64,000 bases of DNA from Rufibacter sp. XAAS-G3-1 (GTDB lineage Bacteria > Bacteroidota > Bacteroidia > Cytophagales > Hymenobacteraceae): the NCBI RefSeq assembly GCF_013623775.1, contig NZ_JABFAM010000003.1:1-64000 (forward strand), written 5' to 3'. The notes below the pieces were generated by a model. That model had not been told where the DNA came from. It did no database searches and saw nothing but the letters and a program-made list of their open reading frames with translations. Positions within the stretch are counted from its first letter, which is position 1; each line of letters starts with the position of its first letter. This document shows positions 1 through 64,000 of the stretch, piece by piece. The position numbers and the translations under genes were made by a program.

Positions 1-91
1 AGGAACCCAGCAGCCGCTCAAGGGAGCCGCTGCGGTTGTAGTGCGTGACCAGCAACGTGACATCTGGAAAATAATAGGGGGCGCTCGCCAT
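1..91 (-). CDS. Glycosyltransferase family 2, N-terminal fragment cut by the window edge
   Basis: An ATG on the minus strand at 91 opens a frame that stays open to the left edge (30 codons). It begins MASAPYYFPDVTLLVTHYNR, followed by SGSLERLLGS. The stretch of hydrophobic beta strand followed by THYNR and a helix matches the beginning of GT-A fold family 2 glycosyltransferases, where V(T/S)xxxxxYN precedes the nucleotide-binding loop. The rest of the gene lies outside the window. It is oriented like the polysaccharide genes to its right but is separated from them by a repeat-filled gap of about 430 bp, so it probably belongs to the same functional region without certainly sharing a transcript. 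The call rests on 30 residues only. Confidence 0.6.
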   Translation of the reverse strand, partial: MASAPYYFPDVTLLVTHYNRSGSLERLLGS

Positions 92-124
92 ATTTAAAAG
101 TTCAGTGGGGATACTACTTGTATA

Positions 125-327
125 GAACCTGTTTAGAGTTTCTCATTAACTGGCCTTTATAGCAATTCCTCTGGTGCAAGCCTCCGCTGGTGCCGTCATT
201 TTTAAGCTATTTTCATGAAAATAGGCCAAAAACAAGGGAGTTATTTGTACACTGTCGCAAGCGTCCGCTGGTACCGTCGTTTTTAGGCTACTTTTATGAA
301 AACAGGCATAAAACACTAAACAGCTTC
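125..327 (+). repeat. ~202-bp terminal-inverted-repeat element, left copy
   Basis: This stretch begins GAACCTGTTTAGAGTTT and ends with the near complement AAACACTAAACAGCTTC, so it has its own ~17-bp terminal inverted repeats. Inside are two copies of a small hairpin (arms near 200-235 and 281-312) separated by a GCAAGCGTCCGCTGG-type segment. The reverse complement of 12221-12422 follows it almost base for base in layout. No credible gene is present. It fills most of the gap between the two glycosyltransferase genes; 328-517 holds nothing else I recognise. Confidence 0.75.
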
Positions 328-517
328 ATAGTTACAAAGGATTTCTGCTTGTACAAAATGCCAGACACCTTTACCTCCCCAAACTTCAGGCTATAGAATT
401 TGTAAGTTGATTGATCTTGTGAGTTAATTACCTTGCCGTTAGCACCACCCCAAAGACACCTCGTTTTGTCATGAGATTAGCCTGTTTCTAGTCTCTTTTT
501 TCAAAAACACAACCAAA

Positions 518-1372
518 CTACTCCATCATACTCATATCTTTTGGCATTTTTGAATTGAAATTGCCCTTAAAACGCTTTGCTTCAATTAAGATCCTTTCTT
601 TCAAAACTTGAGAAAATGAGCCGCTACGTTTCAAAGTTCTTGGTTCAGTCCAGGCTCTGGCTTTATTGGAGCGAACTTGTTTGATTTTACCATATTTCAT
701 CAAACCCAGGCAAAGCATGCCATCATCTCCCCTCCATTTTGAAGGAACAAATCCCACCTTCATACCATGTTCTTTAACAAAGCCCATGCTTAACCCAAAG
801 GAATTATAATATGGCCGTTTGATGTGCCTTATCTCAGCAAACATGTCCTTCATAATCTCAAGTAAAGTTAACTTCCATCTAGGGAATCCTTCTTCACTTA
901 TAAATGAATACCTGCCATACACACAAACTACATTGGGCTGTCTAAGGACATCCATCATTTCATCTACCCAGCAAGAGGGATAATAACAATCTGCATCTGC
1001 TAATAGAATGTATTTACCAGCGGCGTGTTCCATGCCCAGTTGACGCGCAAATCCACACCCCTGCTTAGGTTGGAACAACCGTTTTATGTGCAAGTTGTCC
1101 ATTGTATCCTGGGTTCTATCCTGAGAATTGTTGTTAATGACAATTATTTCAAATGGAATCTGCGTTTTCATTTTTGACAGACTCGCTATAGTTCTGAGCA
1201 AATTAACTTCCTCATTCCAAGCGGTCATCACAATGCTCACCAAAGGCTCCTTACTTAGCACCTTATCTAAGTCACTATTTATCTTGTCAAATACATGAGA
1301 AGGTATCTGGTCAAAGTTGTCATATTCAAACTTTAACTCATCTATCCACTCTGGATTTTTTAATTGTCTCAT
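518..1372 (-). CDS. Glycosyltransferase family 2
   Basis: The protein has 284 residues and a soluble GT-A fold. The nucleotide-binding start is PLVSIVMTAWNEEVN (about residues 43-57), IIVINNNSQDRTQ forms the second strand, and LLADADCYYP supplies the DxD metal/UDP-sugar motif. Such enzymes transfer a sugar from an activated nucleotide donor onto a lipid-linked glycan on the cytoplasmic face. It is the last gene of the minus-strand polysaccharide cluster, 110 bp after the acetyltransferase gene. The donor and linkage cannot be read from sequence. Length is normal for the family, and no membrane segment is evident. Confidence 0.85.
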   Translation of the reverse strand: MRQLKNPEWIDELKFEYDNFDQIPSHVFDKINSDLDKVLSKEPLVSIVMTAWNEEVNLLRTIASLSKMKTQIPFEIIVINNNSQDRTQDTMDNLHIKRLFQPKQGCGFARQLGMEHAAGKYILLADADCYYPSCWVDEMMDVLRQPNVVCVYGRYSFISEEGFPRWKLTLLEIMKDMFAEIRHIKRPYYNSFGLSMGFVKEHGMKVGFVPSKWRGDDGMLCLGLMKYGKIKQVRSNKARAWTEPRTLKRSGSFSQVLKERILIEAKRFKGNFNSKMPKDMSMME

Positions 1373-1482
1373 AACAAGCTCTTTAGCGTTGAAATTAGGC
1401 CATTGCCCGGCACTTTAATTAAATAATATTGAAATGCAAAAGTCGGTATTTTCTTCGGTTATCATCTAAAGAGCTAACCTTT

Positions 1483-2148
1483 CTAAACACCAATCTCTTT
1501 TCCTTTAAGTATGCCCTGGTTTTTATCAATCTTCTGGACTTTCTCCCATACAGCAAGGGCTGGGTTATACTCTTTCAATAAACGGGCTGGATTGCCCCCT
1601 ACTATGGAGAAAGGCGGAACATCTTTGGTGACCACACTGCCTGCTGCCACTACTGAATGTTTTCCTATTCGTACGCCAGCCGTAATTACAGCATTGGCTC
1701 CAATCCAGCAATCATCTTCGATAACAATTTCAGCGGTGGTACAAGGCTGGTCTTTTATAGGCATGTGTACGTTTTCATACCCATGATTTAACCCTGAAAT
1801 AACTACATGTTGGGCAATTATAACATGATTGCCTATAGTGACCGGGCCAATTACTACATCAAACAGACCTACAAATGTATCATCGCCTATGTGCACATGC
1901 CCCATCCCGTTATTCACTACGGCATAGTCTTCAATCACAGAGCCGCTACCAACCTTGAAAGAATTGAAAGGCAGAACATCTAACCGCGATTTGCCCCGAA
2001 ATACTGCATTGGCTCCTTTTTTGTGATAAAAAGGATTCATAAACTGCTGCACCCACCAGCGTGGTCTAGCCTGGTTCTTAGGCATCAACAGATAAAGAGC
2101 CAATGCCTTTAGCCGGGGATCTCCCTTTATTTTTTGTATGTAGCTCAA
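1483..2148 (-). CDS. Left-handed beta-helix (hexapeptide) acyltransferase
   Basis: The protein has 221 residues. From about residue 60 to 190 it shows imperfect hexapeptide repeats of the [LIV]-G-x4 type (VHIGDDTFVG, VTIGNHVIIAQ, CWIGANAVITAGVRIGKHSV) and ends the helix with VVTKDVPPFSIVGGNPARLL, the classic coenzyme A site of WcaF/LacA/NodL-like O-acetyltransferases. The loop HVVISGLNHGYEN carries the probable catalytic His. Its likely role is acetylation of a sugar in the exopolysaccharide made by the flanking glycosyltransferases. The N-terminal ~55 residues are not part of the helix and are basic, possibly membrane-associated. Confidence 0.87.
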   Translation of the reverse strand: MSYIQKIKGDPRLKALALYLLMPKNQARPRWWVQQFMNPFYHKKGANAVFRGKSRLDVLPFNSFKVGSGSVIEDYAVVNNGMGHVHIGDDTFVGLFDVVIGPVTIGNHVIIAQHVVISGLNHGYENVHMPIKDQPCTTAEIVIEDDCWIGANAVITAGVRIGKHSVVAAGSVVTKDVPPFSIVGGNPARLLKEYNPALAVWEKVQKIDKNQGILKGKEIGV

Positions 2149-2208
2149 TTCGTTACTTCTTTAACAATTCTGAATGACCTCTTCGCGATACACAATAAAT
2201 GCTTAACC

Positions 2209-3396
2209 CTATTGGCTAATACTTGTAGAAGGAATCACTGCCCTGTCAGCCTTCTCCCAGGCAGCTGGTTGAGCATTTCTTACAAACCTGAAGAATCCTG
2301 CAAAAACCGCCACATTCATCATGCTGAAATATAGGGGAAGTAATAGAACTTTAATTTTCTTGCCTTTTACCTCTGCTTGCCAACCCAACCAGGAGGCTAG
2401 ATAGAAAAGCACTTGTGAAACAAAAAGAAAAGTATAGATGCCACTTTTGTCCCAAGCAAGCAGCAAGCTTATTGGTAGCATAAGGGCAAGCATCAGCGGA
2501 GCTAAACTCCAGCGGAGCACTCGGTGTGATACGTAAAGGAACGTAACCAGAGGTTGGTTGAACGGATTTAGCAAAGCGCCTAACCGCACCATTGACTGCC
2601 ACCCTCCTGCGCAAATTCTTACTTTGCGTTTCATTTCTTCAGCTATGGAGGTAGAAGGAGTCTCTGACGCATAAGCACTTGGTTCATATACCACCTTAAA
2701 CCCTTTTTCCACTATTCTCAATGATTGGACAAAGTCATCTAGGATAGTATCTTTTTCAAGAGGTTGGAACAAGTCTGTTCTAAAGGAGACTAACTCACCA
2801 GCAGCTCCCATCAGGCTATAGATATCTGAATCGCATTTCTTTAGAAAGGACTCATATTTCCAATACATGCCCTCTCCGGCCCCAGGTGAAGAATCAAGGG
2901 AGAGTACCTTCTTTTCTCCTGATACCGCCCCAACACTCTGGTCTTGGTAATGCTTCACCATTTCCCTAACCGCTTCCTTGTTTAAAAAAGAATTACAGTC
3001 TGTGAAAATTACGTACGGAGTCTTTACAAATTGCATGGCTCTATTTTCTGCCATTGCTTTCCCTCCCCTAACAGGAGAGTGTAAGTGCAGGATTTGAGGA
3101 TAGTTCGCCAATACTTCGGCAGCATTGTCTGTGGAACCATCGGTAATAAAGACAATTTGAAGCTTTGCAGCCGGGTAATCCAAAGACAAACAATTTTCAA
3201 TCTTACTTTCCAGAATGGGGGCTTCATTGTAGGCTGGCACCACAAGGGTAACTTCAGGCTCATACACTCTTAATACCTTGGGCTCTGTTAAGGCTACTTT
3301 AAGTTTAGCCAAAAACCACGCCACTACAGCGTATCCAAAGTAAGTATAGAATACAATAGCTAAAGCAACCCAAAAGGTAATCTCAAGAACTTCCAT
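2209..3396 (-). CDS. Membrane glycosyltransferase family 2
   Basis: The protein has 395 residues. One transmembrane helix lies near the N-terminus (about residues 6-28) and several near the C-terminus (about 290-375), with the GT2 catalytic domain between. VTLVVPAYNEAPIL opens the domain, FITDGSTDN follows, and YVIFTDCNSFLN occupies the DxD/DxN position. A later segment, DDFVQSLRIVEKGFKVVYEP, matches the acceptor-side region of processive or polyprenyl-linked GT2 enzymes. It is tail-to-head with the acetyltransferase gene (60-bp gap). Function as a polymer-backbone or side-chain transferase is inferred from context. Confidence 0.85.
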   Translation of the reverse strand: MEVLEITFWVALAIVFYTYFGYAVVAWFLAKLKVALTEPKVLRVYEPEVTLVVPAYNEAPILESKIENCLSLDYPAAKLQIVFITDGSTDNAAEVLANYPQILHLHSPVRGGKAMAENRAMQFVKTPYVIFTDCNSFLNKEAVREMVKHYQDQSVGAVSGEKKVLSLDSSPGAGEGMYWKYESFLKKCDSDIYSLMGAAGELVSFRTDLFQPLEKDTILDDFVQSLRIVEKGFKVVYEPSAYASETPSTSIAEEMKRKVRICAGGWQSMVRLGALLNPFNQPLVTFLYVSHRVLRWSLAPLMLALMLPISLLLAWDKSGIYTFLFVSQVLFYLASWLGWQAEVKGKKIKVLLLPLYFSMMNVAVFAGFFRFVRNAQPAAWEKADRAVIPSTSISQ

Positions 3397-3417
3397 TATA
3401 CGTATTACTTAAGCTAA

Positions 3418-3510
3418 CTAATTTTGATTCTTCTTGCTGGTATTCAGCCCACTTATGAAACCTATCACTAAGAAAACCAAGGCTGGGAAAGTAAAAATCT
3501 CGAAAGGCAT
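3418..3510 (-). CDS. 30-residue single-span membrane peptide (putative)
   Basis: A complete small frame begins at an ATG at 3510 and ends at a TAG at 3418, in the same direction as the flanking glycosyltransferase genes and filling the gap between them. The peptide starts MPFEIFTFPALVFLVIG and ends with the polar basic tail TSKKNQN. One hydrophobic helix of about 15-17 residues is followed by Lys-Lys, which predicts an inner-membrane peptide with a cytoplasmic C-terminus. I do not recognise a family. Position in the cluster and composition favour a real gene, but so short a frame can arise by chance. Confidence 0.4.
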   Translation of the reverse strand: MPFEIFTFPALVFLVIGFISGLNTSKKNQN

Positions 3511-3531
3511 ATCATTAAAAATTTTGTAATG

Positions 3532-4737
3532 TCAAATATTCACTTCGGTAGACACAGCTTTCACCTTATGCGGAGTTGAAAGGAAAGATGTTTTAGCTTT
3601 CTTGAGTTGAAACAATGCTTTTACCATACAGAACAGGGCGTAAGGAAGCTGGAACATAGCTTGCCATAGCCTCTTGCTCTTATAAAAACGTGCTGGCAAA
3701 GCAATAAACAAAGCGGCACTAAGCATGAATAACTGCACTGCCCAAAAGAGTGGAGACGGGCCTACCGGCAGAATGAAGGAAGACAGGAAAAAAACGCCTA
3801 GAATACCTATCAAAAGCACCCTGGGAACTAAGAATGCTTGCACAACTTTGTTAAAGAATTCAAAGTTACCGTGTCTTATCAGTTGGATCACACCTTCTGC
3901 GGCATACTTTTTAAGGAACTCTACCTGGGCAGCAATCCACCTTGTTCTCTGTTGAGTAAAGACTTTGGCATTTTCTATTTTCTCGTCATAAACAAACACC
4001 TTATCCAGGTAGCATATCTTTTCCTGATCTTTCACAATTCTGAAATCCAGCTCTTTGTCTTCACCAACTGTTTCCCCTATTCCAATCAAGAGTTCTTTCA
4101 GGTATGTAAACCCAAAAGCCATACCAGAACCAATCAAGGCAGAAGACATACCAATTGCATAATGCCCTTTCCTATAGATGTGGTTGTTTATTTCTTCATT
4201 GCATGCATCTAGGAAGGCGAATGAAGAATCCATGTTCTTGGCTGTCCTATGCGCCTGAACTACTCTGTAGCCTGCTCCAAAGGCTTTATTAACCTCCTGC
4301 ATGAAATCAGACCCCATGATATTATCAACATCCAAAATGGCAGCAATATCATACGTTTTATCTGGTATTTGATCAAGTGCAGCAGAAAGTGCTTTTCCCT
4401 TCGTACTTTTCTCAAAAGCTACTTCTATAACTTTTACACCTGTACTTTTCAGTTTTACAATAGTCTCAGGTTGTAAGCCATCTGCTATAACAAACACATC
4501 AAATTCTCCAGCATAGTTGTGGTTTAAGGCAGCCTGACTTGTCTCTATCACCACTTCATTTTCACGATATGCTGGTATCAGAATACAGAAACGGCGGCTC
4601 TTCTTTACCATTACCTGTAAAGGCTTGATTTTCCTGTGGCCAGCTAATGAGAAGAAAAGCAAATAGCAACAATTAAACAAAAGGTAAATCCCTATGCTAT
4701 AAAGTATGCTATTCCCGAGTAATTCAATTAGAAACAT
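3532..4737 (-). CDS. Processive-type membrane glycosyltransferase family 2
   Basis: About 401 residues from the ATG at 4737; an upstream ATG at 4785 would add 16 residues. I prefer 4737 because the first transmembrane helix (FLIELLGNSILYS) then starts at once. The catalytic domain carries FCILIPAYRENEVV, VFVIADGL and the DxD motif AAILDVDNIMG. Around residue 265-275 it has QQRTRW, the Q(Q/R)xRW signature of processive enzymes of the cellulose/hyaluronan/chitin synthase type, followed by C-terminal membrane helices. It therefore may polymerise a backbone rather than add one sugar. Confidence 0.85.
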   Translation of the reverse strand: MFLIELLGNSILYSIGIYLLFNCCYLLFFSLAGHRKIKPLQVMVKKSRRFCILIPAYRENEVVIETSQAALNHNYAGEFDVFVIADGLQPETIVKLKSTGVKVIEVAFEKSTKGKALSAALDQIPDKTYDIAAILDVDNIMGSDFMQEVNKAFGAGYRVVQAHRTAKNMDSSFAFLDACNEEINNHIYRKGHYAIGMSSALIGSGMAFGFTYLKELLIGIGETVGEDKELDFRIVKDQEKICYLDKVFVYDEKIENAKVFTQQRTRWIAAQVEFLKKYAAEGVIQLIRHGNFEFFNKVVQAFLVPRVLLIGILGVFFLSSFILPVGPSPLFWAVQLFMLSAALFIALPARFYKSKRLWQAMFQLPYALFCMVKALFQLKKAKTSFLSTPHKVKAVSTEVNI

Positions 4738-4865
4738 AACTGTATTCAACTCCTTACTTAAACAAATATTTGTTAACAACTGCACCCATACCTCTACTTA
4801 TTCAGAATTTAGTAGTGAAAGATGTTTCTGAAAGGCTTTTTGACACTTTTGATACTATTTTGTGG

Positions 4866-5816
4866 CTAGATTGGTAGAACTAACTCTTCAGGTTTGTTCC
4901 TATTGCTGGAAGTGAACTGGTTCGCCTTGTGAATGTCATAGTGAGTTAAGTTCCACCATAAGCCTCGTCCAATAGCCTTTAGGTGTTTTCCTTCTAATTG
5001 GATGCTAAACTCCAGCAACTTCTTAGGAACTGCGGCCAATAGAAAAATTAGAATGCTTGTCCATAACGGCCAACCGGTGATGTTTCTTCTTATGAAAAGC
5101 AATCTGTTCCTGTTCATATAGTAAGTTTTTAAAACCGATGACTTACCTACAGACACAGATTCTTTATGATAGACGGTAGACTCGCCTACATACTGGCAAG
5201 TATACCCGGCCCTTTTGATCATCTCGCACCAGTCTAGTTCTTCATAATACAGGAAGTACAGCTCTGGCATTAAGCCCACCTTTTTGATCACTTCCATTGG
5301 CACCATCATGGCAGCACCATCTGCCAGTACAGTAGGAACCGTGATGTTATATTGCCCATTGTCGCTCTCTAATTGACCAATGGTGACACTCCTACCTGTC
5401 CATGAATTAATGCCTTTAGAGCCCGCATATTGAATCAACCCATCAGTGTCATAATAAATGATTTTAGGCGATGCTATCCCAACTTTACTATCCTGCTGAA
5501 AAAGGCTTACTAAGGGTTCTAAAAAGTTGGGCTCTACCTCAGTATCATTATTTAGAAAGAGAAGCAATTCGCCAGAAGCATTAGCTATTCCCAGATTGTT
5601 CCCACCGGCAAAGCCTAAGTTGACAGAAGATCTTATAAGCTTCACTTCTGGGTACAGATCCTTTATCAAAGTAGGGTCATCTGTAGGCGAAGCATTGTCT
5701 ACTACTATAATCTCAATGTTAGGGTAACTAACCTTCCGGAGCGAAGACACCATGTCACAGGTCACTGCCGCCTGGTTATAATTCACCGAGATAATGGAAA
5801 CAAGTGGGCTATGCAT
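4866..5816 (-). CDS. Rhamnosyltransferase-like glycosyltransferase family 2
   Basis: The protein has 316 residues and is close in layout to WbbL/RfbN-type GT2 enzymes (COG1216). PLVSIISVNYNQ opens it, IIVVDNASPTDDP and RSSVNLGFAGGNNLGI form the nucleotide site, and LLFLNNDTEVEP is the DxD equivalent. The segment YYEELDWCEMIKRAGY is the typical ED/acceptor region. One hydrophobic stretch near residue 245-262 suggests membrane attachment. Its start overlaps the end of the upstream Wzy-like gene by 8 bp, which indicates cotranscription and translational coupling. Confidence 0.87.
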   Translation of the reverse strand: MHSPLVSIISVNYNQAAVTCDMVSSLRKVSYPNIEIIVVDNASPTDDPTLIKDLYPEVKLIRSSVNLGFAGGNNLGIANASGELLLFLNNDTEVEPNFLEPLVSLFQQDSKVGIASPKIIYYDTDGLIQYAGSKGINSWTGRSVTIGQLESDNGQYNITVPTVLADGAAMMVPMEVIKKVGLMPELYFLYYEELDWCEMIKRAGYTCQYVGESTVYHKESVSVGKSSVLKTYYMNRNRLLFIRRNITGWPLWTSILIFLLAAVPKKLLEFSIQLEGKHLKAIGRGLWWNLTHYDIHKANQFTSSNRNKPEELVLPI

Positions 5817-7251
5817 TGGTATTTGATAATTGTGCTTCTCTATCTAGCTTAGGCCCCAAGAAAATAAAGGCAAAGGAAACAAATAGAATCATAGAAGACG
5901 GAAACATATTCATAATCTCGTTTCCATAACTGCTTATGATAATTCCTGTGAAGCCTGCAGTAAGAGCAGTCAATTTAAATCGTAAACCTCTGTCTTTGGT
6001 ATTCCATACAATCCCACAGCTTTTCCCTATTATGTACATCATCATACTTATCCAAATCACGAAGCCTACAATGCCATACTCCGCCCAGACCTTTACCCAA
6101 TAACTATCTGGTGGAATAGAAGCAAGGTAAGTGCCAGAGTTGTACTTTACACCGGAATACCCCATGGCACCTACCCCACCTCCAAAAGGGCGTGACTGTA
6201 AGTAATCCTGAAGCTTCATTTGGTTACTTAACCTGATATTGAAGGAGGCATCGTTTGCGTTAAGGGCAGAACGCATCCTTCTTATTTCAAAGTGGCTTTC
6301 ACCTATGAAAGTAAACTTCAGGAAGCAAAACCCTACCACAGCAATTACAAGGGCTATTCCTATTACTTTAAGGTTCTTATTGATTAACAAAACTACTCCT
6401 AAGCCAACAAATAGCGTAAAAATAGCACCTCTAGTTCCTGAAATAGATTCACCATACAAGAAAGCAAGTGCGGCTAAACCACACAAAATTCTCTTCCACT
6501 TTTTAAAAGGCCCCAACGCTAACGTAAATGCAATTACAAACATCTGAGCCTGAGAAGCACCAAACTGGCTTGCATCTGAGTAGAATGAAAAAACACGTAA
6601 CTCTCCCCAAATTAGGTGGGTCAAATACCCATAAGTATCTAACCATTCAGATTCACCTGGAAACAATCCAAGGGTAATCTGTTTAATCCCGTTAGCCGTA
6701 GCCAACAGAGACATACAAATAAGAAGAATTAAAAATGTATTTAAGTCTTTTTTTGTATTGAAAATAACCATGCAAAGGGGCACAGTTAAAATCCAAAGCA
6801 GATGGTAGCGTACCTCAACCATCCAGCCCAGCAAACTAGAACCAGCTGGGTTAAATAATTCGAGAACATTTATCAGCATCCAGATTGCTCCAAGAACGCA
6901 GATTTCATTCCTAAGATATGACCAATCGTACTGCTTAGTAGTATGGAAAATAGCAGCCAACCAGGTAAGCACAAGTAAACCTTCAATAACATATAAGTAT
7001 TGAAAGTGTCCAATTTCTCTGGTAAATAAGATATAAATAAAGCAGTAGATAATGAAAGAGACAATACCTACTCTGGGCTCTCTGAAAATGGCATAAATAA
7101 AGGGTAAGGTAAGTAAAGCGGCTAGTAATAACCCTGGCAGCAGAAAACCAACCTGAGCTGTCAACCAGCCAATACCAATAGCAGCAATAACTACAAATGG
7201 TATTAAAAAGTATGATGTTCTTTTGTTTGAAGATGTTGCAATCTGCTCCAT
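5809..7251 (-). CDS. O-antigen ligase/polymerase (Wzy-like) integral membrane protein
   Basis: The 480-residue protein is almost wholly hydrophobic, with roughly 11-12 predicted membrane helices. The large periplasmic loop between about residues 320 and 390 contains RLSNQMKLQDYLQSRPFGGG, a pattern typical of WaaL/Wzy family proteins, where the conserved Arg and Gly-rich turn precede the loop. SISGTRGAIFTLFVG is the other conserved block. It probably polymerises lipid-linked repeat units in the periplasm, working with the Wzz-like protein encoded upstream. No flippase (Wzx) gene is visible in the window. Confidence 0.83.
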   Translation of the reverse strand: MEQIATSSNKRTSYFLIPFVVIAAIGIGWLTAQVGFLLPGLLLAALLTLPFIYAIFREPRVGIVSFIIYCFIYILFTREIGHFQYLYVIEGLLVLTWLAAIFHTTKQYDWSYLRNEICVLGAIWMLINVLELFNPAGSSLLGWMVEVRYHLLWILTVPLCMVIFNTKKDLNTFLILLICMSLLATANGIKQITLGLFPGESEWLDTYGYLTHLIWGELRVFSFYSDASQFGASQAQMFVIAFTLALGPFKKWKRILCGLAALAFLYGESISGTRGAIFTLFVGLGVVLLINKNLKVIGIALVIAVVGFCFLKFTFIGESHFEIRRMRSALNANDASFNIRLSNQMKLQDYLQSRPFGGGVGAMGYSGVKYNSGTYLASIPPDSYWVKVWAEYGIVGFVIWISMMMYIIGKSCGIVWNTKDRGLRFKLTALTAGFTGIIISSYGNEIMNMFPSSMILFVSFAFIFLGPKLDREAQLSNTNA

Positions 7252-7300
7252 GGAGATATATTCCTTTGTGCTATATAGTAAGTAACCGACTTTGCTTTAT

Positions 7301-7357
7301 TAGTCTCTTTCCACCACAGATTAACAACTTTATTGTTTCTGCGGTGGAAAGAGACTA
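7301..7357. repeat. Hairpin in the gap between co-polymerase and polymerase genes
   Basis: Arms TAGTCTCTTTCCACC.CAGA and TCTG.GGTGGAAAGAGACTA pair over about 19 bp with one mismatch and a 17-nt A+T-rich loop. It has no U-run on either side, so it is more likely an mRNA stability or processing element inside the polysaccharide transcript than a strong terminator. It could lower expression of downstream glycosyltransferases relative to the co-polymerase gene. Confidence 0.55.
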
Positions 7358-7383
7358 TATAAAAGTGTTTGGGGAGAAAGCTC

Positions 7384-9585
7384 TTATGCTTTTTCTAGAG
7401 CGGGGTAACTTTTAGGAGATGGAAGCACTTTCTGTTCCTGAAGAAAGCTATTAGGTCGTACTATTACCATTTCCTTTGCATCATCCTGATTTACTGAGCT
7501 AAGAACAGTTTCAATAGGCGCATTGGTAGCTTTTTGAATGCTCTCAAACATAGTTTTATCTGCCTGTTGCCAAACACGGTCTGCTTTTACCGTCAATAAA
7601 ACCAGATCTAGGTGTTTAAATAAAGATACGGGATAGGTATCTTCTAGTACTGCCGGAAACTCTACCAGAACTACGGCATTGTTCAGGTAATCAAATCCAG
7701 CTAAGTCACTTATGGAGGCATCTGTTAACACACCCTGAAGTGGAGCATAGAAATTGGTGTGGGCGTCAGGACTGATCATCCCCTTATGACTTTCAGGATA
7801 TAAGACCTGGGTTTCGATACCCATTGAAATCAGGTTACTAGCCAAAGCATTGCAAAGCTCGGTTTTGCCTTCACCTGACATGCTACTTAATACCCCCACT
7901 ACAAAAGGCCCTGAATTTGTTTTCTGCCCCATCTTAAGAATAAGCTGGCGGGCAAGATGGTCTTCGGCTCTTTGGGCAAGTTGTAAGTGCTTAGAGTTTG
8001 ACGTATCTGTGGCAGGCAAAATCCCAAAAACAGGATACTGCATTTTTCTGGCTGCAACAGAGGGCTTCCGTAATGATTGGTCTAGTAAAGCGTTGGCCAA
8101 TAAGGCTCCTAAGGTTAAGAGAAACACACTAAATGAACCGAACAGGACAAGAAGTAAACGTGTAAAGATGGCTGGGCTACTTGGCTGGAAAGGCGGATCA
8201 ACCACCTTAAGTTGTGAGGTAAGCTCAATATTCTGCTGGTTTAACTTACTTTCTTTTAATCCGTCTAATTGGGCCAAGTACTCCTTCTCCGCTAGATCTA
8301 CCTCTCTGATCAATCTCTTATTCTCTCCGCCCAAAGGCAAAAGTTTGGTATACTCTTGCGCATACTCTCCTTTTTGCTTGTTCACCAAACTCAATTTGCT
8401 TCTTAATTCCTCAACTAAGAAGGTAGCCCTAACCCAATCCGTTAGCACAGATCCCATTGGCATTCCTTCATTAGAACGGGTGTTGGCATAATGCTTATCA
8501 ACTGAGTTCAACATCTTTTCAGAAAGCTCATCGGCCTCATTCCTTAAAGCCGTCAGTCTGTTGGATTGAGCGCTACTGGTATTGCCTCTATTCAATAATT
8601 CAAGTTCAGCAATTTGCGTCTGGACATTTGAAAGCCTGTTTTTAAGCCTCAGCACTTCTTGGCTATACAAGTTTGGCACCCCTCTGGATTTCATGCTTTG
8701 CTCAAGGGAACGCAAAGTGGCCAGTGCTCCTGCGTATTCAGTCTCCAGATCATTGTACTTACCAAGTAAAGTATTCTTCTCAGAGGCAGTATTCTCCACT
8801 TGGGAGTTGTAATCAATAATTCCGTTTGCTTTTTGGAAAGCAAGCAAATTCGCTTCTGCTACTTTTAGCTTTTGTAATGAGTTATTAGAAGCAGTAGTAA
8901 AATAATCAACCACAGACTCAGATTGAGCAGTATGCAGATTCTTTTGCTTATCTATAAAAAGTTGGGTTAGAATCTCTAGTGCATTCTTACACAAAGCCGG
9001 ATCAGTAGAGGTAAAAGAAATTTGCAAGAGGTCACTATCACTAATCCGTTTAGCTTCAATCGCTGATTTAGTATCTTCAGAAGCTGACATTGCACCAGAA
9101 TAATCAAATTCATCTGAATGAAGAATGTCCCGGATCACGTTTTTCTTACTTACATTATAGTAACTAGACAAGTTCTGAGCTGTCTCTTTAACAGTTGCAC
9201 CTACTAATTTACTTTTGAGTGAGGCGGGTACGGCTTCCTGCAACTTTTCATAAGAGTTCTCTTTTACTACATTGGGGTCATGGGCTTTTAGCATCAGGTG
9301 AGAAGCTAAAAGATGAAAACCCAATTGTTTTCTGATATCCCTGGAGTCTATGATAGAGATTAAGTTAGCAAAAGCATTAACAGCTGCTTTGTGTTGGTTA
9401 TTATTTGCCGAAACGCTGTTAAGATCATACCCTGTTGCTATGCCGGTATAAATAGTGGTATAGGATGTATACTCATCATCATTATCTTTGACAAAGAAAT
9501 AGATAGATGCCGCAGTAACTGAAGTCACTGCAACGAGCAAAAACCAGTTACGGCGTATAATTTTAAAAATTTCTGTTAGTTTCAT
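7384..9585 (-). CDS. Wzz/GumC-type polysaccharide co-polymerase with degenerate P-loop domain
   Basis: The protein has 733 residues. A Wzz domain starts at the N-terminus (membrane helix about residues 14-32), a long periplasmic region with coiled coils covers about 200-450, a second membrane helix lies near 475-500, and the C-terminus (about 555-733) is a BY-kinase/CpsD-like P-loop domain. Walker A is recognisable (SSMSGEGKTE). The Walker A' region reads TQVLYPESHKG instead of a DxD-type strand, and Walker B reads VVLVEFP instead of the usual hydrophobic-D-x-P. No C-terminal tyrosine cluster is present (one Tyr near the end). It should control chain length or export; kinase activity is doubtful. 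Confidence 0.85.
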   Translation of the reverse strand: MKLTEIFKIIRRNWFLLVAVTSVTAASIYFFVKDNDDEYTSYTTIYTGIATGYDLNSVSANNNQHKAAVNAFANLISIIDSRDIRKQLGFHLLASHLMLKAHDPNVVKENSYEKLQEAVPASLKSKLVGATVKETAQNLSSYYNVSKKNVIRDILHSDEFDYSGAMSASEDTKSAIEAKRISDSDLLQISFTSTDPALCKNALEILTQLFIDKQKNLHTAQSESVVDYFTTASNNSLQKLKVAEANLLAFQKANGIIDYNSQVENTASEKNTLLGKYNDLETEYAGALATLRSLEQSMKSRGVPNLYSQEVLRLKNRLSNVQTQIAELELLNRGNTSSAQSNRLTALRNEADELSEKMLNSVDKHYANTRSNEGMPMGSVLTDWVRATFLVEELRSKLSLVNKQKGEYAQEYTKLLPLGGENKRLIREVDLAEKEYLAQLDGLKESKLNQQNIELTSQLKVVDPPFQPSSPAIFTRLLLVLFGSFSVFLLTLGALLANALLDQSLRKPSVAARKMQYPVFGILPATDTSNSKHLQLAQRAEDHLARQLILKMGQKTNSGPFVVGVLSSMSGEGKTELCNALASNLISMGIETQVLYPESHKGMISPDAHTNFYAPLQGVLTDASISDLAGFDYLNNAVVLVEFPAVLEDTYPVSLFKHLDLVLLTVKADRVWQQADKTMFESIQKATNAPIETVLSSVNQDDAKEMVIVRPNSFLQEQKVLPSPKSYPALEKA

Positions 9586-10325
9586 TTGCTTTTTATTAAG
9601 TCTATTAATCTCGTTCCAATTGCCTCTTCCATCATCATAAGCGTGGTCTCGTAGTTTACCTTAGCTGATTGCAAGGCCACTGCCGTGCTGGTATATGCCT
9701 GTTGCACACTTGACATAGCATCAATCAGAATATCTCCACTTTTAAATTGTTTCTCAGCAAGTTTATTTGTTACCACTGCCGATTGGTACGCTTGCTGCTG
9801 AAGTTCTAACTGTGATTTTGCCAGCACAATATTTTGGTAGAGGGTAATCACTTGTTGCCTTATTTGTTTCTCGGCAACCTTTCTACTTCCCTCAACCTGT
9901 GCGATAGCCAAATCCTGTTTCTTAATGAGATTATGTCTGCTAAGAAGTTGCCCTAAAGGCAATGCTACTGTAAAACCCATCGTATACCTTGCCCGCAAAG
10001 GAGAGTCAAAAGCATTGAAAGAATTGACTGCCTCGCCAGCGAATCCAAAGTTCTCCCATGTACCATATTGGTAGGCTGAGTTCAAAGCAAAGTTGCTATA
10101 GAAGCTTTTGCGAACAATTTTTCGTTCTTCCTGGGCCATTAGCTTGGCTGCATCCATATTCTCCAACTCTGCGGCATTAGCAATGGCCGCATCAATTAAG
10201 ATAGGGAGTGCATATTCAGAATGGAAAAGCTTTATTTCCCAGCTGGCTCCCTGAGGGGGGGTGGTTTGGGCAAAGGCCATCAGACCATTTAAGACTAGGA
10301 AAATTGCAAGTGAAAGTTTTTTCAT
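9582..10325 (-). CDS. Short TolC-family outer membrane protein
   Basis: I place the start at the ATG at 10325, which gives a clean signal peptide (MKKLSLAIFLVLNGLMAFAQ); an ATG at 10334 would add three residues. The mature ~227 residues are helical and heptad-rich, with a segment at about 120-210 (RQQVITLYQNIVLAKSQLEL) that matches one OEP/TolC repeat. Typical TolC proteins have two such repeats and 420-480 residues, so this is about half-size. It overlaps the co-polymerase gene by 4 bp. In this cluster, which shows no Wza/OPX gene, it is the only candidate for the outer-membrane step of export. Confidence 0.72.
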   Translation of the reverse strand: MKKLSLAIFLVLNGLMAFAQTTPPQGASWEIKLFHSEYALPILIDAAIANAAELENMDAAKLMAQEERKIVRKSFYSNFALNSAYQYGTWENFGFAGEAVNSFNAFDSPLRARYTMGFTVALPLGQLLSRHNLIKKQDLAIAQVEGSRKVAEKQIRQQVITLYQNIVLAKSQLELQQQAYQSAVVTNKLAEKQFKSGDILIDAMSSVQQAYTSTAVALQSAKVNYETTLMMMEEAIGTRLIDLIKSK

Positions 10326-10336
10326 ATACGGCATTA

Positions 10337-11500
10337 TTAAACATTTTCTTTTTGAAACATTGCAGGAACAGTTTTTAGAAGGATATACAGGTCTTTCCTG
10401 AAAGAGAACTTCTGGGCATATTCAATATCCAAGGCCTTCCGCTCAGACTCTGACATATTTCCTTTGCCACGCTTACTTACCTGCCACAAACCGGTGATGC
10501 CGGCTGGCGCAATAAATCGGGCGGCGTATTCGTCAGTAGTTATTTTTTCAGCTTCGTAAATGGGCAATGGTCTATTACCTACAATAGACATGTCCCCTCT
10601 GAGCACATTATACAATTGCGGTAATTCATCAATGCTGGTATTTCTAAGAAACATTCCTAAACGGGTAATTCTTGGATCATTCGCAATCTTTATAAAGGCA
10701 GCACCGGCCTTATTCTTCTTTGATTCTATATAGTGTTGCTCACAAATCAGTTTTCCGCGCTCGTCTATCAATTGGTTTGCACATCCTGAACCGCTTTCTA
10801 AGCAGGCAGAACAAAGCGTATATCCTTCTTCTTCCTTGCTTTCACCAACCGGAACCTGGTACTGATTGAATACCTTGATGGAGTCAAGCAGTTGATCTGC
10901 ATCTTGGCGCATAGATCTAAATTTCCAGAACTTAAATATCTTGAAGCCAGTCCCTACTCTGTAAGAATAGTAAAAAGCAGGGCCTTTAGATTCAAGTTTA
11001 ATGAGAAGCGTTATCACTAACAGAATGGGAGAGAGACAGATCAAGGCTGTTGAAGCCACCACTATATCAAATACTCTTTTGCCCAGTGGATATTTGTAAG
11101 CGAAAACACTATTACTTTTCGGGTCAATGTCCATTTTTTTGGCTTTAGCCAAATAGTTTATTCTTGTGATTAATTTTTCCTTGTCTGGATTTTGGTAAAA
11201 AATATCAGAGACCCCTGCAGACATTAACATTCTTTGCAAGGTGGGCGGAACCGGACTATTTGCTAACCAGATCATTGGAATAGTCAACCCCCATTTATCC
11301 TTTACGGCTCTTAGTAAATTAACCCCTAAAGGGGAGCCTGGCATTGCCGCATTTATGATAATATCATAGTGCGCTCCATTTTCCAGTGATTGTAAAAAGA
11401 GTTTAGGGTTATCAAAATGCGTTATCTCTATGTTCTGGCCAAACTCAGCCTCAAACTTAATAGCTTCCTGACAGTCCGGTGAAAGATAAATAACCCGCAT
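10337..11500 (-). CDS. Initiating sugar transferase fused to a pseudo-receiver domain
   Basis: The protein has 387 residues. Residues 1-120 have the length and strand pattern of a response-regulator receiver, but the phosphoacceptor position is Asn50 (IIINAAMPG) and the usual KP(F/Y) switch is replaced by YQNPD. Residues ~130-387 are a WbaP/PglC-like phosphoglycosyl transferase: KRVFDIVVASTALICLSPIL is the membrane re-entrant helix, KFWKFRSM and NDPRITRLG are catalytic blocks, and IDELPQLYNVLRGDMSIVGNR and GITGLWQVSKRG close the domain. A Cys-rich insertion (C230, C233, C240, C253, H256) interrupts the catalytic core. It should start the repeat unit on undecaprenyl phosphate. Confidence 0.88.
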   Translation of the reverse strand: MRVIYLSPDCQEAIKFEAEFGQNIEITHFDNPKLFLQSLENGAHYDIIINAAMPGSPLGVNLLRAVKDKWGLTIPMIWLANSPVPPTLQRMLMSAGVSDIFYQNPDKEKLITRINYLAKAKKMDIDPKSNSVFAYKYPLGKRVFDIVVASTALICLSPILLVITLLIKLESKGPAFYYSYRVGTGFKIFKFWKFRSMRQDADQLLDSIKVFNQYQVPVGESKEEEGYTLCSACLESGSGCANQLIDERGKLICEQHYIESKKNKAGAAFIKIANDPRITRLGMFLRNTSIDELPQLYNVLRGDMSIVGNRPLPIYEAEKITTDEYAARFIAPAGITGLWQVSKRGKGNMSESERKALDIEYAQKFSFRKDLYILLKTVPAMFQKENV

Positions 11501-11512
11501 GTTCTTAATACC

Positions 11513-11902
11513 TTAAGAAATCTTTACCCTTTTCAGAACATTCTTAATTCTTATCTCTAATTCTTCGGGATTGAAAGGCTTTATCATATAGTCATCTGCA
11601 CCGCTCTTGAGACAAAGAATCTTATTTTTTGACTCTTCTTTACCAGACAACATTACCAATGGGATATCTCTAAATAGCGTGCTTGCCCTTAATTGTCTAA
11701 TAAAATCTAACCCATTCATGTAGGGCATTTCAAAGTCAGCAACTATAGCATCTACATGGTAACCTTCTTCTAACCAAGCCATAGCTTCTTTCCCATTCGA
11801 TTTTACCACCACCTGATAAGCTTTGGAGAAGTAATGTTCCAGTATCAATCCTATGGTAGGTTCATCGTCTACAATTAGTATACACTGTTTCATTTTTATC
11901 AT
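11513..11902 (-). CDS. Single-domain response regulator (CheY-like)
   Basis: The protein has 129 residues and consists only of a receiver domain. It has the acidic pair (IVDDEP), the phosphoacceptor D56 in VADFEMPYMNG, the conserved Ser in MLSGKEE and the Lys of MIKPFNPEEL, so it looks phosphorylatable. There is no output domain. The next gene, 12 bp downstream, encodes the sugar transferase with the pseudo-receiver, so a protein-protein role at the initiation step is plausible. An in-frame ATG at 11893 is an alternative start. It is the first gene of the cluster. Confidence 0.9.
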   Translation of the reverse strand: MIKMKQCILIVDDEPTIGLILEHYFSKAYQVVVKSNGKEAMAWLEEGYHVDAIVADFEMPYMNGLDFIRQLRASTLFRDIPLVMLSGKEESKNKILCLKSGADDYMIKPFNPEELEIRIKNVLKRVKIS

Positions 11903-11916
11903 TTTTAGATAGACTA

Positions 11917-11932
11917 TGAAATTACCATGCCA
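11917..11932 (-). promoter_or_regulatory. Possible sigma-54 promoter for the polysaccharide cluster
   Basis: Read on the minus strand the site is TGGCATGGTAATTTCA, against the sigma-54 consensus TGGCAC-N5-TTGCA. Spacing is exact and the -24 GG is present; the -12 element reads TTTCA, missing the usual G of GC. The site ends 15 bp before the ATG at 11902 (24 bp before the alternative ATG at 11893), so the short leader would fit better with the later start. A sigma-54 activator is encoded at 14967-16349. The -12 mismatch keeps confidence low. Confidence 0.35.
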
Positions 11933-12220
11933 ATCTCAATAATATCTTAAATAATAGCATTTGAGTGAAATATCTAAAACTTAGCGCCAACCATATTCCC
12001 ATTATGGGAAGCACTACTCCATTCTGGGAGCAGTTTGATTAGATAGAACTTTACATGAATATTAGGTAAACAGTATATCCAAAGACCTGCAGCCGTTTTA
12101 AGAAGAAATGGAGAGTATAGAGCAATGCATGACAGGTATAATGTTTGTGTTTTATTTTATATCTGGATAAAAAGAAGTAATTTATTTTAAATTGATAAAA
12201 TAACCTAAGCCTCAAATATA

Positions 12221-12422
12221 GAAGCTGTTTAGAGTTTTATGCCTGTTTTCATAAAAACAGCCTAAAAACGGCGGTATAAACAGATGCTTTTGCCACTGCC
12301 AGATAAACCTCCTGTTTTTGGCCTGTCTTCATAAAAATAGCCTAAAAACGATGACATAAATGGGCACTTGCACCAGAGAAATTACTTTAAATGTTGGTTA
12401 ATGAAAAACTCTAAACAGGTTC
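12221..12422 (-). repeat. ~202-bp terminal-inverted-repeat element, right copy (inverted)
   Basis: Its reverse complement starts GAACCTGTTTAGAGTTT and ends AAACTCTAAACAGCTTC, matching the element at 125-327 in length (202 against 203 bp), termini and the order of its two internal hairpins. It separates the polysaccharide cluster from the kinase-like gene and ends 4 bp before that gene's stop codon. The remaining gap 11933-12220 is A+T-rich, with no gene that I can see. Confidence 0.75.
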
Positions 12423-12426
12423 ATTC

Positions 12427-14307
12427 TTACTTAATAGTTTCTAATTCCTTAGAGAAAACATCAATTACTTTTTGGGTTGTATCTTTTACAATTACTATTA
12501 ATTTGGTTAACTCAGAAAGGTTTGTTCTCGTGTTTGAAAGCTCTTCCACTTTTTTCATTGCTTCGGCAGCTTTAACAACTTTGATGTTGCCATAGGTTGA
12601 TTTCAGGCTATGGGCAATGAGTGCGACCGTTTCCCATTCCTGCCGATGAACAGCATGGGACAACTTTGAAATCTGACCTGGCACTATGTCTATAAATAAC
12701 TTCTGCATTTTCCTGATAAACACAGCGTCATCTGCCATGTTTCCTAGTCCCGAGAAATCAAACAATGGAGGCTCCTGTTCTATCTCCTTATTCCGTATTT
12801 GCTGCTGCTCTCTTGCATAATGCCCGGTATTCTTGGAAATACAAAGGTATAGATCAAAAGCATGGTACGGCTTTCTCAAATAATCAGTAAAGCCTACTTC
12901 TCTGTACTTTTCAATATCCGTATCATTGGTGCTAGACGTAAATGCCACAATGGGGGTAAACTGATTCAGACTACCGGATTTACGAATCAATGCGACTGTC
13001 TCAAAGGCATTAACCCCAGGATTTTCTGTATCTACCAATATTAGATCATAGCTTACGTGTGCTGCCAGCTTAACTCCTTCTTCCCCGCTCTTAGCTATGG
13101 CCACGGAGGTGTTCCAGTGTTGGATTTGGCGTTTGATTAGTTCCTGGCTGCTTTCACTGGCATCAACTAAGAGTAGATTTAACGTATCTGATTGCTCAGA
13201 ATGGAGCACCTTATCATACTGTGGGCTTTTATTTTGCTCAGCAAGTAGATTCTGCATAATAGGAAAAGGAAGGATAAACTCAATACTTTTTCCTTGGCCG
13301 TCTGATTCCTCAAGCCACACTTTACCACCCTGTAAGTCAATAAGTTTTTTGCAGGTATACACCCCTAAATCAATGCCATTCCTTTTGTATTTGTTGTGCG
13401 CCTGCTGCGTATTCTCTGAGTTGAATAACTTTGATAAGACCTCGGCATTCTGATCAAGACCTATGTTATGAATTGAAAACTGCAGGTACAACGTATCTTC
13501 TAGTTTCTCTTTCTGAAAAACCGATAATTGCACCTCTTTGGTCTTTGTATACCTTATGGCACATTTGATAATCTTAACCAGGACTAAATCTAAGTAAACA
13601 GGATTAACTTCTACAAGAGGCAGTTTTACCAATGGTTCTGTAAACTTAATATTTACCCCCTGTTCTGCGGCTTTAGAAGTTAAGGATTGAATAATCCTTC
13701 CCATGAAAGGGACAACATCCACAACTTCGGAAGTTGAATCCAGGACTCCTGCTTCAACTCTGGCATACTCAAGAACATCTTTGGGGACATCTAAAAGGTA
13801 ATCAGAAATGGACAGAACCGAATTCAAATAACGTTTTTGATCTTTGCTTATGAAAGTCTGCTTGAGAAGCCTAACCAAGCTAATGATGGCATTGACTGGA
13901 GCCTCTAATTCACTGCTTACATCTGCAAGGAATTTCTCTTTGGCCGCAAAGGAGTCTTCGGCCACCTGGATGGTTTCCTTAAGATTTGTAATTTCTGAAG
14001 AGGTAGAGAACAGACAACGCTCCCCATTTTGCTGAACAATCGGCTTTTTTACGGTGAGGTACCAGGCGCCGCTCCCGTCTGCGAGTTTATAGAATTCCTC
14101 TATTTCGCTTATCTCATCTGAGCAAAGCACTTCCAGATCTCTATCACAGGAGAAATCAAAATCTAATGCTCCTTTTTCAAGCAGTTGTGCCAGGCTACAT
14201 CCATTCAATAAAGCATAAGCGGTGTTAGCCCATATGATTCTCCCTTGTGAATCTTTTATATAGGTTGGGTTGGGGCTCTCCTCGAAAATCTGATCAATAA
14301 ACTGCAT
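12427..14307 (-). CDS. PAS / degenerate histidine-kinase / receiver / HPt protein
   Basis: I start at the ATG at 14307 (MQFIDQIFEESPNPTYIKDS); the open frame reaches 14427 but that extension has no conserved sequence. Length is 626 residues. A PAS domain (1-110) is followed by a HisKA-like helix in which the phosphoacceptor His is Ser132 (DVSSELEAP instead of xMSHELRTP). The ATPase-like domain has KCAIRYT at the N-box, HNIGLD for DxGxG and GIDLGV for GTGLGL, so catalysis looks lost. The receiver (about 405-525; LVDTENPG, LRKPY) and the HPt domain (about 540-620; H566 in AHSLKS) are intact. It may pass phosphate from another kinase. Confidence 0.85.
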   Translation of the reverse strand: MQFIDQIFEESPNPTYIKDSQGRIIWANTAYALLNGCSLAQLLEKGALDFDFSCDRDLEVLCSDEISEIEEFYKLADGSGAWYLTVKKPIVQQNGERCLFSTSSEITNLKETIQVAEDSFAAKEKFLADVSSELEAPVNAIISLVRLLKQTFISKDQKRYLNSVLSISDYLLDVPKDVLEYARVEAGVLDSTSEVVDVVPFMGRIIQSLTSKAAEQGVNIKFTEPLVKLPLVEVNPVYLDLVLVKIIKCAIRYTKTKEVQLSVFQKEKLEDTLYLQFSIHNIGLDQNAEVLSKLFNSENTQQAHNKYKRNGIDLGVYTCKKLIDLQGGKVWLEESDGQGKSIEFILPFPIMQNLLAEQNKSPQYDKVLHSEQSDTLNLLLVDASESSQELIKRQIQHWNTSVAIAKSGEEGVKLAAHVSYDLILVDTENPGVNAFETVALIRKSGSLNQFTPIVAFTSSTNDTDIEKYREVGFTDYLRKPYHAFDLYLCISKNTGHYAREQQQIRNKEIEQEPPLFDFSGLGNMADDAVFIRKMQKLFIDIVPGQISKLSHAVHRQEWETVALIAHSLKSTYGNIKVVKAAEAMKKVEELSNTRTNLSELTKLIVIVKDTTQKVIDVFSKELETIK

Positions 14308-14361
14308 ACTATTCAAACAACTATTTCCTCCTGGCCCTCTGTAAACACTTACTCTTATAAT

Positions 14362-14542
14362 GAACCTGCTTAGAGTTTTTGAGATGCCCATTTCTGGGAA
14401 ACTCTCCCCGCGCAAGCGTCCGCTCACACCAGCGTTTTCAGGCTACTTTCAGAAAAACAGCCCGGAAACCGAAAGCATCTGCTAACCTATACACAAGCAG
14501 GCGCTTGCGCCAGATCTAAAACGGAAAACTCTAAAATACCTC
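14362..14542 (+). repeat. Third, shorter copy of the ~202-bp element
   Basis: It starts GAACCTGCTTAGAGTTTTT and ends with the near complement AAAACTCTAAAATACCTC. Inside lie the CGCAAGCGTCCGCT block, a hairpin (GTTTTCAGGCTACTTTC / GAAAAACAGCCCGGAAAC) and CGCTTGCGCCAGA near the right end. It lies in the leader region of the kinase-like gene, 55 bp upstream of its ATG, so it may be transcribed with it. Confidence 0.6.
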
Positions 14543-14709
14543 AAGTTTTACTTTATCATTGAAATGAAAGCAGATGGTATAATTTGATTCAATTCTAGCA
14601 CAAATGGCATTCGTTATAAAGGTATTTTCAGGCTACTTTCTCAAAAACAGCTTAAAAACACACAAGCAAGTTTGCAAAGTAGTGCCTTTGGCTTAGGAGA
14701 ATGCCACTT

Positions 14710-14871
14710 AGAGCTAGTTTAAATTTCATCTTTGCGCTGCAAACGGCCATAGAAAGAACCTGCGTTCGCCTTTTCCTCGCACCGTAGCGCTGCTACGCTG
14801 CTCAAAAAACGCTTTAGCAGAACCTTTCTCTAGCCATTTTCGCTGGCAAACCTCAAATTTAAACAAGCTCT
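14710..14871 (+). repeat. 162-bp fold-back repeat, copy 1
   Basis: The element is bounded by AGAGCTAGTTTAAATTT and AAATTTAAACAAGCTCT. The interior has AAGAACCTGCGTTC near the left and GCAGAACCTTTCTC near the right, which also pair imperfectly, with ACCGTAGCGCTGCTACG at the middle. The whole unit can fold back on itself. It lies downstream of the sigma-54 activator gene. Similar units occur at 19450, 21992 and 58973. The rest of 14543-14966 shows one more small hairpin near 14630-14660 and no gene. Confidence 0.8.
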
Positions 14872-14966
14872 TGAAAGAAGTTATATATCACGTACCTTAA
14901 AGCCTTATTACCAGCGAGCCGTCATTTTATTTAGCAGATTAGAAAGCCCCACTGACATCTATCGCC

Positions 14967-16349
14967 TTACTGGAATTTCTTCTGTTCAGGGACAAGCACG
15001 TCTCCTTTTTGAATCATTCTGTAAATAGTGGATTTCCCTACTTTGAGTTTCTCTGCTACGTAGACAACATTATAGTTGTACTTATCTAAATACTTCTGAA
15101 CCGTCTCATAGATGTATTCATCTAGCGTTTTTTCTTCTGAAGAGGCTGCCGTAACAGTTTTCTGCAGTTGAATATCATCACTTGTCACAAGTTTTGAATC
15201 AGATAACACAGCGGCTAGCTCCACAACTGCCTTTAACTCCCGCACATTGCCCGGGTATTGGTGGCTTAAAAGCTTTTTCTGCGCATCAGAACTAAACGTT
15301 TTCTCTTCTAAATCATTCTGGGAGCAGAAGTCTTTTAGAACCCTGTTGGCAATCAACAAGATATCATGTCCCCTTTCTCGTAGTGGCGGTAAATGAATCT
15401 GGATGCCAAGCAATCGGTAGAATAAATCCTCTCTAAAGTTACCTTTCTTTACTTCGTCCAATAAATTCCGGTGGGTAGCAGTAATGATTCTGACATCTAC
15501 GGGAATACTTTTGTTAGACCCCACTGGGGTTACCTCCCTTTCCTGTAAAACCCGCAACAGCTTGGATTGCAGGTGAAAACTCATCTCCCCAATCTCATCC
15601 AGGAAGAGGGTGCCTCCGTTGGCCTCTTCAAACTTACCTACCCTGCGGGCCGTGGCACCGGTAAAAGCTCCTTTCTCATGCCCAAAGAGTTCACTTTCCA
15701 ACAACTCAGAGGGCAGCGCAGCAATGTTCACCGCTACAAAGGGCATCTTTGATCTTTTAGAGTTCAGGTGAATGGCTTTCGCGATCAGTTCTTTCCCTGT
15801 TCCGGTTTCGCCGGTAACCGTAACGTTAATGTTATTTGCGGCGGCTTTTTCAACTAAATGGTACACCTTTTTGATGGGCTCAGAAGACCCCACCAACTCA
15901 CTTCCCAAGGTATACTTTTGGTTAACCTCTTTCCGGAGTACCTCTATCTCTTGCTTGAGCGTTCTATTATGCTTGATTTTCTCAACGATGCTCCAAAGCC
16001 GGTCTTTGGTTTCCTCGTTTTTGACAATATAGTCATAGGCTCCCATCTTCATGAGACTTACGGCCTTTCTGATGTCTTCCTGACCAGAGATGATGATAAT
16101 GTATGAATTGGGGCTCTTTTCCAGGATTTGCCGCAAAACCTCCTCACCTGAGACAGAAGGTAAGTGATAGTCTAGCGTGATGATGGTGGGAGATTCTGAT
16201 AAACGGCCCAAAAACTCATCTACGGAGTTGAAAACCTCCACCTGATGATCTGGGTTAGTGGACAGATGGTAACTTAAGAACTGTGAGTACCAAAGATCAT
16301 CTTCCAGCACAAAGATTTTTGCAGAAGAGTCATTTTGCAAACTAGACAT
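14967..16349 (-). CDS. Sigma-54-dependent response regulator (NtrC family)
   Basis: The protein has 460 residues. An N-terminal receiver (about 10-125) has [12 protein letters not shown] (phosphoacceptor Asp), IIISGQED and the Lys in YIVKNEE. The AAA+ domain (about 150-375) carries Walker [16 protein letters not shown], the sigma-54 contact loop GAFTGA, Walker [13 protein letters not shown] and the arginine region [11 protein letters not shown]-terminal Fis-type helix-turn-helix ([19 protein letters not shown]) binds enhancer DNA. It should activate RpoN promoters on phosphorylation. Its neighbours are the two kinase-like genes, and its most obvious target is the polysaccharide cluster. Confidence 0.95.
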
Positions 16350-16868
16350 GGAAACCGAAAATAAATATTAGATAAAAGCAATTAACTACCTTCTACCGCC
16401 AATTTAAGAAAGTATTTGGACAATAGTTAATTGTACCCGCACGTTACTGTCTCTATTTACCAGTAGTGGCATGCAGAATATTTATCCGTTTATTCGTTCA
16501 AAGAAACTATACTTACTGGATTCCCCAACTTCTAGTTGTCATTTCATCCGATAAACTCTTGAGTATGAAATCCTTTAGAGCAGTAGACAGAAAATTATAT
16601 AAAAAGTTGGAGGATCGGCTTTGGCTCAGGAAGTACAGGCAAAGAGAAATTTTAAAAATATTGTATTTCCTGCAATCCCTTCAAATTATGCCAGCGCTCA
16701 AAACATGACTTTCTCGCCAGCGCGTTTAAGCCTCACTCTAGGTAAAACAGTTAGAAATCGATTTACAAGCGTACACGTTAACTACGTTCTAGTAGGGGCA
16801 GTACTTCTGCACAGGATTGCTTCACAAGAAAAGCAACTCTCTGCAGAAGTGCAATGCAGTACACTCCC
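16350..16868. other. Intergenic region, no gene recognised
   Basis: This 519-bp A+T-rich gap separates two same-strand signalling genes. Open frames on the plus strand (for example from 16466) are antisense, low-complexity and without family resemblance. Near 16790-16868 an imperfect inverted arrangement (TAGGGGCAGTACTTCTGCA against CAGAAGTGCAATGCAGTACACTCCCCTA) lies just downstream of the hybrid kinase gene and may act as its transcript end. Confidence 0.4.
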
Positions 16869-18950
16869 CTACGTTTTGGCTAGGACCTTTTTAGAGTTTA
16901 CGTGTTGAAGTACCTTGTTAAATAGGTCTTGGGGAACAAAGGGCTTTGTTAAGTAATCATTTACCCCAGCTTCCAGAATTCTTTTACGCTCTTCTTCACT
17001 GGCATTGGCCGTCAACGCAATTACGGGCAAGCTATACCCGGCTTCACGCAATCTGGAAACGGTTTGGAAGCCATCTAAATGAGGCATATACAGATCCATT
17101 AGCACTAGGTCATACTTTGTAGAATCTATCTTTGACAACGCCGACAGCCCGTCATCTGCAGTCTCTACTTCTGCGTGCCAGTTGGTAAGGAGCTTTGTGG
17201 CCACGGTCTTGTTTATGTCATTGTCATCCACCACCAGAATCTTTACTCCCCTCAGTTTGGTGCATGGGATCTTATTGCCTCCAATCTTGGGAAGGGTGAC
17301 CAAAGAAGACTGCGGCTTAACAAACCTTAACCGGACGCTAAACGAGGAACCTTCTCCTGGCACGCTTTTTAACTGGATAGCCCCTTTGTGAAGATCCACC
17401 AGGTTTTTGGTGATAGACAGGCCTAGTCCGGTACCACCGTATTGTCTGTGGGTAGAGGTGCTTGCCTGGGTAAAGCTTTCAAATATACTGCTTTGCTTGT
17501 CTACTGGTATACCAATACCGGTATCTGAGACGGTAAAGTCTAACACCCATTCCTGGCTGTTTTGATAGACCACGTCTACCCCTAATTTCACAGAACCGTG
17601 CTCAGTGAATTTGATGGCGTTACTTAACAAGTTATTCAGAATCTGCATCAATCTCACAGGGTCACCGGCTACTTCGGCGGGCGTGCGCGGATCAATGGCA
17701 AGGTCAAAGTTGATTCTCTTTTCCATTGAGCGCAAGCAAAGCGCCTGGTGAGTGTTCTTGAGCAGATCTTTTAAATGGAAGTTCACCTTTTCTAACTCAA
17801 CTTTGCCGGCCTCCATCTTAGAGTAATCAAGCGTATTGTTGATTAAGGCAAGCAAGTTCTGAGAAGAGAAATGAATGGAGTTCAGGTTTTGCTTATGCTC
17901 CTCTTTCAAACCATTCTCCTGCAACAGAAGATAGGTTAATCCCATAATGGCATTGAGAGGAGTCCTGATTTCGTGACTCATATAGGAAATAAACTCCGCC
18001 TTGCGTTGGGTGGCATGTTCTGCTACCACCTTTTCTGCCATCAGAGCCCTTTCTTTCTCAACGTGTTCTGTCACATTCTGGATAGCACCTACCAGCTTAG
18101 AGACCTTTGCGTTTTTTACAACAGCCTTCCCCTTCACTCTTAGCCAGGAAGAATCATCCCCGCTTGGCACTTCTACCAAACAGTTTAGTTCTTCCCCATC
18201 TATTATCAAGTTATCCCAGGCTTGGGCCAATCTTACCTGGCTTTCTTTGGTGAGGAACGGCATGAAAGAATCAAAGTCCTCTAGTGTGATAGAAGCGGGA
18301 ATCCCAAGCAGTTCATACACATACTCTGTGCAGAAGAACGCCTCCGTCTCAACTGAATACTCCCAGAAACCAGCCTCCAGCAAAGAGCTCGCCTCTGCGC
18401 TCAAGGCACCTGCCCGTTGCCGATTACTTAAGTTTTCATCTGGTGTGTCGGGCAACCGCACCCTGTCTACGGCCTTTGGCAAAGACCTAACAGGAACAGC
18501 ATTGTCGCTTTCGTATTTTTGCAGGCAGTAAGGTGCCGGAATATTTAATGTGGCGTGCACTTTGGTTGCTTCTTTGTTTACAATCTTACCTCTTACAGAA
18601 GTATCCCTAAAAACATAAAAACCATGAACCGAGGTAGAAATATCCTGGAAAGATGCTCCCAAACCTATTGACTCACTCACCCCTATCATCCTTCTCTTCC
18701 AAAGCTTATCTGTAGAAAGAGACAACAAGGCCATACCCTGCTCTTTGGTTAAATCAACCATAGCCCTAAAGAATCGCTTCAGGGCATTTAAGGAAAGAAA
18801 GGAAGGAGAAATCCCGAAAATGGTGTCTACCTCCTCTAATTGCTTAGAATTCCAAGAATCTGTAGCAGAACTTGTGAATTGCAGGGCCTGCCACTCATTC
18901 ATACTGCGAGATTCATTTACGGTGATGGGAGCAGACTTCATAAACAACAC
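16869..18950 (-). CDS. Hybrid histidine kinase (PAS-HisKA-HATPase-REC)
   Basis: The protein has 693 residues from the ATG at 18950; ATGs at 18941 and 18902 are alternatives. The N-terminal ~200 residues are unassigned and a PAS-like domain with a PAC segment lies at about 195-310. The kinase core is complete: H326 in YMSHEIRTPLNAI, N-box LLSNAIKFTEHG, DTGIGIP and GGTGLGLSI. The C-terminal receiver has VVDDNDIN, LVLMDLYMPHLDG and YLTKPF. No membrane helix is seen, so it is likely a cytosolic sensor. It is the intact kinase nearest the HPt protein and the NtrC-type regulator, and could feed both. Confidence 0.93.
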   Translation of the reverse strand: MLFMKSAPITVNESRSMNEWQALQFTSSATDSWNSKQLEEVDTIFGISPSFLSLNALKRFFRAMVDLTKEQGMALLSLSTDKLWKRRMIGVSESIGLGASFQDISTSVHGFYVFRDTSVRGKIVNKEATKVHATLNIPAPYCLQKYESDNAVPVRSLPKAVDRVRLPDTPDENLSNRQRAGALSAEASSLLEAGFWEYSVETEAFFCTEYVYELLGIPASITLEDFDSFMPFLTKESQVRLAQAWDNLIIDGEELNCLVEVPSGDDSSWLRVKGKAVVKNAKVSKLVGAIQNVTEHVEKERALMAEKVVAEHATQRKAEFISYMSHEIRTPLNAIMGLTYLLLQENGLKEEHKQNLNSIHFSSQNLLALINNTLDYSKMEAGKVELEKVNFHLKDLLKNTHQALCLRSMEKRINFDLAIDPRTPAEVAGDPVRLMQILNNLLSNAIKFTEHGSVKLGVDVVYQNSQEWVLDFTVSDTGIGIPVDKQSSIFESFTQASTSTHRQYGGTGLGLSITKNLVDLHKGAIQLKSVPGEGSSFSVRLRFVKPQSSLVTLPKIGGNKIPCTKLRGVKILVVDDNDINKTVATKLLTNWHAEVETADDGLSALSKIDSTKYDLVLMDLYMPHLDGFQTVSRLREAGYSLPVIALTANASEEERKRILEAGVNDYLTKPFVPQDLFNKVLQHVNSKKVLAKT

Positions 18951-19449
18951 ATTTATTTATTCCTTGTTCAAATATACAATAAAATATTAGTTCTGTTATT
19001 TTTTTGCATATTAATTTGAATTAAAGACTAGGAAAGCTATGGTTTTTCAGCTATTTCAAGCCTTTAATATTAAAAAATTTATATTAACATAACACCCAAT
19101 ATAAAGCTTCCCTGTATTTCAGTTTGAAATATTTGTTTCTATCTGCTCGTTTGCCTTGAATTATTGCGATCTTTCGTCTTTAATGCGCGCTAGCTTTAAC
19201 AATTCAACAAAGATTATATTAAAGTATTACCTTAAGCCTTCCTTGTGGAAGTACGCCAAAGCTCAATTGTGAATTTTAGTTGACTTTTCAAGAGTTAGGG
19301 GCACTTCAAGCACCAGGGCAACCGCGCCTTCAAAGTTTAACCTCTTCTCTCCTGAAAGCTACCCAAAGGGCCTGGCTTCGGCGAACCCTTATAAACGGTA
19401 CCGGCACAAAAGGTTTCACTTATCTCTGTCTAAAAGTAGAGTTTATGTT
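18951..19449. other. Intergenic leader region, no gene recognised
   Basis: About 500 bp, very A+T-rich from 18955 to 19240. It must hold the promoter of the hybrid kinase gene, but I cannot pick one confidently. The plus-strand frame from 19280 has no family resemblance and looks fortuitous. Confidence 0.4.
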
Positions 19450-19613
19450 AAAGCCTGTTTAAGCTTTGGCTTTTGCGCGGCAAACGGCCATAGAGAGAAC
19501 CTGCGTTCGCACTATTATCACCTTCGTAGCGCTGGCAGGCAGCTCGCAAAACGCTTCCGCAGAACCTTGCCCTGGCCATTTTCGCCCGCAAACCTGATAT
19601 TTGAACATTCTCT
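19450..19613 (+). repeat. 162-bp fold-back repeat, diverged copy 2
   Basis: Same order of blocks as copy 1: GCCTGTTTAAGC at the left, CGGCAAACGGCCATAGAGAGAACCTGCGTTCGC, then CGTAGCGCTGG, CGCTTCCGCAGAACCTTGCCCTGGCC and a right end ATATTTGAACATTCTCT. Its termini are the most diverged of the four full-length copies. It lies just downstream of the tRNA-Lys pair. Confidence 0.7.
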
Positions 19614-19650
19614 GCGCGCCGAGTTTCCAATGTACTGGAGTAGCCTAAAC

Positions 19651-19683
19651 AAAAAAGCCTCTTATTCCAAGAATAAGAGGCTT
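19651..19683 (-). terminator. Intrinsic terminator after distal tRNA-Lys
   Basis: Arms AAGCCTCTTATTC and GAATAAGAGGCTT (13 bp, loop of 3) are followed on the minus strand by a run of six U. It lies 7 bp beyond the 3' end of the tRNA gene. Confidence 0.85.
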
Positions 19684-19689
19684 CAGAAG

Positions 19690-19762
19690 TGATCCCGCTG
19701 GGATTCGAACCCAGGACCCATACATTAAAAGTGTATTGCTCTACCAGCTGAGCTACAGAATC
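19690..19762 (-). tRNA. tRNA-Lys (anticodon UUU), distal copy
   Basis: The minus strand folds as a full cloverleaf: acceptor GATTCTG pairs with CGGGATC (two G-U pairs), the D arm is GCTC AGCTGGTA GAGC, the anticodon loop is CTTTTAA (anticodon TTT), and the T arm is CTGGG TTCGAAT CCCAG. The discriminator is A and CCA is not encoded. It reads Lys AAA/AAG codons. The sequence is identical to the neighbouring copy. Confidence 0.97.
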
Positions 19763-19782
19763 ATGACTTAAGAGAAGGCGGT

Positions 19783-19819
19783 AAAAAAAGCCTTTCCGGG
19801 GATTAACCGGAAAGGCTTT
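19783..19819 (-). terminator. Terminator-like hairpin between the two tRNA-Lys genes
   Basis: Arms AAAGCCTTTCCGG and CCGGAAAGGCTTT (13 bp, loop of 7) are followed on the minus strand by a run of seven U. It would end or attenuate the transcript after the promoter-proximal tRNA. Confidence 0.8.
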
Positions 19820-19829
19820 GGTGATCAAG

Positions 19830-19902
19830 TGATCCCGCTGGGATTCGAACCCAGGACCCATACATTAAAAGTGTATTGCTCTACCAGCTGAGCTACAGAA
19901 TC
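19830..19902 (-). tRNA. tRNA-Lys (anticodon UUU), proximal copy
   Basis: Same cloverleaf, anticodon TTT and discriminator A as the distal copy, with every base of the 72-nt core the same; CCA is not encoded. The two genes are 67 bp apart, and each is followed by its own hairpin. The pair looks like a recent tandem duplication or one kept uniform by gene conversion. Confidence 0.97.
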
Positions 19903-19947
19903 TTTTTACTACCTTTGCTTGGAAGGGCGTTCCCCTTATTTGCGATG

Positions 19948-19979
19948 CAAAAGTATAATCGCTTTCTGTAAATGCCAAA
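19948..19979 (-). promoter_or_regulatory. Bacteroidota-type promoter for tRNA-Lys
   Basis: On the minus strand TTTG (19979-19976) is followed after 20 bp by TACTTTTG (19955-19948), matching the -33 TTTG and -7 TAnnTTTG elements of the main Bacteroidota sigma factor. Transcription would start about 40 bp before the proximal tRNA. It overlaps the start codon of the divergent gene at 19972. On the plus strand TACCTTTG at 19910-19917 could be the -7 element of that gene. Confidence 0.55.
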
Positions 19980-20736
19980 CATTTTCCGCAAATTCTGTCT
20001 GCTTTTTTGTGTTCTCTGCTTCTTCTGGACACAACCTGTTATGGCTCAATCTCCTACTGCGGCACTGGCGCAGGCAGATTCTTTGTTCAACCAGCACAGC
20101 TACACCCAGGCGCTGAGAATTTATGAGCAATTGCTTTCGCAGAAGCGCATTTATTCTCCGCAGATGCTTCTGAAAATGGCCTACATCCATGAAGGCCTGC
20201 AGCAATACACCCAGTCCATGCATTACCTGCAGCTGTTTTACAGCAAACACCCCAGCAGGTCTGTGTTAAGGAAAATGGAAGAAGTGGGGCTGCAGCAGCA
20301 CCTTTCCGGCTATGAGTATACTGACTGGAACTTCTTTAAAACCCAGTTCTATAAATATTATACCCAGATCTTGGAGCTACTGTTGGTGGGGGCCGCCGTC
20401 TCCCTTACCCTGCTTCTTATGCGGTGGTCTAAACATAAGACCATTAGTACCCAAGCAAAAGCCGGGTTTCTGATTTACCTGGGTTTCCTCTTCTACTTCG
20501 CCAACTACCTGAACTTAGACCAACAAGGCATTATCCAAAACAGCAACGTTCCTATCATGACGGCACCCTCGGCCGGCGCAGGGTTAGTGGCCACGGTGGG
20601 CACAGGCCATAAAGTCAACATTCTGGGCGAACAGGACATCTGGTACCGCATTGAGTGGAACGACCAAACCGCTTACATCCGAAAAAACAATCTATTGCTT
20701 CTGCCCCAGCCTTTGAGTGGCAAAGACTTGTTCTAG
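19972..20736 (+). CDS. BatE-like TPR / SH3 membrane protein
   Basis: The protein has 254 residues. A signal peptide (cleavage after VMAQ, about residue 26) precedes two to three tetratricopeptide repeats (about 30-100; ALAQADSLFNQHSYTQALRI). Two membrane helices lie at about 132-150 and 163-180, and the C-terminal part (about 190-245) has the strand pattern of a bacterial SH3 domain (VGTGHKVNILGEQDIWYRIEW). This is the layout of BatE from the Bacteroides aerotolerance operon, but no batA-D genes are nearby, so the orthology is uncertain. It is a single-gene unit divergent from the tRNAs. Confidence 0.75.
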   Translation: MPNIFRKFCLLFCVLCFFWTQPVMAQSPTAALAQADSLFNQHSYTQALRIYEQLLSQKRIYSPQMLLKMAYIHEGLQQYTQSMHYLQLFYSKHPSRSVLRKMEEVGLQQHLSGYEYTDWNFFKTQFYKYYTQILELLLVGAAVSLTLLLMRWSKHKTISTQAKAGFLIYLGFLFYFANYLNLDQQGIIQNSNVPIMTAPSAGAGLVATVGTGHKVNILGEQDIWYRIEWNDQTAYIRKNNLLLLPQPLSGKDLF

Positions 20737-20889
20737 GCAATGTAGGCGGCCCACGCGTTTCCGGCCCGTTTTCCGGAAAAGTGCCTTGAAACAGGGGCCA
20801 AGGATAAAGCCAGAAATAATCCTGCCTTCCTTGCTCTGCTTACTTGCTTACTGCCCTTCGGTAGAAAGCCTCATCCCCAACCCCCCTGA

Positions 20890-20931
20890 CGCGTTTAGAG
20901 CCTGTTTTACGGAAAACAGGCTCTAAACGCG
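20890..20931. repeat. Perfect 19-bp-arm hairpin of the GTTTTAGGC family
   Basis: Arms run from CGCGTTTAGAGCCTGTTTT to AAAACAGGCTCTAAACGCG around a 4-nt ACGG loop, without mismatch. It lies between convergent genes (the BatE-like gene and the SDR gene) and may end transcription of either or act as a REP-like element. The surrounding gap 20737-21081 also has a smaller palindrome at 20935-20961 (ACCTGTAAGGTC / GACCTCACAGGT) and nothing coding. Confidence 0.75.
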
Positions 20932-21009
20932 GAAACCTGTAAGGTCTTGGAGACCTCACAGGTGTAGATAGTACTGGCGCGAGACTCCAGTCTCGTGACA
21001 AAGGATGAA

Positions 21010-21036
21010 GCGAGTCTCCAGACTCGCCGGGAACCA
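21010..21036 (+). repeat. 27-bp dispersed motif, copy 1
   Basis: GCGAGTCTCCAGACTCGC plus CGGGAACCA is found again base for base at 58820-58846. The first 18 bases are a palindrome. Upstream at 20975-20998 a related inverted segment (GCGAGACTCCAGTCTCG) forms a pair with it. Confidence 0.75.
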
Positions 21037-21081
21037 CCAGCACGATGGCGCAACGTCAGTTACTTAAAAACAGAACAGCCG

Positions 21082-21888
21082 TTACTTAAACGGAGAGTCC
21101 GGTTCTTTCTTCATGTGGTTGTACACCAGTTTGTCGGTGAGGCCAGGCAGCCACTTGCTTAGGAACACGGTTAGCTTTCCCTGCCCAGTCATGACCAGTT
21201 CGCGGCGGCGTTTGCGGGCACCTTCCAGGATAAGGTCAGCCACTTGTTCAGAACTCATCATCTTTCCTTCCTCCCGCGGAGACTCGCCTTGTGGGCGGCC
21301 ATCGGCGGCGAGGGCGGTGTTCCGGATATTGGAGGCGGTAAACCCGGGGCAGGCGATCATGACGTGAAGCCCTTGGTGCAGCGTCTCGGTGCGCAAAGCT
21401 CCCAGGAAACCCTGCATGGCAAACTTGGAAGCCGAGTAACCGGTACGGCCCGGCAGCCCCTGGTAACCGGCAATGGAAGAAACCCCTATCACCGACCCCT
21501 TGCTTTTAAGAAGGTACGGCAACGCGTATTTGGTGCAGTACACGGTTCCCCAGAAGTTGATGTCCATGAGTTGCCGGATCACGTCCAGTTCCACGTCCTG
21601 AAAAAGTGCCCGCATACTAATACCGGCATTGTTCAGCATCACGTCAATGGTGCCGTAACGGGCTACGGTCTCCTCAATCAACCGGCGGCAATCGGCCTCT
21701 ATGCTCACATCGCCGGTCACGGCAAGGTAATCCACTCCGGCGGAAGCCAGCTCCTGCCCTACTTCGTTCAGTTTCTGGGTATTCCGGGCCGAAATCACTA
21801 CCTTTCCGCCCGCTTTCCCGAAGGCCAGGGCACAGGCCCTTCCAATTCCGGAGGAACCACCGGTGATGATGATCACTTTATTCTTCAT
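21082..21888 (-). CDS. Short-chain dehydrogenase/reductase (SDR family)
   Basis: I start at the ATG at 21888 (MKNKVIIITGGSSGIGRA), 268 residues. The classical SDR pattern is complete: TGGSSGIG for the NAD(P) pyrophosphate, ISARN after beta-2 (an Arg there favours NADP), LNNAGIS, catalytic Ser in IGVSSIAG, and YSASK for Tyr/Lys. The C-terminal region, with ILEGARKRRRELVMTGQGK, resembles the DltE/YqjQ subgroup. It reduces or oxidises a hydroxyl/keto substrate that cannot be named. A single gene, convergent with the BatE-like gene. Confidence 0.92.
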   Translation of the reverse strand: MKNKVIIITGGSSGIGRACALAFGKAGGKVVISARNTQKLNEVGQELASAGVDYLAVTGDVSIEADCRRLIEETVARYGTIDVMLNNAGISMRALFQDVELDVIRQLMDINFWGTVYCTKYALPYLLKSKGSVIGVSSIAGYQGLPGRTGYSASKFAMQGFLGALRTETLHQGLHVMIACPGFTASNIRNTALAADGRPQGESPREEGKMMSSEQVADLILEGARKRRRELVMTGQGKLTVFLSKWLPGLTDKLVYNHMKKEPDSPFK

Positions 21889-21991
21889 GTTCTGCTGCTT
21901 CTTTTGACGGCACCGCTGCCTAGGCAAAAGTACAAGAAGTTTCGGTATCCAACTTTCCTGAACGGGCTTTCACCTGATATACGTTGCTTTA

Positions 21992-22153
21992 AGAGCTTGT
22001 TTACATTTGAGGTTTGCAGGCGAAAACGGCCAGAGAAAGGTTCTGCGGAAGCATTTTTTGAGTAGCGTAGCAGCGCTACGGTGCGACTCAACCGCGAACG
22101 CAGGTTCTTTTTAGGATTGTTTGCAGCGCAAAGATGAAATGTAAACAAGCTCT
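21992..22153 (-). repeat. 162-bp fold-back repeat, copy 3 (inverted orientation)
   Basis: The ends read AGAGCTTGTTTACATTT and AAATGTAAACAAGCTCT, an almost perfect terminal inverted repeat. The interior is the reverse complement of copy 1: GGCCAGAGAAAGGTTCTGCGG first and GCGAACGCAGGTTCTTT later, around GTAGCAGCGCTACGG. It lies between the divergent SDR and rlmD genes, so it does not need a fixed position relative to gene ends. The rest of this gap (22154-22349) holds a small hairpin around 22180-22273 and a possible -7 element TAATTTTG at 22335-22342. Confidence 0.8.
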
Positions 22154-22349
22154 AAGCCCAATTTTCTAAAAGTAGACCTAAAACAGGGCGTAGTAACGCA
22201 ATCCAGTGCCTGAAGAGGTTATCGCTCCATCCGGAAACCCGTTCAAAGTAGGTTTCTGTTTTAGGGCTGCTTTTTAGAAAAGACCGCTAAAACGCCAATT
22301 ACATTGACAAGGCGGCTGTGCAGAGTTTTCTTTGTAATTTTGCGGCATC

Positions 22350-23765
22350 GTGAGAAGACACAAGAAAAGAAAAAGCAAATACAACATCCTTCCCCAGTTG
22401 CGGGTGGAGGAGATGGCCGCCGAGGGCAAGTGCCTGGCCCGGTATGAGAACCTAGTGGTTTTTATCTCAGACGTAGCACCCGGCGATGTGGTGGACGTGC
22501 GCGTGACCAAGGAGAAAAAGAACTTTCTGGAAGGCGTTCCCGTCCATTTCCATGCGTATTCAGACCTCCGGACACAGCCTTTCTGCGAGCATTTTGGCGT
22601 GTGCGGTGGCTGCAAATGGCAGCACATTCCGTATGACACCCAGCTGTTCTTTAAGCAGAAACAGGTAAACGACAACATAGAGCGCATTGGCAGGATCAAA
22701 GGCCATGAGATGCTCCCTATTCTGCCGTCTAAGCGGGTGAGTTTCTACCGCAACAAGCTGGAATTCACTTTTTCAGACAACGCGTGGCTTACCAAAGAAC
22801 AGATTGACAGCGGCGAAGAGCTGGACAGACGGGCCCTGGGCTTCCATATTCCGTTGCGTTTCGATAAGATTGTAGACCTGCGGCACTGTTACCTGCAGCC
22901 AGCCCCGTCCAATGAGATCAGGCTGGCCGTGAAACAGTACGCGCTGGAGCACAACCTCCCGTTTTTTGACTTAGTGAAGCAAGAGGGCTTTTTACGCAAC
23001 CTCATCATTAGAACCGCCAACACCGGCGACCTGATGGTGATTGTACAAGTCTTCCAGGACAGGTTGGAATGGCTTCAGCCTTTGCTGGATTATCTGTTGC
23101 AGGAATTCCCGCAGATTACCTCGCTGCAGTACGTGGTCAACAGCAAAGGCAACGAGACGTTCCATGACCTGGAGGTGGTGTGCTACCACGGCGAGCCGTA
23201 CATTCATGAACAGATGGAAGGCCTGCGTTTCAGGGTAGGGCCGAAGTCTTTTTACCAGACCAATTCAGAGCAAGCCTATAATCTGTACAAACTGACGCGG
23301 GAATTCGCGTTGCTAAACGGCACCGAGACGGTCTATGACCTGTACACCGGGGCGGGCACCATTGCCAACTTCGTGGCGCGGTCTGCGGCGCAGGTGGTGG
23401 GCATTGAGTACGTGGCCAGTGCCATAGAAGACGCCAAAATCAACTCGCAGATCAACGACATCTCCAACACGCACTTCTACGCCGGCGACATGAAAGACGT
23501 GCTCACCCATGAGCTTTTCGCCCAACATGGCCGCCCTGATGTGATCATCACAGATCCGCCCCGCGCCGGGATGCACCCAGATGTGGTGAAGAAACTGCTG
23601 GAGGTGAAAGCCAACCGCATTGTCTACGTAAGCTGCAACCCGTCTACCCAAGCCCGTGACCTGGAGATGCTTTCAGAATTGTATGATGTGGTGAAGATCC
23701 AACCGGTAGATATGTTCCCGCAAACCTACCACGTAGAAAGCGTGGCGCTGCTTACGTTGAAATAA
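22350..23765 (+). CDS. rlmD: 23S rRNA (uracil-5-)-methyltransferase, RlmD/TrmA family
   Basis: The protein has 471 residues and starts with GTG at 22350. An N-terminal TRAM domain (about 12-70) precedes an iron-sulfur motif with C79, C85 and C88 (FCEHFGVCGGCKW) and a fourth Cys in VDLRHCYLQP. The SAM-binding motif is VYDLYTGAGTIANF, DPPRAGMHP follows, and the catalytic Cys is in VYVSCNPSTQARDL. It methylates C5 of a uridine, typically U1939 or U747 of 23S rRNA; which site is modified here cannot be decided. The basic N-terminus (RRHKKRKSK) suits RNA binding. Confidence 0.93.
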   Translation: MRRHKKRKSKYNILPQLRVEEMAAEGKCLARYENLVVFISDVAPGDVVDVRVTKEKKNFLEGVPVHFHAYSDLRTQPFCEHFGVCGGCKWQHIPYDTQLFFKQKQVNDNIERIGRIKGHEMLPILPSKRVSFYRNKLEFTFSDNAWLTKEQIDSGEELDRRALGFHIPLRFDKIVDLRHCYLQPAPSNEIRLAVKQYALEHNLPFFDLVKQEGFLRNLIIRTANTGDLMVIVQVFQDRLEWLQPLLDYLLQEFPQITSLQYVVNSKGNETFHDLEVVCYHGEPYIHEQMEGLRFRVGPKSFYQTNSEQAYNLYKLTREFALLNGTETVYDLYTGAGTIANFVARSAAQVVGIEYVASAIEDAKINSQINDISNTHFYAGDMKDVLTHELFAQHGRPDVIITDPPRAGMHPDVVKKLLEVKANRIVYVSCNPSTQARDLEMLSELYDVVKIQPVDMFPQTYHVESVALLTLK

Positions 23766-23811
23766 AGACCTCACCGCCTAACTACTCTCCCGTGGAAGGG
23801 GAGCTTGGCTT

Positions 23812-23857
23812 GATGCGGTTTAGGCCTGATTTTCAAAAAACAGGGTTAAAACGCATC
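23812..23857. repeat. Imperfect hairpin downstream of rlmD
   Basis: Outer arms GATGCGGTTT and AAAACGCATC enclose the recurrent GGCCTGATTTTC / AAAAAACAGGGTT core. It sits just after the rlmD stop codon and before the next plus-strand gene. Confidence 0.5.
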
Positions 23858-23906
23858 AATTTTTGAAATTTGCACGTGCTACCTGATACGCACTACCTGA
23901 TACTTT

Positions 23907-24275
23907 ATGCAAAACGATCCAGAACTGAACGGTAAATATTTGGGCACCATCACCAAAGACTTTGTGCAGGTGTCTGACACGCTAAAAGAAGCTTCTTACC
24001 TCATCCGGAAGCGGGACATTTCCAAGTACCCCATCTTCGTGTTCTCCAAGGAAGTCACCCAGATAGGCGGCCTCCTCATTGCCGCCGAGGAGCGCGACCT
24101 GGACTGGAACATCAACGCTTCTTACCTGGAAGATTTTGTGGGGCGTAATTTGGTGCAGGAAGACAAAGCAGAAGATTTCCACCAGGCCTACCGCGATGCC
24201 GACGAATACTGCTGCCTTTTTGTGATTGACCGCGATTTCATGAACTTTGTGTTTGTGCCCTACCCAGAGGATTAA
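23907..24275 (+). CDS. Conserved-looking protein of unknown function
   Basis: The protein has 122 residues, is acidic, and has no signal peptide or membrane helix. Predicted alternating strands and helices include YPIFVFSKEVTQIGGLLIAA, DLDWNINASYLEDFVGR and a C-terminal CCLFVIDRDFMNFVFVPYP. I do not recognise a family with certainty; the pattern of a hydrophobic strand, W-N-I-N-A-S and a final F-V-P-Y-P is reminiscent of small uncharacterised Bacteroidota proteins. It is followed 9 bp later by a small phosphatase gene, so the two are probably one transcript. Confidence 0.75.
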   Translation: MQNDPELNGKYLGTITKDFVQVSDTLKEASYLIRKRDISKYPIFVFSKEVTQIGGLLIAAEERDLDWNINASYLEDFVGRNLVQEDKAEDFHQAYRDADEYCCLFVIDRDFMNFVFVPYPED

Positions 24276-24284
24276 CCCGCTTAC

Positions 24285-24614
24285 ATGAACATCCTCTTCG
24301 TTTGCAGCCGAAATCAGTGGCGCAGCCCAACGGCTGAAAAAATCTTCCAGGGATATTCAGGCCACAACTTCAGGTCGGCAGGCACTTCAGACAGCGCCCG
24401 CATCAAAATCTCCACGAAGCTGCTAGCGTGGGCCGATCTGATTTTGGTGATGGAGAAAAACCACAAGCAGATTCTCGTTTCAAAATACGGTGCAGCTGCC
24501 CGAAACAAAGAGATACAAGTGCTGGACATCCCTGATGACTACGCTTACCTGGATGCAGAACTGGTGGCCATGCTGGAAGCGTCTGTCACCCCGTTCTTAG
24601 GAATTGACGCTTAG
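24285..24614 (+). CDS. Small protein-tyrosine-phosphatase-like protein (COG4551 type)
   Basis: The protein has 109 residues. The N-terminus NILFVCSRNQWRSPTAE holds the P-loop C7-x5-R13 with the following Ser-Pro-Thr-Ala-Glu, as in low-molecular-weight phosphatases. RSAGTS is the second conserved block. LDIPDDYAYLD occupies the position of the general-acid DPY loop. It is shorter than standard LMW-PTPs (about 150 residues), matching the compact Predicted protein tyrosine phosphatase group. It should act on phosphotyrosine or phosphoarginine; the substrate is unknown. Confidence 0.85.
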   Translation: MNILFVCSRNQWRSPTAEKIFQGYSGHNFRSAGTSDSARIKISTKLLAWADLILVMEKNHKQILVSKYGAAARNKEIQVLDIPDDYAYLDAELVAMLEASVTPFLGIDA

Positions 24615-24633
24615 AAGGTGGGGGGCAATCATG

Positions 24634-24671
24634 GCGTTTAAAGCTCGTTTTCATCAAACAGCCCTAAAAAG
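24634..24671. repeat. Degenerate GTTTTAGGC-family hairpin
   Basis: GCGTTTAAAGCTCGTTTTC faces CAAACAGCCCTAAAAAGC. It precedes the strong terminator by a few bases and shares its last A-run with it. Confidence 0.45.
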
Positions 24672-24709
24672 CAGAAGCGCCCGACACTTGCCGGGCGCTT
24701 CTGCTTTTT
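24666..24709. terminator. Bidirectional terminator between phosphatase gene and thiL
   Basis: Arms AAAAAGCAGAAGCGCCCG and CGGGCGCTTCTGCTTTTT are complementary over 18 bp with an 8-nt loop, A-run on the left and T-run on the right. It serves both convergent genes. Confidence 0.9.
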
Positions 24710-24722
24710 AAGTCCATACAGA

Positions 24723-25751
24723 TTAACCGAAATGATTCCAGCCCTGTGCTTTGACAGGAAACGTATTGCCGCTTGGCGTTACCAGACGAACTCCTTCCCC
24801 GGCATCAGTGATGTTCCCGATGATGGTGATGTCTGGGTGGTTTCTAATTTTATCAAAGTCCGCCATTTTCACGGTAAAGAGCAGTTCATAGTCTTCGCCA
24901 CCGTTTAAGATACAGGTCACCGGATCTAGTTTGAATTCCTCGGCGGTTTCCAAGGTCTGCTGGTCGGCGGGAAGTTTGTCCTGGTAGATGGCGGCCCCTA
25001 CCCGGCTTTGGGAGCAGATGTGCAGCAACTCAGAACCTAATCCGTCAGAGATGTCAATCATGGCCGTTGGGTGAACGCCCAACTCTTTCAACTCATGGAT
25101 CACGTCCATGCGGGCTTCCGGTCTCAGTTGGCGGCCAATCACGTAGTCTTTGCCTTCCAACTCGGGCTGGGTCTCTGGATCTGCCAGGAAAGCCTGTTTC
25201 TCGCGTTCCAGCAACTGAAGCCCCAGGTAAGCGCCGCCCAAGTCTCCGGTTACGCAAATAAGATCATTGAGTTGGGCGGTGCTGCGGAGTACGGCTTTCC
25301 CTTTCTCTACTTCGCCCAAGGCCGTGATACTGATGACCAAACCGCCGCGTGAGGCAGTAGTATCACCGCCAACCAGATCCACTTTGTAATTTTCGCAGGC
25401 TAGGCGCATACCGGCGTACAGTTCCTCAATGGCCTCTACGGTGTAGCGCGCGCCAATGGCCAGGCTCACCACAATCTGGGTTGGGATGGCGTTCATGGCC
25501 GCAATATCAGACACGTTCACCGCCACGGCTTTGTAGCCCAGGTGCTTCAAGGGGCAGAACGTCAGGTCAAAGTGTACGTTCTCCACCAGCATATCTGAGG
25601 TGACCACAATCTGCTTCTGTCCGGGCTCCAGCACGGCGGCATCATCGCCAATGCCTACCACCGTTGAGGTCTGTTTGATTTCTATATTTTCCTGCAGGCG
25701 GCGAATCAAACCAAACTCGCCCAAAGTATCTAAAGAGGTATATTCTGACAT
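24723..25751 (-). CDS. thiL: Thiamine-monophosphate kinase
   Basis: The protein has 342 residues, the usual length. It starts LGEFGLIRRL and has VVGIGDDAAVLEPG, VTSDMLVENVHF, LGYKAVAVNVSDIAAMNA, VDLVGGDTTAS and ICVTGDLGGAYLGL, with the late motif AMIDISDGLGSELLHI and NGGEDYELLFTV. These are the metal- and ATP-binding blocks of the PurM-fold kinase ThiL, which phosphorylates thiamine monophosphate to thiamine pyrophosphate. It stands alone, with no other thiamine genes or a thi-box visible upstream. Confidence 0.96.
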   Translation of the reverse strand: MSEYTSLDTLGEFGLIRRLQENIEIKQTSTVVGIGDDAAVLEPGQKQIVVTSDMLVENVHFDLTFCPLKHLGYKAVAVNVSDIAAMNAIPTQIVVSLAIGARYTVEAIEELYAGMRLACENYKVDLVGGDTTASRGGLVISITALGEVEKGKAVLRSTAQLNDLICVTGDLGGAYLGLQLLEREKQAFLADPETQPELEGKDYVIGRQLRPEARMDVIHELKELGVHPTAMIDISDGLGSELLHICSQSRVGAAIYQDKLPADQQTLETAEEFKLDPVTCILNGGEDYELLFTVKMADFDKIRNHPDITIIGNITDAGEGVRLVTPSGNTFPVKAQGWNHFG

Positions 25752-25798
25752 TTTAATCTTCTTATGGTAGTTTTTCCCCTAAAATTATAGGAGATATA

Positions 25799-25837
25799 CG
25801 TTTTCGTCTTATTTTTAGAAAAACTTGCCTAAAACGC
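25799..25837. repeat. Degenerate GTTTTAGGC-family hairpin upstream of thiL
   Basis: CGTTTTCGTCTTATTTTT faces AAAAACTTGCCTAAAACG with several mismatches. It lies between divergent thiL and the TetR gene. Confidence 0.4.
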
Positions 25838-25952
25838 AAAGATAGCTTTTCCGCGACACCTTTCACACCACGTTAGATGGCAGGTGTAGGCGGCAAAGTT
25901 AATTTGCTAACAGGCGTTCGCATTAGTAGCTTTGATTGTAAACAGTACCTCT

Positions 25953-26534
25953 ATGTCCAGCACCCCAATGTCGCGTAAAGAACAGATAGACCAAGTCGCC
26001 ACTTCCCTTTTCAAATCCAGGGGCTTCGCCGCCACCACCATGCGTGATCTTGCGCTGGAACTGGGGATTGAAGCCGGAAGTCTTTATTCGCACATCAAGT
26101 CAAAGGAAGATATTCTGCAGCGCGTCTGCTTTAAAATGGCCGATGAGTTCAATGCTGCCTTCAACGAGGTAAAGAACCAGGATGTGCCCGCCGGCGAAAA
26201 ACTACGCCTGGCCGTGGCGGCGCACGTGCGGGTATTGACCAAGAATCCGCAGGCAGCGGGCGTTTTCCTGAACGAGTGGCGCCACCTGAGCGAGCCCTCA
26301 CTGAGCAAATTCCATGACATGCGTTTCCAGTACGAAGAAAGTCTGCGGGAGATTGTACGGGAAGGCATCGCCAACGGCGAGTTTAAGGTGACTGATGAGA
26401 AATTCGTGGTTCTCACGCTCCTCTCCAGCCTGAACTGGCTGCACATGTGGTACAAACCCGAAGGCAAGATGAGCCCAGACGAGATTGCGGAGTTCCTTTC
26501 CAACCTGTTGCTCAACGGGCTGAAAAACTTCTAA
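25953..26534 (+). CDS. TetR/AcrR family transcriptional regulator
   Basis: 193 residues from the ATG at 25953 (MSSTPMSRKEQ); an in-frame TTG farther up is less likely. The N-terminal HTH is textbook: IDQVATSLFKSRGFAATTM, RDLALELGIEAGSLYSHI, KSKEDIL. The C-terminal ligand domain has no assigned inducer but resembles TetR_C_33-type regulators of fatty-acid or acyl-CoA metabolism in layout. No neighbouring gene is clearly its target; it may regulate the divergent thiL region or act elsewhere. Confidence 0.92.
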   Translation: MSSTPMSRKEQIDQVATSLFKSRGFAATTMRDLALELGIEAGSLYSHIKSKEDILQRVCFKMADEFNAAFNEVKNQDVPAGEKLRLAVAAHVRVLTKNPQAAGVFLNEWRHLSEPSLSKFHDMRFQYEESLREIVREGIANGEFKVTDEKFVVLTLLSSLNWLHMWYKPEGKMSPDEIAEFLSNLLLNGLKNF

Positions 26535-26763
26535 CCAACTGCTTTGGGGGAGGCCCTATACTTTTGCGGTTTTTTGGGCGTTTTTTGGGGAACGCTGCTA
26601 AAACTACCTGCTTTTTCTTCTAAAACAGGAGAAATGGCAAACGTGTGCTGGCGCGTTGTAACGGGAAAGGGAGCTGTTACGTTTGCAGGGTGTCTGCCTT
26701 TGGATAAGGGGCGGCGCGCATGCAACTAACAGGTTCCCGCCTGTCTCCATTACACCAGAAATC

Positions 26764-27399
26764 ATGAAAAAAAGTATCTTCTTTGGACTATCTGTGGCGT
26801 TGATCATGAGCTTGGCGGGCTGCTCCAAAGATTCTGGCAGGTCTGGGCCGCTTGCCCGCCCCATTTCCAATGAACAGTTAAAGCAGAAACTCACCGTTCT
26901 TTCAGACACCCTTACCGGTAAATGGAACGTGATGATGCGGAGCGACAGCATGAAAACCGAGCAGATGGAAGAAATGCTGGCCGCCATTCCGCCAGGGGCC
27001 ATAGAAGCCCAGAAGCGCGCCGACCTACAACAGGCCATCCGTCGTCTGCAAACACTTCGGTATGACCGCAACTCAGTCCGTGACTCAGACCGAATTGATG
27101 CCTATGATGCCGCCCAAGATTCGGTCTGGAATGCCCTACGTGCCTTTTTACCGGCAGACGGCCCTACCGGCGTAGCCCTGGTAGACTCATTGAACCAATC
27201 CATTTCAGAACATCAGACGCAAACCATCTTCTACCGGGGCCGCTACGATCAAACCGCCAAAGAATTGAATACACTGCTGCGGCGTTATAAGAAACAGGTG
27301 CCAAAACTTGGAAAACCTTATGACACCCTGCAACCGGCCCCCCTTTTCCAGTGGGTAGACAAAGATGCCAAACCTTCTGACGAGGAGGAAGCGCAGTAA
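26764..27399 (+). CDS. Lipoprotein of unknown function
   Basis: 211 residues from the ATG at 26764. The signal peptide ends in the lipobox SLAGC (Cys near residue 20), so it should be a membrane-anchored lipoprotein. The mature protein is helical and charged, with MMRSDSMKTEQMEEMLAAIP and later DRIDAYDAAQDSVWNALRAF, and ends acidic (SDEEEAQ). I do not recognise a family. It is preceded by a 229-bp gap including a TACTTTTG-like promoter element near 26557. Confidence 0.8.
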   Translation: MKKSIFFGLSVALIMSLAGCSKDSGRSGPLARPISNEQLKQKLTVLSDTLTGKWNVMMRSDSMKTEQMEEMLAAIPPGAIEAQKRADLQQAIRRLQTLRYDRNSVRDSDRIDAYDAAQDSVWNALRAFLPADGPTGVALVDSLNQSISEHQTQTIFYRGRYDQTAKELNTLLRRYKKQVPKLGKPYDTLQPAPLFQWVDKDAKPSDEEEAQ

Positions 27400-27612
27400 C
27401 TGTTTATCCCCAGAATTCTTAATGCTTAGGATGAACTGATTTTTCCGGTTACACCCCTATTGTATGATTGGTGCACCTTGGAAGGAGACAGTGAAGTACC
27501 AAAACACCCCTATCCCTCAGAGGAGAGAAATACGCCTTTGCAGGAGAAGAGGGGCAATACAGCCCCTACTACCAAATCATCTAAAGTATTTTCATCACTA
27601 GTTACATACCTC

Positions 27613-27638
27613 CTGGCGCAAGCGTCCGCTTGCGCCAG
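27613..27638. repeat. Short perfect palindrome CTGGCGCAAGCG
   Basis: CTGGCGCAAGCG and CGCTTGCGCCAG pair around TC. The GCGCAAGCG-TCCGCT block also appears inside the ~202-bp elements at 125 and 14362, linking the two repeat types. Confidence 0.7.
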
Positions 27639-27682
27639 ATAATCAATAGTAGCAGGTAAATATTATTTGGTATAACCACCCT

Positions 27683-27900
27683 GCTGCTACTTACATTCCC
27701 CAATTCCAGTCTTCCCCGAGCGTGCCTCGCTTTTGGCCCTGAATGAACATCAGCTAAGAGAGACAGACAGTACAGGCCGAAAGGGCAGTGCGAGAGGGGA
27801 AGACGGGGCCTCGCGGCCATGAGCGCTTAGCGGAACAGATGAAACAATCCAGTACTTGCACCCACGCAGGGAGCGGACAAGCCAAGGGAACAGCGTATTG
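27683..27900 (-). repeat. ~210-bp dispersed repeat, copy 1
   Basis: Its reverse complement parallels 47721-47930 through GCTGTTCCCTTGGCTT, TGCGTGGGTGCAAGT, GGCCGCGAGGCCCCGTCTTC, CTCTCGCACTGCCCTTTCGG and CAGGGCCAAAAGCGAGGC. Frames are open in several phases on both strands but do not agree between copies, so I treat it as noncoding. The whole gap 27400-28077 contains no convincing gene. Confidence 0.75.
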
Positions 27901-27986
27901 CGTGCACCTGCCAATATCTCCAAAGAAGCCAATCCTAGCCAGAAGCCAAAGCGCAGAAAGGAACCAATAAGGGTATTACATAAAAG

Positions 27987-28045
27987 GAGCCTAGAAACGG
28001 AAAAGCCTCAGCGTTATCTTCTGAGGCTTTTCCGTTTTTAGGCTC
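27987..28045. terminator. Bidirectional terminator between lipoprotein and peptidase genes
   Basis: Arms GAGCCTAGAAACGGAAAAGCCTCAG and the complement at 28021-28045 pair over 25 bp with one mismatch and a 9-nt loop. Both adjacent genes converge on it. Confidence 0.85.
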
Positions 28046-28077
28046 ATTTGGGAAATTCCGGGTGAAACCAGGGCTAC

Positions 28078-29811
28078 TTACCCTAACTGTGCCAACTCAT
28101 CTTTCACGAAATCCACCAAGGTCTGAATATAGTCACTGGAGAAGTCAAAGCGGATACCGGCGGCGGCGTATATTTCGCCGATGGTAGCGGTATAGCCCAA
28201 GCTGAGGGCTTTTTTGTAGCCCTCCAGGGCGGCTTTCGGCTCGGTTTTGTAGCGTTTCCAGACGGCAACGGCCCCTAACTGGGCCATGGCATACTCTATG
28301 TAATAGAACGGCACTTCGTAAAGGTGCAGTTGTTTTTGCCAGATAAATGGTTTGATGTGCTCTAAACCGCTCCAATCCACTTTCTGCAGGTTGAACTCCT
28401 CAAAGATGCGCACCCAATTCTGATGCCGCTCTTCTACGCTGTGGTTGGGGTTTTCGTACACCCAGTGCTGGAATTTATCAATGGTGGCTACCCACGGGAA
28501 CGTCTCTAGCACGCCTTCCAGGTGCTGGCGTTTGGCGCGTACCAGATCATCCTGGTTCGGGAAGAAAATGTCCCAGTGGTCTAGGGTGAGTAATTCCATG
28601 GACATAGAGGCCAACTCAGCCACCTCAGACGGCGGATGCTTGGCGGCGTTCAGGGGCAGGTCACGGGTTAGGAAGGAATGGACGGCGTGGCCTCCTTCGT
28701 GCAGTAAGGTCACCACATCGCGGAGCGAGGAGGTCGCATTCATGAAGATGAACGGCACGCCAATCTCATCCAGCGGATAATTATACCCTCCCGGCGCTTT
28801 GCCCTTGCGGGATTCCAGGTCCAGATGACCCATCTCGCGCATGGTCACCAGGCAATCGCCTAAGAAGGAATCCAGGCGGTATAAGCAGTTTATGGTTTGG
28901 GAAAGCAGCTCGTCTCCGGTTTGGAACGGTTCCAGCGGGGGCAACTGGCTAGGGTCTACGTCCATGTCCCAGGGTCTCAACGGGTCTACGCCTAAGAGCT
29001 CTTTGTGCTTGTGCTCTATCTCACGCGTGACCGGTACTACTTTCTCTTTTATAGCCTGGTGGAACGAAAACGTATCTTCTGGGCCGTAGTCAAACCGGCC
29101 GAGGGCAGCAAACATGTAGTCTCGGAAGTTGTCAAAACCGGCGTTCACTGCTACCTGGTGGCGCAGTTGCACCAGTTCGGTAAACAGATCATCCAGCTTT
29201 TCTTTGTCTTCCAGCCTCCGGGTCTGGATAGCCAGGTACGCTTCTTCGCGCACGGCACGGTCTGTTTGCTTCAGGCGGTCGGCGGCGCGTTGCAGGGTCA
29301 TTTCCTCGCCATCCAGTGTTACCATCATGGCCCCGGCAATGGCCCCGTACTGTTGCTGTTTGGTGCTGATCTCGGTCTGTAGCGGAATATTCTCCTCCCT
29401 AAACAGCTCTATGGCCCGGCGCACGCCCCGCAGGTAAATGCGGTATTTCTCCTCGTCCAATCCGTCAATGTACGGCGACTCTACCAACTTGCGGTTGAAG
29501 GCATCGTCATAGGGAGAGGCTTGGGGCTCAATCTCGGTCACGAAGAACTGAAACGCTTCCGTATGGGCCTCGTCTTGGGTGTCACAGGTCATCTTGATGT
29601 AGCGCCACGCCAGGTTCTCAGAGAGCACGCTCTCCAGTTCGCTGCGGTCAGCGATCCATTTCTCCAGGTCAGCCTGCGAGTGAAGCTCGCGGTTTTTCAG
29701 TTCCTCAAAGTAGGTCTCCAGCGCCCCCCAATCCCTTACCTCAAAATCGGCGGGGATGTACTGGCGGGTTTTGCGTTCCGGCAATGCGAACGTTTTGGAG
29801 GTGTTTTCCAT
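28078..29811 (-). CDS. M3 family oligoendopeptidase (PepF-like)
   Basis: 577 residues from the ATG at 29811 (MENTSKTFALPE); an upstream ATG at 29823 adds four residues. The zinc site is VTLLHEGGHAVHSF (HExxH) with the downstream Glu in SEVAELASMSMELL. The N-terminal half is helical as in PepF/M3B enzymes, and the C-terminal part (YYIEYAMAQLGAVAVW) lines the active-site cleft. It degrades short peptides in the cytoplasm; there is no signal peptide. It is the last gene of a two-gene minus-strand unit with the reductase upstream (18-bp gap). Confidence 0.94.
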   Translation of the reverse strand: MENTSKTFALPERKTRQYIPADFEVRDWGALETYFEELKNRELHSQADLEKWIADRSELESVLSENLAWRYIKMTCDTQDEAHTEAFQFFVTEIEPQASPYDDAFNRKLVESPYIDGLDEEKYRIYLRGVRRAIELFREENIPLQTEISTKQQQYGAIAGAMMVTLDGEEMTLQRAADRLKQTDRAVREEAYLAIQTRRLEDKEKLDDLFTELVQLRHQVAVNAGFDNFRDYMFAALGRFDYGPEDTFSFHQAIKEKVVPVTREIEHKHKELLGVDPLRPWDMDVDPSQLPPLEPFQTGDELLSQTINCLYRLDSFLGDCLVTMREMGHLDLESRKGKAPGGYNYPLDEIGVPFIFMNATSSLRDVVTLLHEGGHAVHSFLTRDLPLNAAKHPPSEVAELASMSMELLTLDHWDIFFPNQDDLVRAKRQHLEGVLETFPWVATIDKFQHWVYENPNHSVEERHQNWVRIFEEFNLQKVDWSGLEHIKPFIWQKQLHLYEVPFYYIEYAMAQLGAVAVWKRYKTEPKAALEGYKKALSLGYTATIGEIYAAAGIRFDFSSDYIQTLVDFVKDELAQLG

Positions 29812-29829
29812 AAAGTAGGGCAAAAACGA

Positions 29830-30912
29830 TTAACCAATCTCAATCACAACATCGGCGGTGAGCGGATGGCCAACGCAATTCAACACGTACCCGTGGGCAA
29901 TCTCGGCGTCTGACAAGCCTTCGCGCTCATCTAAATGCACGCGGCCGCTTACGCATTTACCCATGCAGGCGGTACACAAACCGGCCTGGCAGGAATAGGG
30001 CAAGTCTATATCGGCCCTTAAACCGGCTTCCAGAATGGTTTCGGTGGGTTTCACCTCTACCTGGTACTCCTCGCCTTCATACCGAATGGTGACCGTGCGG
30101 GTGATGATCTCGTCAGACTCTGGGGCGGCGCTTACATCAGCGCCGTGCTCTTCTGATGAGGTTGGGGCGGTGAAACTTTCTTTGTAGACCTGGTTAGCCG
30201 GTACGCCTTGGAAGTGCAGGGCTTCCTTCACTTCGTTCATCATGCCTTCGGGGCCGCACATGTAAAAACTCTCCTGCTGGTAGCCGGGCATTTTAAGGTC
30301 GTCTAACAGGCGCAGCACCATAGAACGATCTAGCAGACCTATGTGGTCTTGCTTTTCAGTGGCGTCTACCAGGGCCTCGTTGAACACGTGCACCACTTTC
30401 AGTTGCTGCGGATGTTGCTGCTCTAGTTGCGTGAGTTGGTCTTTGAAAATCACGGATTCTACGTTCCGGTTTCCGTAAACAAGCGTCACCCGGCTTTGCG
30501 GCTCATATTTCAAGGTGCTTTTGAGCATGGACAAGAGCGGCGTGATGCCGCTACCGCCGCCAAACAGGTAGATGTGGCGTTTCTGCGCAGGCTCGGGCTT
30601 CAGCACGAAATTGCCCAAGGGTGCCATCACTTCAATGGTCTGGCCTACCTGGGCATTATCGGCCAGGAAGTTGGACATCAGGCCGCCTTCTACCCGCTTC
30701 ACGGTCACCGAGAAATAGGGTTCCTCTGGAGTGCTGCACAATGAATACGATCTGCGCACTTTAATCCCGTTCACGGGCACGATCAACGTCAGGAACTGAC
30801 CCGGGATGTAAGGAATATTCTTTTTGTCTGGATGGTCTAGATGAAGGGTGATGGCGTCTGACGTCTCTTGCGTGATGGCCACCACTTTCATGTTGTAATA
30901 CGCGTTGCTCAT
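29830..30912 (-). CDS. Ferredoxin reductase with C-terminal 2Fe-2S domain (PaaE-like)
   Basis: The protein has 360 residues in three domains. The FAD domain (about 1-100) has RRSYSLCSTP, the NAD(P) domain (about 105-230) has LFGGGSGITPLLSML and FYMCGPEGMM, and the plant-type ferredoxin domain (about 268-360) has CQAGLCTACMGKC plus a distal Cys in LNCVG. It would move electrons from NAD(P)H through FAD to a 2Fe-2S cluster and a partner oxygenase, as PaaE does for phenylacetyl-CoA epoxidase. No paa genes lie nearby, so the partner is unknown and HCP-reductase-like roles remain possible. Confidence 0.9.
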   Translation of the reverse strand: MSNAYYNMKVVAITQETSDAITLHLDHPDKKNIPYIPGQFLTLIVPVNGIKVRRSYSLCSTPEEPYFSVTVKRVEGGLMSNFLADNAQVGQTIEVMAPLGNFVLKPEPAQKRHIYLFGGGSGITPLLSMLKSTLKYEPQSRVTLVYGNRNVESVIFKDQLTQLEQQHPQQLKVVHVFNEALVDATEKQDHIGLLDRSMVLRLLDDLKMPGYQQESFYMCGPEGMMNEVKEALHFQGVPANQVYKESFTAPTSSEEHGADVSAAPESDEIITRTVTIRYEGEEYQVEVKPTETILEAGLRADIDLPYSCQAGLCTACMGKCVSGRVHLDEREGLSDAEIAHGYVLNCVGHPLTADVVIEIG

Positions 30913-31079
30913 AGTTTTTATACGAAAAACGAAGGTGATTCGGGTTGACTAACTTTTAATATGGGAGGAAAGTTACAACATTTCAGAAACCAACCCGAAC
31001 TTAGCCTAAAAAAAGCATCCGTACGTTTGTTTTTCCTGTATCTTTCCCTTTTTCTTCGTTTACGTTTTTGAGCCCTTTT

Positions 31080-31778
31080 ATGGAAAATGCGTCCAAACTG
31101 ATCCAGCTCCTGACTGCCCCCGCTTCTTCCTTCGCCCCCATTATAGACCATGACCTTAACGCTGAGGACGTGGCTCGCCTGGATTTTACCTCTTCTAATT
31201 CTGCCCTGCTCCAGACCAACCTGCGGGACACCGCTTCTTTTGAACAATTTGTGTTAGAGATGCTTCGCCAGAAAGAAGCGACTGTTGGCGTGGGTGGTTA
31301 CTTTGAGAACCGCGTCATCTACCGCCGCAGTGAGCACTTTGACGGTTCTGCTGAGTCCAGGTCTGTCCACTTGGGAGTAGATATCTGGGCCCCGGCTGGT
31401 ATTCCTATCTACGCACCGGTAGCAGGTACCGTACACAGTTTTCAGGACAATGCCAATTTTGGCGATTACGGGCCTACCATCATTTTAGAGCACGAAGTAG
31501 AGGGAGTCCTTTTCTTTACTTTATACGGCCACCTGAGCCGCACTTCCTTGAACGGTTTATTTGTGGGCAAACCAATCTCTGCCGGAGAACAGGTAGCCAC
31601 CATGGGCCCCTACCCAGAAAACGGAGACTGGCCCCCGCACCTGCACTTCCAACTCATGACCAATCTGCTGGGCAAAAGCGGGGATTTCCCGGGAGTTTGC
31701 GCCCCTTCTGAGGAGGCGTATTACCGCCAGATTTGCCTAGATCCTAATTTGATTTTGCGGTCACGGCATTTGGGGTAG
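31080..31778 (+). CDS. M23-family metallopeptidase-like protein without signal peptide
   Basis: 232 residues from the ATG at 31080 (MENASKLIQLL). The LytM-type zinc site is complete: HLGVD (HxxxD), LYGHLSR and PHLHFQL (HxH). The fold core APAGIPIYAPVAGTV is typical. Unlike most peptidoglycan endopeptidases there is no signal peptide or membrane anchor, and the N-terminal ~75 residues are not SH3 or LysM. It resembles stand-alone M23 domains that elsewhere are fused to aminotransferases or kinases, and its substrate may not be peptidoglycan. Confidence 0.87.
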   Translation: MENASKLIQLLTAPASSFAPIIDHDLNAEDVARLDFTSSNSALLQTNLRDTASFEQFVLEMLRQKEATVGVGGYFENRVIYRRSEHFDGSAESRSVHLGVDIWAPAGIPIYAPVAGTVHSFQDNANFGDYGPTIILEHEVEGVLFFTLYGHLSRTSLNGLFVGKPISAGEQVATMGPYPENGDWPPHLHFQLMTNLLGKSGDFPGVCAPSEEAYYRQICLDPNLILRSRHLG

Positions 31779-31833
31779 GCATGAATTCCTTGTAACATAA
31801 GTGAATCCTAAGTACTTTAAAATATAGTGTGGT

Positions 31834-33012
31834 ATGCGTGAGAGTATAAGGTTGTTGATCCTCTTTGTGGCTATTTCTTTAGTTATCTTAGTGCGAGTTG
31901 GCTTAGAAAAGGATGGTTTTACTACTCCAGACTCTATTCATTACATGAATGCGGCCCAAGGGCTTTTAGAAAATGGAAACTTGCAATACAATATCAAAGG
32001 TAGTACAAACACTTTTACTATTTGGCCTTTAGGCTATCCCTTCTCTATAGCAACCGTTTCTCATCTTTCTCCTTTCTCAATACTATGGAATTCAAAGCTG
32101 GTCAATCTTCTCTGGATCGCCTTCACTTTCTTACTTTTACGAAAGCTGTATCCTGAAAATGCTTTTTGGATTGGCTTAGTATTTTGCATGCATTCCATTC
32201 TGGACATCTTCTCCTATACTTGGTCTGAGCCCGGGTTTATGGTAATTATGCTGTGGTATTCAATAGCCTTACACCATTTTATTTTCAAACCGCAGGAAAG
32301 AACTGAATGGGCATTTCAGCTTCTATTTTCCATTTTAGGAGCATTTTTGTACCGCTATTTTGGAGGTTTCCTTTTAGGTGTACTGTCCCTTTTTGGTTTT
32401 TACTTTTTATGGAAAAGAAAGTGGAAAGAAGTAGCCCTTCTAATAGGAATTGCGGTAGGGGTAATTGGTTTTATTATTTGCTATTTCTGGTTTGTACGTC
32501 AGCATACAGGTTATTATTCTGGCACCACCAGGATTCCTGCTGACGAGCCCTTCTTCTACTTACTTAAGAACTTATTTCAAACCCAGCTGAACGAGGTCTT
32601 ACTAATTAGAAAGTTAACTTTTAACAAAGTAGACATAGTAGCTATAGGTTTTCTACTAGTCCAAATAATAGTGATGTTTGGTGCTCTGCACCGAATAAAA
32701 AAAGTAGTGGGCTGGAGGGAATTACTGGCCCCAACGGCAAAAGACTCCTTACCCATGACTATAGCATTTGTGGGGGCCTGTTATTGGCTCACCATGGTGA
32801 TCTTACGTTTCTTCATGAAGTTTGACATGTTCGATTTTAGGCTTCTAACCCCTGCCACTTTTTTGTTTTTGATCTCTATTCATTCCTACCTAGCTGCAGA
32901 ACATAGATACTCTCTCTTACAAAGGGTTCAGAAGCCAATAACACTTTTATATATAATCGCCTTAGCGCATGGCCTTTATAAAAAACAATTACTATTGCTA
33001 ATAGTGGGATAG
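31834..33012 (+). CDS. Multi-span membrane protein, GT-C glycosyltransferase-like
   Basis: The 392-residue protein has about ten membrane helices. After the first helix the loop contains TTPDSIHYMNAAQGLLENG, then IWPLGYPF, which parallels the D-x-x-Y and WPPGYP motifs of polyprenyl-phosphate-sugar-dependent GT-C enzymes (ArnT/PMT/GT39-87 types). No family is certain. It is visibly richer in A+T than the genes on either side, suggesting acquisition from another source. It lies 31 bp upstream of mscS in the same direction. Confidence 0.7.
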   Translation: MRESIRLLILFVAISLVILVRVGLEKDGFTTPDSIHYMNAAQGLLENGNLQYNIKGSTNTFTIWPLGYPFSIATVSHLSPFSILWNSKLVNLLWIAFTFLLLRKLYPENAFWIGLVFCMHSILDIFSYTWSEPGFMVIMLWYSIALHHFIFKPQERTEWAFQLLFSILGAFLYRYFGGFLLGVLSLFGFYFLWKRKWKEVALLIGIAVGVIGFIICYFWFVRQHTGYYSGTTRIPADEPFFYLLKNLFQTQLNEVLLIRKLTFNKVDIVAIGFLLVQIIVMFGALHRIKKVVGWRELLAPTAKDSLPMTIAFVGACYWLTMVILRFFMKFDMFDFRLLTPATFLFLISIHSYLAAEHRYSLLQRVQKPITLLYIIALAHGLYKKQLLLLIVG

Positions 33013-33043
33013 TACCCCGTTCAATTAAGCTCAACTTCACCTT

Positions 33044-33832
33044 ATGTTTGACTCAGAACGCTTCTTAATCAAGATACAAGACTTTGCGGTGCTGTATGGC
33101 ATCAAAATTTTAGTAGCCATTTTTATCTTACTGATTGGCCTTTGGCTAATACGCCGCATCACAGAGTACTCGTACAGACTAATGACCCGCAAAAACGTAG
33201 ACCCGTCTTTGCGGCCGTTCCTGAAGAACATTCTGAACATTGTGCTGTTGGTGATGCTCATCATGATTGTGATAGCCCAGGTAGGCTTGGAAATCACGTC
33301 GTTTGTGGCATTACTGGGCTCTGCGGGTTTGGCGGTGGGCTTAGCATTGCAGGGGAGCTTGTCCAATTTCGCGGGAGGAGTGCTGATTCTGGCCATCAAG
33401 CCTTTTAGGGTGGGGGATTTTATTGAGGCACAGGGCCAGAAAGGAACGGTCTCCATCATCAATATCTTCAATACCGTTATCACTACCGAAGACCACAAAA
33501 CTATTTACCTTCCTAATGGGCCGCTGGCCTCGGCAGTGGTGGTGAACTATGATGTAGAGAGCCACCGGCGCCTTGATGTTTCTTACACCATAGATTCAGC
33601 GGTTCCGCTTTCGAAAGTCAGACAAATACTAGAGCGCATCATTTCTACTGATAACCGCATTTTGAAAGACCCTGAACCATCTATTGGGGTAGAAAAACTG
33701 GCTGGCCAGACCATGACGTTGTCGGTGAAAGTGTGGGTGCAACGCAGCGATTACCGTTTTCAGCAGGTGTCTGAGTCTTTGAATGAGAAGGTGAAAGAGG
33801 CTTTTGACCAGGAAGGAATTGCTTTCAGATAA
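33044..33832 (+). CDS. mscS: Small-conductance mechanosensitive channel (MscS)
   Basis: The protein has 262 residues, slightly shorter than E. coli MscS (286). Two or three membrane helices (about 12-38, 60-82, 85-110) end in the pore helix LGSAGLAVGLALQGSLSNFAGG, with the Gly/Ala packing pattern of MscS. The conserved post-pore segment KPFRVGDFIEAQGQKGTV and the cytoplasmic beta domain follow (IYLPNGPLASAVVVNY). It opens on membrane tension to release solutes on osmotic downshock. Confidence 0.94.
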   Translation: MFDSERFLIKIQDFAVLYGIKILVAIFILLIGLWLIRRITEYSYRLMTRKNVDPSLRPFLKNILNIVLLVMLIMIVIAQVGLEITSFVALLGSAGLAVGLALQGSLSNFAGGVLILAIKPFRVGDFIEAQGQKGTVSIINIFNTVITTEDHKTIYLPNGPLASAVVVNYDVESHRRLDVSYTIDSAVPLSKVRQILERIISTDNRILKDPEPSIGVEKLAGQTMTLSVKVWVQRSDYRFQQVSESLNEKVKEAFDQEGIAFR

Positions 33833-33909
33833 ACCTCAGAACTTAGCAGTGGACTAAAGATAAAGCTGTATTCTCACTCAGATTGAAGACAAATCAGGAA
33901 ATATACTTT

Positions 33910-33975
33910 TAACCCAATCGCCCTGTTTTAGGCCTGTTTTCAAGAAAACAGGCCTAAAACAGGGCGATTGGGTTA
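33910..33975. repeat. 66-nt perfect hairpin spanning a stop codon
   Basis: Arms of 32 bp pair without mismatch around a 2-nt AA loop. The inner part is the recurrent GTTTTAGGCCTGTTTTC / GAAAACAGGCCTAAAAC core, extended outward by TAACCCAATCGCCCT and its complement. The right arm ends on the stop codon of the minus-strand permease gene (33975-33973). It lies between convergent mscS and the permease gene. Confidence 0.92.
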
Positions 33976-35187
33976 GTCAAACTTGATGGCTTTTACCGGA
34001 TGAATGCGGGCGATGAGTAGCGTGGGCAGCAGGATGGACAACATGGTTAAAATAAACGTGATGCCGTTGATGCCCACCCAAATGCGCCAATCCCAATGGA
34101 TGGGCACCGTATCCATGTAGTAATTCTCGGGGTCTAGCGGAATGAGGTGGAAGTAATCTTGCACGCCGCAGAAAAACAGGGCCAGCAGGTTTCCGCCAAT
34201 GAGTCCCCAGATGGTGAGGCGCAGGCCGCGGTGCAGGAAAATACCCCTTATCTGTCCGTTGGTGGCTCCCATGGCTTTTAGCGCGCCAATCATGTTGGTT
34301 CGCTCCAGAATCATGATAAACAGCGTGGAAACCATGTTGAAGGTAGCCACAAACACAATTAAGACCAGGAAGATGATGACGTTGCGCTTGAGCAATTCCA
34401 GCCAGTCGAAGAGTTGCGCGTACGTATCGGTGATCTTCTCCAACTGTAAATCGTAGTTCATCTTGTCAAAAACCTGACTGGTGACCGTGTCAATCTGGGT
34501 GAAATCACTGAGCAGGATTTCATAGCCGCCCACCAGCGTATCGGGCCATTGGTTCAGGTCACGTATTTGCTGTAAATCTCCCAACACGTACACGTTATCG
34601 AACTCCTCCAGACCGGTTTTAAAAATGCCTTTCACCTCAAAGCGGCGCATGCGCGGCGGGTTCTGAATGAAATAGAACAACACCTTCTCCCCTACTTTCA
34701 GGCGAAGTTTATCAGCCATGAGCTGGCTCATCATGATTTGGTTGGAAGCGGCGGTATCATTGAACTCCATCACGGAACCCGAGACCAGGTTGGCCTTCAT
34801 CCCTCTAAAATCATAGGTCGTGTCCACCCCTTTCAGCACCACGCCCAATACTTCATCCTCGGTCTTGATAATAGCCGTTTTACGCGCGAAGGGTTGCAGG
34901 TGCGCTACGCCGGGTATGTTCTTGTAATCACCCAGGCCGGTGGAGGTGCCCATGGGGTACCCCTCAAACGAATTGTTGGTGTCAAATTTGCTAATTTGCA
35001 GGTGTCCGCCAAAACTGAAAATCTTTTCCTGAATCTCGTAGCGGAAGCCTTCCAGAATGGCGAAGGACACAATCATGATGGCAATGCCCAGTCCTACGCT
35101 GAACTTTGCTATTTTTGTGACCGAGGCGGTAAAAGAGTCTGAACGGGCGCCAGACAAACGGCTGGCAATGTATCGGGAAAGATTCAC
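33973..35187 (-). CDS. LolC/LolE-like FtsX-family permease
   Basis: The protein has 404 residues. The first membrane helix follows TKIAKFSVGLGIAIMIVSFA; three more lie near 265-290, 315-340 and 365-390, giving the MacB/FtsX four-helix layout with a large periplasmic domain (about 50-255). LERTNMIGALKAMGATNGQI is the FtsX coupling-helix signature contacting the ATPase. It is likely the permease of an ABC system releasing outer-membrane lipoproteins. No LolD ATPase gene is beside it, as is usual in this phylum. The last codons are inside the hairpin at 33910-33975. Confidence 0.9.
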   Translation of the reverse strand: MNLSRYIASRLSGARSDSFTASVTKIAKFSVGLGIAIMIVSFAILEGFRYEIQEKIFSFGGHLQISKFDTNNSFEGYPMGTSTGLGDYKNIPGVAHLQPFARKTAIIKTEDEVLGVVLKGVDTTYDFRGMKANLVSGSVMEFNDTAASNQIMMSQLMADKLRLKVGEKVLFYFIQNPPRMRRFEVKGIFKTGLEEFDNVYVLGDLQQIRDLNQWPDTLVGGYEILLSDFTQIDTVTSQVFDKMNYDLQLEKITDTYAQLFDWLELLKRNVIIFLVLIVFVATFNMVSTLFIMILERTNMIGALKAMGATNGQIRGIFLHRGLRLTIWGLIGGNLLALFFCGVQDYFHLIPLDPENYYMDTVPIHWDWRIWVGINGITFILTMLSILLPTLLIARIHPVKAIKFD

Positions 35188-35237
35188 TTCGTCTATTTTG
35201 TGCTTAAAGATAGCTATCTGTTCTTAAACTTAAACCT

Positions 35238-36476
35238 ATGCTTACAATCGTCCTTCGTACGGCAGTGCTTTGCGCCACGCTGGCCAGCAGCCCCCAAACA
35301 GAATCTGTACCACCGGCAAGCCCGGCCGTCAGCACCGGTTCCATAACCGCCAATGCTCCTGAGCGTACGCCCCAACAGGCTCCTCTGCTAACGGGCGCGC
35401 AACAGACAGAGTTATATCTGCCTTACTTACAAGGCAAGCGCGTGGGAATGGTGGTCAACCAGACCTCCACCATCGGCAAGACCCACCTAGTGGATACGCT
35501 TCTAAGCCGAGGCGTGAAGATTACGATGATCTTCGCGCCCGAGCACGGTTTCAGAGGCGACGCCGATGCCGGAGCCCACATCAGCAACTCCACCGATTCC
35601 AAAACTGGCCTGCCCATCCTTTCCTTGTATGGCAGCAATAAAAAACCCTCGGCGGAGCAGCTGAAAAACGTGGATGTCCTCTTGTTCGATATCCAGGATG
35701 TGGGCGTGCGGTTCTACACCTACAGCAGCACCATGCATTACGTGATGGAAGCCTGCGCCGAGCAGAACAAACCCATGCTGCTGCTGGATCGACCCAACCC
35801 AATAGGCTATCTGATTGACGGCCCGGTGCTGAAACCACAGTTCAAATCCTTTGTGGGCATGAACACCATTCCCATTGCGCACGGATTAACGCTGGGCGAG
35901 TACGCTTTGATGATAAACGGCCAAAAATGGCTCAAAAACGGAGTGCAGGCCGAAGTAAAGACCATTCCGGTGAAGAATTACAACCACAAGATGTTCTATT
36001 CTTTGCCCATCAAACCATCGCCTAACCTGCCCAATGATCAGTCCATCAGGCTGTATCCGTTTCTATGCCTGTTTGAAGGAACCACGGTGAGCCAGGGCCG
36101 CGGCACGCACACGCCGTTCCAGGTGATTGGCGCTCCTTACTATCCTGATAAATCTTTTGCTTTCACGCCGGTATCTATCCCGGGCATGTCTATGGAACCG
36201 CCGTACAAAAACCAGGTTTGCTACGGAAAAGACCTGACCAACCTGAAACTGAAGGAGAACTTTACCCTGAGTTATTTACTGGACTTCTATCAAAAATCTG
36301 GGCAGAAAGAGAAGTTCTTCAACAACTTCTTCAAAAGCTTGGCCGGTACCGATGAACTGCAAAAGCAGGTGATGGCGGGCCTGAGCGAGAAAGAAATACG
36401 GGCCTCGTGGAAACCAGCCCTGGAGGCCTACAAAAAAATGCGCAAGCAGTACCTGCTTTACCCAGACTTTGAATAA
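35238..36476 (+). CDS. DUF1343 / NamZ-like exo-beta-N-acetylmuramidase
   Basis: The protein has 412 residues. The N-terminus is hydrophobic (MLTIVLRTAVLCATLASS), a probable signal peptide, followed by a Pro/Ala/Ser-rich linker. The main domain begins near residue 55 with LPYLQGKRVGMVVNQTS, and contains FAPEHGFRGDADAG, LLFDIQDVGVRFYTY and PSPNLPNDQSIRLYP. These blocks characterise the DUF1343 family, of which NamZ releases terminal MurNAc from peptidoglycan. A role in muropeptide recycling is inferred. It is divergent from the permease gene and 3 bp upstream of fmt. Confidence 0.9.
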   Translation: MLTIVLRTAVLCATLASSPQTESVPPASPAVSTGSITANAPERTPQQAPLLTGAQQTELYLPYLQGKRVGMVVNQTSTIGKTHLVDTLLSRGVKITMIFAPEHGFRGDADAGAHISNSTDSKTGLPILSLYGSNKKPSAEQLKNVDVLLFDIQDVGVRFYTYSSTMHYVMEACAEQNKPMLLLDRPNPIGYLIDGPVLKPQFKSFVGMNTIPIAHGLTLGEYALMINGQKWLKNGVQAEVKTIPVKNYNHKMFYSLPIKPSPNLPNDQSIRLYPFLCLFEGTTVSQGRGTHTPFQVIGAPYYPDKSFAFTPVSIPGMSMEPPYKNQVCYGKDLTNLKLKENFTLSYLLDFYQKSGQKEKFFNNFFKSLAGTDELQKQVMAGLSEKEIRASWKPALEAYKKMRKQYLLYPDFE

Positions 36477-36479
36477 ACC

Positions 36480-37421
36480 ATGCGGAAAGAAGACCTCCGG
36501 ATTATCTTTATGGGCACCCCAGACTTTGCGGTGCCCGCCCTTCAGGCCTTAGTAGAACACAACTGGAACGTGGTGGCCGTGATTACCGCCCCAGACAAAC
36601 CCGCCGGCCGAGGCCTCAAACTGGTATATTCCCCAGTGAAGGAAGCGGCCTTGCAGCACAACTTACCCGTGCTGCAGCCCACCAACCTCAAAGATCCAGC
36701 CTTTCAGGAAGAACTGAGAAGTTACCAAGCCAGCCTACAGGTGATTGTCGCCTTTAGAATGCTACCCGAAGCCGTGTGGAACATGCCTCCTTTGGGCTCG
36801 CTCAACATCCACGCTTCCCTGCTGCCGCATTACCGCGGGGCAGCCCCCATCAACTGGGCGCTTATTCACGGCGACCAGGAAACCGGCGTCACCTCTTTTT
36901 TCCTGCAACACGAGATTGACACCGGCGACATCATCCTCCAGAAAAAAGTAGCCATTGCTCCGGAAGACGACTTCGGGACGCTGTACGAAAAGCTGAAGCA
37001 TGCCGGCGCCGACCTCCTGCTGGAAACCGTAACTGCCATTGTGGAAGAACGTGTGCAGACTTACCCCCAGCCCCAACCCGAAGAACCCTTGCGCCTGGCC
37101 CCCAAGATTTTCAAACAGACCTGCCAGATAGATTGGCAGCAACCCGCACAGCAGATTCATAACTTCATCAGAGGTTTGTCACCCTACCCGGCCGCCTGGA
37201 CTATTCTGGAGGAAAAGCAATTCAAAGTGTTTTCGGGCCGAATTCTGGAAAATACCGCTGAAACGGCACCCGGTTCCTACACCACCGACGGGAAAACCTA
37301 TCTGCACATTCAATGTGGCGAGGGAACTGTGTATGCAATAGAAGAACTACAGATGGAAGGCAAAAAGCGGATGAAGGTTCAGGACTTTTTGCGGGGATTC
37401 ACTTTTCAGCACGCCGTATGA
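36480..37421 (+). CDS. fmt: Methionyl-tRNA formyltransferase
   Basis: The protein has 313 residues. The formyltransferase domain contains FMGTPDFAVPALQAL, TAPDKPAGRG, LNIHASLLPHYRGAAPINWA (Asn-His catalytic pair) and HEIDTGDIILQ, and the C-terminal OB-like domain (about 205-305) binds tRNA. It formylates Met-tRNAi for initiation. It begins 3 bp after the NamZ-like gene and overlaps folA by 4 bp (ATGA), implying one transcript. No def gene is adjacent. Confidence 0.97.
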   Translation: MRKEDLRIIFMGTPDFAVPALQALVEHNWNVVAVITAPDKPAGRGLKLVYSPVKEAALQHNLPVLQPTNLKDPAFQEELRSYQASLQVIVAFRMLPEAVWNMPPLGSLNIHASLLPHYRGAAPINWALIHGDQETGVTSFFLQHEIDTGDIILQKKVAIAPEDDFGTLYEKLKHAGADLLLETVTAIVEERVQTYPQPQPEEPLRLAPKIFKQTCQIDWQQPAQQIHNFIRGLSPYPAAWTILEEKQFKVFSGRILENTAETAPGSYTTDGKTYLHIQCGEGTVYAIEELQMEGKKRMKVQDFLRGFTFQHAV

Positions 37422-37924
37422 TCGCCTTAGTAGTCGCCATTGCCGAGAACAGAGTTATTGGGAAAGACAACCAACTCATCTGGCACTTGCCCAAAGACCT
37501 CCAACATTTCAAGAAACTAACCCTGGGCCACCCCGTGGTCATGGGCCGAAAAACGTTTGAAGCCATTGGTAAACCCTTGCCCGGCCGCACCTCCATCATC
37601 GTCACGCATCAACAAAACTATTCGGCTCCGGAAGGCTGTATTGTCACTTCCTCTCTGGAAAAAGCGTTAGAGTACGGCCTCGCGCTGGACGAACACGTGA
37701 TGGTCGTAGGCGGCGGCGAAATCTACCGGCAAGCCCTGCCCCTGGCCGAAGTGGTGTATCTTACCTTGGTGCACGAATCTTTTGAAGGAGACGTCCTTTT
37801 CCCTGATTTGGAAGCTGATGCCTGGGAAGTGACCGACCAGGAGGAACATTTACCCGATGAGAAACATGCCTATCCTTTCACGTTCTTCACGTTCAGACGA
37901 AAAGCCGGTTTTAGCCAGAACTAA
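37418..37924 (+). CDS. folA: Dihydrofolate reductase
   Basis: 168 residues from the ATG at 37418, which overlaps the fmt stop codon. It has MIALVVAIAENRVIGKDNQL, WHLPKDLQHFKKLT, VVMGRKTFEAIGKPLPGR and VMVVGGGEIYRQALP, all DHFR substrate- and NADPH-binding blocks; the catalytic acid is the Asp in LPKD. It reduces dihydrofolate to tetrahydrofolate. Pairing with fmt, which consumes 10-formyl-THF, is metabolically sensible. Confidence 0.97.
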   Translation: MIALVVAIAENRVIGKDNQLIWHLPKDLQHFKKLTLGHPVVMGRKTFEAIGKPLPGRTSIIVTHQQNYSAPEGCIVTSSLEKALEYGLALDEHVMVVGGGEIYRQALPLAEVVYLTLVHESFEGDVLFPDLEADAWEVTDQEEHLPDEKHAYPFTFFTFRRKAGFSQN

Positions 37925-37934
37925 GAAATCTGGC

Positions 37935-37976
37935 CTCGTTTTACGGCTACTTTCGCGAAAACAGCCCAGAAACGAG
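37935..37976. repeat. GTTTTAGGC-family hairpin after folA
   Basis: CTCGTTTTACGGCTACTTTCG faces CGAAAACAGCCCAGAAACGAG. A second copy at 38025-38062 (CGTTTAAAGGCTGTTTTCCC / GAAAAGAGCCCCAAAACG) and a looser one around 38165-38207 follow, so three copies flank the large palindrome. Confidence 0.6.
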
Positions 37977-38103
37977 ATAACCAAATAGGGCGTATTGCGC
38001 AGTAAGAGTTCACTAAAGGAATTCCGTTTAAAGGCTGTTTTCCCGAAAAGAGCCCCAAAACGCAGCCTTGCAGATCACAAAGACCCCGACCGTTTTCGCT
38101 TCT

Positions 38104-38165
38104 ACCCTCATAAAAACAGAGAGGCCTTCTGCCATGGCAGAAGGCCTCTCTGTTTTTATGAGGGT
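38104..38165. terminator. 62-nt perfect palindrome, bidirectional terminator
   Basis: The sequence is symmetrical about 38134/38135 with 31-bp arms and no loop: the core CTTCTGCCATGGCAGAAG is flanked by AGAGAGGC and its complement, then by ATAAAAACAG and CTGTTTTTAT. The T-run on each strand makes it a plausible terminator for both folA and the convergent PorU-like gene. Confidence 0.9.
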
Positions 38166-38212
38166 TTCTGTTTTAGGGCCGTTTTTCCCAAACCAACCCT
38201 AAAACGAGCATA

Positions 38213-41200
38213 CTACCGCAGAATATAGATTTTGCCGTACCCTTTCTTGAAGGCTTTGTCGCCCGCGGTGTAGCGGTGCTTCGTTTCCTCAGCCCCGCTG
38301 TCCATCACCACGCGGTAGAGGTACACGCCATTGGCAAGTCTATCCCCAAACTCATCGGTACCGTCCCAGGCAAATTCAGATACGTTATTTCCTATTTTGA
38401 TGGGCCCCAGCTCCTCCTTTTGGATCTCCCGGATCACTTTACCCGTCACGGTCATAATCTGCAACTTCATCTTGTCTGGCACGGTGCTTCCGGTCAAGGT
38501 AAAGATAAACCTGGTCTTAGACGAGAACGGGTTAGGATACGGATAGAAATTAGAAATAGTGGATTCGTTGATTACCTCGAAATTGACTTTATGCGAGCCC
38601 CCAAGTTGATTACCCTTAGCGTCTATCCCCTGCACTTCAAGCGTATAGTTTCCGTTAATCAACTTCTTTGGATTGAACTCTACCCTTAGATCATTTTTAT
38701 CATCGGCAGGAAACATTCTTACATCTGGGTTACTGCCTAAGAAAATTTCTTCCGCTATTGAAGCACCTGGCTTAGTAAGATACACCCTCATCAATTGGGA
38801 TTGTTTCACAGCTAATTTACCAGAGTTGTCCTTCAACATGATGCTAATCATGGGACTTGGCGATACGATATCCCCGTCTAAAATGCGAGCCCCGTCAAAG
38901 ACTACATCTACCACCGGCGGCATTCCATTGTAGGTACCAATCGTAAAAGGAAGCTCCAGGGTATTGTTAAAGTAATTTTGCTCTGGCAAGATCTGCGGAT
39001 TCACATTGATCCTTATTCTGTTAGTACCGGCCATCCCAACGGTGGAGAAAGCATGTTTGAAGTACACGGTGTCATTCTTTAGCAATGGTTCTGCTTTGAA
39101 CTCTTGCACCGTTGCGCTTCCGTCTTCTTTAAACAAGGTAGCCCTTACTGTTAGTGAGTCTGTAAAGCCAATATCTGTAATATTTTGAAAAGCATACCGC
39201 AGCATCACTTCCCCCCCAGATGCCTGATCAGAAATATTGGTATACTTGTCAATCCCAATCAAATCAGGCCGAAGCACTCCTTCTGGCACTTCATCATAAA
39301 GCACCATCCATTCGTTTAAATGCGGGGCTGTCCTATTCTCAATATCTTTTACGGCTAGCTTCAACTTCAAAAACGGATATTGCGCGGTATTAACAGAAGC
39401 AAGGTTGAACGTAGGGGAGACATTGCTGTGTATTTTAGTTTCATCTCCGTCCATGGCAATGCCAATCACATCTAACTGGTAGCTGTCTGATGTTTCAGCG
39501 GCTAATCTATAATTGAGTTGTTTCCACGCCCGCGCAGGCCCTATGATAGATGAGGTCAGCATTCCCTCACCAGAGGCTGTCTTGATTTGATCCTCCAAAA
39601 AAACAGATTGATCAGCTGCCGGTGTAGGATCACCAACCGCAGGCCCTATTTCAGGAACCGTTCCTGCTTTTGCCCCTTTTCTCCCAATGATCGCAAATGG
39701 GTCTCCGGTGGTAAGTTGATCAATCAAAGAAGAACCTATGTTTTTGAACTCATTCTTCAGGCTCGTACTCATTGAACTATAAGGAACCTTGCTCATCCCT
39801 ACCATTGCAACATAATAACCACTAGGTACGCTCTTTAAGAATTCCTCTAGTTTTAACAAGTTCTCAGGACTTCTCAGGTCTCCAAAATGATATGATATTT
39901 TAGCTTCTAGGGGCACTCCGCATATCCAAGCCGTACCTGAAGGCATTCCTTTGAAAGGCTCCAAAGTCTTATCATTGAAAACTACCGCCAGTATATTTGG
40001 CCTATCTGTGTTACAATCGCTATGAATGGTTCTTACTCCTTCTATATAAATGGAGTAGGGAGGATACCCAAAATGTATATTCCCTCCTACTCCTCTTATC
40101 CTTATCGTTTTTGAAATATTCTTGGTAAAGTTGATTCTTTTGTCCTGCTCCTGCCGCTCCATATTCTGCAGGCTTGCCTCAGCCAGCTGAGCAAAATTAC
40201 TTTGTGACCAACCTGGCGAACTTTCTGGAATGTATCTAAAAGAACTGGTTGCCCATACGGTATCTTCCGGGGCGACTATTTCATTGTTTCTAAATCGCCA
40301 GAAATAGACCACGCTATCGCGCTGGGGGGTATTGGCGGGCAACTCTATTTCCCAGACAGGCAAAAGCCCTCCTCCCACTACGCTTGCTTTTTTCCAAGGG
40401 CTTTTGAACGTAGCTGTGGTATCTACCTCAAAGTAATACCTAGCAGAAACAGAAGATAAGAGGTTGCTGGATTGCCCTATCAGTTTTACTTTCCTATTTC
40501 CTACTATCCCATATTTCTTAGGGGCCAAAGTCACTACGCTGCTCGCAGGCAAAAAGAAATCCAACCTACCGGTATTGTTGCTTTCCTCCAATTCCTGGTG
40601 CTTATCATCTGAATCTACCTTAACTTCAAAGTAATTTGCGCCTGGCACTATGACCTTTGAGTCAAAAGTCACTTCAATGGTGTCTCGGTAGTAGACATAT
40701 GGCACCTCTACAGAATCGGCTTGCAGAAGTTCGCCATTCTCCTGAAAACGCTTTACTCTTATATAAAAAGGTTCATTGACCGCTTTGCCTAAGTTCTTCA
40801 CATCTACCAGAACAGATAATTTTTCTGAGGCAGCAGACAACGGCCTTCCATCTATAGACTTCAGAGAGATACTACCGTTTGTGATGGCATAATCTGGTTT
40901 CTCTGGCCCCACCAATACAACTGCCGGGTCACCTTTCAAATCCATCTGCATCAGCATGGCCGTTACATTATCCCCTCCTATCACATCCATCTGCCTCACT
41001 GTTTCCTTATGGATAATACCCATTGGTTTTCCGAAGGTCTCTTTGCTTGCAAAAGCCACTTCATAGAAAGTACGACTAAACACATTGAGTATAGAAGGGT
41101 ACCCGTAGCTGGTATGTGCCAAAAACAGGATTGCTCCTTTCTCAGGCGTCAGTAACCAATCTTCCCCAAAAGAAGTAGCGGTAGTGGAAACATTTCCGGC

Positions 41201-43198
41201 ATTACACCCATTCATCAAAATCATGGGGTATTTGCCTCTGTTATTGTAACCATATATTGGGTTTGAAACGAATCCAATATCTAAGTCTGAGGCAGTAGAA
41301 GAGCTATGCCCGAAGAATGTAATGAGAGACAGGCCGTTATTAAGCTCACTTGACACATTAAGGGCTTCAACATTCTGCGTATTTTCTCTTGCTTTCGTTT
41401 TTACATCTGCTCCTAAAAATTGCTTCTCTGCTATGAGTTCATAGTTATTCAGATAAGTCCTAAACTGCTTTCCTTCCGCAACAGTCTGGCCGCCGCCCAA
41501 ATGAAGAATATTCTTTCTCCATTCAAGGTTCTGGGGCAAGGCTTCATGCGATTTCACCTTGTTTAGATAAGCCATTACATCTGTTGCCGTTTGGGCGGGC
41601 AGACGGCCAGTGGCAACTTTAGGAACGTAGTTTCCAACTTCCCAATCAGAAGTAAAGAACACGTCAGACCCTGGAGTACCTCCTACTGGCACCAAATCCT
41701 TGAAAGCAAGGGCAGACGGATTCTTTCTAACGTTAACATTATCTGCCTCCAAGCCTTTTCCAAGGATAAACAGATACTCTGGCTTTCCATTCGCTATCAT
41801 AAACTTCATGTAGCGTCTAATAGCGGCAGATGATTTATCGCCGTAAAAGAACTGGTCATAGAGTTGCCCTACCTCCATCGTAAGCGTATCATACCCGCCA
41901 CCGGCTGCAGAGGCTCTGTAGGCCGCATAATCCCGGACTGGGTTAGTGGAAGATCCGCTGGGAAGCATAAGGCTTTGGTGCGAGATAATCAGGTAATTAG
42001 CCTGGTTACCTGCTACTGATCTGAACTTTACTTCTCTTGCGGGAAGAGGCACCAGGTTTGCCCCAGACCACAAGATTCCATTTTGAAAGGAAGCAGGGAA
42101 AACAAATCCTTTTTGCGCCCCTGTTACCGCCCCTGCTATACGCTTTATACTTCCTAGGGCTGTTATGTCATATCCTATTGCATTTGGTACAGTGCTACCT
42201 TCAAAGATATAGTAGGAAGGCGTAGATGTGGGTATTGAGGGTTTGAAAGAAAGGCCAGATGAAGTAAGCAGATTCCTTTGAGGATAAACCGTTTTGAAAT
42301 AAGGTAGCCGGAAACGGGATGCTGCATTTTTAGCCGCTGTGCGGATAACTAATTTTCCATCAGAAAAGAAATCATTTGCCTCTAAGGTAAACTCCTGTCT
42401 GATAGCTTCATCATTATTCACCCTTACAGTACCAACTAAGCGCTCTGCCCCACTAGGTGGCCTTACGAAAATATCTATTTCATGATTATTGTTATTGGCT
42501 CCGGCAAAAGCTATCTCAATCTTGGGCGCAGGACCGCCACTATGCAGGTTTGTGGCCATATCTGGAAGAGTGTAGGTCCATCCAGCAACAGTACCTCCCG
42601 TAAATCCTTCACCTACATCCATCCAAGACATGTAGTTTTCGCCATACCTCTTCCCCCTAGAATATTGTCCATTATCAAAAAATATCTTTTCCTGCATATG
42701 CCATGGTTCGGGGGTCAATCCAGTAAGCTCCTGATTATACAGAACCATTCTCTTCCCTCGTACTGTAGACCAAGTCAAGAAATAAGCGGCAGTATCTGTA
42801 TATAAGCTATAATATGGGTTTAACTGCTGTGTAGGATTTTTATAGAGTTCCCTGTCAAGCGCCCCGTCATTTTGCTCCCCATAAAACTCTATGTAGTCAT
42901 TGGCATCAAAAGAACCATCGGCCTCCCCTTCCACATGGATGGAGACTTCCTGGCCACGACGGTAAAGCTGGAAATTGCGGGGATCTATGCCATTGATGCC
43001 GGCGGCCTCCAGGTATGCTTTGTTTAAACGGTAAATGCCCGTGGTGGGCACTTTCATTTTGTAGTACTTCTGACTGAAGTTAATCCACTCATTTCCGTAG
43101 GTGATCTGCTGCCCATAAGCACGTGGCGCAGCACCTAGCAGAGCAAGAGAAACGAAAGCGGTGAAAAGTAAAAATTTAAGATGGTAAGGTGTCTTCAT
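38213..43198 (-). CDS. porU: Type IX secretion C25-family cysteine peptidase (PorU/PorU2-like)
   Basis: 1661 residues from the ATG at 43198 (MKTPYHLKFLLF), with a signal peptide ending near AYGQ. The central C25 (gingipain-fold) domain has H631 in ITFFGHSSS and C665 in MILMNGCNAG, the catalytic pair. Downstream are CARDB/beta-sandwich modules, and the last ~110 residues (YPYPNPFSS ... AWDGTDEFGDRLANGVYLYR) form a FlgD-like/T9SS C-terminal domain. Classical PorU is shorter (about 1100-1300), so the protein may be the longer PorU2-type sortase. It is probably outer-membrane and removes sorting domains. It lies 22 bp after the PorV/PorQ gene. Confidence 0.85.
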   Translation of the reverse strand: MKTPYHLKFLLFTAFVSLALLGAAPRAYGQQITYGNEWINFSQKYYKMKVPTTGIYRLNKAYLEAAGINGIDPRNFQLYRRGQEVSIHVEGEADGSFDANDYIEFYGEQNDGALDRELYKNPTQQLNPYYSLYTDTAAYFLTWSTVRGKRMVLYNQELTGLTPEPWHMQEKIFFDNGQYSRGKRYGENYMSWMDVGEGFTGGTVAGWTYTLPDMATNLHSGGPAPKIEIAFAGANNNNHEIDIFVRPPSGAERLVGTVRVNNDEAIRQEFTLEANDFFSDGKLVIRTAAKNAASRFRLPYFKTVYPQRNLLTSSGLSFKPSIPTSTPSYYIFEGSTVPNAIGYDITALGSIKRIAGAVTGAQKGFVFPASFQNGILWSGANLVPLPAREVKFRSVAGNQANYLIISHQSLMLPSGSSTNPVRDYAAYRASAAGGGYDTLTMEVGQLYDQFFYGDKSSAAIRRYMKFMIANGKPEYLFILGKGLEADNVNVRKNPSALAFKDLVPVGGTPGSDVFFTSDWEVGNYVPKVATGRLPAQTATDVMAYLNKVKSHEALPQNLEWRKNILHLGGGQTVAEGKQFRTYLNNYELIAEKQFLGADVKTKARENTQNVEALNVSSELNNGLSLITFFGHSSSTASDLDIGFVSNPIYGYNNRGKYPMILMNGCNAGNVSTTATSFGEDWLLTPEKGAILFLAHTSYGYPSILNVFSRTFYEVAFASKETFGKPMGIIHKETVRQMDVIGGDNVTAMLMQMDLKGDPAVVLVGPEKPDYAITNGSISLKSIDGRPLSAASEKLSVLVDVKNLGKAVNEPFYIRVKRFQENGELLQADSVEVPYVYYRDTIEVTFDSKVIVPGANYFEVKVDSDDKHQELEESNNTGRLDFFLPASSVVTLAPKKYGIVGNRKVKLIGQSSNLLSSVSARYYFEVDTTATFKSPWKKASVVGGGLLPVWEIELPANTPQRDSVVYFWRFRNNEIVAPEDTVWATSSFRYIPESSPGWSQSNFAQLAEASLQNMERQEQDKRINFTKNISKTIRIRGVGGNIHFGYPPYSIYIEGVRTIHSDCNTDRPNILAVVFNDKTLEPFKGMPSGTAWICGVPLEAKISYHFGDLRSPENLLKLEEFLKSVPSGYYVAMVGMSKVPYSSMSTSLKNEFKNIGSSLIDQLTTGDPFAIIGRKGAKAGTVPEIGPAVGDPTPAADQSVFLEDQIKTASGEGMLTSSIIGPARAWKQLNYRLAAETSDSYQLDVIGIAMDGDETKIHSNVSPTFNLASVNTAQYPFLKLKLAVKDIENRTAPHLNEWMVLYDEVPEGVLRPDLIGIDKYTNISDQASGGEVMLRYAFQNITDIGFTDSLTVRATLFKEDGSATVQEFKAEPLLKNDTVYFKHAFSTVGMAGTNRIRINVNPQILPEQNYFNNTLELPFTIGTYNGMPPVVDVVFDGARILDGDIVSPSPMISIMLKDNSGKLAVKQSQLMRVYLTKPGASIAEEIFLGSNPDVRMFPADDKNDLRVEFNPKKLINGNYTLEVQGIDAKGNQLGGSHKVNFEVINESTISNFYPYPNPFSSKTRFIFTLTGSTVPDKMKLQIMTVTGKVIREIQKEELGPIKIGNNVSEFAWDGTDEFGDRLANGVYLYRVVMDSGAEETKHRYTAGDKAFKKGYGKIYILR

Positions 43199-43220
43199 AA
43201 GAATAGCTCGTGCACAGAAA

Positions 43221-44300
43221 TCAATCAAAACTATAGGCCAGGGAAACAATCACGGAGGAGACCTGGGAGTTATCTGATACTTTAGATAACGCCAGATCCA
43301 GCTGCAAACCACGGGTGGCCACGCCTATGCCAAAATTAGGCTGCACTTTCCAACTACTTTTGCCATCAAGGTCTTCTATTTGCTGCACGTTGTTAAAACC
43401 GCCGCGCAGAAACACGGCATTGGCATACCCTACCTCAATGCCCACCCTGGGATCAACTGAAACGACGCCGGTAGAAAGGAGGGTGTTCCTTTCCCCATCT
43501 GAGGTAATCTCAAGGTCGGTGGCTACTAGGGCAGAGAACTTGTTCGCGAATTGGAAAGAGCGGCCCACCCCAAGAATCAGGCGGGGAAGGGTTACTTCTA
43601 TGCTGTTGGCGTTGAAAGACTCCTCATCCTGCAGGTAAGTGGCTTCCAGCTCATCGGGGTTCAGTTTCCAGGCGGTGAAAGTGGTGGTAATGTCTTTGGC
43701 CATCAAACCAAACTGCCAGTTGCCCCGGCGCAATTGGGCACCCGCATCAATCCCAAAGCCCCAGGCATTGGCAAACTTCCCTACGTTGCGGTAAATGATT
43801 TTGGCGCTGGCCCCTAAGGTAAGGCCGGGGATCAAGTTGCTTTTGCGCGCGTACGAAGCCAGAAAGGCGTAATCTGCCACGGAGAAGAATTCAATGCTGT
43901 CATACTGGATGGCACCGTATTCATTCTGCAGGCGCCTGGTATCGGCGATGTCATCTACCCCCACCCGGATGACCGAAAAAGCAAGGGCGCTGGTGGAGTC
44001 CAGATTGGTGGCGTAGGAGCCATAATCATTTTTGATGATGCCCGCAAAAAGCTCTGAGTGCATGTACGCCGCATTGTGGCGCTTAGGAAGGCCTACTAAC
44101 CCGGCCGGATTCCAAAAACCGGCGGTGGCATCCCGCACAATAGCCGATTGCACGCTTCCCATGCCCAGGGCTCTGGCTCCTACCCCAATATTGAGGAACT
44201 CATTGCTGTATTTGGGCGCAGAAATATTCTGCGCCTGACCCAGATCAGGAAACAGATAAAAGACAACAAGGAAAAGAATGGGTAACAGTTTTTTCACCAT
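43221..44300 (-). CDS. porV: PorV/PorQ family outer-membrane protein (type IX secretion)
   Basis: 359 residues from the ATG at 44300 (MVKKLLPILFLVVFYLF), a signal peptide ending near GQAQ. The mature start, PKYSNEFLNIGVGARALGMG, then ATAGFWNPAGL, is the signature of the PorV/LptO and PorQ family, an FadL-like 14-strand barrel. Alternating strands run to a C-terminal VIVSLAYSFD, typical of barrel ends. PorV shuttles T9SS cargo to the PorU sortase at the surface. Adjacency to a C25 peptidase gene favours PorV over PorQ. Confidence 0.85.
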   Translation of the reverse strand: MVKKLLPILFLVVFYLFPDLGQAQNISAPKYSNEFLNIGVGARALGMGSVQSAIVRDATAGFWNPAGLVGLPKRHNAAYMHSELFAGIIKNDYGSYATNLDSTSALAFSVIRVGVDDIADTRRLQNEYGAIQYDSIEFFSVADYAFLASYARKSNLIPGLTLGASAKIIYRNVGKFANAWGFGIDAGAQLRRGNWQFGLMAKDITTTFTAWKLNPDELEATYLQDEESFNANSIEVTLPRLILGVGRSFQFANKFSALVATDLEITSDGERNTLLSTGVVSVDPRVGIEVGYANAVFLRGGFNNVQQIEDLDGKSSWKVQPNFGIGVATRGLQLDLALSKVSDNSQVSSVIVSLAYSFD

Positions 44301-44529
44301 AAAAAATAGGTATACCTCCTCTACAGAAATAACATGTAAATATAAGGCTCTCCCTCTAGATAATAACACTTTCACTAGTGCGGCTATGACATCTGCTGGG
44401 GCTATTCTGTTCCAACTTTAATCATATTTCTTCTCGTACCCCCTGCTTCCCCTTCTCTATTTCACTTCTAAGCACTTCCCACCTGCTTTCCTACAGAAAC
44501 AGGCAACCAAAAATAAATTTTCACAGTAC

Positions 44530-44561
44530 CTTGTTTTACATAGTACCTTAGCTTATATTTG
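44530..44561 (+). promoter_or_regulatory. Bacteroidota-type promoter for the padR operon
   Basis: CTTG at 44530-44533 and TATATTTG at 44554-44561 are separated by 20 bp, matching the -33 TTG and -7 TAnnTTTG consensus. The predicted start is about 20 bp before the ATG at 44587. The direct repeats ACAGTACCTTG and ACATAGTACCTTAG in the spacer could be the PadR operator. Confidence 0.55.
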
Positions 44562-44586
44562 TATCAACAATTCAGACTCACAGACC

Positions 44587-44925
44587 ATGAAAGTAGAAAA
44601 CACACAAGTGCAGATGCGGAAAGGGATTCTGGAGTACTGCATTCTGGAGATCATCGCCCGCGGCGAGGTCTACGCCTCTGACATGCTAGAGGAGTTGACC
44701 GCCGCCAAGATGATTGTAGTGGAGGGGACGCTCTACCCATTACTCACCAGACTGAAGAACGCCGGCCTCTTAGACTACTCCTGGGTGGAATCCACCTCGG
44801 GGCCACCCCGCAAGTATTACACCCTCACCGCCACCGGCAGAGAGTTCCTGGAACAGCTCCGCCTTACCTGGCAGGAACTGGTAGACTCCACCACCTTCAT
44901 CATCAACCGCAAGAAATCCAACTAG
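44587..44925 (+). CDS. PadR family transcriptional regulator
   Basis: The protein has 112 residues. It carries the PadR winged helix: RKGILEYCILEIIARGEVYASDML, then VVEGTLYPLLTRLKNAGLL and SGPPRKYYTLTATGREFL. It belongs to the short PadR-s2 class (no long C-terminal helix domain). In Bacteroidota it usually precedes a PspC/DUF2807 gene, as here (2-bp gap), and probably represses its own operon in response to envelope stress or an inducer. Confidence 0.95.
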   Translation: MKVENTQVQMRKGILEYCILEIIARGEVYASDMLEELTAAKMIVVEGTLYPLLTRLKNAGLLDYSWVESTSGPPRKYYTLTATGREFLEQLRLTWQELVDSTTFIINRKKSN

Positions 44926-44927
44926 CC

Positions 44928-47408
44928 ATGAAAAAGAACATAAGTGTCAACCTGCAAGGCATGATCTTCCATGTGGAGGAAGATGGCTACGAGATGTTGA
45001 GCCAGTACCTTGCCGCCATAAAGGGCTACTTCTCCTCTTATGAGGGCCATGAAGAGATTGTGGCCGACATAGAGTCGCGTATCGCGGAGATTTTCTTCGC
45101 CCGCCTGAACCCCGGCAAACAGGTCATTACCCGTGATGACGTACTGGCGCTCATTACCCAAATGGGAACCATTGCCGATTTTGAGACGGTGGAAAACGAG
45201 GAAACGGAGACTGCCTCTGCCCGGAACCAGGGCAACAACGCTACTTCGCCTCCCTATGCCAACGCCCCCAAGGAGCAAAAACGTCTTTATCGTGACGTGA
45301 ACCGCAAAGTGTTGGCTGGGGTATCGGCGGGTATTGCCAACTATCTACAGATGGATCCGCTTTGGGTAAGATTGGCCTTCGTGATTATGGTGTTAGGTGT
45401 GCCGTTTACGGGAGGGTTTACCTTGTTTGGCGTTATCCTGTATGGTGTTTGCTGGGCTGCCTTGCCCAAGAATGAGTCATTGCCTGATATTGCGGTACGC
45501 AAATTCTTCCGTGATCCGGTTGACAAGAAATTGGGCGGAGTGGCTAGTGGTATCGCTATCTATTTCGGGGCAGACGTGGCCATCATCCGGTTGCTGTTCC
45601 TGGTTCTGTTTCTGATTGGCGGGTTTGGGCTTATCCCTTACATTATTCTATGGATAGCGGTACCAGAGGCCAAATCTATCACAGAGCGGGTGCAAATGCA
45701 GGGAAACCCCGTCACGCTCTCCAGTATAGAAGAATCGGTTAAAAACAACCTGAACATGCGGGACGCTAACGGCCAGGAGAGCACCTTAGCCAAAGTCCTG
45801 TTGTTCCCGGTACGGTTGGTGTCACAGGTAATTCAGGCCTTGTCCAGAGTATTTAGCCCTATTCTGGGGTTTCTGGTAACGGCAGTTCGGGTGTTTGCCG
45901 GCCTGATGATGATGGTGGTATCCGGGGCCTTTATGGTAGCGCTGTTAACGGCTTTAATGACCGGTTTAGGCATTTTTGACCAGCCAGAGTACATCCAGAT
46001 TGGGGACATGCCCGCCTCGGCCCTTTTCAAGGCAGTACCCTCCTGGTTAATCTGGGCTGGATTCTTTGCCGGCATCCTTCCGGCGCTGCTTTTGTTCCTG
46101 CTGGGGGTGGGTTTACTGGCCAGGCGTTTCCTGCTCAGACCAACCGTAGGCTGGCCCATGTTAGGCCTCTGGCTGATTGCCGTGGCTGCTTTGATCAGCG
46201 GTATTGCCTTGACAACCCGCCACTTCCAGGAATCTGGCGAATATACCACCGAGCAATCCTTTCCGGCAGCGCACGATACCATCGTCTTCAACGTCAGAGA
46301 CACCAACCATAGCTATGGCCACCGCATGGGCGTGCAACTGGAAAGCTATAACGGAACCGAGGTGAAGGTAATCCAGACGTTCAAAGCCAGTGGCCTCAAT
46401 GAGGAAGATGCCATCAAAAACGCCCGCATGATCACCTACAAAATGGTGCGGCAAGACTCGGTGCTTCGGTTTGATGATGCCTTCACCTTCACTTCCAACG
46501 CCATTTTCCGGGATCAGGATCTTGACATCAGAATTCTGATTCCGGAGGGGAAACAGCTTCGGTTCTCTGAGGGCTTCGCCGATCACTTCTCACGTGAGAT
46601 CACCAACGGGGAGTACAGCTCTGAAGATCTGGCCGGAAACACCTGGCAAATGAAGAATGGCCGCCTGGCTTGCCTCACCTGCAGCGTGGTAGACACCACC
46701 GCCAGCCCAACCGTGAAAAGTACTACTGCGGGCCTGGACGATGATTTGGCTGTTTTGAACGATCACTACGCAGGAATCTCCAAGATCTACAACGTGCGTG
46801 ATTTCTCTGAGATTGATGCCGGAGGCGCTTACCACATCAGGGTTCGGATGTCTTCCCGCCACTTTGTACGGGTAACCGGCACCGAGGAGGAACTGGAAAA
46901 ACTCCAGCTCCGGGTTCAGGACGGCGTGCTCAAGATCAAACGTGACAGTGAATTCTTCAAACTTTGGGAAGTAGGCAAAAGCCCGGTCTTGATTGAGGTG
47001 GAAACCCCAGACTTGTCTCTGGTAGACATCAGCGGAGCCGCCAAAGTGGAGGTGACGGGTTTCAACCCAGAGAACTTCACCATCAAACAATCTGGGGCCA
47101 GTGAGATCGCCATCAACATTAGCACCAGCCACCTGGAACTGGAACTAAGCGGGGCTGCCCAAGCCAACCTGAAAGGCCACGCCGACCATCTTTCGGTGGA
47201 CGGAAGCGGTGCCAGCAAGGTAGAATCAGCGAAACTAATGGCGCAGCGCGCCGAGGTAGACGTAAGCGGCGCCAGCGAAGCCGTGGTGAACGTGCAGGAA
47301 TACCTCCGCGCCGATGCCAGCGGTGCCAGCACCGTCCATTACCTGGGCGAAGTGCAGCAAGTAGAGATGAACCAATCTGGGGGCTCCCGTGTAAGCCGCC
47401 GTAAATAA
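44928..47408 (+). CDS. PspC-domain protein with DUF2807 (head GIN) domain
   Basis: The protein has 826 residues. An N-terminal region (about 1-110), KKNISVNLQGMIFHVEEDGY, is a conserved extension. Two PspC-like domains follow (RKVLAGVSAGIANYL near 130 and KKLGGVASGIAIYF near 200), each with membrane helices, then further helices at about 325-345, 380-400 and 405-430. The C-terminal part has a DUF2807 domain (about 620-820) with repeating SGA(S/A) turns such as DISGAAKVEV and DVSGASEAVV, a right-handed beta-helix-like stack. It is probably an envelope-stress membrane protein. Confidence 0.92.
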   Translation: MKKNISVNLQGMIFHVEEDGYEMLSQYLAAIKGYFSSYEGHEEIVADIESRIAEIFFARLNPGKQVITRDDVLALITQMGTIADFETVENEETETASARNQGNNATSPPYANAPKEQKRLYRDVNRKVLAGVSAGIANYLQMDPLWVRLAFVIMVLGVPFTGGFTLFGVILYGVCWAALPKNESLPDIAVRKFFRDPVDKKLGGVASGIAIYFGADVAIIRLLFLVLFLIGGFGLIPYIILWIAVPEAKSITERVQMQGNPVTLSSIEESVKNNLNMRDANGQESTLAKVLLFPVRLVSQVIQALSRVFSPILGFLVTAVRVFAGLMMMVVSGAFMVALLTALMTGLGIFDQPEYIQIGDMPASALFKAVPSWLIWAGFFAGILPALLLFLLGVGLLARRFLLRPTVGWPMLGLWLIAVAALISGIALTTRHFQESGEYTTEQSFPAAHDTIVFNVRDTNHSYGHRMGVQLESYNGTEVKVIQTFKASGLNEEDAIKNARMITYKMVRQDSVLRFDDAFTFTSNAIFRDQDLDIRILIPEGKQLRFSEGFADHFSREITNGEYSSEDLAGNTWQMKNGRLACLTCSVVDTTASPTVKSTTAGLDDDLAVLNDHYAGISKIYNVRDFSEIDAGGAYHIRVRMSSRHFVRVTGTEEELEKLQLRVQDGVLKIKRDSEFFKLWEVGKSPVLIEVETPDLSLVDISGAAKVEVTGFNPENFTIKQSGASEIAINISTSHLELELSGAAQANLKGHADHLSVDGSGASKVESAKLMAQRAEVDVSGASEAVVNVQEYLRADASGASTVHYLGEVQQVEMNQSGGSRVSRRK

Positions 47409-47413
47409 TATCC

Positions 47414-47451
47414 CGTTTTGAGCCTGTTTTTTAGAAATCAGGCCCAAAACG
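47414..47451. repeat. GTTTTAGGC-family hairpin after the PspC gene
   Basis: CGTTTTGAGCCTGTTTTTT faces AAATCAGGCCCAAAACG, five bases after the PspC gene stop codon. Confidence 0.6.
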
Positions 47452-47501
47452 CCATCACACCAGAGCACTCTTCTCTGGATTTCTTCGAGCTGCTTTGGTT
47501 T

Positions 47502-47533
47502 AAGGAGGACGCGCTTCTGGCAAAGTCCTCCTT
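47502..47533 (+). terminator. Terminator of the padR-pspC operon
   Basis: Arms AAGGAGGAC and GTCCTCCTT with a 14-nt loop are followed by TTGTTTCTTATCTTTTTT. Confidence 0.6.
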
Positions 47534-47555
47534 TTGTTTCTTATCTTTTTTCACA

Positions 47556-47616
47556 AAAGAAGCCGGTATTCTGGGGCAAGTTTATGCAGAATCTGCCCCA
47601 GAATACCGGCTTCTTT
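47556..47616. repeat. 23-bp-arm hairpin, possible bidirectional terminator
   Basis: AAAGAAGCCGGTATTCTGG plus GGCA pairs perfectly with its complement at 47594-47616 around a 15-nt loop. It is strong enough to end transcription from either side. Confidence 0.8.
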
Positions 47617-47720
47617 GCGTTTTAAGGCTACTTTTCTGAAAAGGGACTTAAAACGCTGTTGGTTACATCTTGCACTTTAGCTTGAAGGGGGGTGTTGGGT
47701 GATTAGCAGGGGCATGGAAT

Positions 47721-47930
47721 ATGCTGTTCCCTTGGCTTAGCTGCTTCTTGCGTGGGTGCAAGTGCTGTATTGTTTCATCTTTGGCGGTATGCGCTCACGG
47801 CCGCGAGGCCCCGTCTTCCCCTCTCGCACTGCCCTTTCGGCCTGAGAAGTCTGTTCCACTTAGTAGAAGTCTGTCCAGGGCCAAAAGCGAGGCGCGCTCG
47901 GGAAAGACTGGAACTGGAAGAAGTAGCAGA
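47721..47930 (+). repeat. ~210-bp dispersed repeat, copy 2
   Basis: Inverted relative to copy 1 at 27683-27900, with the same order of blocks from GCTGTTCCCTTGGCTTA to GGAAAGACTGGAACTGG. Frames such as one from 47721 run through it but disagree with those in the other copy. No gene is recognisable in 47409-48108. Confidence 0.75.
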
Positions 47931-48048
47931 AGCGGTGTTGACAGAACCCATAGAGACCAGGCACTGCCGCATTGCTATCCCTTGGCTAATTCCCTCCTCG
48001 GAAGGGTAGGGGTAGGTTTTGGCTCTCCACCACCTCCTTCCAAGGCGC

Positions 48049-48079
<31 letters not shown>

Positions 48080-48108
48080 GGAGCTTAAAATGCAGTTGAC
48101 ATACTTTC

Positions 48109-49536
48109 TTACTTCACTACCGGTTCCAACCCCAATCTCTTCCCTCTCTCCAGCAAGAACGCAAACGCCTCCTCGTACTCGTTCCGAATCTCTCCTTCCA
48201 GAATAGCCTCTGTGATGGCGGTTTTCAGGAGGCCCACTTCTTTGGACGGGGAAATCCCGAAGGTCTGCATGATCAAATCTCCCGTGATGACCGGCTGGAA
48301 GTTGCGGAGGCTGTCTTTCTCTTCCACCTCTTTCAGTTTCTGCTCCACCTTTTCAAAGTTCTGCAGGTAGCGTTTTACCTTGTCACTGTTCTTGGAGGTG
48401 ATATCGGCTTTGCAGAGTTGCATGAGCCGGTCTATGTCGTCTCCGGCCTCAAACAACAGTCTCCTGATGGCCGAATCGGTGACGGTTTCTTTTACCAACG
48501 CGATGGGCCTAAGATGGAGCCTTACCAGTTTCTGCACCTGTTTCATGTGGTCGTTGAGCGGCAGGCGCAAATCGGCGAAGATTTTGGGAACCTGGCGGGC
48601 GCCGCGGTCCTCGTGGCCGTGGAAGGTCCAGCCTACTTTCTCGTTGTAGCGCTTGGTCTCGGGCTTGGCGATGTCGTGCAGGATGGCGGCCCAGCGCAGC
48701 CACAGGTCATCAGAGACTTCGGCCACGTTGTCCAGCACCTGCAGGGTGTGGTAGAAATTGTCTTTGTGCGAGTTCTTGTTGATGGTCTCCACGCCGTGCA
48801 ATTTCACCATTTTGGGGAAGATGAGGTGCAGCAAACCGGTCTGGAACAACAGCTTGAAACCGTACGACGGCTTTTTGGAGAGCACAATCTTGTTCAGCTC
48901 ATCCGTGATCCGCTCCTGCGAGACAATCTTGATGCGCTCCCTGTGCTCGCCAATGGCGTCAAAGGTATCGGGGTCAATGTCGAAGTCCAGTTGAGACGCG
49001 AACCGGATGGCCCGCATCATGCGCAGCGGATCGTCTGAAAACGTGATGCCCGGCTCCAAGGGTGTTTTCAGGTTTTTGCGCCGAATGTCTTTCATCCCCT
49101 CAAAGCGGTCAATCAGCTCCCCGAAACTGCCTTCGTTCAGGCTGATACCCATGGCGTTGATGGTGAAATCGCGGCGGTTCAGGTCATCTTCCAGCGTTCC
49201 CTGCTCCACTTCCGGTTTCCGGGAATCTGACCGGTAAGACTCCTTCCGAGCCCCCACAAACTCCACCTCCCAGCCATCCTCGGTCCGCAACATCGCCGTC
49301 CCGAAGTTCTTGAACACGGCCACTTTGGGTTTGTTGGGCAATTTACTGGCGACCAATTGTGCCAAATCAATCCCGCTGCCAAGGCACACCACGTCAATGT
49401 CTTTGGACGGACGCTTCAAGACCAAGTCCCGCACAAAACCGCCAATGACGTACGCCTCGGTATGCAACTCCTTCGCGGCTTGGGCCACTACGGCAAAAAC
49501 GGGGTGTTCTGGAAGCGTGATATCCGGGGTAGTCAT
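48109..49536 (-). CDS. cca: CCA tRNA nucleotidyltransferase / poly(A) polymerase family with HD domain
   Basis: 475 residues from the ATG at 49536; the frame continues upstream but without conserved sequence. Class II head domain: AYVIGGFVRDLVLKRPSKDID (G-G-x-V-R-D, then DxD), EFVGARKESYR and EDDLNRRDFTINAMG. The neck domain contains DPLRMMRAIRFASQL. An HD domain follows (WAAILHDIAKPETKR, GHEDRGA). It adds CCA to tRNA 3' ends, which both tRNA-Lys genes here require since they lack encoded CCA. Confidence 0.94.
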   Translation of the reverse strand: MTTPDITLPEHPVFAVVAQAAKELHTEAYVIGGFVRDLVLKRPSKDIDVVCLGSGIDLAQLVASKLPNKPKVAVFKNFGTAMLRTEDGWEVEFVGARKESYRSDSRKPEVEQGTLEDDLNRRDFTINAMGISLNEGSFGELIDRFEGMKDIRRKNLKTPLEPGITFSDDPLRMMRAIRFASQLDFDIDPDTFDAIGEHRERIKIVSQERITDELNKIVLSKKPSYGFKLLFQTGLLHLIFPKMVKLHGVETINKNSHKDNFYHTLQVLDNVAEVSDDLWLRWAAILHDIAKPETKRYNEKVGWTFHGHEDRGARQVPKIFADLRLPLNDHMKQVQKLVRLHLRPIALVKETVTDSAIRRLLFEAGDDIDRLMQLCKADITSKNSDKVKRYLQNFEKVEQKLKEVEEKDSLRNFQPVITGDLIMQTFGISPSKEVGLLKTAITEAILEGEIRNEYEEAFAFLLERGKRLGLEPVVK

Positions 49537-49631
49537 GGGCAACGGGGTAGTTCTGTTTGTAAACGCAAGAGTTTTCGCCTTCGGCGGGCAAGCTGCAAAG
49601 GTACGTGAATGCGTAAGGTTTGGCAAATGCG

Positions 49632-49950
49632 CGTGTTTTGAGCCTGTTTCTATGGAAACAGCCTCGAAATGGTATTAGCGGAGACACTCGTAGGAGCTGC
49701 GCGCACTACGAGGTCTTTCGGGTTGATGACTCTGCTAATTTTCCGTTCACTTTATCTACACTTGGTATCTTTCAGGATAGTGCCACAGCTTCCAAAAGCA
49801 TTGATTCTCGCATCCCACAACAGGATTTTGATAGCATTTAAAACACCACCTTCCCGCTTGCTCAAAAGACCTCGTAGTGTGCGTAGTTCCTACGAGTGTC
49901 TGTGCCAATACCATTTCTTAGCCAAAATCCTGAAAACAGCCTCAAAACGC
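49632..49950. repeat. ~320-bp nested inverted repeat between cca and mce
   Basis: Arms 49666-49718 and 49864-49917 (53-54 bp) are complementary apart from about 7 positions, through GAAATGGTATTAG, GACACTCGTAGGA and CACTACGAGGTCTTT. Outside them GTTTTGAGCCTGTTT (49634) and AAACAGCCTCAAAAC (49933) extend the symmetry. The 145-bp interior has no gene. A related half arm lies at 58730-58774. Confidence 0.8.
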
Positions 49951-49963
49951 CTTCAAAGCAAGT

Positions 49964-50362
49964 TTATCGTATCTCTTGGCACAATTCTACCAGCACGCCG
50001 TTGGCCGATTTCGGGTGCACGAAGCACACCAATTTGTTGTCGGCGCCGCGTTTGGGGGCCTCGTTCAGGAGCTGAAAACCATCGGCTTTCAGCCGTTCCA
50101 TCTCGGCTACAATGTCCTCCACTTCAAAGGCGATGTGGTGGATTCCCTCCCCTTTCTTCTCGATGAACTTGGCAATGGCACTATGGTCGGCGGTAGCCTC
50201 CAAGAGTTCAATTTTAGTGTTGCCCACGTGGAAGAAAGACGTGTTTACGGCTTCGCTTTCCACTTTTTCTGCTTTATAAGGCTCCGCGCCTAGCAATTTG
50301 GCAAACAACTGATTCGCGTCTTGGCAATTTTTCACGGCAATGCCAATATGTTCTACATGCAT
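49964..50362 (-). CDS. mce: Methylmalonyl-CoA epimerase
   Basis: The protein has 132 residues, of VOC/glyoxalase fold with two beta-alpha-beta-beta-beta units. HIGIAVKNCQDANQLFAKLLG starts it, KIELLEATADHSAIAKF and GIHHIAFEVEDI carry metal ligands (His, Glu, His), and NGVLVELCQ holds the last Glu. It interconverts (R)- and (S)-methylmalonyl-CoA in propionate metabolism. No mutase or carboxylase gene is beside it, which is common in this group. Confidence 0.94.
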   Translation of the reverse strand: MHVEHIGIAVKNCQDANQLFAKLLGAEPYKAEKVESEAVNTSFFHVGNTKIELLEATADHSAIAKFIEKKGEGIHHIAFEVEDIVAEMERLKADGFQLLNEAPKRGADNKLVCFVHPKSANGVLVELCQEIR

Positions 50363-50481
50363 ACGGTTTATTTAAAGGTATTCTAAGTAATGTTTTTTGT
50401 GTATTTTTGCGGGGAAATCAAACTAACTGGAGAGAAAATCTGTTTTTTTGATACCCCACCAAAGGAAAACTATTGACGAAG

Positions 50482-51696
50482 ATGCTGAAATTTCCGATTT
50501 ATCTAGATAATAATGCCACCACGCCCATGGACCCACGCGTGTTGGAGGCAATGCTGCCATACTTTACCAACCACTTCGGGAACGCCGCGTCCCGGAACCA
50601 CCCGTTCGGCTGGGCCGCCGAAGAAGCCGTTGACTACGCCCGTGAGCAAATCGCGGCCTTGATCAACTGCAACCCCAAAGAGCTTATCTTCACCTCAGGT
50701 GCTACGGAGTCAGACAACCTTGCCATCAAGGGTGTTTTTGAGATGTACGCCTCCAAAGGAAACCATATCATCACGGCCACCACGGAGCACAAAGCGGTGT
50801 TGGATACTTGTAAGCACATTGAGAAACTTGGCGGACAGGTAACGTATCTGCAAGTGGACGGCGAAGGCTTAATCAACCTGCAAGAACTGGAAGCGGCCAT
50901 CACGGACAAGACCATCCTGATTTCCATCATGTATGGTAACAACGAGGTGGGCGTGGTACAACCTATCAGAGAGATTGGTGCCATTGCCAAGAAACACGGC
51001 GTGCTGTTCTTCTCAGATGCCACTCAGGCCGTTGGTAAAATTCCGGTGGACGTAGAAGCCGACGGGATTGACCTGATGGCGTTCTCGGGCCACAAGATGT
51101 ACGGCCCTAAAGGCGTTGGTGCCTTGTACGTGCGCCGCAAAAACCCACGGGTGAAAGTGACTGCCCAGATGGACGGTGGCGGACATGAGCGCGGCATGCG
51201 TTCCGGTACCTTGAACGTGCCTGGTATCGTAGGTTTAGGTAAAGCCTGTGAAATCTGCCGCACCGACATGGCCTCTGACACTGCCCGCATCATTGCCATG
51301 CGTGACCGCTTAGAGCGCGAGTTGCTGCAAATGGAAGAGTCTTACTTGAACGGAAACAAAGAGAGCCGCCTGCCCCACGTGAGCAACATCTCCTTCAAAT
51401 ATGTAGAGGGCGAAGGCCTGATGATGGGCGTGAAAGACATCGCCGTTTCTTCTGGCTCAGCGTGTACGTCTGCTTCCCTGGAGCCTTCTTACGTGCTCAA
51501 AGCCATGGGCATGAGCGATGATTTGGCACACTCTTCCCTGCGTTTCGGCTTAAGCCGTTTCACCACTGAGGAAGAAGTAAACTATGCCATCAATCACGTG
51601 AAAGAGGCCGTGACCAAACTTCGTGAACTAAGCCCGCTGTGGGAAATGTTCAAAGAGGGTATTGACCTTGACTCTGTAGAGTGGGCAGAACACTAA
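50482..51696 (+). CDS. iscS: Cysteine desulfurase IscS
   Basis: 404 residues from the ATG at 50482 ([20 protein letters not shown]), the same length as E. coli IscS. It has [16 protein letters not shown], the catalytic His region [11 protein letters not shown], the PLP Lys in [12 protein letters not shown], and the active-site Cys loop [15 protein letters not shown]. It supplies sulfur to IscU. A TATTTTTG element at 50402-50409 may be the promoter -7 box. It starts an iscS-iscU-unknown-iscA operon; no iscR, hscBA or fdx is present. Confidence 0.97.
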
Positions 51697-51820
51697 GATT
51701 TCAATTAGGAATGGGGAATTAAGTAGTAGGAATTACTCGTATCTCATTTAAATACGTATAAACTAGCTACTTAACCCCAATTCTTACTTCATCATTATTA
51801 ATTCGTAATTAAAAAAGGCT

Positions 51821-52234
51821 ATGGCTTATTCAGATAAAGTAATCGACCATTACAGCAACCCACGCAACGTAGGAACGCTGGACAAATCAAAATCAAACGT
51901 GGGTACCGGTTTAGTAGGCGCCCCTGAATGCGGTGACGTAATGCGTCTGCAGATTGAAGTAGATGAGAACCAGGTAATCACCGATGCCAAGTTCAAAACC
52001 TTCGGCTGTGGTTCTGCCATTGCTTCTTCTTCGCTGGCCACCGAGTGGTTGAAAGGCAAAACCGTTGACGAGGCTTTGGCCATTGACAACATGGAGATTG
52101 TGGAAGAGTTGGCCTTGCCGCCGGTGAAAATTCACTGCTCTGTATTGGCCGAGGACGCTATCAAATCTGCTATCAATGACTACCGCGTGAAAAACGGTCT
52201 GGAGCCATTGGTAGAGGCCAAAGCACACCACTAA
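51821..52234 (+). CDS. iscU: Fe-S cluster scaffold protein IscU
   Basis: The protein has 137 residues. DKVIDHYSNPRNVG begins it and the three cluster-ligand Cys lie in APECGDVMRL, TFGCGSAIASSS and PPVKIHCSVLAEDAIK; the HscA-binding LPPVK is included. It builds Fe-S clusters with sulfur from IscS. A 124-bp gap separates it from iscS. Confidence 0.97.
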   Translation: MAYSDKVIDHYSNPRNVGTLDKSKSNVGTGLVGAPECGDVMRLQIEVDENQVITDAKFKTFGCGSAIASSSLATEWLKGKTVDEALAIDNMEIVEELALPPVKIHCSVLAEDAIKSAINDYRVKNGLEPLVEAKAHH

Positions 52235-52249
52235 GATTTCTGCGAGCGC

Positions 52250-52657
52250 ATGGAGGCAACCACCAATGTGCACGTAGAGAGCGCCCGGATTCAGAAGCAG
52301 ATTGAGGAACACCTGGGCATGGAAGGAAGTCAGCTTTTGTTTGACTTCCGGCCCATGGAAGACCGGATGCGCCTTGATTTGATTACCGTGAACCCGCGGC
52401 ACCACCAGTCGTTCCTGTTCCATACCGTGACAGGCTATGACAGAGTGGATGCGCTCCGGAAGATGCTGGACTATGTGCGGCAGTCGCGTGACCAACAGAG
52501 CTCTTTCACCATCCAATGGGTGGCGCGGGGCGAACGCGAACTGAACACGTCCTACTTCCGGGCGACCAACATGTATGATGCATTGGATAAACTATATTAC
52601 GGCCGGGACATCAACACCATCACCGTTTTCAGTGTGGTGCTGAACCCAGTTTCCTAA
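52250..52657 (+). CDS. Unknown protein inside the isc operon
   Basis: The protein has 135 residues, soluble, with no Cys and few cofactor-type residues. Blocks include VESARIQKQIEEHLG, LLFDFRPMEDRMRLDLITV, HTVTGYDRVDALRKMLDYV, FTIQWVARGERELNTSYFR and TITVFSVVLNPVS. It lies 15 bp after iscU and 22 bp before iscA, so it is surely cotranscribed. It is not HscB, IscX, CyaY or ferredoxin by length or motif. A helper or regulator of cluster assembly is possible but not shown. Confidence 0.82.
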   Translation: MEATTNVHVESARIQKQIEEHLGMEGSQLLFDFRPMEDRMRLDLITVNPRHHQSFLFHTVTGYDRVDALRKMLDYVRQSRDQQSSFTIQWVARGERELNTSYFRATNMYDALDKLYYGRDINTITVFSVVLNPVS

Positions 52658-52679
52658 ATAAAGAAAGGAGGATACGCGT

Positions 52680-53006
52680 ATGATTACCGTTTCTGATAAA
52701 GCAAAAGAAAAAGTAGAAAAGCTGAAGCAAGACTCTAACATAGACGACAGCTTCCGCTTGAGAGCCTCTGTAGCCGGCGGCGGATGCTCCGGTCTGTCCT
52801 ACAAGCTAGACTTCGATGACGAGGTAAAGCCCATGGACCAGGAATTTGAAGACAAAGGCGTGAAGGTGGTGGTAGACATGAAAAGCTTCCTCTACCTGGC
52901 CGGCACCGAGTTGGACTTCTCTGACGGATTGAACGGCAAAGGCTTCTACTTCAACAACCCCAACGCCAGCCGTACCTGCGGCTGCGGCGACAGTTTCTCT
53001 GTGTAA
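52680..53006 (+). CDS. iscA: Iron-sulfur cluster carrier, IscA/ErpA family
   Basis: The protein has 108 residues. ITVSDKAKEKVEKLK starts it and the three ligands lie in GGGCSGLSYKL and SRTCGCGDSFSV (C, then C-x-C). It transfers Fe-S clusters from IscU to apoproteins. An AGGAGG-like sequence (GAAAGGAGGAT) 8-14 bp upstream is unusual here, since this phylum rarely uses Shine-Dalgarno sequences. Confidence 0.95.
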   Translation: MITVSDKAKEKVEKLKQDSNIDDSFRLRASVAGGGCSGLSYKLDFDDEVKPMDQEFEDKGVKVVVDMKSFLYLAGTELDFSDGLNGKGFYFNNPNASRTCGCGDSFSV

Positions 53007-53023
53007 CCACTCAGAAGTATACC

Positions 53024-53060
53024 AAGCAAAAAGGCTCCGCGTGCGGAGCCTTTTTGCTTT
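53024..53060 (+). terminator. Intrinsic terminator of the isc operon
   Basis: AAGCAAAAAGGCTCCGC pairs with GCGGAGCCTTTTTGCTT (17 bp, 2-nt loop), followed by TTT. Confidence 0.9.
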
Positions 53061-53093
53061 TAAGGCTGTTTTCATGCAAACAGCCCTAAAACG
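53057..53093. repeat. GTTTTAGGC-family hairpin after the isc terminator
   Basis: TTTTAAGGCTGTTTTCATG faces GCAAACAGCCCTAAAACG. It overlaps the last Ts of the terminator. Confidence 0.6.
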
Positions 53094-53103
53094 ATTTTTC
53101 CAT

Positions 53104-53305
53104 TGTTGTGCGTAGCCTCTGACTACGCCACTGCCGGACGGCCAATCTCCTGATTGGCGAAACCAGGAAGCTGAAGATTGCGAACCGTTTCCGGCCTGTT
53201 TCCTTGTAAAAACCTTCAAAACACATGAACTTCTTCTTAACGCCAATCGGGAGATTGGCTGTCCGGTAAGCGCGTAGAGCGCTGCCGCTAACTCTACGCA
53301 CAACA
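53104..53305. repeat. ~200-bp inverted-repeat element after isc
   Basis: Outer ends TTGTTGTGCGTAG and CTACGCACAACA are complementary. Inner arms CCGGACGGCCAATCTCCTG plus ATTGGCG (53134-53159) and the segment CGCCAATCGGGAGATTGGCT plus GTCCGG (53241-53266) pair at 24 of 26 positions. In the middle (53185-53225) is another degenerate TTTCCGGCCTGTTTCC hairpin. No gene is present. Confidence 0.75.
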
Positions 53306-53341
53306 CCTATTGGCAATAACTATCTGCTTAGCCCATCAAAC

Positions 53342-53378
53342 GGAAAAAGGCTTGAAGATTTGTCTTCAAGCCTTTTCC
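53342..53378 (-). terminator. Terminator of the SnoaL-like lipoprotein gene
   Basis: GGAAAAAGGCTTGAAGA and TCTTCAAGCCTTTTCC pair over 16 bp around a 4-nt loop; on the minus strand it ends with a U-run inside the arm. Confidence 0.75.
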
Positions 53379-53397
53379 TAATTAACTAAGTGGAAGT

Positions 53398-53859
53398 TTA
53401 TCTGGCTACTTGTACCGGATGGTCTTCTAACTGGGCATAGTGAAGCTTCCAAGCACCTTTGTCATTTTTTTTCCAGAGCAGCAGGAAGTTACCTTCGCCT
53501 TCACCCTTGGGTAGTTGACGGTCAGAAGGAATTACGTCTACGGTGAAGGTACCACCTTCAAAGGCAATGTTTTCATCGGCCCCGGAGCTTACCGGGAATA
53601 TTCTCAGGTTCTCAATGGTTCCCATGGTTTCCCGAACCCATTTCTGAGAAACCTCAGATCTGCCGCTGTAGTGCACCTCACCTTGCACAAAGTGTGCATC
53701 TTCGGCAAAGAGCGTATCCAATTGGGCCGAGTTTCTGCTGTTCCAGGCACCTATAAACTGTTGGTTCAGTTGCTGCACATTTACTGCTTCCTTTTTTTCT
53801 TCTTTGGTACAGGAGAAAAGGAACAGCGCGAACACGAACATGACAAGTGACGATTTCAT
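53398..53859 (-). CDS. SnoaL/DUF4440-like lipoprotein
   Basis: 153 residues from the ATG at 53859. The signal peptide (MKSSLVMFVFALFLFSC) ends in a lipobox Cys near residue 17. The mature domain begins NVQQLNQQFIGAWNSRNSAQLDTLFAEDAHFVQ, the standard NTF2-like (DUF4440/SnoaL) pattern, and continues with FEGGTFTVDVIP and GNFLLLWKKNDKGAWKLHYAQ. These small cone-shaped domains bind small ligands or act as isomerases; the ligand is unknown. Confidence 0.87.
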   Translation of the reverse strand: MKSSLVMFVFALFLFSCTKEEKKEAVNVQQLNQQFIGAWNSRNSAQLDTLFAEDAHFVQGEVHYSGRSEVSQKWVRETMGTIENLRIFPVSSGADENIAFEGGTFTVDVIPSDRQLPKGEGEGNFLLLWKKNDKGAWKLHYAQLEDHPVQVAR

Positions 53860-53938
53860 ACTTTCAGAATTTAGTGAATCAATAAACCACATACTCGTTT
53901 TAATATTAGAAGTTTCAAATATTTTAGACTTCTAATAA

Positions 53939-53967
53939 GAAAGCCCAAGCACGGGGCTTGGGCTTTC
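53939..53967 (-). terminator. Terminator of the glycine-zipper gene
   Basis: GAAAGCCCAAG and CTTGGGCTTTC pair over 11-12 bp with a short loop. It lies 24 bp after the stop codon on the minus strand. Confidence 0.8.
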
Positions 53968-53990
53968 CATAGCAGGCTACTGCCCAGTGC

Positions 53991-54521
53991 TTACCAGCTT
54001 TTTCTTCTGTACTCAGAATCAGCGTACGGCTTTGAATAGTCACCGTAGTGCTCGTTGGGCAGGAAGGAAAGGTTAGACATGCTCATGATCTGCGGCTGCC
54101 CGGCGGTGTAGCCGGTGTACGCCATGGTAGCCGGCGCGGCAACTAGCGCAGATTTAGCCACAGACGTTGATTTCTTGGCGGTAGAACCCGCTGATCTGTT
54201 AGAGGAGCTATAGGCATAAGCTCTGTTAGCGGCAACGGTTCTGTTGAACTCGGCTTCTTCCGCAGCAGCTCTTTTCTTTTTCTTATTCTCCACTATTTTA
54301 CCAACCCCGTAGCCGGCGGCACCCCCAACAACACCTCCTACTACCCCGCCTACAACCCGGTTACGTTTGTTGATGATGGCACCTGCCGCAGCACCAGTAC
54401 CAGCCCCAATCACCGCACCTTTGGCTTGCGGGCTCCATTTTTTTCTTTCCTGCGCTTGGGCATTGTTGAAAGCAACAGTCACTAAGAACATCAAGGCGAA
54501 TATTAAGCTTAGCTTTTTCAT
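53991..54521 (-). CDS. Exported glycine-zipper (YMGG-like) protein
   Basis: The protein has 176 residues. A signal peptide (KLSLIFALMFLVTVAF ... NAQAQ) is followed by a basic segment, then a long glycine zipper (KGAVIGAGTGAAAGAIIN ... RVVGGVVGGVVGGAAGYGVG) at about 35-75. The C-terminal half is Ala/Ser/Lys-rich and low complexity. Gly-zippers pack membrane helices. A second protein of this type is encoded at 61922-62224. Confidence 0.87.
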   Translation of the reverse strand: MKKLSLIFALMFLVTVAFNNAQAQERKKWSPQAKGAVIGAGTGAAAGAIINKRNRVVGGVVGGVVGGAAGYGVGKIVENKKKKRAAAEEAEFNRTVAANRAYAYSSSNRSAGSTAKKSTSVAKSALVAAPATMAYTGYTAGQPQIMSMSNLSFLPNEHYGDYSKPYADSEYRRKSW

Positions 54522-54882
54522 GTTAGTACTTTTTAGAGTTCGTAAAGTTTCTCTCTTATGATTTCCACCTTTTCAACTACCGTGCCAAAAAGAGAATTGC
54601 CTAATCAAAACTTTTAGGCCTGTTTTTATCAGTTTTCAGCAAAACATGCTGGAAGAAACCCCTTATTCCCATCATTAGGCACAAGAACGGATTTTGTAAT
54701 ATTTAGATACATTAAATTTTAACAATATATTGAATTATCAATTCATTCAATGGAAAGAAGCACCGCAGAGCTCTGCCAAGGGGTGAGCATTGCTCAAGTA
54801 GTTGAATTTAACCCGCAAGCTCCTATCTGGTTAAGCAATAGAGTGTTTCCCCAAACCGGGCAGAAAACAAACCAATGGTTTA

Positions 54883-54931
54883 AGCGCATGTTTACATTTC
54901 ATCTTTGCAACCTCAAATTTAAACGTGCTCT
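54883..54931 (+). repeat. Internally deleted copy of the 162-bp fold-back repeat
   Basis: Only the two ends remain: AGCGCATGTTTACATTTCAT plus CTTTGCA at the left, directly joined to ACCTCAAATTTAAACGTGCT at the right. Some 113 bp of interior present in the other copies are missing. The gap 54522-55051 otherwise shows one hairpin (54944-54983, CTGTTTAGAGCCTCTTTTTC / GAAAACAGCCTCAAAACAG) and no gene. Confidence 0.7.
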
Positions 54932-55051
54932 AAATGGCCAGTTCTGTTTAGAGCCTCTTTTTCAGAAAACAGCCTCAAAACAGCCTCCTCTTCTCTGCCG
55001 CCCCTTCCCTAAAACCTGTTATCTTTACTAACTCGCATCGTCTCCAATCCC

Positions 55052-58000
55052 GTGAAGATACTATCTGTTCGTTTCCTCAACCTGAACTCGCTGCAGGGCG
55101 AGCACCTGATTCGGTTTAATGAGCCGCCTTTAAGTGAGAGTGGCCTGTTTGCCATTACCGGGCCTACGGGCGCGGGCAAGACCACCCTCCTTGACGCCAT
55201 CACGGTGGCCTTGTACGGGCAGGTGCCGCGCCACGGCCGCGATGTAGCTGAGATTATGACCCGCCACACCGGCGAGTGCTGGTCTGAGGTGGAGTTTGAG
55301 GCTGACGGGAAAACCTACCGCGCCCGCTGGAACCTTCGGCGCAGCCGCGGCAAAGCCGATGGCAAACTGCAACCTCCCGTCATGGAACTCGTGGACGCCG
55401 CCACGCAGGAAGTACTGGAGAGCCGCCTCTCCGAGACCCGGCAGCGCATCATTGACCTGTGCGGACTGGATTTCCAGCAGTTCCTCCGCTCCGTCATGCT
55501 CTCCCAAGGCGATTTCACCCGTTTCCTGAAAGCCAGCGAAAGCGAGCGCAGCGAACTCCTGGAGAAACTCACCGACACCCGCATCTACTCCCAGATTTCC
55601 ATGGCCGCCTACGAGAAGGCCAAGGCCGAGAAACAGAAATTACAGGACATTGAGCAGCGGCTGCAACTAGACCAACTCCTCCCGGAAGAAACCCGTGCAG
55701 CCTTAACCCAGGAAACCGCCGAACTGAAGGCCGCCGCCCGTCTGGCCAACCAGCAGGTGCAGCAACACCAGCAGCAGCAAGTCTGGCTGGAGAACCTGCA
55801 GAAACTAACGCAGAAAGAAGCCCAGCTCAGCACGCAACTCACGCAGGCGCAAACCCAGCAGCAAGCCTGGCAGCCGCAGCGCGAGAAACTGAACCGCCAT
55901 GAGCAGGCCCAGCCGTTCCAGAGCCAACTGGCCCGCTTGCTGGAAGTGCAGCGGCAAGGCGAGACGGTGGGGCAGGCTGTAGCTACGTTACAACAGCAGG
56001 TGCCTTCGCAGGAACAGAAGGTAACCCAGCAGACGCACGCTACCCACGCTGCCCGCTCCAGCCACGTGCAGGCGCAGCAAATCTTCTCAGAAGCTGAACC
56101 AAAGTTAGACCAAGTGCTGCAGCAAGACTCGCACCTGGCCGCGCAACAGGCGCAGTTCGCCAAAGAGGAGCAAGCTTCAGCCCATCTGCAACAGCAGGTG
56201 CAGGCACTTTCTAAGCAATTGACTTCCCAGCAGGAAGAATTACAGACCTTGGCCGCCCAGGAGCAAACCGTGTCGCAATGGCTTCTGCAGCATAGACAGG
56301 ACGAAGAATTGACCGAAAGTTTATCTGAAGTTCGGGCGGAGGCCAGGAGCCTGCGGGACGTGCGCGCGCAGCAGGCCAAGTACCAGAAAGAGTACGCTGA
56401 TTTTACCCTGATTTCAGAAAACGAGGCTAAAAACGAAAAACAGCTACAACAACAGCTTCAGGAAATTGAACGTCTATTGCAGCAGCAGCAAACCCAGCTT
56501 TCTCAACTACAGGAACAGTCCAGCACTGTGCTGCAAGGCCAACAACCTGATGCGCTGGAACAGCTTTGCCAACGCCTGCCCAGCGTGTGCAGCCAACTGG
56601 AAAAGCAGCTGGATTTGAGCAAAACGTTCTTGCAGCAGGAAACCCGTCGGCAGGAATTGCAGGCGCACCTGGCTGCCACCACGCAAGACCTGCACCAGCA
56701 GCGCACCCACTTGGTGCAAACCAAATCTGAGCGAGAGCAGTCCCGGGACAAACTGAAAGACGTACAGCAGATTCTGGATTTGCAGCGGCAGATTCAGAAA
56801 TACGAAGACGCGCGCGCCCAGCTGCAACCCGAGCAACCTTGTCCGCTGTGCGGCTCCACGCACCACCCGCTGGTAGACGAACACCAGCCGCACACGCTAA
56901 GCGAGGCCGAGCAAAACGTAGTGAGCCAGCAACAGCACGTACAGCAGCTAGACGGGCAGGAACGCCAATTGGCCGCTGCCGTGCACCGCCTGGAACTGGC
57001 CCAGCAGCACACCCAAGAGCAACTTCAGGGTTTAGACACGCAGGCCGCAGCCTTACAAACGCAATTTTCAACGCTGAACTCGGCGTTGGAGCTGGCGCAC
57101 GAGATTGCCGTGTCAGACGCTATTCACCAGACCTGGAACACCCGCAAAACCGAACTTCAGCAAGCCACCGCCACGCTAGAAGGATTGCGCGGCCTGAGAA
57201 CCCAAATAGAGAAAGCGCGGCAGGACGAGCAGAAATCCTTGACCGAGCAGCAGCGTTTTAGGCATGAAATAGAGAAAACAGTCCAGAAACGCACCCACGC
57301 CCAAGCCCGCCTCACGCAACTACAGGAAGAATTAGCGGATATTGCCGAACAGGAGAATGTAATTTCTGGCACCATCCACGGGTTTTTCAGCACCTATGGC
57401 CTCACCTACTCCGGCACCAACGGCATTGAATTGCTGGCCCAGCTGGAAGCCCGCCGGCAAGCGTTTGAGCAGCAGAAAAAGCAACTACCGGAGCTTCGGG
57501 AGAAACTGGTGCAGGCCCAATCTATGCTCACCAGCGGCACGCAAATCCTGAAAGAAAAGCAAGCCGAGGCCCAGCTCAAAACCGAACAACTACACGCTTT
57601 CAAAGAACAGCTACACAACCTCCTCGCCCAGCGCCATGCGTTGCTGCCAGCCGGTGTTCAGCCGCAAGCCGAGAAACTGCGCCTGCAACAAGCAGTACAG
57701 CAGGCTGCCCAAGCTCTGCAATCTGCCGATGCTGCCTTGCAACGAGAACAGGAACAGCTGAACTTGCTCCAACATCGGTTATCAGAAAAGCAGAAAGAGC
57801 AGCAGGCAAACGAACAGATGCAAGCTGAACTGGAAACAGCGCTTCTGCAAAAGATTCAGCCGCTAGGCTACGCATCTCTAACGGAATTGCAGGCCCAACT
57901 CCTCCCCGAAGTTGAAGCCAGACGCCTGCGCCAAGAGCAGGAGCAACTGCAAAAGACCCTCACCGAACTGGAGCACAGCCTGCAGCAAACCCGCGCGGAG

Positions 58001-58720
58001 TACCAATCAGAGAAAGAACGTCACCTCACAGAACTGACGCTGGAAGAACTGCAACCGCTCATCAGTGCCCTGGAAGAAGAGAAAAACCAACACCTCGCGC
58101 AGATTGCCCGCTTAGAGATGCAGTTACAGCAAGACGCTGCTTTGCGGGAGAAACACGTGCAACTCACCCAACAACTAGACGTGCAGAAAGGCGAAGCAGA
58201 ACGTTGGGACCGCTTGGCGCGCCTCATCGGCTCCGCCGACGGCAAGAAATTCAGCAAGTACGCCCAAAGCCTCACCCTGGCCCGGCTGGTAGACTTAGGC
58301 AACCGCCACCTGCACCGCCTCAACGACCGCTACCGCATCTTAAAAAGTACCGAGAACGAGCTGGAACTGCAGATTCTGGACACCTACCAAGGCGATGCCG
58401 TCCGCTCCGTCAACTCCCTTTCCGGCGGCGAAAGCTTTCTGGTGAGTTTAGCCCTGGCCCTCGGGTTATCTGATTTGGCCAGCCACAAAGCCCAGATTCA
58501 TTCCCTCTTCATTGACGAAGGCTTCGGGACACTGGACGCAGAAACGCTGGACGTCGCCATGGATGCACTGGACAACCTGCAGGCCAGCGGCAAGATGATT
58601 GGCATTATCTCGCACGTAGAAGCCCTGAAAGAACGCATCAGCACGCAGATTGTGGTGGAGAAGCAGGCCGGTGGCCACAGCAAAATACGGGTGGTGAGTA
58701 CCGTGGGGATGGAGGTGTAA
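55052..58720 (+). CDS. sbcC: SbcC/Rad50-like exonuclease subunit (SMC-type ATPase)
   Basis: The protein has 1222 residues and starts with GTG at 55052 (MKILSVRFLNLNSLQGEH). Walker A is ITGPTGAGKTTLLDAI (about 36-51). A very Gln-rich coiled coil runs from about 170 to 1030, interrupted by the zinc hook C597-x2-C600 (PCPLCGSTHHP). The C-terminal head has NSLSGGESFLVSLALALG (signature) and HSLFIDEGFGTLD (Walker B). SbcC pairs with the SbcD nuclease to cut hairpins and blocked DNA ends. No sbcD gene is adjacent. Confidence 0.94.
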   Translation: MKILSVRFLNLNSLQGEHLIRFNEPPLSESGLFAITGPTGAGKTTLLDAITVALYGQVPRHGRDVAEIMTRHTGECWSEVEFEADGKTYRARWNLRRSRGKADGKLQPPVMELVDAATQEVLESRLSETRQRIIDLCGLDFQQFLRSVMLSQGDFTRFLKASESERSELLEKLTDTRIYSQISMAAYEKAKAEKQKLQDIEQRLQLDQLLPEETRAALTQETAELKAAARLANQQVQQHQQQQVWLENLQKLTQKEAQLSTQLTQAQTQQQAWQPQREKLNRHEQAQPFQSQLARLLEVQRQGETVGQAVATLQQQVPSQEQKVTQQTHATHAARSSHVQAQQIFSEAEPKLDQVLQQDSHLAAQQAQFAKEEQASAHLQQQVQALSKQLTSQQEELQTLAAQEQTVSQWLLQHRQDEELTESLSEVRAEARSLRDVRAQQAKYQKEYADFTLISENEAKNEKQLQQQLQEIERLLQQQQTQLSQLQEQSSTVLQGQQPDALEQLCQRLPSVCSQLEKQLDLSKTFLQQETRRQELQAHLAATTQDLHQQRTHLVQTKSEREQSRDKLKDVQQILDLQRQIQKYEDARAQLQPEQPCPLCGSTHHPLVDEHQPHTLSEAEQNVVSQQQHVQQLDGQERQLAAAVHRLELAQQHTQEQLQGLDTQAAALQTQFSTLNSALELAHEIAVSDAIHQTWNTRKTELQQATATLEGLRGLRTQIEKARQDEQKSLTEQQRFRHEIEKTVQKRTHAQARLTQLQEELADIAEQENVISGTIHGFFSTYGLTYSGTNGIELLAQLEARRQAFEQQKKQLPELREKLVQAQSMLTSGTQILKEKQAEAQLKTEQLHAFKEQLHNLLAQRHALLPAGVQPQAEKLRLQQAVQQAAQALQSADAALQREQEQLNLLQHRLSEKQKEQQANEQMQAELETALLQKIQPLGYASLTELQAQLLPEVEARRLRQEQEQLQKTLTELEHSLQQTRAEYQSEKERHLTELTLEELQPLISALEEEKNQHLAQIARLEMQLQQDAALREKHVQLTQQLDVQKGEAERWDRLARLIGSADGKKFSKYAQSLTLARLVDLGNRHLHRLNDRYRILKSTENELELQILDTYQGDAVRSVNSLSGGESFLVSLALALGLSDLASHKAQIHSLFIDEGFGTLDAETLDVAMDALDNLQASGKMIGIISHVEALKERISTQIVVEKQAGGHSKIRVVSTVGMEV

Positions 58721-58729
58721 AGCGGACTG

Positions 58730-58774
58730 GCATAGACGCTCGCAGGTCTTCCAGGCACTACGAGGTCTTTTGAA
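58730..58774 (+). repeat. Half arm of the nested inverted repeat at 49632
   Basis: GGCATAGACGCTCGCAGG, then GGCACTACGAGGTCTTTTGA, aligns with the complement of 49864-49917 and starts 10 bp after the sbcC stop codon. The opposite arm is absent. Confidence 0.55.
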
Positions 58775-58819
58775 TAAGTGTAATAGCATTGTTCATCCCA
58801 ACACGATCTATCTTATGTT

Positions 58820-58846
58820 GCGAGTCTCCAGACTCGCCGGGAACCA
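58820..58846 (+). repeat. 27-bp dispersed motif, copy 2
   Basis: GCGAGTCTCCAGACTCGC plus CGGGAACCA, identical to 21010-21036. An inverted relative (GGTCTGGAGACTCGCGCC) follows at 58913-58930. The gap 58721-59215 holds these repeats and no gene. Confidence 0.75.
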
Positions 58847-58972
58847 TGAACCGGATTGCGTGAAATATGCTAAGAATCGGGAGCTTGGAGACTCCCCTCA
58901 CCCCATGTCACAGGTCTGGAGACTCGCGCCAGTTACAGAGGGTTTTTCGTCTCTTTTTCTAAAACCTACCTA

Positions 58973-59133
58973 AGAGCTTGTTTAAATTTCATCTTTGCGC
59001 TGCAAACGACCATAAAAAGAACCTGCATTCTCCTTTTTCTTGCACCGTAGCGCTGCTACGCGGCTCCAAAACGCTTCCGCAGAACCTTTCTCTGGCCGTT
59101 TTCGCCGGCAAACCTCAAATTTAAACAAGCTCT
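58973..59133 (+). repeat. 162-bp fold-back repeat, copy 4
   Basis: AGAGCTTGTTTAAATTT at the left and AAATTTAAACAAGCTCT at the right are perfect inverted repeats of 17 bp. The interior follows copy 1 closely, with AAGAACCTGCATTC, ACCGTAGCGCTGCTACG and CCGCAGAACCTTTCTCTGGCC. It lies 2 bp from the amt terminator, downstream of amt. Confidence 0.85.
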
Positions 59134-59134
59134 A

Positions 59135-59178
59135 AAAACAGGAAAGGCTCCCATGAATTTGGGAGCCTTTCCTGTTTT
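59135..59178 (-). terminator. Terminator of the ammonium transporter gene
   Basis: AAAACAGGAAAGGCTCCC pairs with GGGAGCCTTTCCTGTTTT over 18 bp with an 8-nt loop. Confidence 0.88.
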
Positions 59179-59215
59179 ATCGTGCTATGTGATACGCACT
59201 ACTTGCTACTACTAG

Positions 59216-60526
59216 CTACATTTTCTCGTCATGCTGCGACAAGTCTAGGCCTAGTTGTTCTTCTTCTGTAGAAACCCGCAAAGGAGCAATCAAATTGGTC
59301 ACTTTCAGTAGAATCCAGGAACCTACAAAGGCATAGATGGAAACGCCTACCATAGCGCCTAACTGTACCAAAAACAACTTGGTTTCGCCAAAAATAAGAC
59401 CTTGGTCTGGAATGGCCGAGTTCACGCCTTTGCTGGCGAAAACGCCGGTCAGCAACATGCCCACCATACCGCCTACGCCGTGGCACGGAAACACGTCTAA
59501 GGTGTCATCTATGCTGGTGCGGGAACGGAAGTCCACCAACAGGTTACTGATGACCGAGGAAATAACGCCAATGGCGATGGAGTGCGGCAGGGTGACAAAA
59601 CCAGCGGCCGGGGTAATTGCTACTAACCCAACTACCGCGCCAATACAGGTCCCCATGGCGCTTGGCTTGCGGCCTTTCACGGCATCAAAGAAAATCCAGG
59701 CCAGGGCCGCTGCTGCTGAGGCGGTCATAGTAGTGGCTAGCGCGGTGGCAGCTAAGGAATTGGCCCCCATGGCAGACCCGGCATTGAACCCGAACCACCC
59801 AAACCACAGCAATCCGGTTCCTATCAGTACAAAGGTGATATAGGCGGGTGAATGACTTGCTTCATGACGCCTCTTCAGGAAAATGGCCGAGGCCAGGGCT
59901 GCCCAACCCGCTGACATGTGCACCACGGTACCGCCCGCAAAATCCAGCACGCCCAGATTGAACAATAATCCCTGCGGGTGCCAGGTGGCGTGCGCCAAGG
60001 GAGCGTAAATGAAGATGAAAAACAGCAACACAAACACGGTGTAAGAAGTAAACCGAATCCGCTCGGCGAAAGCCCCCGTGATAAGCGCCGGGGTGATGAT
60101 GGCGAACTTCAGCTGAAACATGGCAAATAAAGCTAACGGAATGGTAGGCGCCAACTCCCACGGGGCACCGTCCAGCACGTTCCGCATCATGAAGAACGTG
60201 GCGGGGTTCCCAATGAAGCCTCCCACCGATTCGCCAAAGGCCAGACTAAAGCCGAAAATCACCCAGATTACTGAGATCATAGCCATACAGATGAAACTCT
60301 GCAACATGGTGGAAATCACGTTTCTTCGGTTCACCATGCCTCCATAGAAGAAGGCAAGGCCTGGCGTCATGATCAAAACCAGAGCGGTGGCGGTCAGCAT
60401 CCAGGCCGTATCTGCCTGATTCAACCCTTCCACTGCCTTACCGCTGGGTACCGAGGGAAATATAAAGGTGAGGACTACCGCAATGACTAATAAGATAAAC
60501 GGGATCTTGGAGAGTCTGGTGTGCAT
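59216..60526 (-). CDS. amt: Ammonium transporter (Amt/AmtB family)
   Basis: The 436-residue protein has one N-terminal hydrophobic segment (signal or extra helix) followed by 11 helices. It shows NQADTAWMLTATALVLIMTPGLAFFYGG, the pore twin-His regions (FAGGTVVHMSAGWAAL, VFPCHGVGGMVGML) and GLLWFGWFGFNAGSA, all Amt hallmarks. It moves NH4+/NH3 inward. No glnK gene is beside it, unlike in many bacteria. The acidic C-terminal tail (STEEEQLGLDLSQHDEKM) would contact GlnK if one exists elsewhere. Confidence 0.96.
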   Translation of the reverse strand: MHTRLSKIPFILLVIAVVLTFIFPSVPSGKAVEGLNQADTAWMLTATALVLIMTPGLAFFYGGMVNRRNVISTMLQSFICMAMISVIWVIFGFSLAFGESVGGFIGNPATFFMMRNVLDGAPWELAPTIPLALFAMFQLKFAIITPALITGAFAERIRFTSYTVFVLLFFIFIYAPLAHATWHPQGLLFNLGVLDFAGGTVVHMSAGWAALASAIFLKRRHEASHSPAYITFVLIGTGLLWFGWFGFNAGSAMGANSLAATALATTMTASAAAALAWIFFDAVKGRKPSAMGTCIGAVVGLVAITPAAGFVTLPHSIAIGVISSVISNLLVDFRSRTSIDDTLDVFPCHGVGGMVGMLLTGVFASKGVNSAIPDQGLIFGETKLFLVQLGAMVGVSIYAFVGSWILLKVTNLIAPLRVSTEEEQLGLDLSQHDEKM

Positions 60527-60877
60527 AGAAGAACCAAGTAGTTTTGTGGATGTTTAGTTGTATTGGAGCTCTTAAATTGTTAAAAAGTTTTCATTAATTA
60601 AAACACATGATTACACTGATTACACCACTTGATCTATATCTTTAGTAAATTCATAATACACTTATTTTAAACCCTAAATTTATAATTGCTCTCAAAGCCA
60701 ATAGATACTAGATTCACAAAATCATGGGCTTTGATTTTACTTTTTTGCAAAAATCAGCTTCCCTAAATCAAATTGCCCTCACCAGATTATTTTTCAACTT
60801 TGCTTCCTTTTTCATCTCACATCACCTGCTGGTTTACATCGTATGCTGGTAGAGGCTGCCCTAAACCCCAGACGTTC
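60527..60877. other. Divergent promoter region of amt and the nuclease gene
   Basis: This A+T-rich 351-bp gap separates divergent genes. Near 60605 the tandem ATGATTACACTGATTACACC is a short direct repeat that could be a regulatory site for amt. The upstream extension of the nuclease frame from 60773 has no signal-peptide character and is probably noncoding. Confidence 0.4.
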
Positions 60878-61663
60878 ATGCCCATGCAACCCATTAGAAA
60901 CCTTCTTTCCTTCAGGATTTGGCTGGCTTTGCTCTTCTTCAGCGTCAGTTGCCAGCAGAGCCGGGATTACTCACAAGATCAGGTGAAAGAGGAAGCCCCC
61001 GCCGAAAACCAGTACAAGGTCATCGCCATCAAAGACGGCGACACCATTGAGTTGCTGAAAGACGGCAAACCGTTGCGCGTGCGCTTACAGGGCGTAGATT
61101 GCCCCGAAAAAAACCAGGATTTTGGTACCCGGGCCCGCGAATTCACCTCTGACCTGGTCTTCGGCAAGAATGTGGGCTTGGTGGTGCATGATATTGACCG
61201 TTATGGCCGCACCGTGGGCGAGATTATCTTGCCTGATGGCCGCAACCTGAACTATGAACTGGTGAAGAACGGCTTTGCCTGGCATTACACCGCGTACTCC
61301 AAAGATGCAGAATTAGCCCGTTTGGAAGCAGAGGCCCGGGCCGAAAAACGGGGTTTGTGGACTCAGCCTTCGCCCGTGGCTCCCTGGGATTACCGGAAAA
61401 ACAGAGGTGGCGCGGCTTCGGGCACGGCCTCATCTACAGAATCTAAGAAGACAACAGGTACTTCGGCCAAAACCGCTGCTACGTCTGCGGCCACTGTCTC
61501 CTCCAAGAGCGGAAAGGCTTATCTCTGCGAAAGCAAAAGCGCCAAAACCTACCACCTAGACCAGAACTGCCACCTTTTTCAGCAATGCAAAAGCAGCACA
61601 GGAACGGTTTCTCTGGCGCAAGCCCGCAAAGACCGAACTGCTTGTAAGGTCTGTTCAAAGTAG
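60878..61663 (+). CDS. Lipoprotein thermonuclease with C-terminal Cys/His motif
   Basis: 261 residues from the ATG at 60878. The signal peptide has a lipobox at FSVSC (near residue 26). The SNase domain (about 45-175) keeps RVRLQGVDCPEKNQ, the acidic AREFTSDLV region and DRYGRTVGEI, with the catalytic Arg-Glu-Arg set. After a Ser/Thr/Lys-rich linker, the C-terminus carries TYHLDQNCHLFQQC and TACKVCSK, a zinc-binding-like pattern seen after nuclease and MBL domains. It probably degrades DNA or RNA at the cell envelope. Confidence 0.9.
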   Translation: MPMQPIRNLLSFRIWLALLFFSVSCQQSRDYSQDQVKEEAPAENQYKVIAIKDGDTIELLKDGKPLRVRLQGVDCPEKNQDFGTRAREFTSDLVFGKNVGLVVHDIDRYGRTVGEIILPDGRNLNYELVKNGFAWHYTAYSKDAELARLEAEARAEKRGLWTQPSPVAPWDYRKNRGGAASGTASSTESKKTTGTSAKTAATSAATVSSKSGKAYLCESKSAKTYHLDQNCHLFQQCKSSTGTVSLAQARKDRTACKVCSK

Positions 61664-61921
61664 CCAAGCCCAAACCCTACAGAGCCTTACCCGTTTCTGC
61701 CTCCATATTGTAAAAACAGGCCGAAAATGGGTTTGGGAGCCTTCTATTTGGGAGCCTTCTATATAAAGCGGTGCGCAGTACCATGTCCGCAAGCCCGCCC
61801 GCGCCTTTGGATACACCAAAACACCTGCATATTCCTTTAATACAATCATATTCTTCTAAATCATCCAAAACAACCGCATCACTACCTCGTAAAATCCAAA
61901 TACATCAACCAAATAAAGATT

Positions 61922-62224
61922 ATGAAAAATCTGAAGATATCTTTGGTCATGTTGTGCTCTGTTGTTGTGTTGGGCGGTAGTGTAACACATGAAGCACAAG
62001 CGCAGGAAGTAAAAAAAGAAAAGAAAGGCTGGAGTAAGAAAGCCAAAGGCGCCGTGATTGGGGGTGCCGGTGGTGCTGCTACCGGTGCTATCCTGGGAGG
62101 TGGAAAAGGCGCTGTGATTGGTGCTGCCGCTGGTACGGTAGCCGGTGGAGCCATTGGGCGGAAGAAAGACAAAAAGAAAGACCCTAAACGCTACGAACAG
62201 TACGCCAAGAAAAATAACGACTAA
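61922..62224 (+). CDS. Exported glycine-zipper (YMGG-like) protein, short
   Basis: The protein has 100 residues: a signal peptide (KNLKISLVMLCSVVVLGGSV) ending near AQAQ, a basic stretch (KKEKKGWSKKAKG), a glycine zipper (AVIGGAGGAATGAILGGGKG, AVIGAAAGTVAGGAIG), and a Lys-rich tail (KKDKKKDPKRYEQYAKK). It is a paralogue in layout of the protein encoded at 53991-54521 but without the Ala/Ser-rich C-terminal half. Confidence 0.88.
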   Translation: MKNLKISLVMLCSVVVLGGSVTHEAQAQEVKKEKKGWSKKAKGAVIGGAGGAATGAILGGGKGAVIGAAAGTVAGGAIGRKKDKKKDPKRYEQYAKKNND

Positions 62225-62244
62225 CCCTTCATTATTAAGCACAG

Positions 62245-62279
62245 AAAAGGCGGCTTCTTGAGAGAGAAGCCGCCTTTTT
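62245..62279 (+). terminator. Intrinsic terminator after the glycine-zipper gene
   Basis: AAAAGGCGGCTTCT and AGAAGCCGCCTTTT pair over 14 bp with a 6-nt loop and a T-run. Confidence 0.9.
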
Positions 62280-62402
62280 GCTTAAAAGCTGGTTTGGTTA
62301 TCCTTACCGCAGTTTAACAGCTGTACCTGTCTTATGATTTTAAGCCGATTTCCCAAAAAGGGGCCTAAAACGGCTGCTGCGGAAGGAAAGAGAATCAATA
62401 CC

Positions 62403-62440
62403 CGCCTCCCCGGCCTGTGCCCCGACAGGCCGGGGAGGCG
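62403..62440. repeat. GC-rich 16-bp-arm palindrome
   Basis: CGCCTCCCCGGCCTGT and ACAGGCCGGGGAGGCG pair perfectly around GCCCCG. A smaller hairpin (TTTCGGATT / AATCCGAAA) follows near 62597-62620, and the block GGACAAGCCAAGG at 62478 resembles the ~210-bp element. No gene is visible in 62280-62871. Confidence 0.8.
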
Positions 62441-62871
62441 TCTCAGCCTGCAATCCATGGATTTTGGCTTGCCAGGGGACAAGCCAAGGACAGGGAAATG
62501 CGCTGTACCCACCCCTATGCCCCCAAGAACTCATCTGGTAGGGAAAAAACAGTAGCCATTTCAATGAAAGAAAAGGCGCTTTCTTCCCTTCCCGCCTTTC
62601 GGATTTATCAATCCGAAAGCACTCGGTCGGGGATTGGAAATCCCGAACAGCAACTTTTTAAAACTTCCCTACAAGATTAGCTCCGAGGAGGGGAATCTCT
62701 CCTAAGAAGCCAGAGATAAAACAGACGCTCATGCGCAGAAAGGAACCACCAGGGGTACTAGCCTCTGCCTATATAAGCCTTTAGACTTGAAAGATCCGTT
62801 TTAGGGCTGTTTTCTGGAAAACACACGAATAATGGAGGTGCCGTTCCCTTTATCCGGGGACGGGCAACCGG

Positions 62872-64000
62872 TTAATACTGCTCGCCTTCCCGTTCTGGCC
62901 CGGCTGGTAGGTCATTCTCTTTCTCGTCGCGTTCCCGTTTCTGGGCCGTATTTCCGAAACGGTAGCTGAAACCCACAAACACCAACTGGCTCTGCGGCTT
63001 GTAACGGCTGGTTTCCTCAAACTGGTTTTCAATGAAGGTGTAAGAGTTAAACTCCATGGTGTTGAACAGATCCTGCACCCTTACAATGATATTTCCTTTG
63101 CCCCCCAGAATCTCTTTGCGGGCACTCAGGCTGGTGGTGAAAAACGAAGAGCGCTCGCCCTGCAAGGTAACCGTAGGGGAACGGTAGTTTACAGAAAGCT
63201 GTACCTCGGTCTTAAACGGCAGCGTGAAGTTGGAATTCAGGCGGCTAGTCCAGCTTAGGCGGCTGTTGGTGGGAAGCCCTTGCTCGGTTGCGTTGATCTT
63301 GTAGTTGAACCCAGAGAGGTTCACATTGAGCCGCCACCAACGGGCCAGGTTGGCCGTGCCGGTCAATTCCACCCCGTAGGAAACGCCAGAGGCAATGTTC
63401 TCAAAGGTGGTCAACGTGGCGTTTTCTCCTTCCTCATTCACAAACGGATCTCTGATGCTTTGCACCACATCGGTCATTCTGCGGTAGAAAAGTCCCGCCG
63501 TGGCGGTGGTCTGCTTCCAGAAATGCAGGTAATTCAGTTCATAAGAGTCAATAAACTCCGGCCGAAGGTAGGGGTTGCCCACCCGTATGTTCAAAGGGTC
63601 AGAAATATCCCGGAAGGGGTTCAACTGGCCCGTCCAGGGCCGGTCAATGCGGCGGCTGTACGAGGTCTGCACTTTCTGCTCCTCAGAAAACTCATAGGTC
63701 AGGAACAGGCTGGGAAACAGGTTCAGGTAATTCTGTTTGTTTCTTTGCTTCTGGGTAATCTGGTCTGTGACAATGTTGGTTTGCTCTAACCGGGCACCCA
63801 CCTGGTAACTGAATTTATCCAGCGCGTTGCCGTAGTTGCCGTACACGGCATGCACCCATTCGTCATACACAAAGTGGTTGGTGCGGCCAATGCTGTTGAC
63901 AAAAAGACTTGATGCATTGTCAAAATCGGCGGCTTGCACATCTTCATCGCTGCGTTCAAAGGTGCTGCGGTAACCGGCTTCCCATTTGCCTTTCTCGGCA
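62872..64000 (-). CDS. TonB-dependent receptor / outer-membrane beta-barrel protein, C-terminal part
   Basis: The frame is open to the right window edge (376 codons visible) and ends at 62872. Alternating amphipathic strands such as FSYQVGARLEQTNIV, YLNLFPSLFLTYEF, TSYSRRIDRPWTGQLNPF, RVGNPYLRPEFIDSYELNY and GVSYGVELTGTANL match the OMP_b-brl_3 barrel of the Bacteroidota TonB-receptor-like family. The last barrel strand is LVFVGFSYRFG, followed by a charged tail (KRERDEKEN). Plug and carboxypeptidase-like domains would lie outside the window; the substrate is unknown. Confidence 0.88.
   Translation of the reverse strand, partial: AEKGKWEAGYRSTFERSDEDVQAADFDNASSLFVNSIGRTNHFVYDEWVHAVYGNYGNALDKFSYQVGARLEQTNIVTDQITQKQRNKQNYLNLFPSLFLTYEFSEEQKVQTSYSRRIDRPWTGQLNPFRDISDPLNIRVGNPYLRPEFIDSYELNYLHFWKQTTATAGLFYRRMTDVVQSIRDPFVNEEGENATLTTFENIASGVSYGVELTGTANLARWWRLNVNLSGFNYKINATEQGLPTNSRLSWTSRLNSNFTLPFKTEVQLSVNYRSPTVTLQGERSSFFTTSLSARKEILGGKGNIIVRVQDLFNTMEFNSYTFIENQFEETSRYKPQSQLVFVGFSYRFGNTAQKRERDEKENDLPAGPEREGEQY

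Follow-up and report, generated by a model that had tools for sequence, protein, structure and literature searches.

The window, the whole 64,000-nucleotide stretch of Rufibacter sp. XAAS-G3-1 DNA that we analysed, holds a gene for a histidine-kinase-like protein (here the pseudokinase) whose adjoining genes look like slime-making (exopolysaccharide-type) genes (Table 1). The usual gene order is (hybrid kinase, NtrC-type regulator), pseudokinase gene, response regulator and sugar transferase, followed by genes for an outer-membrane-type protein, a Wzc-like protein and glycosyltransferases. We found no published description of this locus in a non-exhaustive search of the open-access literature. 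The Wzc-like protein (7384-9585, minus strand) has, by eye, a Walker A-like stretch and no evident Walker A', and may be a tyrosine pseudokinase. Elsewhere in the window, two tandem tRNA-Lys (ttt) genes lie at 19689-19902 on the minus strand, overlapped by a 137-aa open reading frame (19448-19861) that is probably not a gene.

Table 1. Features of the locus and their coordinates in the window.
Feature	Positions	Strand	Basis or remark
Pseudo-histidine kinase, putative phosphotransfer protein, 626 aa	12427..14307	minus	PAS - dead HisKA - dead HATPase - damaged REC - HPt
PAS domain, residues 8-110	13978..14286	minus	Pfam; kept in two PAS-HPt relatives
HisKA/DHp domain, residues 122-187	13747..13944	minus	Pfam; motifs aligned; two long helices in model
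HATPase_c domain, residues 237-349	13261..13599	minus	Pfam; motifs aligned; model
Receiver domain, residues 379-486	12850..13173	minus	Pfam; active-site residues aligned
HPt domain, about residues 514-626 by homology, 534-594 by Pfam	12430..12768	minus	Pfam, homology, model
Single-domain response regulator, to which the HPt may mainly pass its phosphate	11513..11902	minus	Pfam, synteny
NtrC-type sigma-54 activator, receiver-bearing; may be a second acceptor and the transcriptional output	14967..16349	minus	Pfam, synteny
Candidate partner hybrid histidine kinase	16869..18950	minus	HisKA-HATPase-REC, weak PAS match, all catalytic motifs present
Exopolysaccharide-type sugar transferase	10337..11500	minus	Pfam, alignment, model
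Sigma-54-like element TTGGCATGGTAATTTCAT	11916..11933	minus	about 30 bases before the single-domain regulator gene
Palindrome TTCCCATAATGGGA, candidate activator-binding site	11997..12010	minus	upstream of the sigma-54-like element

The 626 residues of the pseudokinase are counted from the methionine codon at 14307; the mechanically listed reading frame opens at a GTG 40 codons before it. Using Pfam, we found HisKA (35.5 bits), HATPase_c (42.8 bits) and receiver (REC; 53.3 bits) domains, all over their cut-offs. The Hpt family (PF01627) was borderline in the protein scan (23.6 against a cut-off of 24.6) and over the same cut-off in the genome search, where the locus scored 27.3. In the predicted structure (mean pLDDT 78.3, pTM 0.40), the DHp domain forms two long helices (residues 107-149 and 155-186), the CA fold with its strands is still predicted, with low confidence at residues 301-310, and both the receiver and an HPt helical bundle (helices at 528-624) are present. 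By fold and profile the protein belongs with HisKA and HATPase_c: kinase structures were among its fold matches, and fold and sequence searches alike returned histidine kinases, GacS and RetS included. Its domain order is that of the ArcB- and BarA-type unorthodox hybrid kinases, ArcB itself reading PAS-HisKA-HATPase-REC-HPt. ArcB was also the best NCBIfam match (171 bits, residues 5-589), but this score is far under the family cut-off of 838 and the catalytic residues are lost in the pseudokinase.

The earlier note on this DNA had reported serine in place of the H-box histidine, cysteine in place of the key N-box asparagine and changes in both glycine boxes, and alignment bears these readings out. 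The histidine position of HisKA holds Ser132 (codon 13912-13914), the second N-box asparagine is Cys249 (codon 13561-13563), and the glycine boxes read NIGLD (G1) and GIDLG (G2). The DxGxG aspartate is replaced by Asn281, and the residues examined as marks of a histidine kinase (H-box histidine, N-box, DxGxG, glycine boxes) are not retained. HisKA domains without the histidine have been put at 0.9% (722 of 76,471) in PMC12632262. As the note had also said, His566 of the HPt is intact (codon 12610-12612), giving a helical domain with a phosphorylatable histidine. Its description of the receiver as intact did not hold: Asp382, the phosphoacceptor Asp426, Thr457 and Lys479 are retained, but the second acidic metal-binding residue (DD2) is Ala383 (codon 13159-13161), leaving four of the five active-site residues of PF00072. 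According to the account in PMC12632262, DD2 is in direct contact with the metal, and about 80% of pseudo-receivers have a non-acidic residue there.

Kinase motifs and the HPt across Hymenobacteraceae

Orthologues were sought in 118 related genomes and in 204 genomes of the family, 46 of which gave a match at E <= 1e-68, in 47 places. The final set comprised 48 rows from 47 genomes, each spanning HisKA to HPt, with L063 added from the 118-genome search; the rows called full-length include several from the Hymenobacter group that match only from about residue 105, their N-terminal part being divergent. The rows were assigned to the Rufibacter group (g1, Rufibacter and Sabulibacter; n = 9, the XAAS-G3-1 protein included), the Pontibacter group (g3; n = 7), g4 (n = 3) and the Hymenobacter group (g6 and the g5 locus; n = 29), and 47 neighbourhoods were compared besides that of the pseudokinase itself. 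Of the 48 rows, all found through the pseudokinase itself, 44 have both the single-domain regulator and the sugar transferase among the neighbours recovered (the misses being L078, L080, L091 and L099). The transferase occurs in 10 of the 16 genomes of the genus-level group, nine of them with a full-length row and one (R. immobilis, G005) with a PAS-HPt protein.

Every kinase motif is kept in all 29 Hymenobacter-group rows. In the Rufibacter group, the histidine, the N-box asparagine, the DxGxG aspartate, G1 and G2 are each kept in 0 of 9 rows (the glycine boxes by the criterion that we adopted), so that the substitutions of the pseudokinase belong to a loss of all kinase motifs that its full-length Rufibacter-group orthologues share. 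The three g4 rows likewise keep none of the kinase motifs. Among the seven Pontibacter-group rows, one retains the histidine, six the N-box asparagine, five G1 and four G2; three of them (L052:8631-10496, L076:8820-10685 and L077:8213-10072) have lost the histidine while keeping all ATPase motifs, an intermediate stage, and L075 has kept the histidine and lost G2. In total, the phosphoacceptor histidine is lost in 18 of the 19 rows of g1, g3 and g4; set against the 0.9% of HisKA domains at large, this count and the 9/9 of the Rufibacter group exceed chance, although neither represents independent events, because the rows are related.

The HPt histidine and the receiver phosphoacceptor aspartate are each present in all 48 full-length rows. 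DD2 is kept in 45, its three losses all falling in the Rufibacter group (the XAAS-G3-1 protein, L046 and L048), where six of the nine rows have all five receiver residues; the receiver lysine is kept in 47 and lost in L078. None of the 48 rows contains an internal stop.

A search of the family by the neighbouring sugar transferase recovered 57 of the 204 genomes and 13 loci outside the first orthologue set. At 11 of these 13 we found a shorter protein with an HPt, whose histidine is readable in every case (the Pfam scan covered six of the eleven); no HPt was seen at L147, nor at L139 before the contig edge. L137 (459 aa) has receiver and Hpt matches, and neither it nor L138 (589 aa) has a HisKA or HATPase match. 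Only PAS and HPt, with no receiver match, make up the 311-aa protein of L126 (Rufibacter immobilis) and the 257-aa protein of L148. At seven Hymenobacter-group loci (L140-L146), the genes for the regulator and the transferase are preceded by one for a free HPt of 130-168 aa. In each of the four of these loci examined in detail, two glycosyltransferase-looking genes (by eye) lie between.

These variants make up a graded series at one exopolysaccharide-type locus: an intact kinase; loss of the histidine with the ATPase motifs retained; loss of every motif; deletion of the ATPase domain; PAS and HPt alone; and a free HPt. The PAS-HPt gene of R. immobilis need not descend from the Rufibacter form; its descent is uncertain because its regulator and transferase group with those of the Pontibacter-group loci L138 and L148 (SH-aLRT 84). 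The L148 locus, which shares genome G242 with the full-length row L080, has its PAS-HPt gene (7138-7908) in the operon and in addition a full-length decayed copy (14440-16278), which adjoins its own hybrid kinase and NtrC-type gene (Pontibacter-group). In the XAAS-G3-1 genome, Pfam gave five Hpt matches, three in frames with an intact H-box and one CheA-like (by eye); the HPt of the pseudokinase alone among these five shares its protein with no working kinase, with the proviso that Pfam may miss others.

Constraint on the protein and the adjoining kinase

Substitutions in the pseudokinase point to purifying selection. Across the nine Rufibacter-group rows, pN/pS was 0.16 in the DHp (0.157), 0.22 in the PAS, 0.25 in the HPt, 0.26 in the REC and 0.30 in the CA domain, with 0.54 and 0.69 in the linkers, ratios that are rough because synonymous sites are saturated. 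The CA domain of the partner kinase gave 0.15, calculated from seven of the nine species (L044 and L045 left out). Within the Rufibacter group no domain is better conserved than the DHp (77% identity), a possible sign of a role in dimerisation or as an inhibitor. We also took as reference those positions with at least 90% identity among the 29 intact rows and asked what fraction of them the Rufibacter group keeps: 0.32 of 48 in the CA domain, 0.50 of 25 in the DHp, 0.68 of 44 in the REC and 0.92 of 17 in the HPt. Judged by these comparisons, constraint has left the kinase core and stayed on the HPt, and the apparently dead domains are still constrained.

An intact hybrid kinase adjoins the pseudokinase gene in Rufibacter and in most readable Pontibacter loci. 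None of the 18 copies of this candidate partner examined at Rufibacter-group and Pontibacter-group loci has lost an H, N, G1, G2 or receiver residue, the H-box reading SHEVRT in L044 and L045, and Pfam found no Hpt match in the XAAS-G3-1 copy. Of the 30 stretches whose kinase is lost, 20 contain a separate kinase frame, against 2 of the 29 whose kinase is intact; L080 and L148, both among the 20, overlap in one genome, and both intact-kinase cases are weak hits cut by an edge. The raw table yields a Fisher p of 1.9e-6 with kinship ignored. On the tree of regulator and transferase, intact versus lost needs only two changes and so offers at most one or two contrasts, and a phylogenetically controlled test, with one or two independent pairs, gave no significance. 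Exceptions within the stretch read are g4, with a separate kinase in none of three stretches, and the free-HPt loci, with one in two of seven; it is also absent from the stretches of L075 and L078 (Pontibacter-group), both near contig ends.

The output side of the locus

The N-terminus of the sugar transferase (about residues 1-124) is predicted to adopt a receiver fold, with a TM-score of about 0.8 to single receivers (target-normalised). Its phosphoacceptor site is asparagine here and aspartate in 4 of 16 aligned rows (by eye); the domain is therefore a pseudo-receiver at least in Rufibacter sp. XAAS-G3-1. The catalytic part is poorly modelled. Within its insert, C230, C233, C240 and C253 are invariant in all 16 rows and possibly metal-binding.

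The sigma-54-like element agrees with the consensus at 10-11 of 12 bases in all nine full-length Rufibacter-group loci, with a -12 base that differs from consensus in this group. Transcription starting 12 bases past the element would begin only about 5 bases ahead of the start codon listed for the single-domain regulator gene, which is oddly close, and the true start codon may be further on. Such a promoter is not general in the family: 12 of 58 upstream stretches score at least 9 of 12, nine of these 12 being from the Rufibacter group, and the PAS-HPt species of that group scores 8. Both arms of the palindrome are exact in six of the nine Rufibacter-group loci, with one base changed in one arm in the other three, and the sequence has a single exact match genome-wide. 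Together, the sigma-54-like element and the palindrome suggest that the NtrC-type regulator may drive the operon.

The earlier note had sent phosphate to both regulators. For the NtrC-type protein this is possible, but beside the pseudokinase gene a close copy of its gene was seen only at loci of the Rufibacter group and at some of the Pontibacter group. The single-domain regulator, standing alone as a receiver next to exopolysaccharide-type genes, has a counterpart in EpsW of Myxococcus xanthus, described as an orphan response regulator for exopolysaccharide and a substrate of the kinase DifE (PMC4671073), although it scores 64.6 against a cut-off of 200.

A candidate phosphorelay and its relation to known systems

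The reading that we favour, and consider probable, is that the pseudokinase is a former unorthodox hybrid kinase that now serves as a phosphotransfer protein between the adjoining kinase and the regulator or regulators. The partner kinase would autophosphorylate its own histidine and pass the phosphate to its own receiver aspartate, from which His566 of the pseudokinase would take it. His566 would in turn phosphorylate the single-domain regulator and possibly also the NtrC-type activator, which would switch the sigma-54-like promoter before the operon. Tuning or dimerisation of the relay would fall to the PAS domain together with the dead DHp/ATPase region. With a receiver already present in the partner kinase, that of the pseudokinase would be redundant, which would explain its decay.

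This relay is the part of the earlier note that fared best, given that motif loss is group-wide, the HPt persists, an intact kinase with no Hpt match of its own adjoins, and the single-domain regulator and the transferase accompany 44 of the 48 rows. The scaffold or phosphate sink that the note offered in the same breath finds weaker support: the receiver on which a sink would depend is damaged in the pseudokinase and absent from its PAS-HPt relatives, in which HisKA and HATPase domains are not recognisable either.

The strong conservation of the DHp in the Rufibacter group, together with the RetS kinase-region structures that appeared among both the sequence and the fold matches, could instead mean that the dead DHp/ATPase region binds the neighbouring kinase, either inhibiting or activating it in the manner of RetS with GacS, and that the HPt is secondary. 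We regard this as unlikely: L126 and L148 keep PAS and HPt, and L140-L146 the HPt alone, without a HisKA or HATPase match, and it is the HPt rather than the DHp that has held on to the positions conserved in intact kinases (0.92 against 0.50).

Nor do we give much weight to a drain on the pathway, in which receiver and HPt of the pseudokinase would act as a phosphate sink. Both phosphorylatable residues are there for it, and two-thirds of the Rufibacter-group rows (6/9) keep all five receiver residues; the loss of DD2 from the XAAS-G3-1 protein and two others of the nine, and the PAS-HPt forms without a receiver match, make it quite improbable. It is very improbable that the protein is still a kinase in another way, phosphorylated in trans or using another nucleotide site. 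A trans-acting stage may have existed, as L052, L076 and L077 with their lost histidine and kept ATPase motifs would allow, and the CA fold is still predicted in the pseudokinase; there, however, the N-box asparagine, the DxGxG aspartate and both glycine boxes are altered, and model confidence is low at 301-310. A pseudogene or a sequencing error, to which the joint loss of several conserved residues might point, was rejected as scarcely conceivable: the losses are common to all nine full-length Rufibacter-group rows, which rules out sequencing error, all 48 frames are open, and pN/pS is well below 1 in every domain.

Spo0B is a phosphotransfer protein resembling histidine kinases, and both it and ChpT use the histidine of a DHp-like domain, whereas in the phosphotransfer protein proposed here the DHp histidine is lost and a separate C-terminal HPt carries the phosphorylatable one. 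ChpT, too, is described as a phosphotransfer protein that resembles histidine kinases (PMC3433190). DivL (PMC9430884) and RetS (PMC4866733) are presented as kinase-like regulators that act on a partner kinase; in contrast, the Hymenobacteraceae series preserves the HPt rather than the kinase-like core.

The closest functional likeness is to RcsD (YojN), in which an HPt is joined to a PAS-like domain and a histidine kinase region that is inactive, and which stands between the hybrid kinase RcsC and RcsB (RcsC to RcsD to RcsB; PMC7418988, PMC13317618), in a system implicated in capsule control (PMC3762810). The motifs of the pseudokinase fit this pattern, a dead kinase region with an HPt and a separate intact hybrid kinase nearby. 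RcsD is, however, described as membrane-bound, with a domain in the periplasm and another named ABL (PMC13317618). At its N-terminus the pseudokinase has a PAS domain according to Pfam and the model, and a receiver occupies the place of the ABL. The NCBIfam RcsD model gave 60.9 bits against a cut-off of 634, and no ABL family appeared in the Pfam matches up to E = 1; on these two grounds we file the protein apart from RcsD. RcsC and RcsD may stem from duplication of an ancestor (PMC7418988). An origin of the partner kinase by duplication of the pseudokinase gene is not supported: in the genomes listed, its match to the pseudokinase family is no better than its matches to other hybrid kinases, which score equally high or higher. 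We infer that the pseudokinase works like RcsD, and its origin is probably independent.

A broader claim, which we advance only tentatively and think somewhat doubtful, is that an RcsD-type phosphorelay for exopolysaccharide evolved independently in Hymenobacteraceae, with the series from kinase to free HPt preserved in living species. In Rufibacter, the HPt would then serve both the NtrC-type activator, acting at the sigma-54 promoter, and the single-domain regulator, which would dock on the receiver-like domain of the transferase. If this is true, one relay would control both transcription and enzyme activity.

Accounts of how simpler kinases give rise to multi-step phosphorelays usually reason from end products such as RcsD. 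In the Hymenobacteraceae genomes, a single conserved locus presents intact, partly decayed, PAS-HPt and free-HPt versions, which makes the order of loss directly testable. The hand-over to a partner kinase is directly testable as well, and many of these bacteria have named genomes. The relay would parallel the dead-kinase HPt protein in capsule control of enterobacteria, probably with an independent origin, and the intermediate stages in related bacteria offer an unusual step-by-step view of a signalling protein changing its job.
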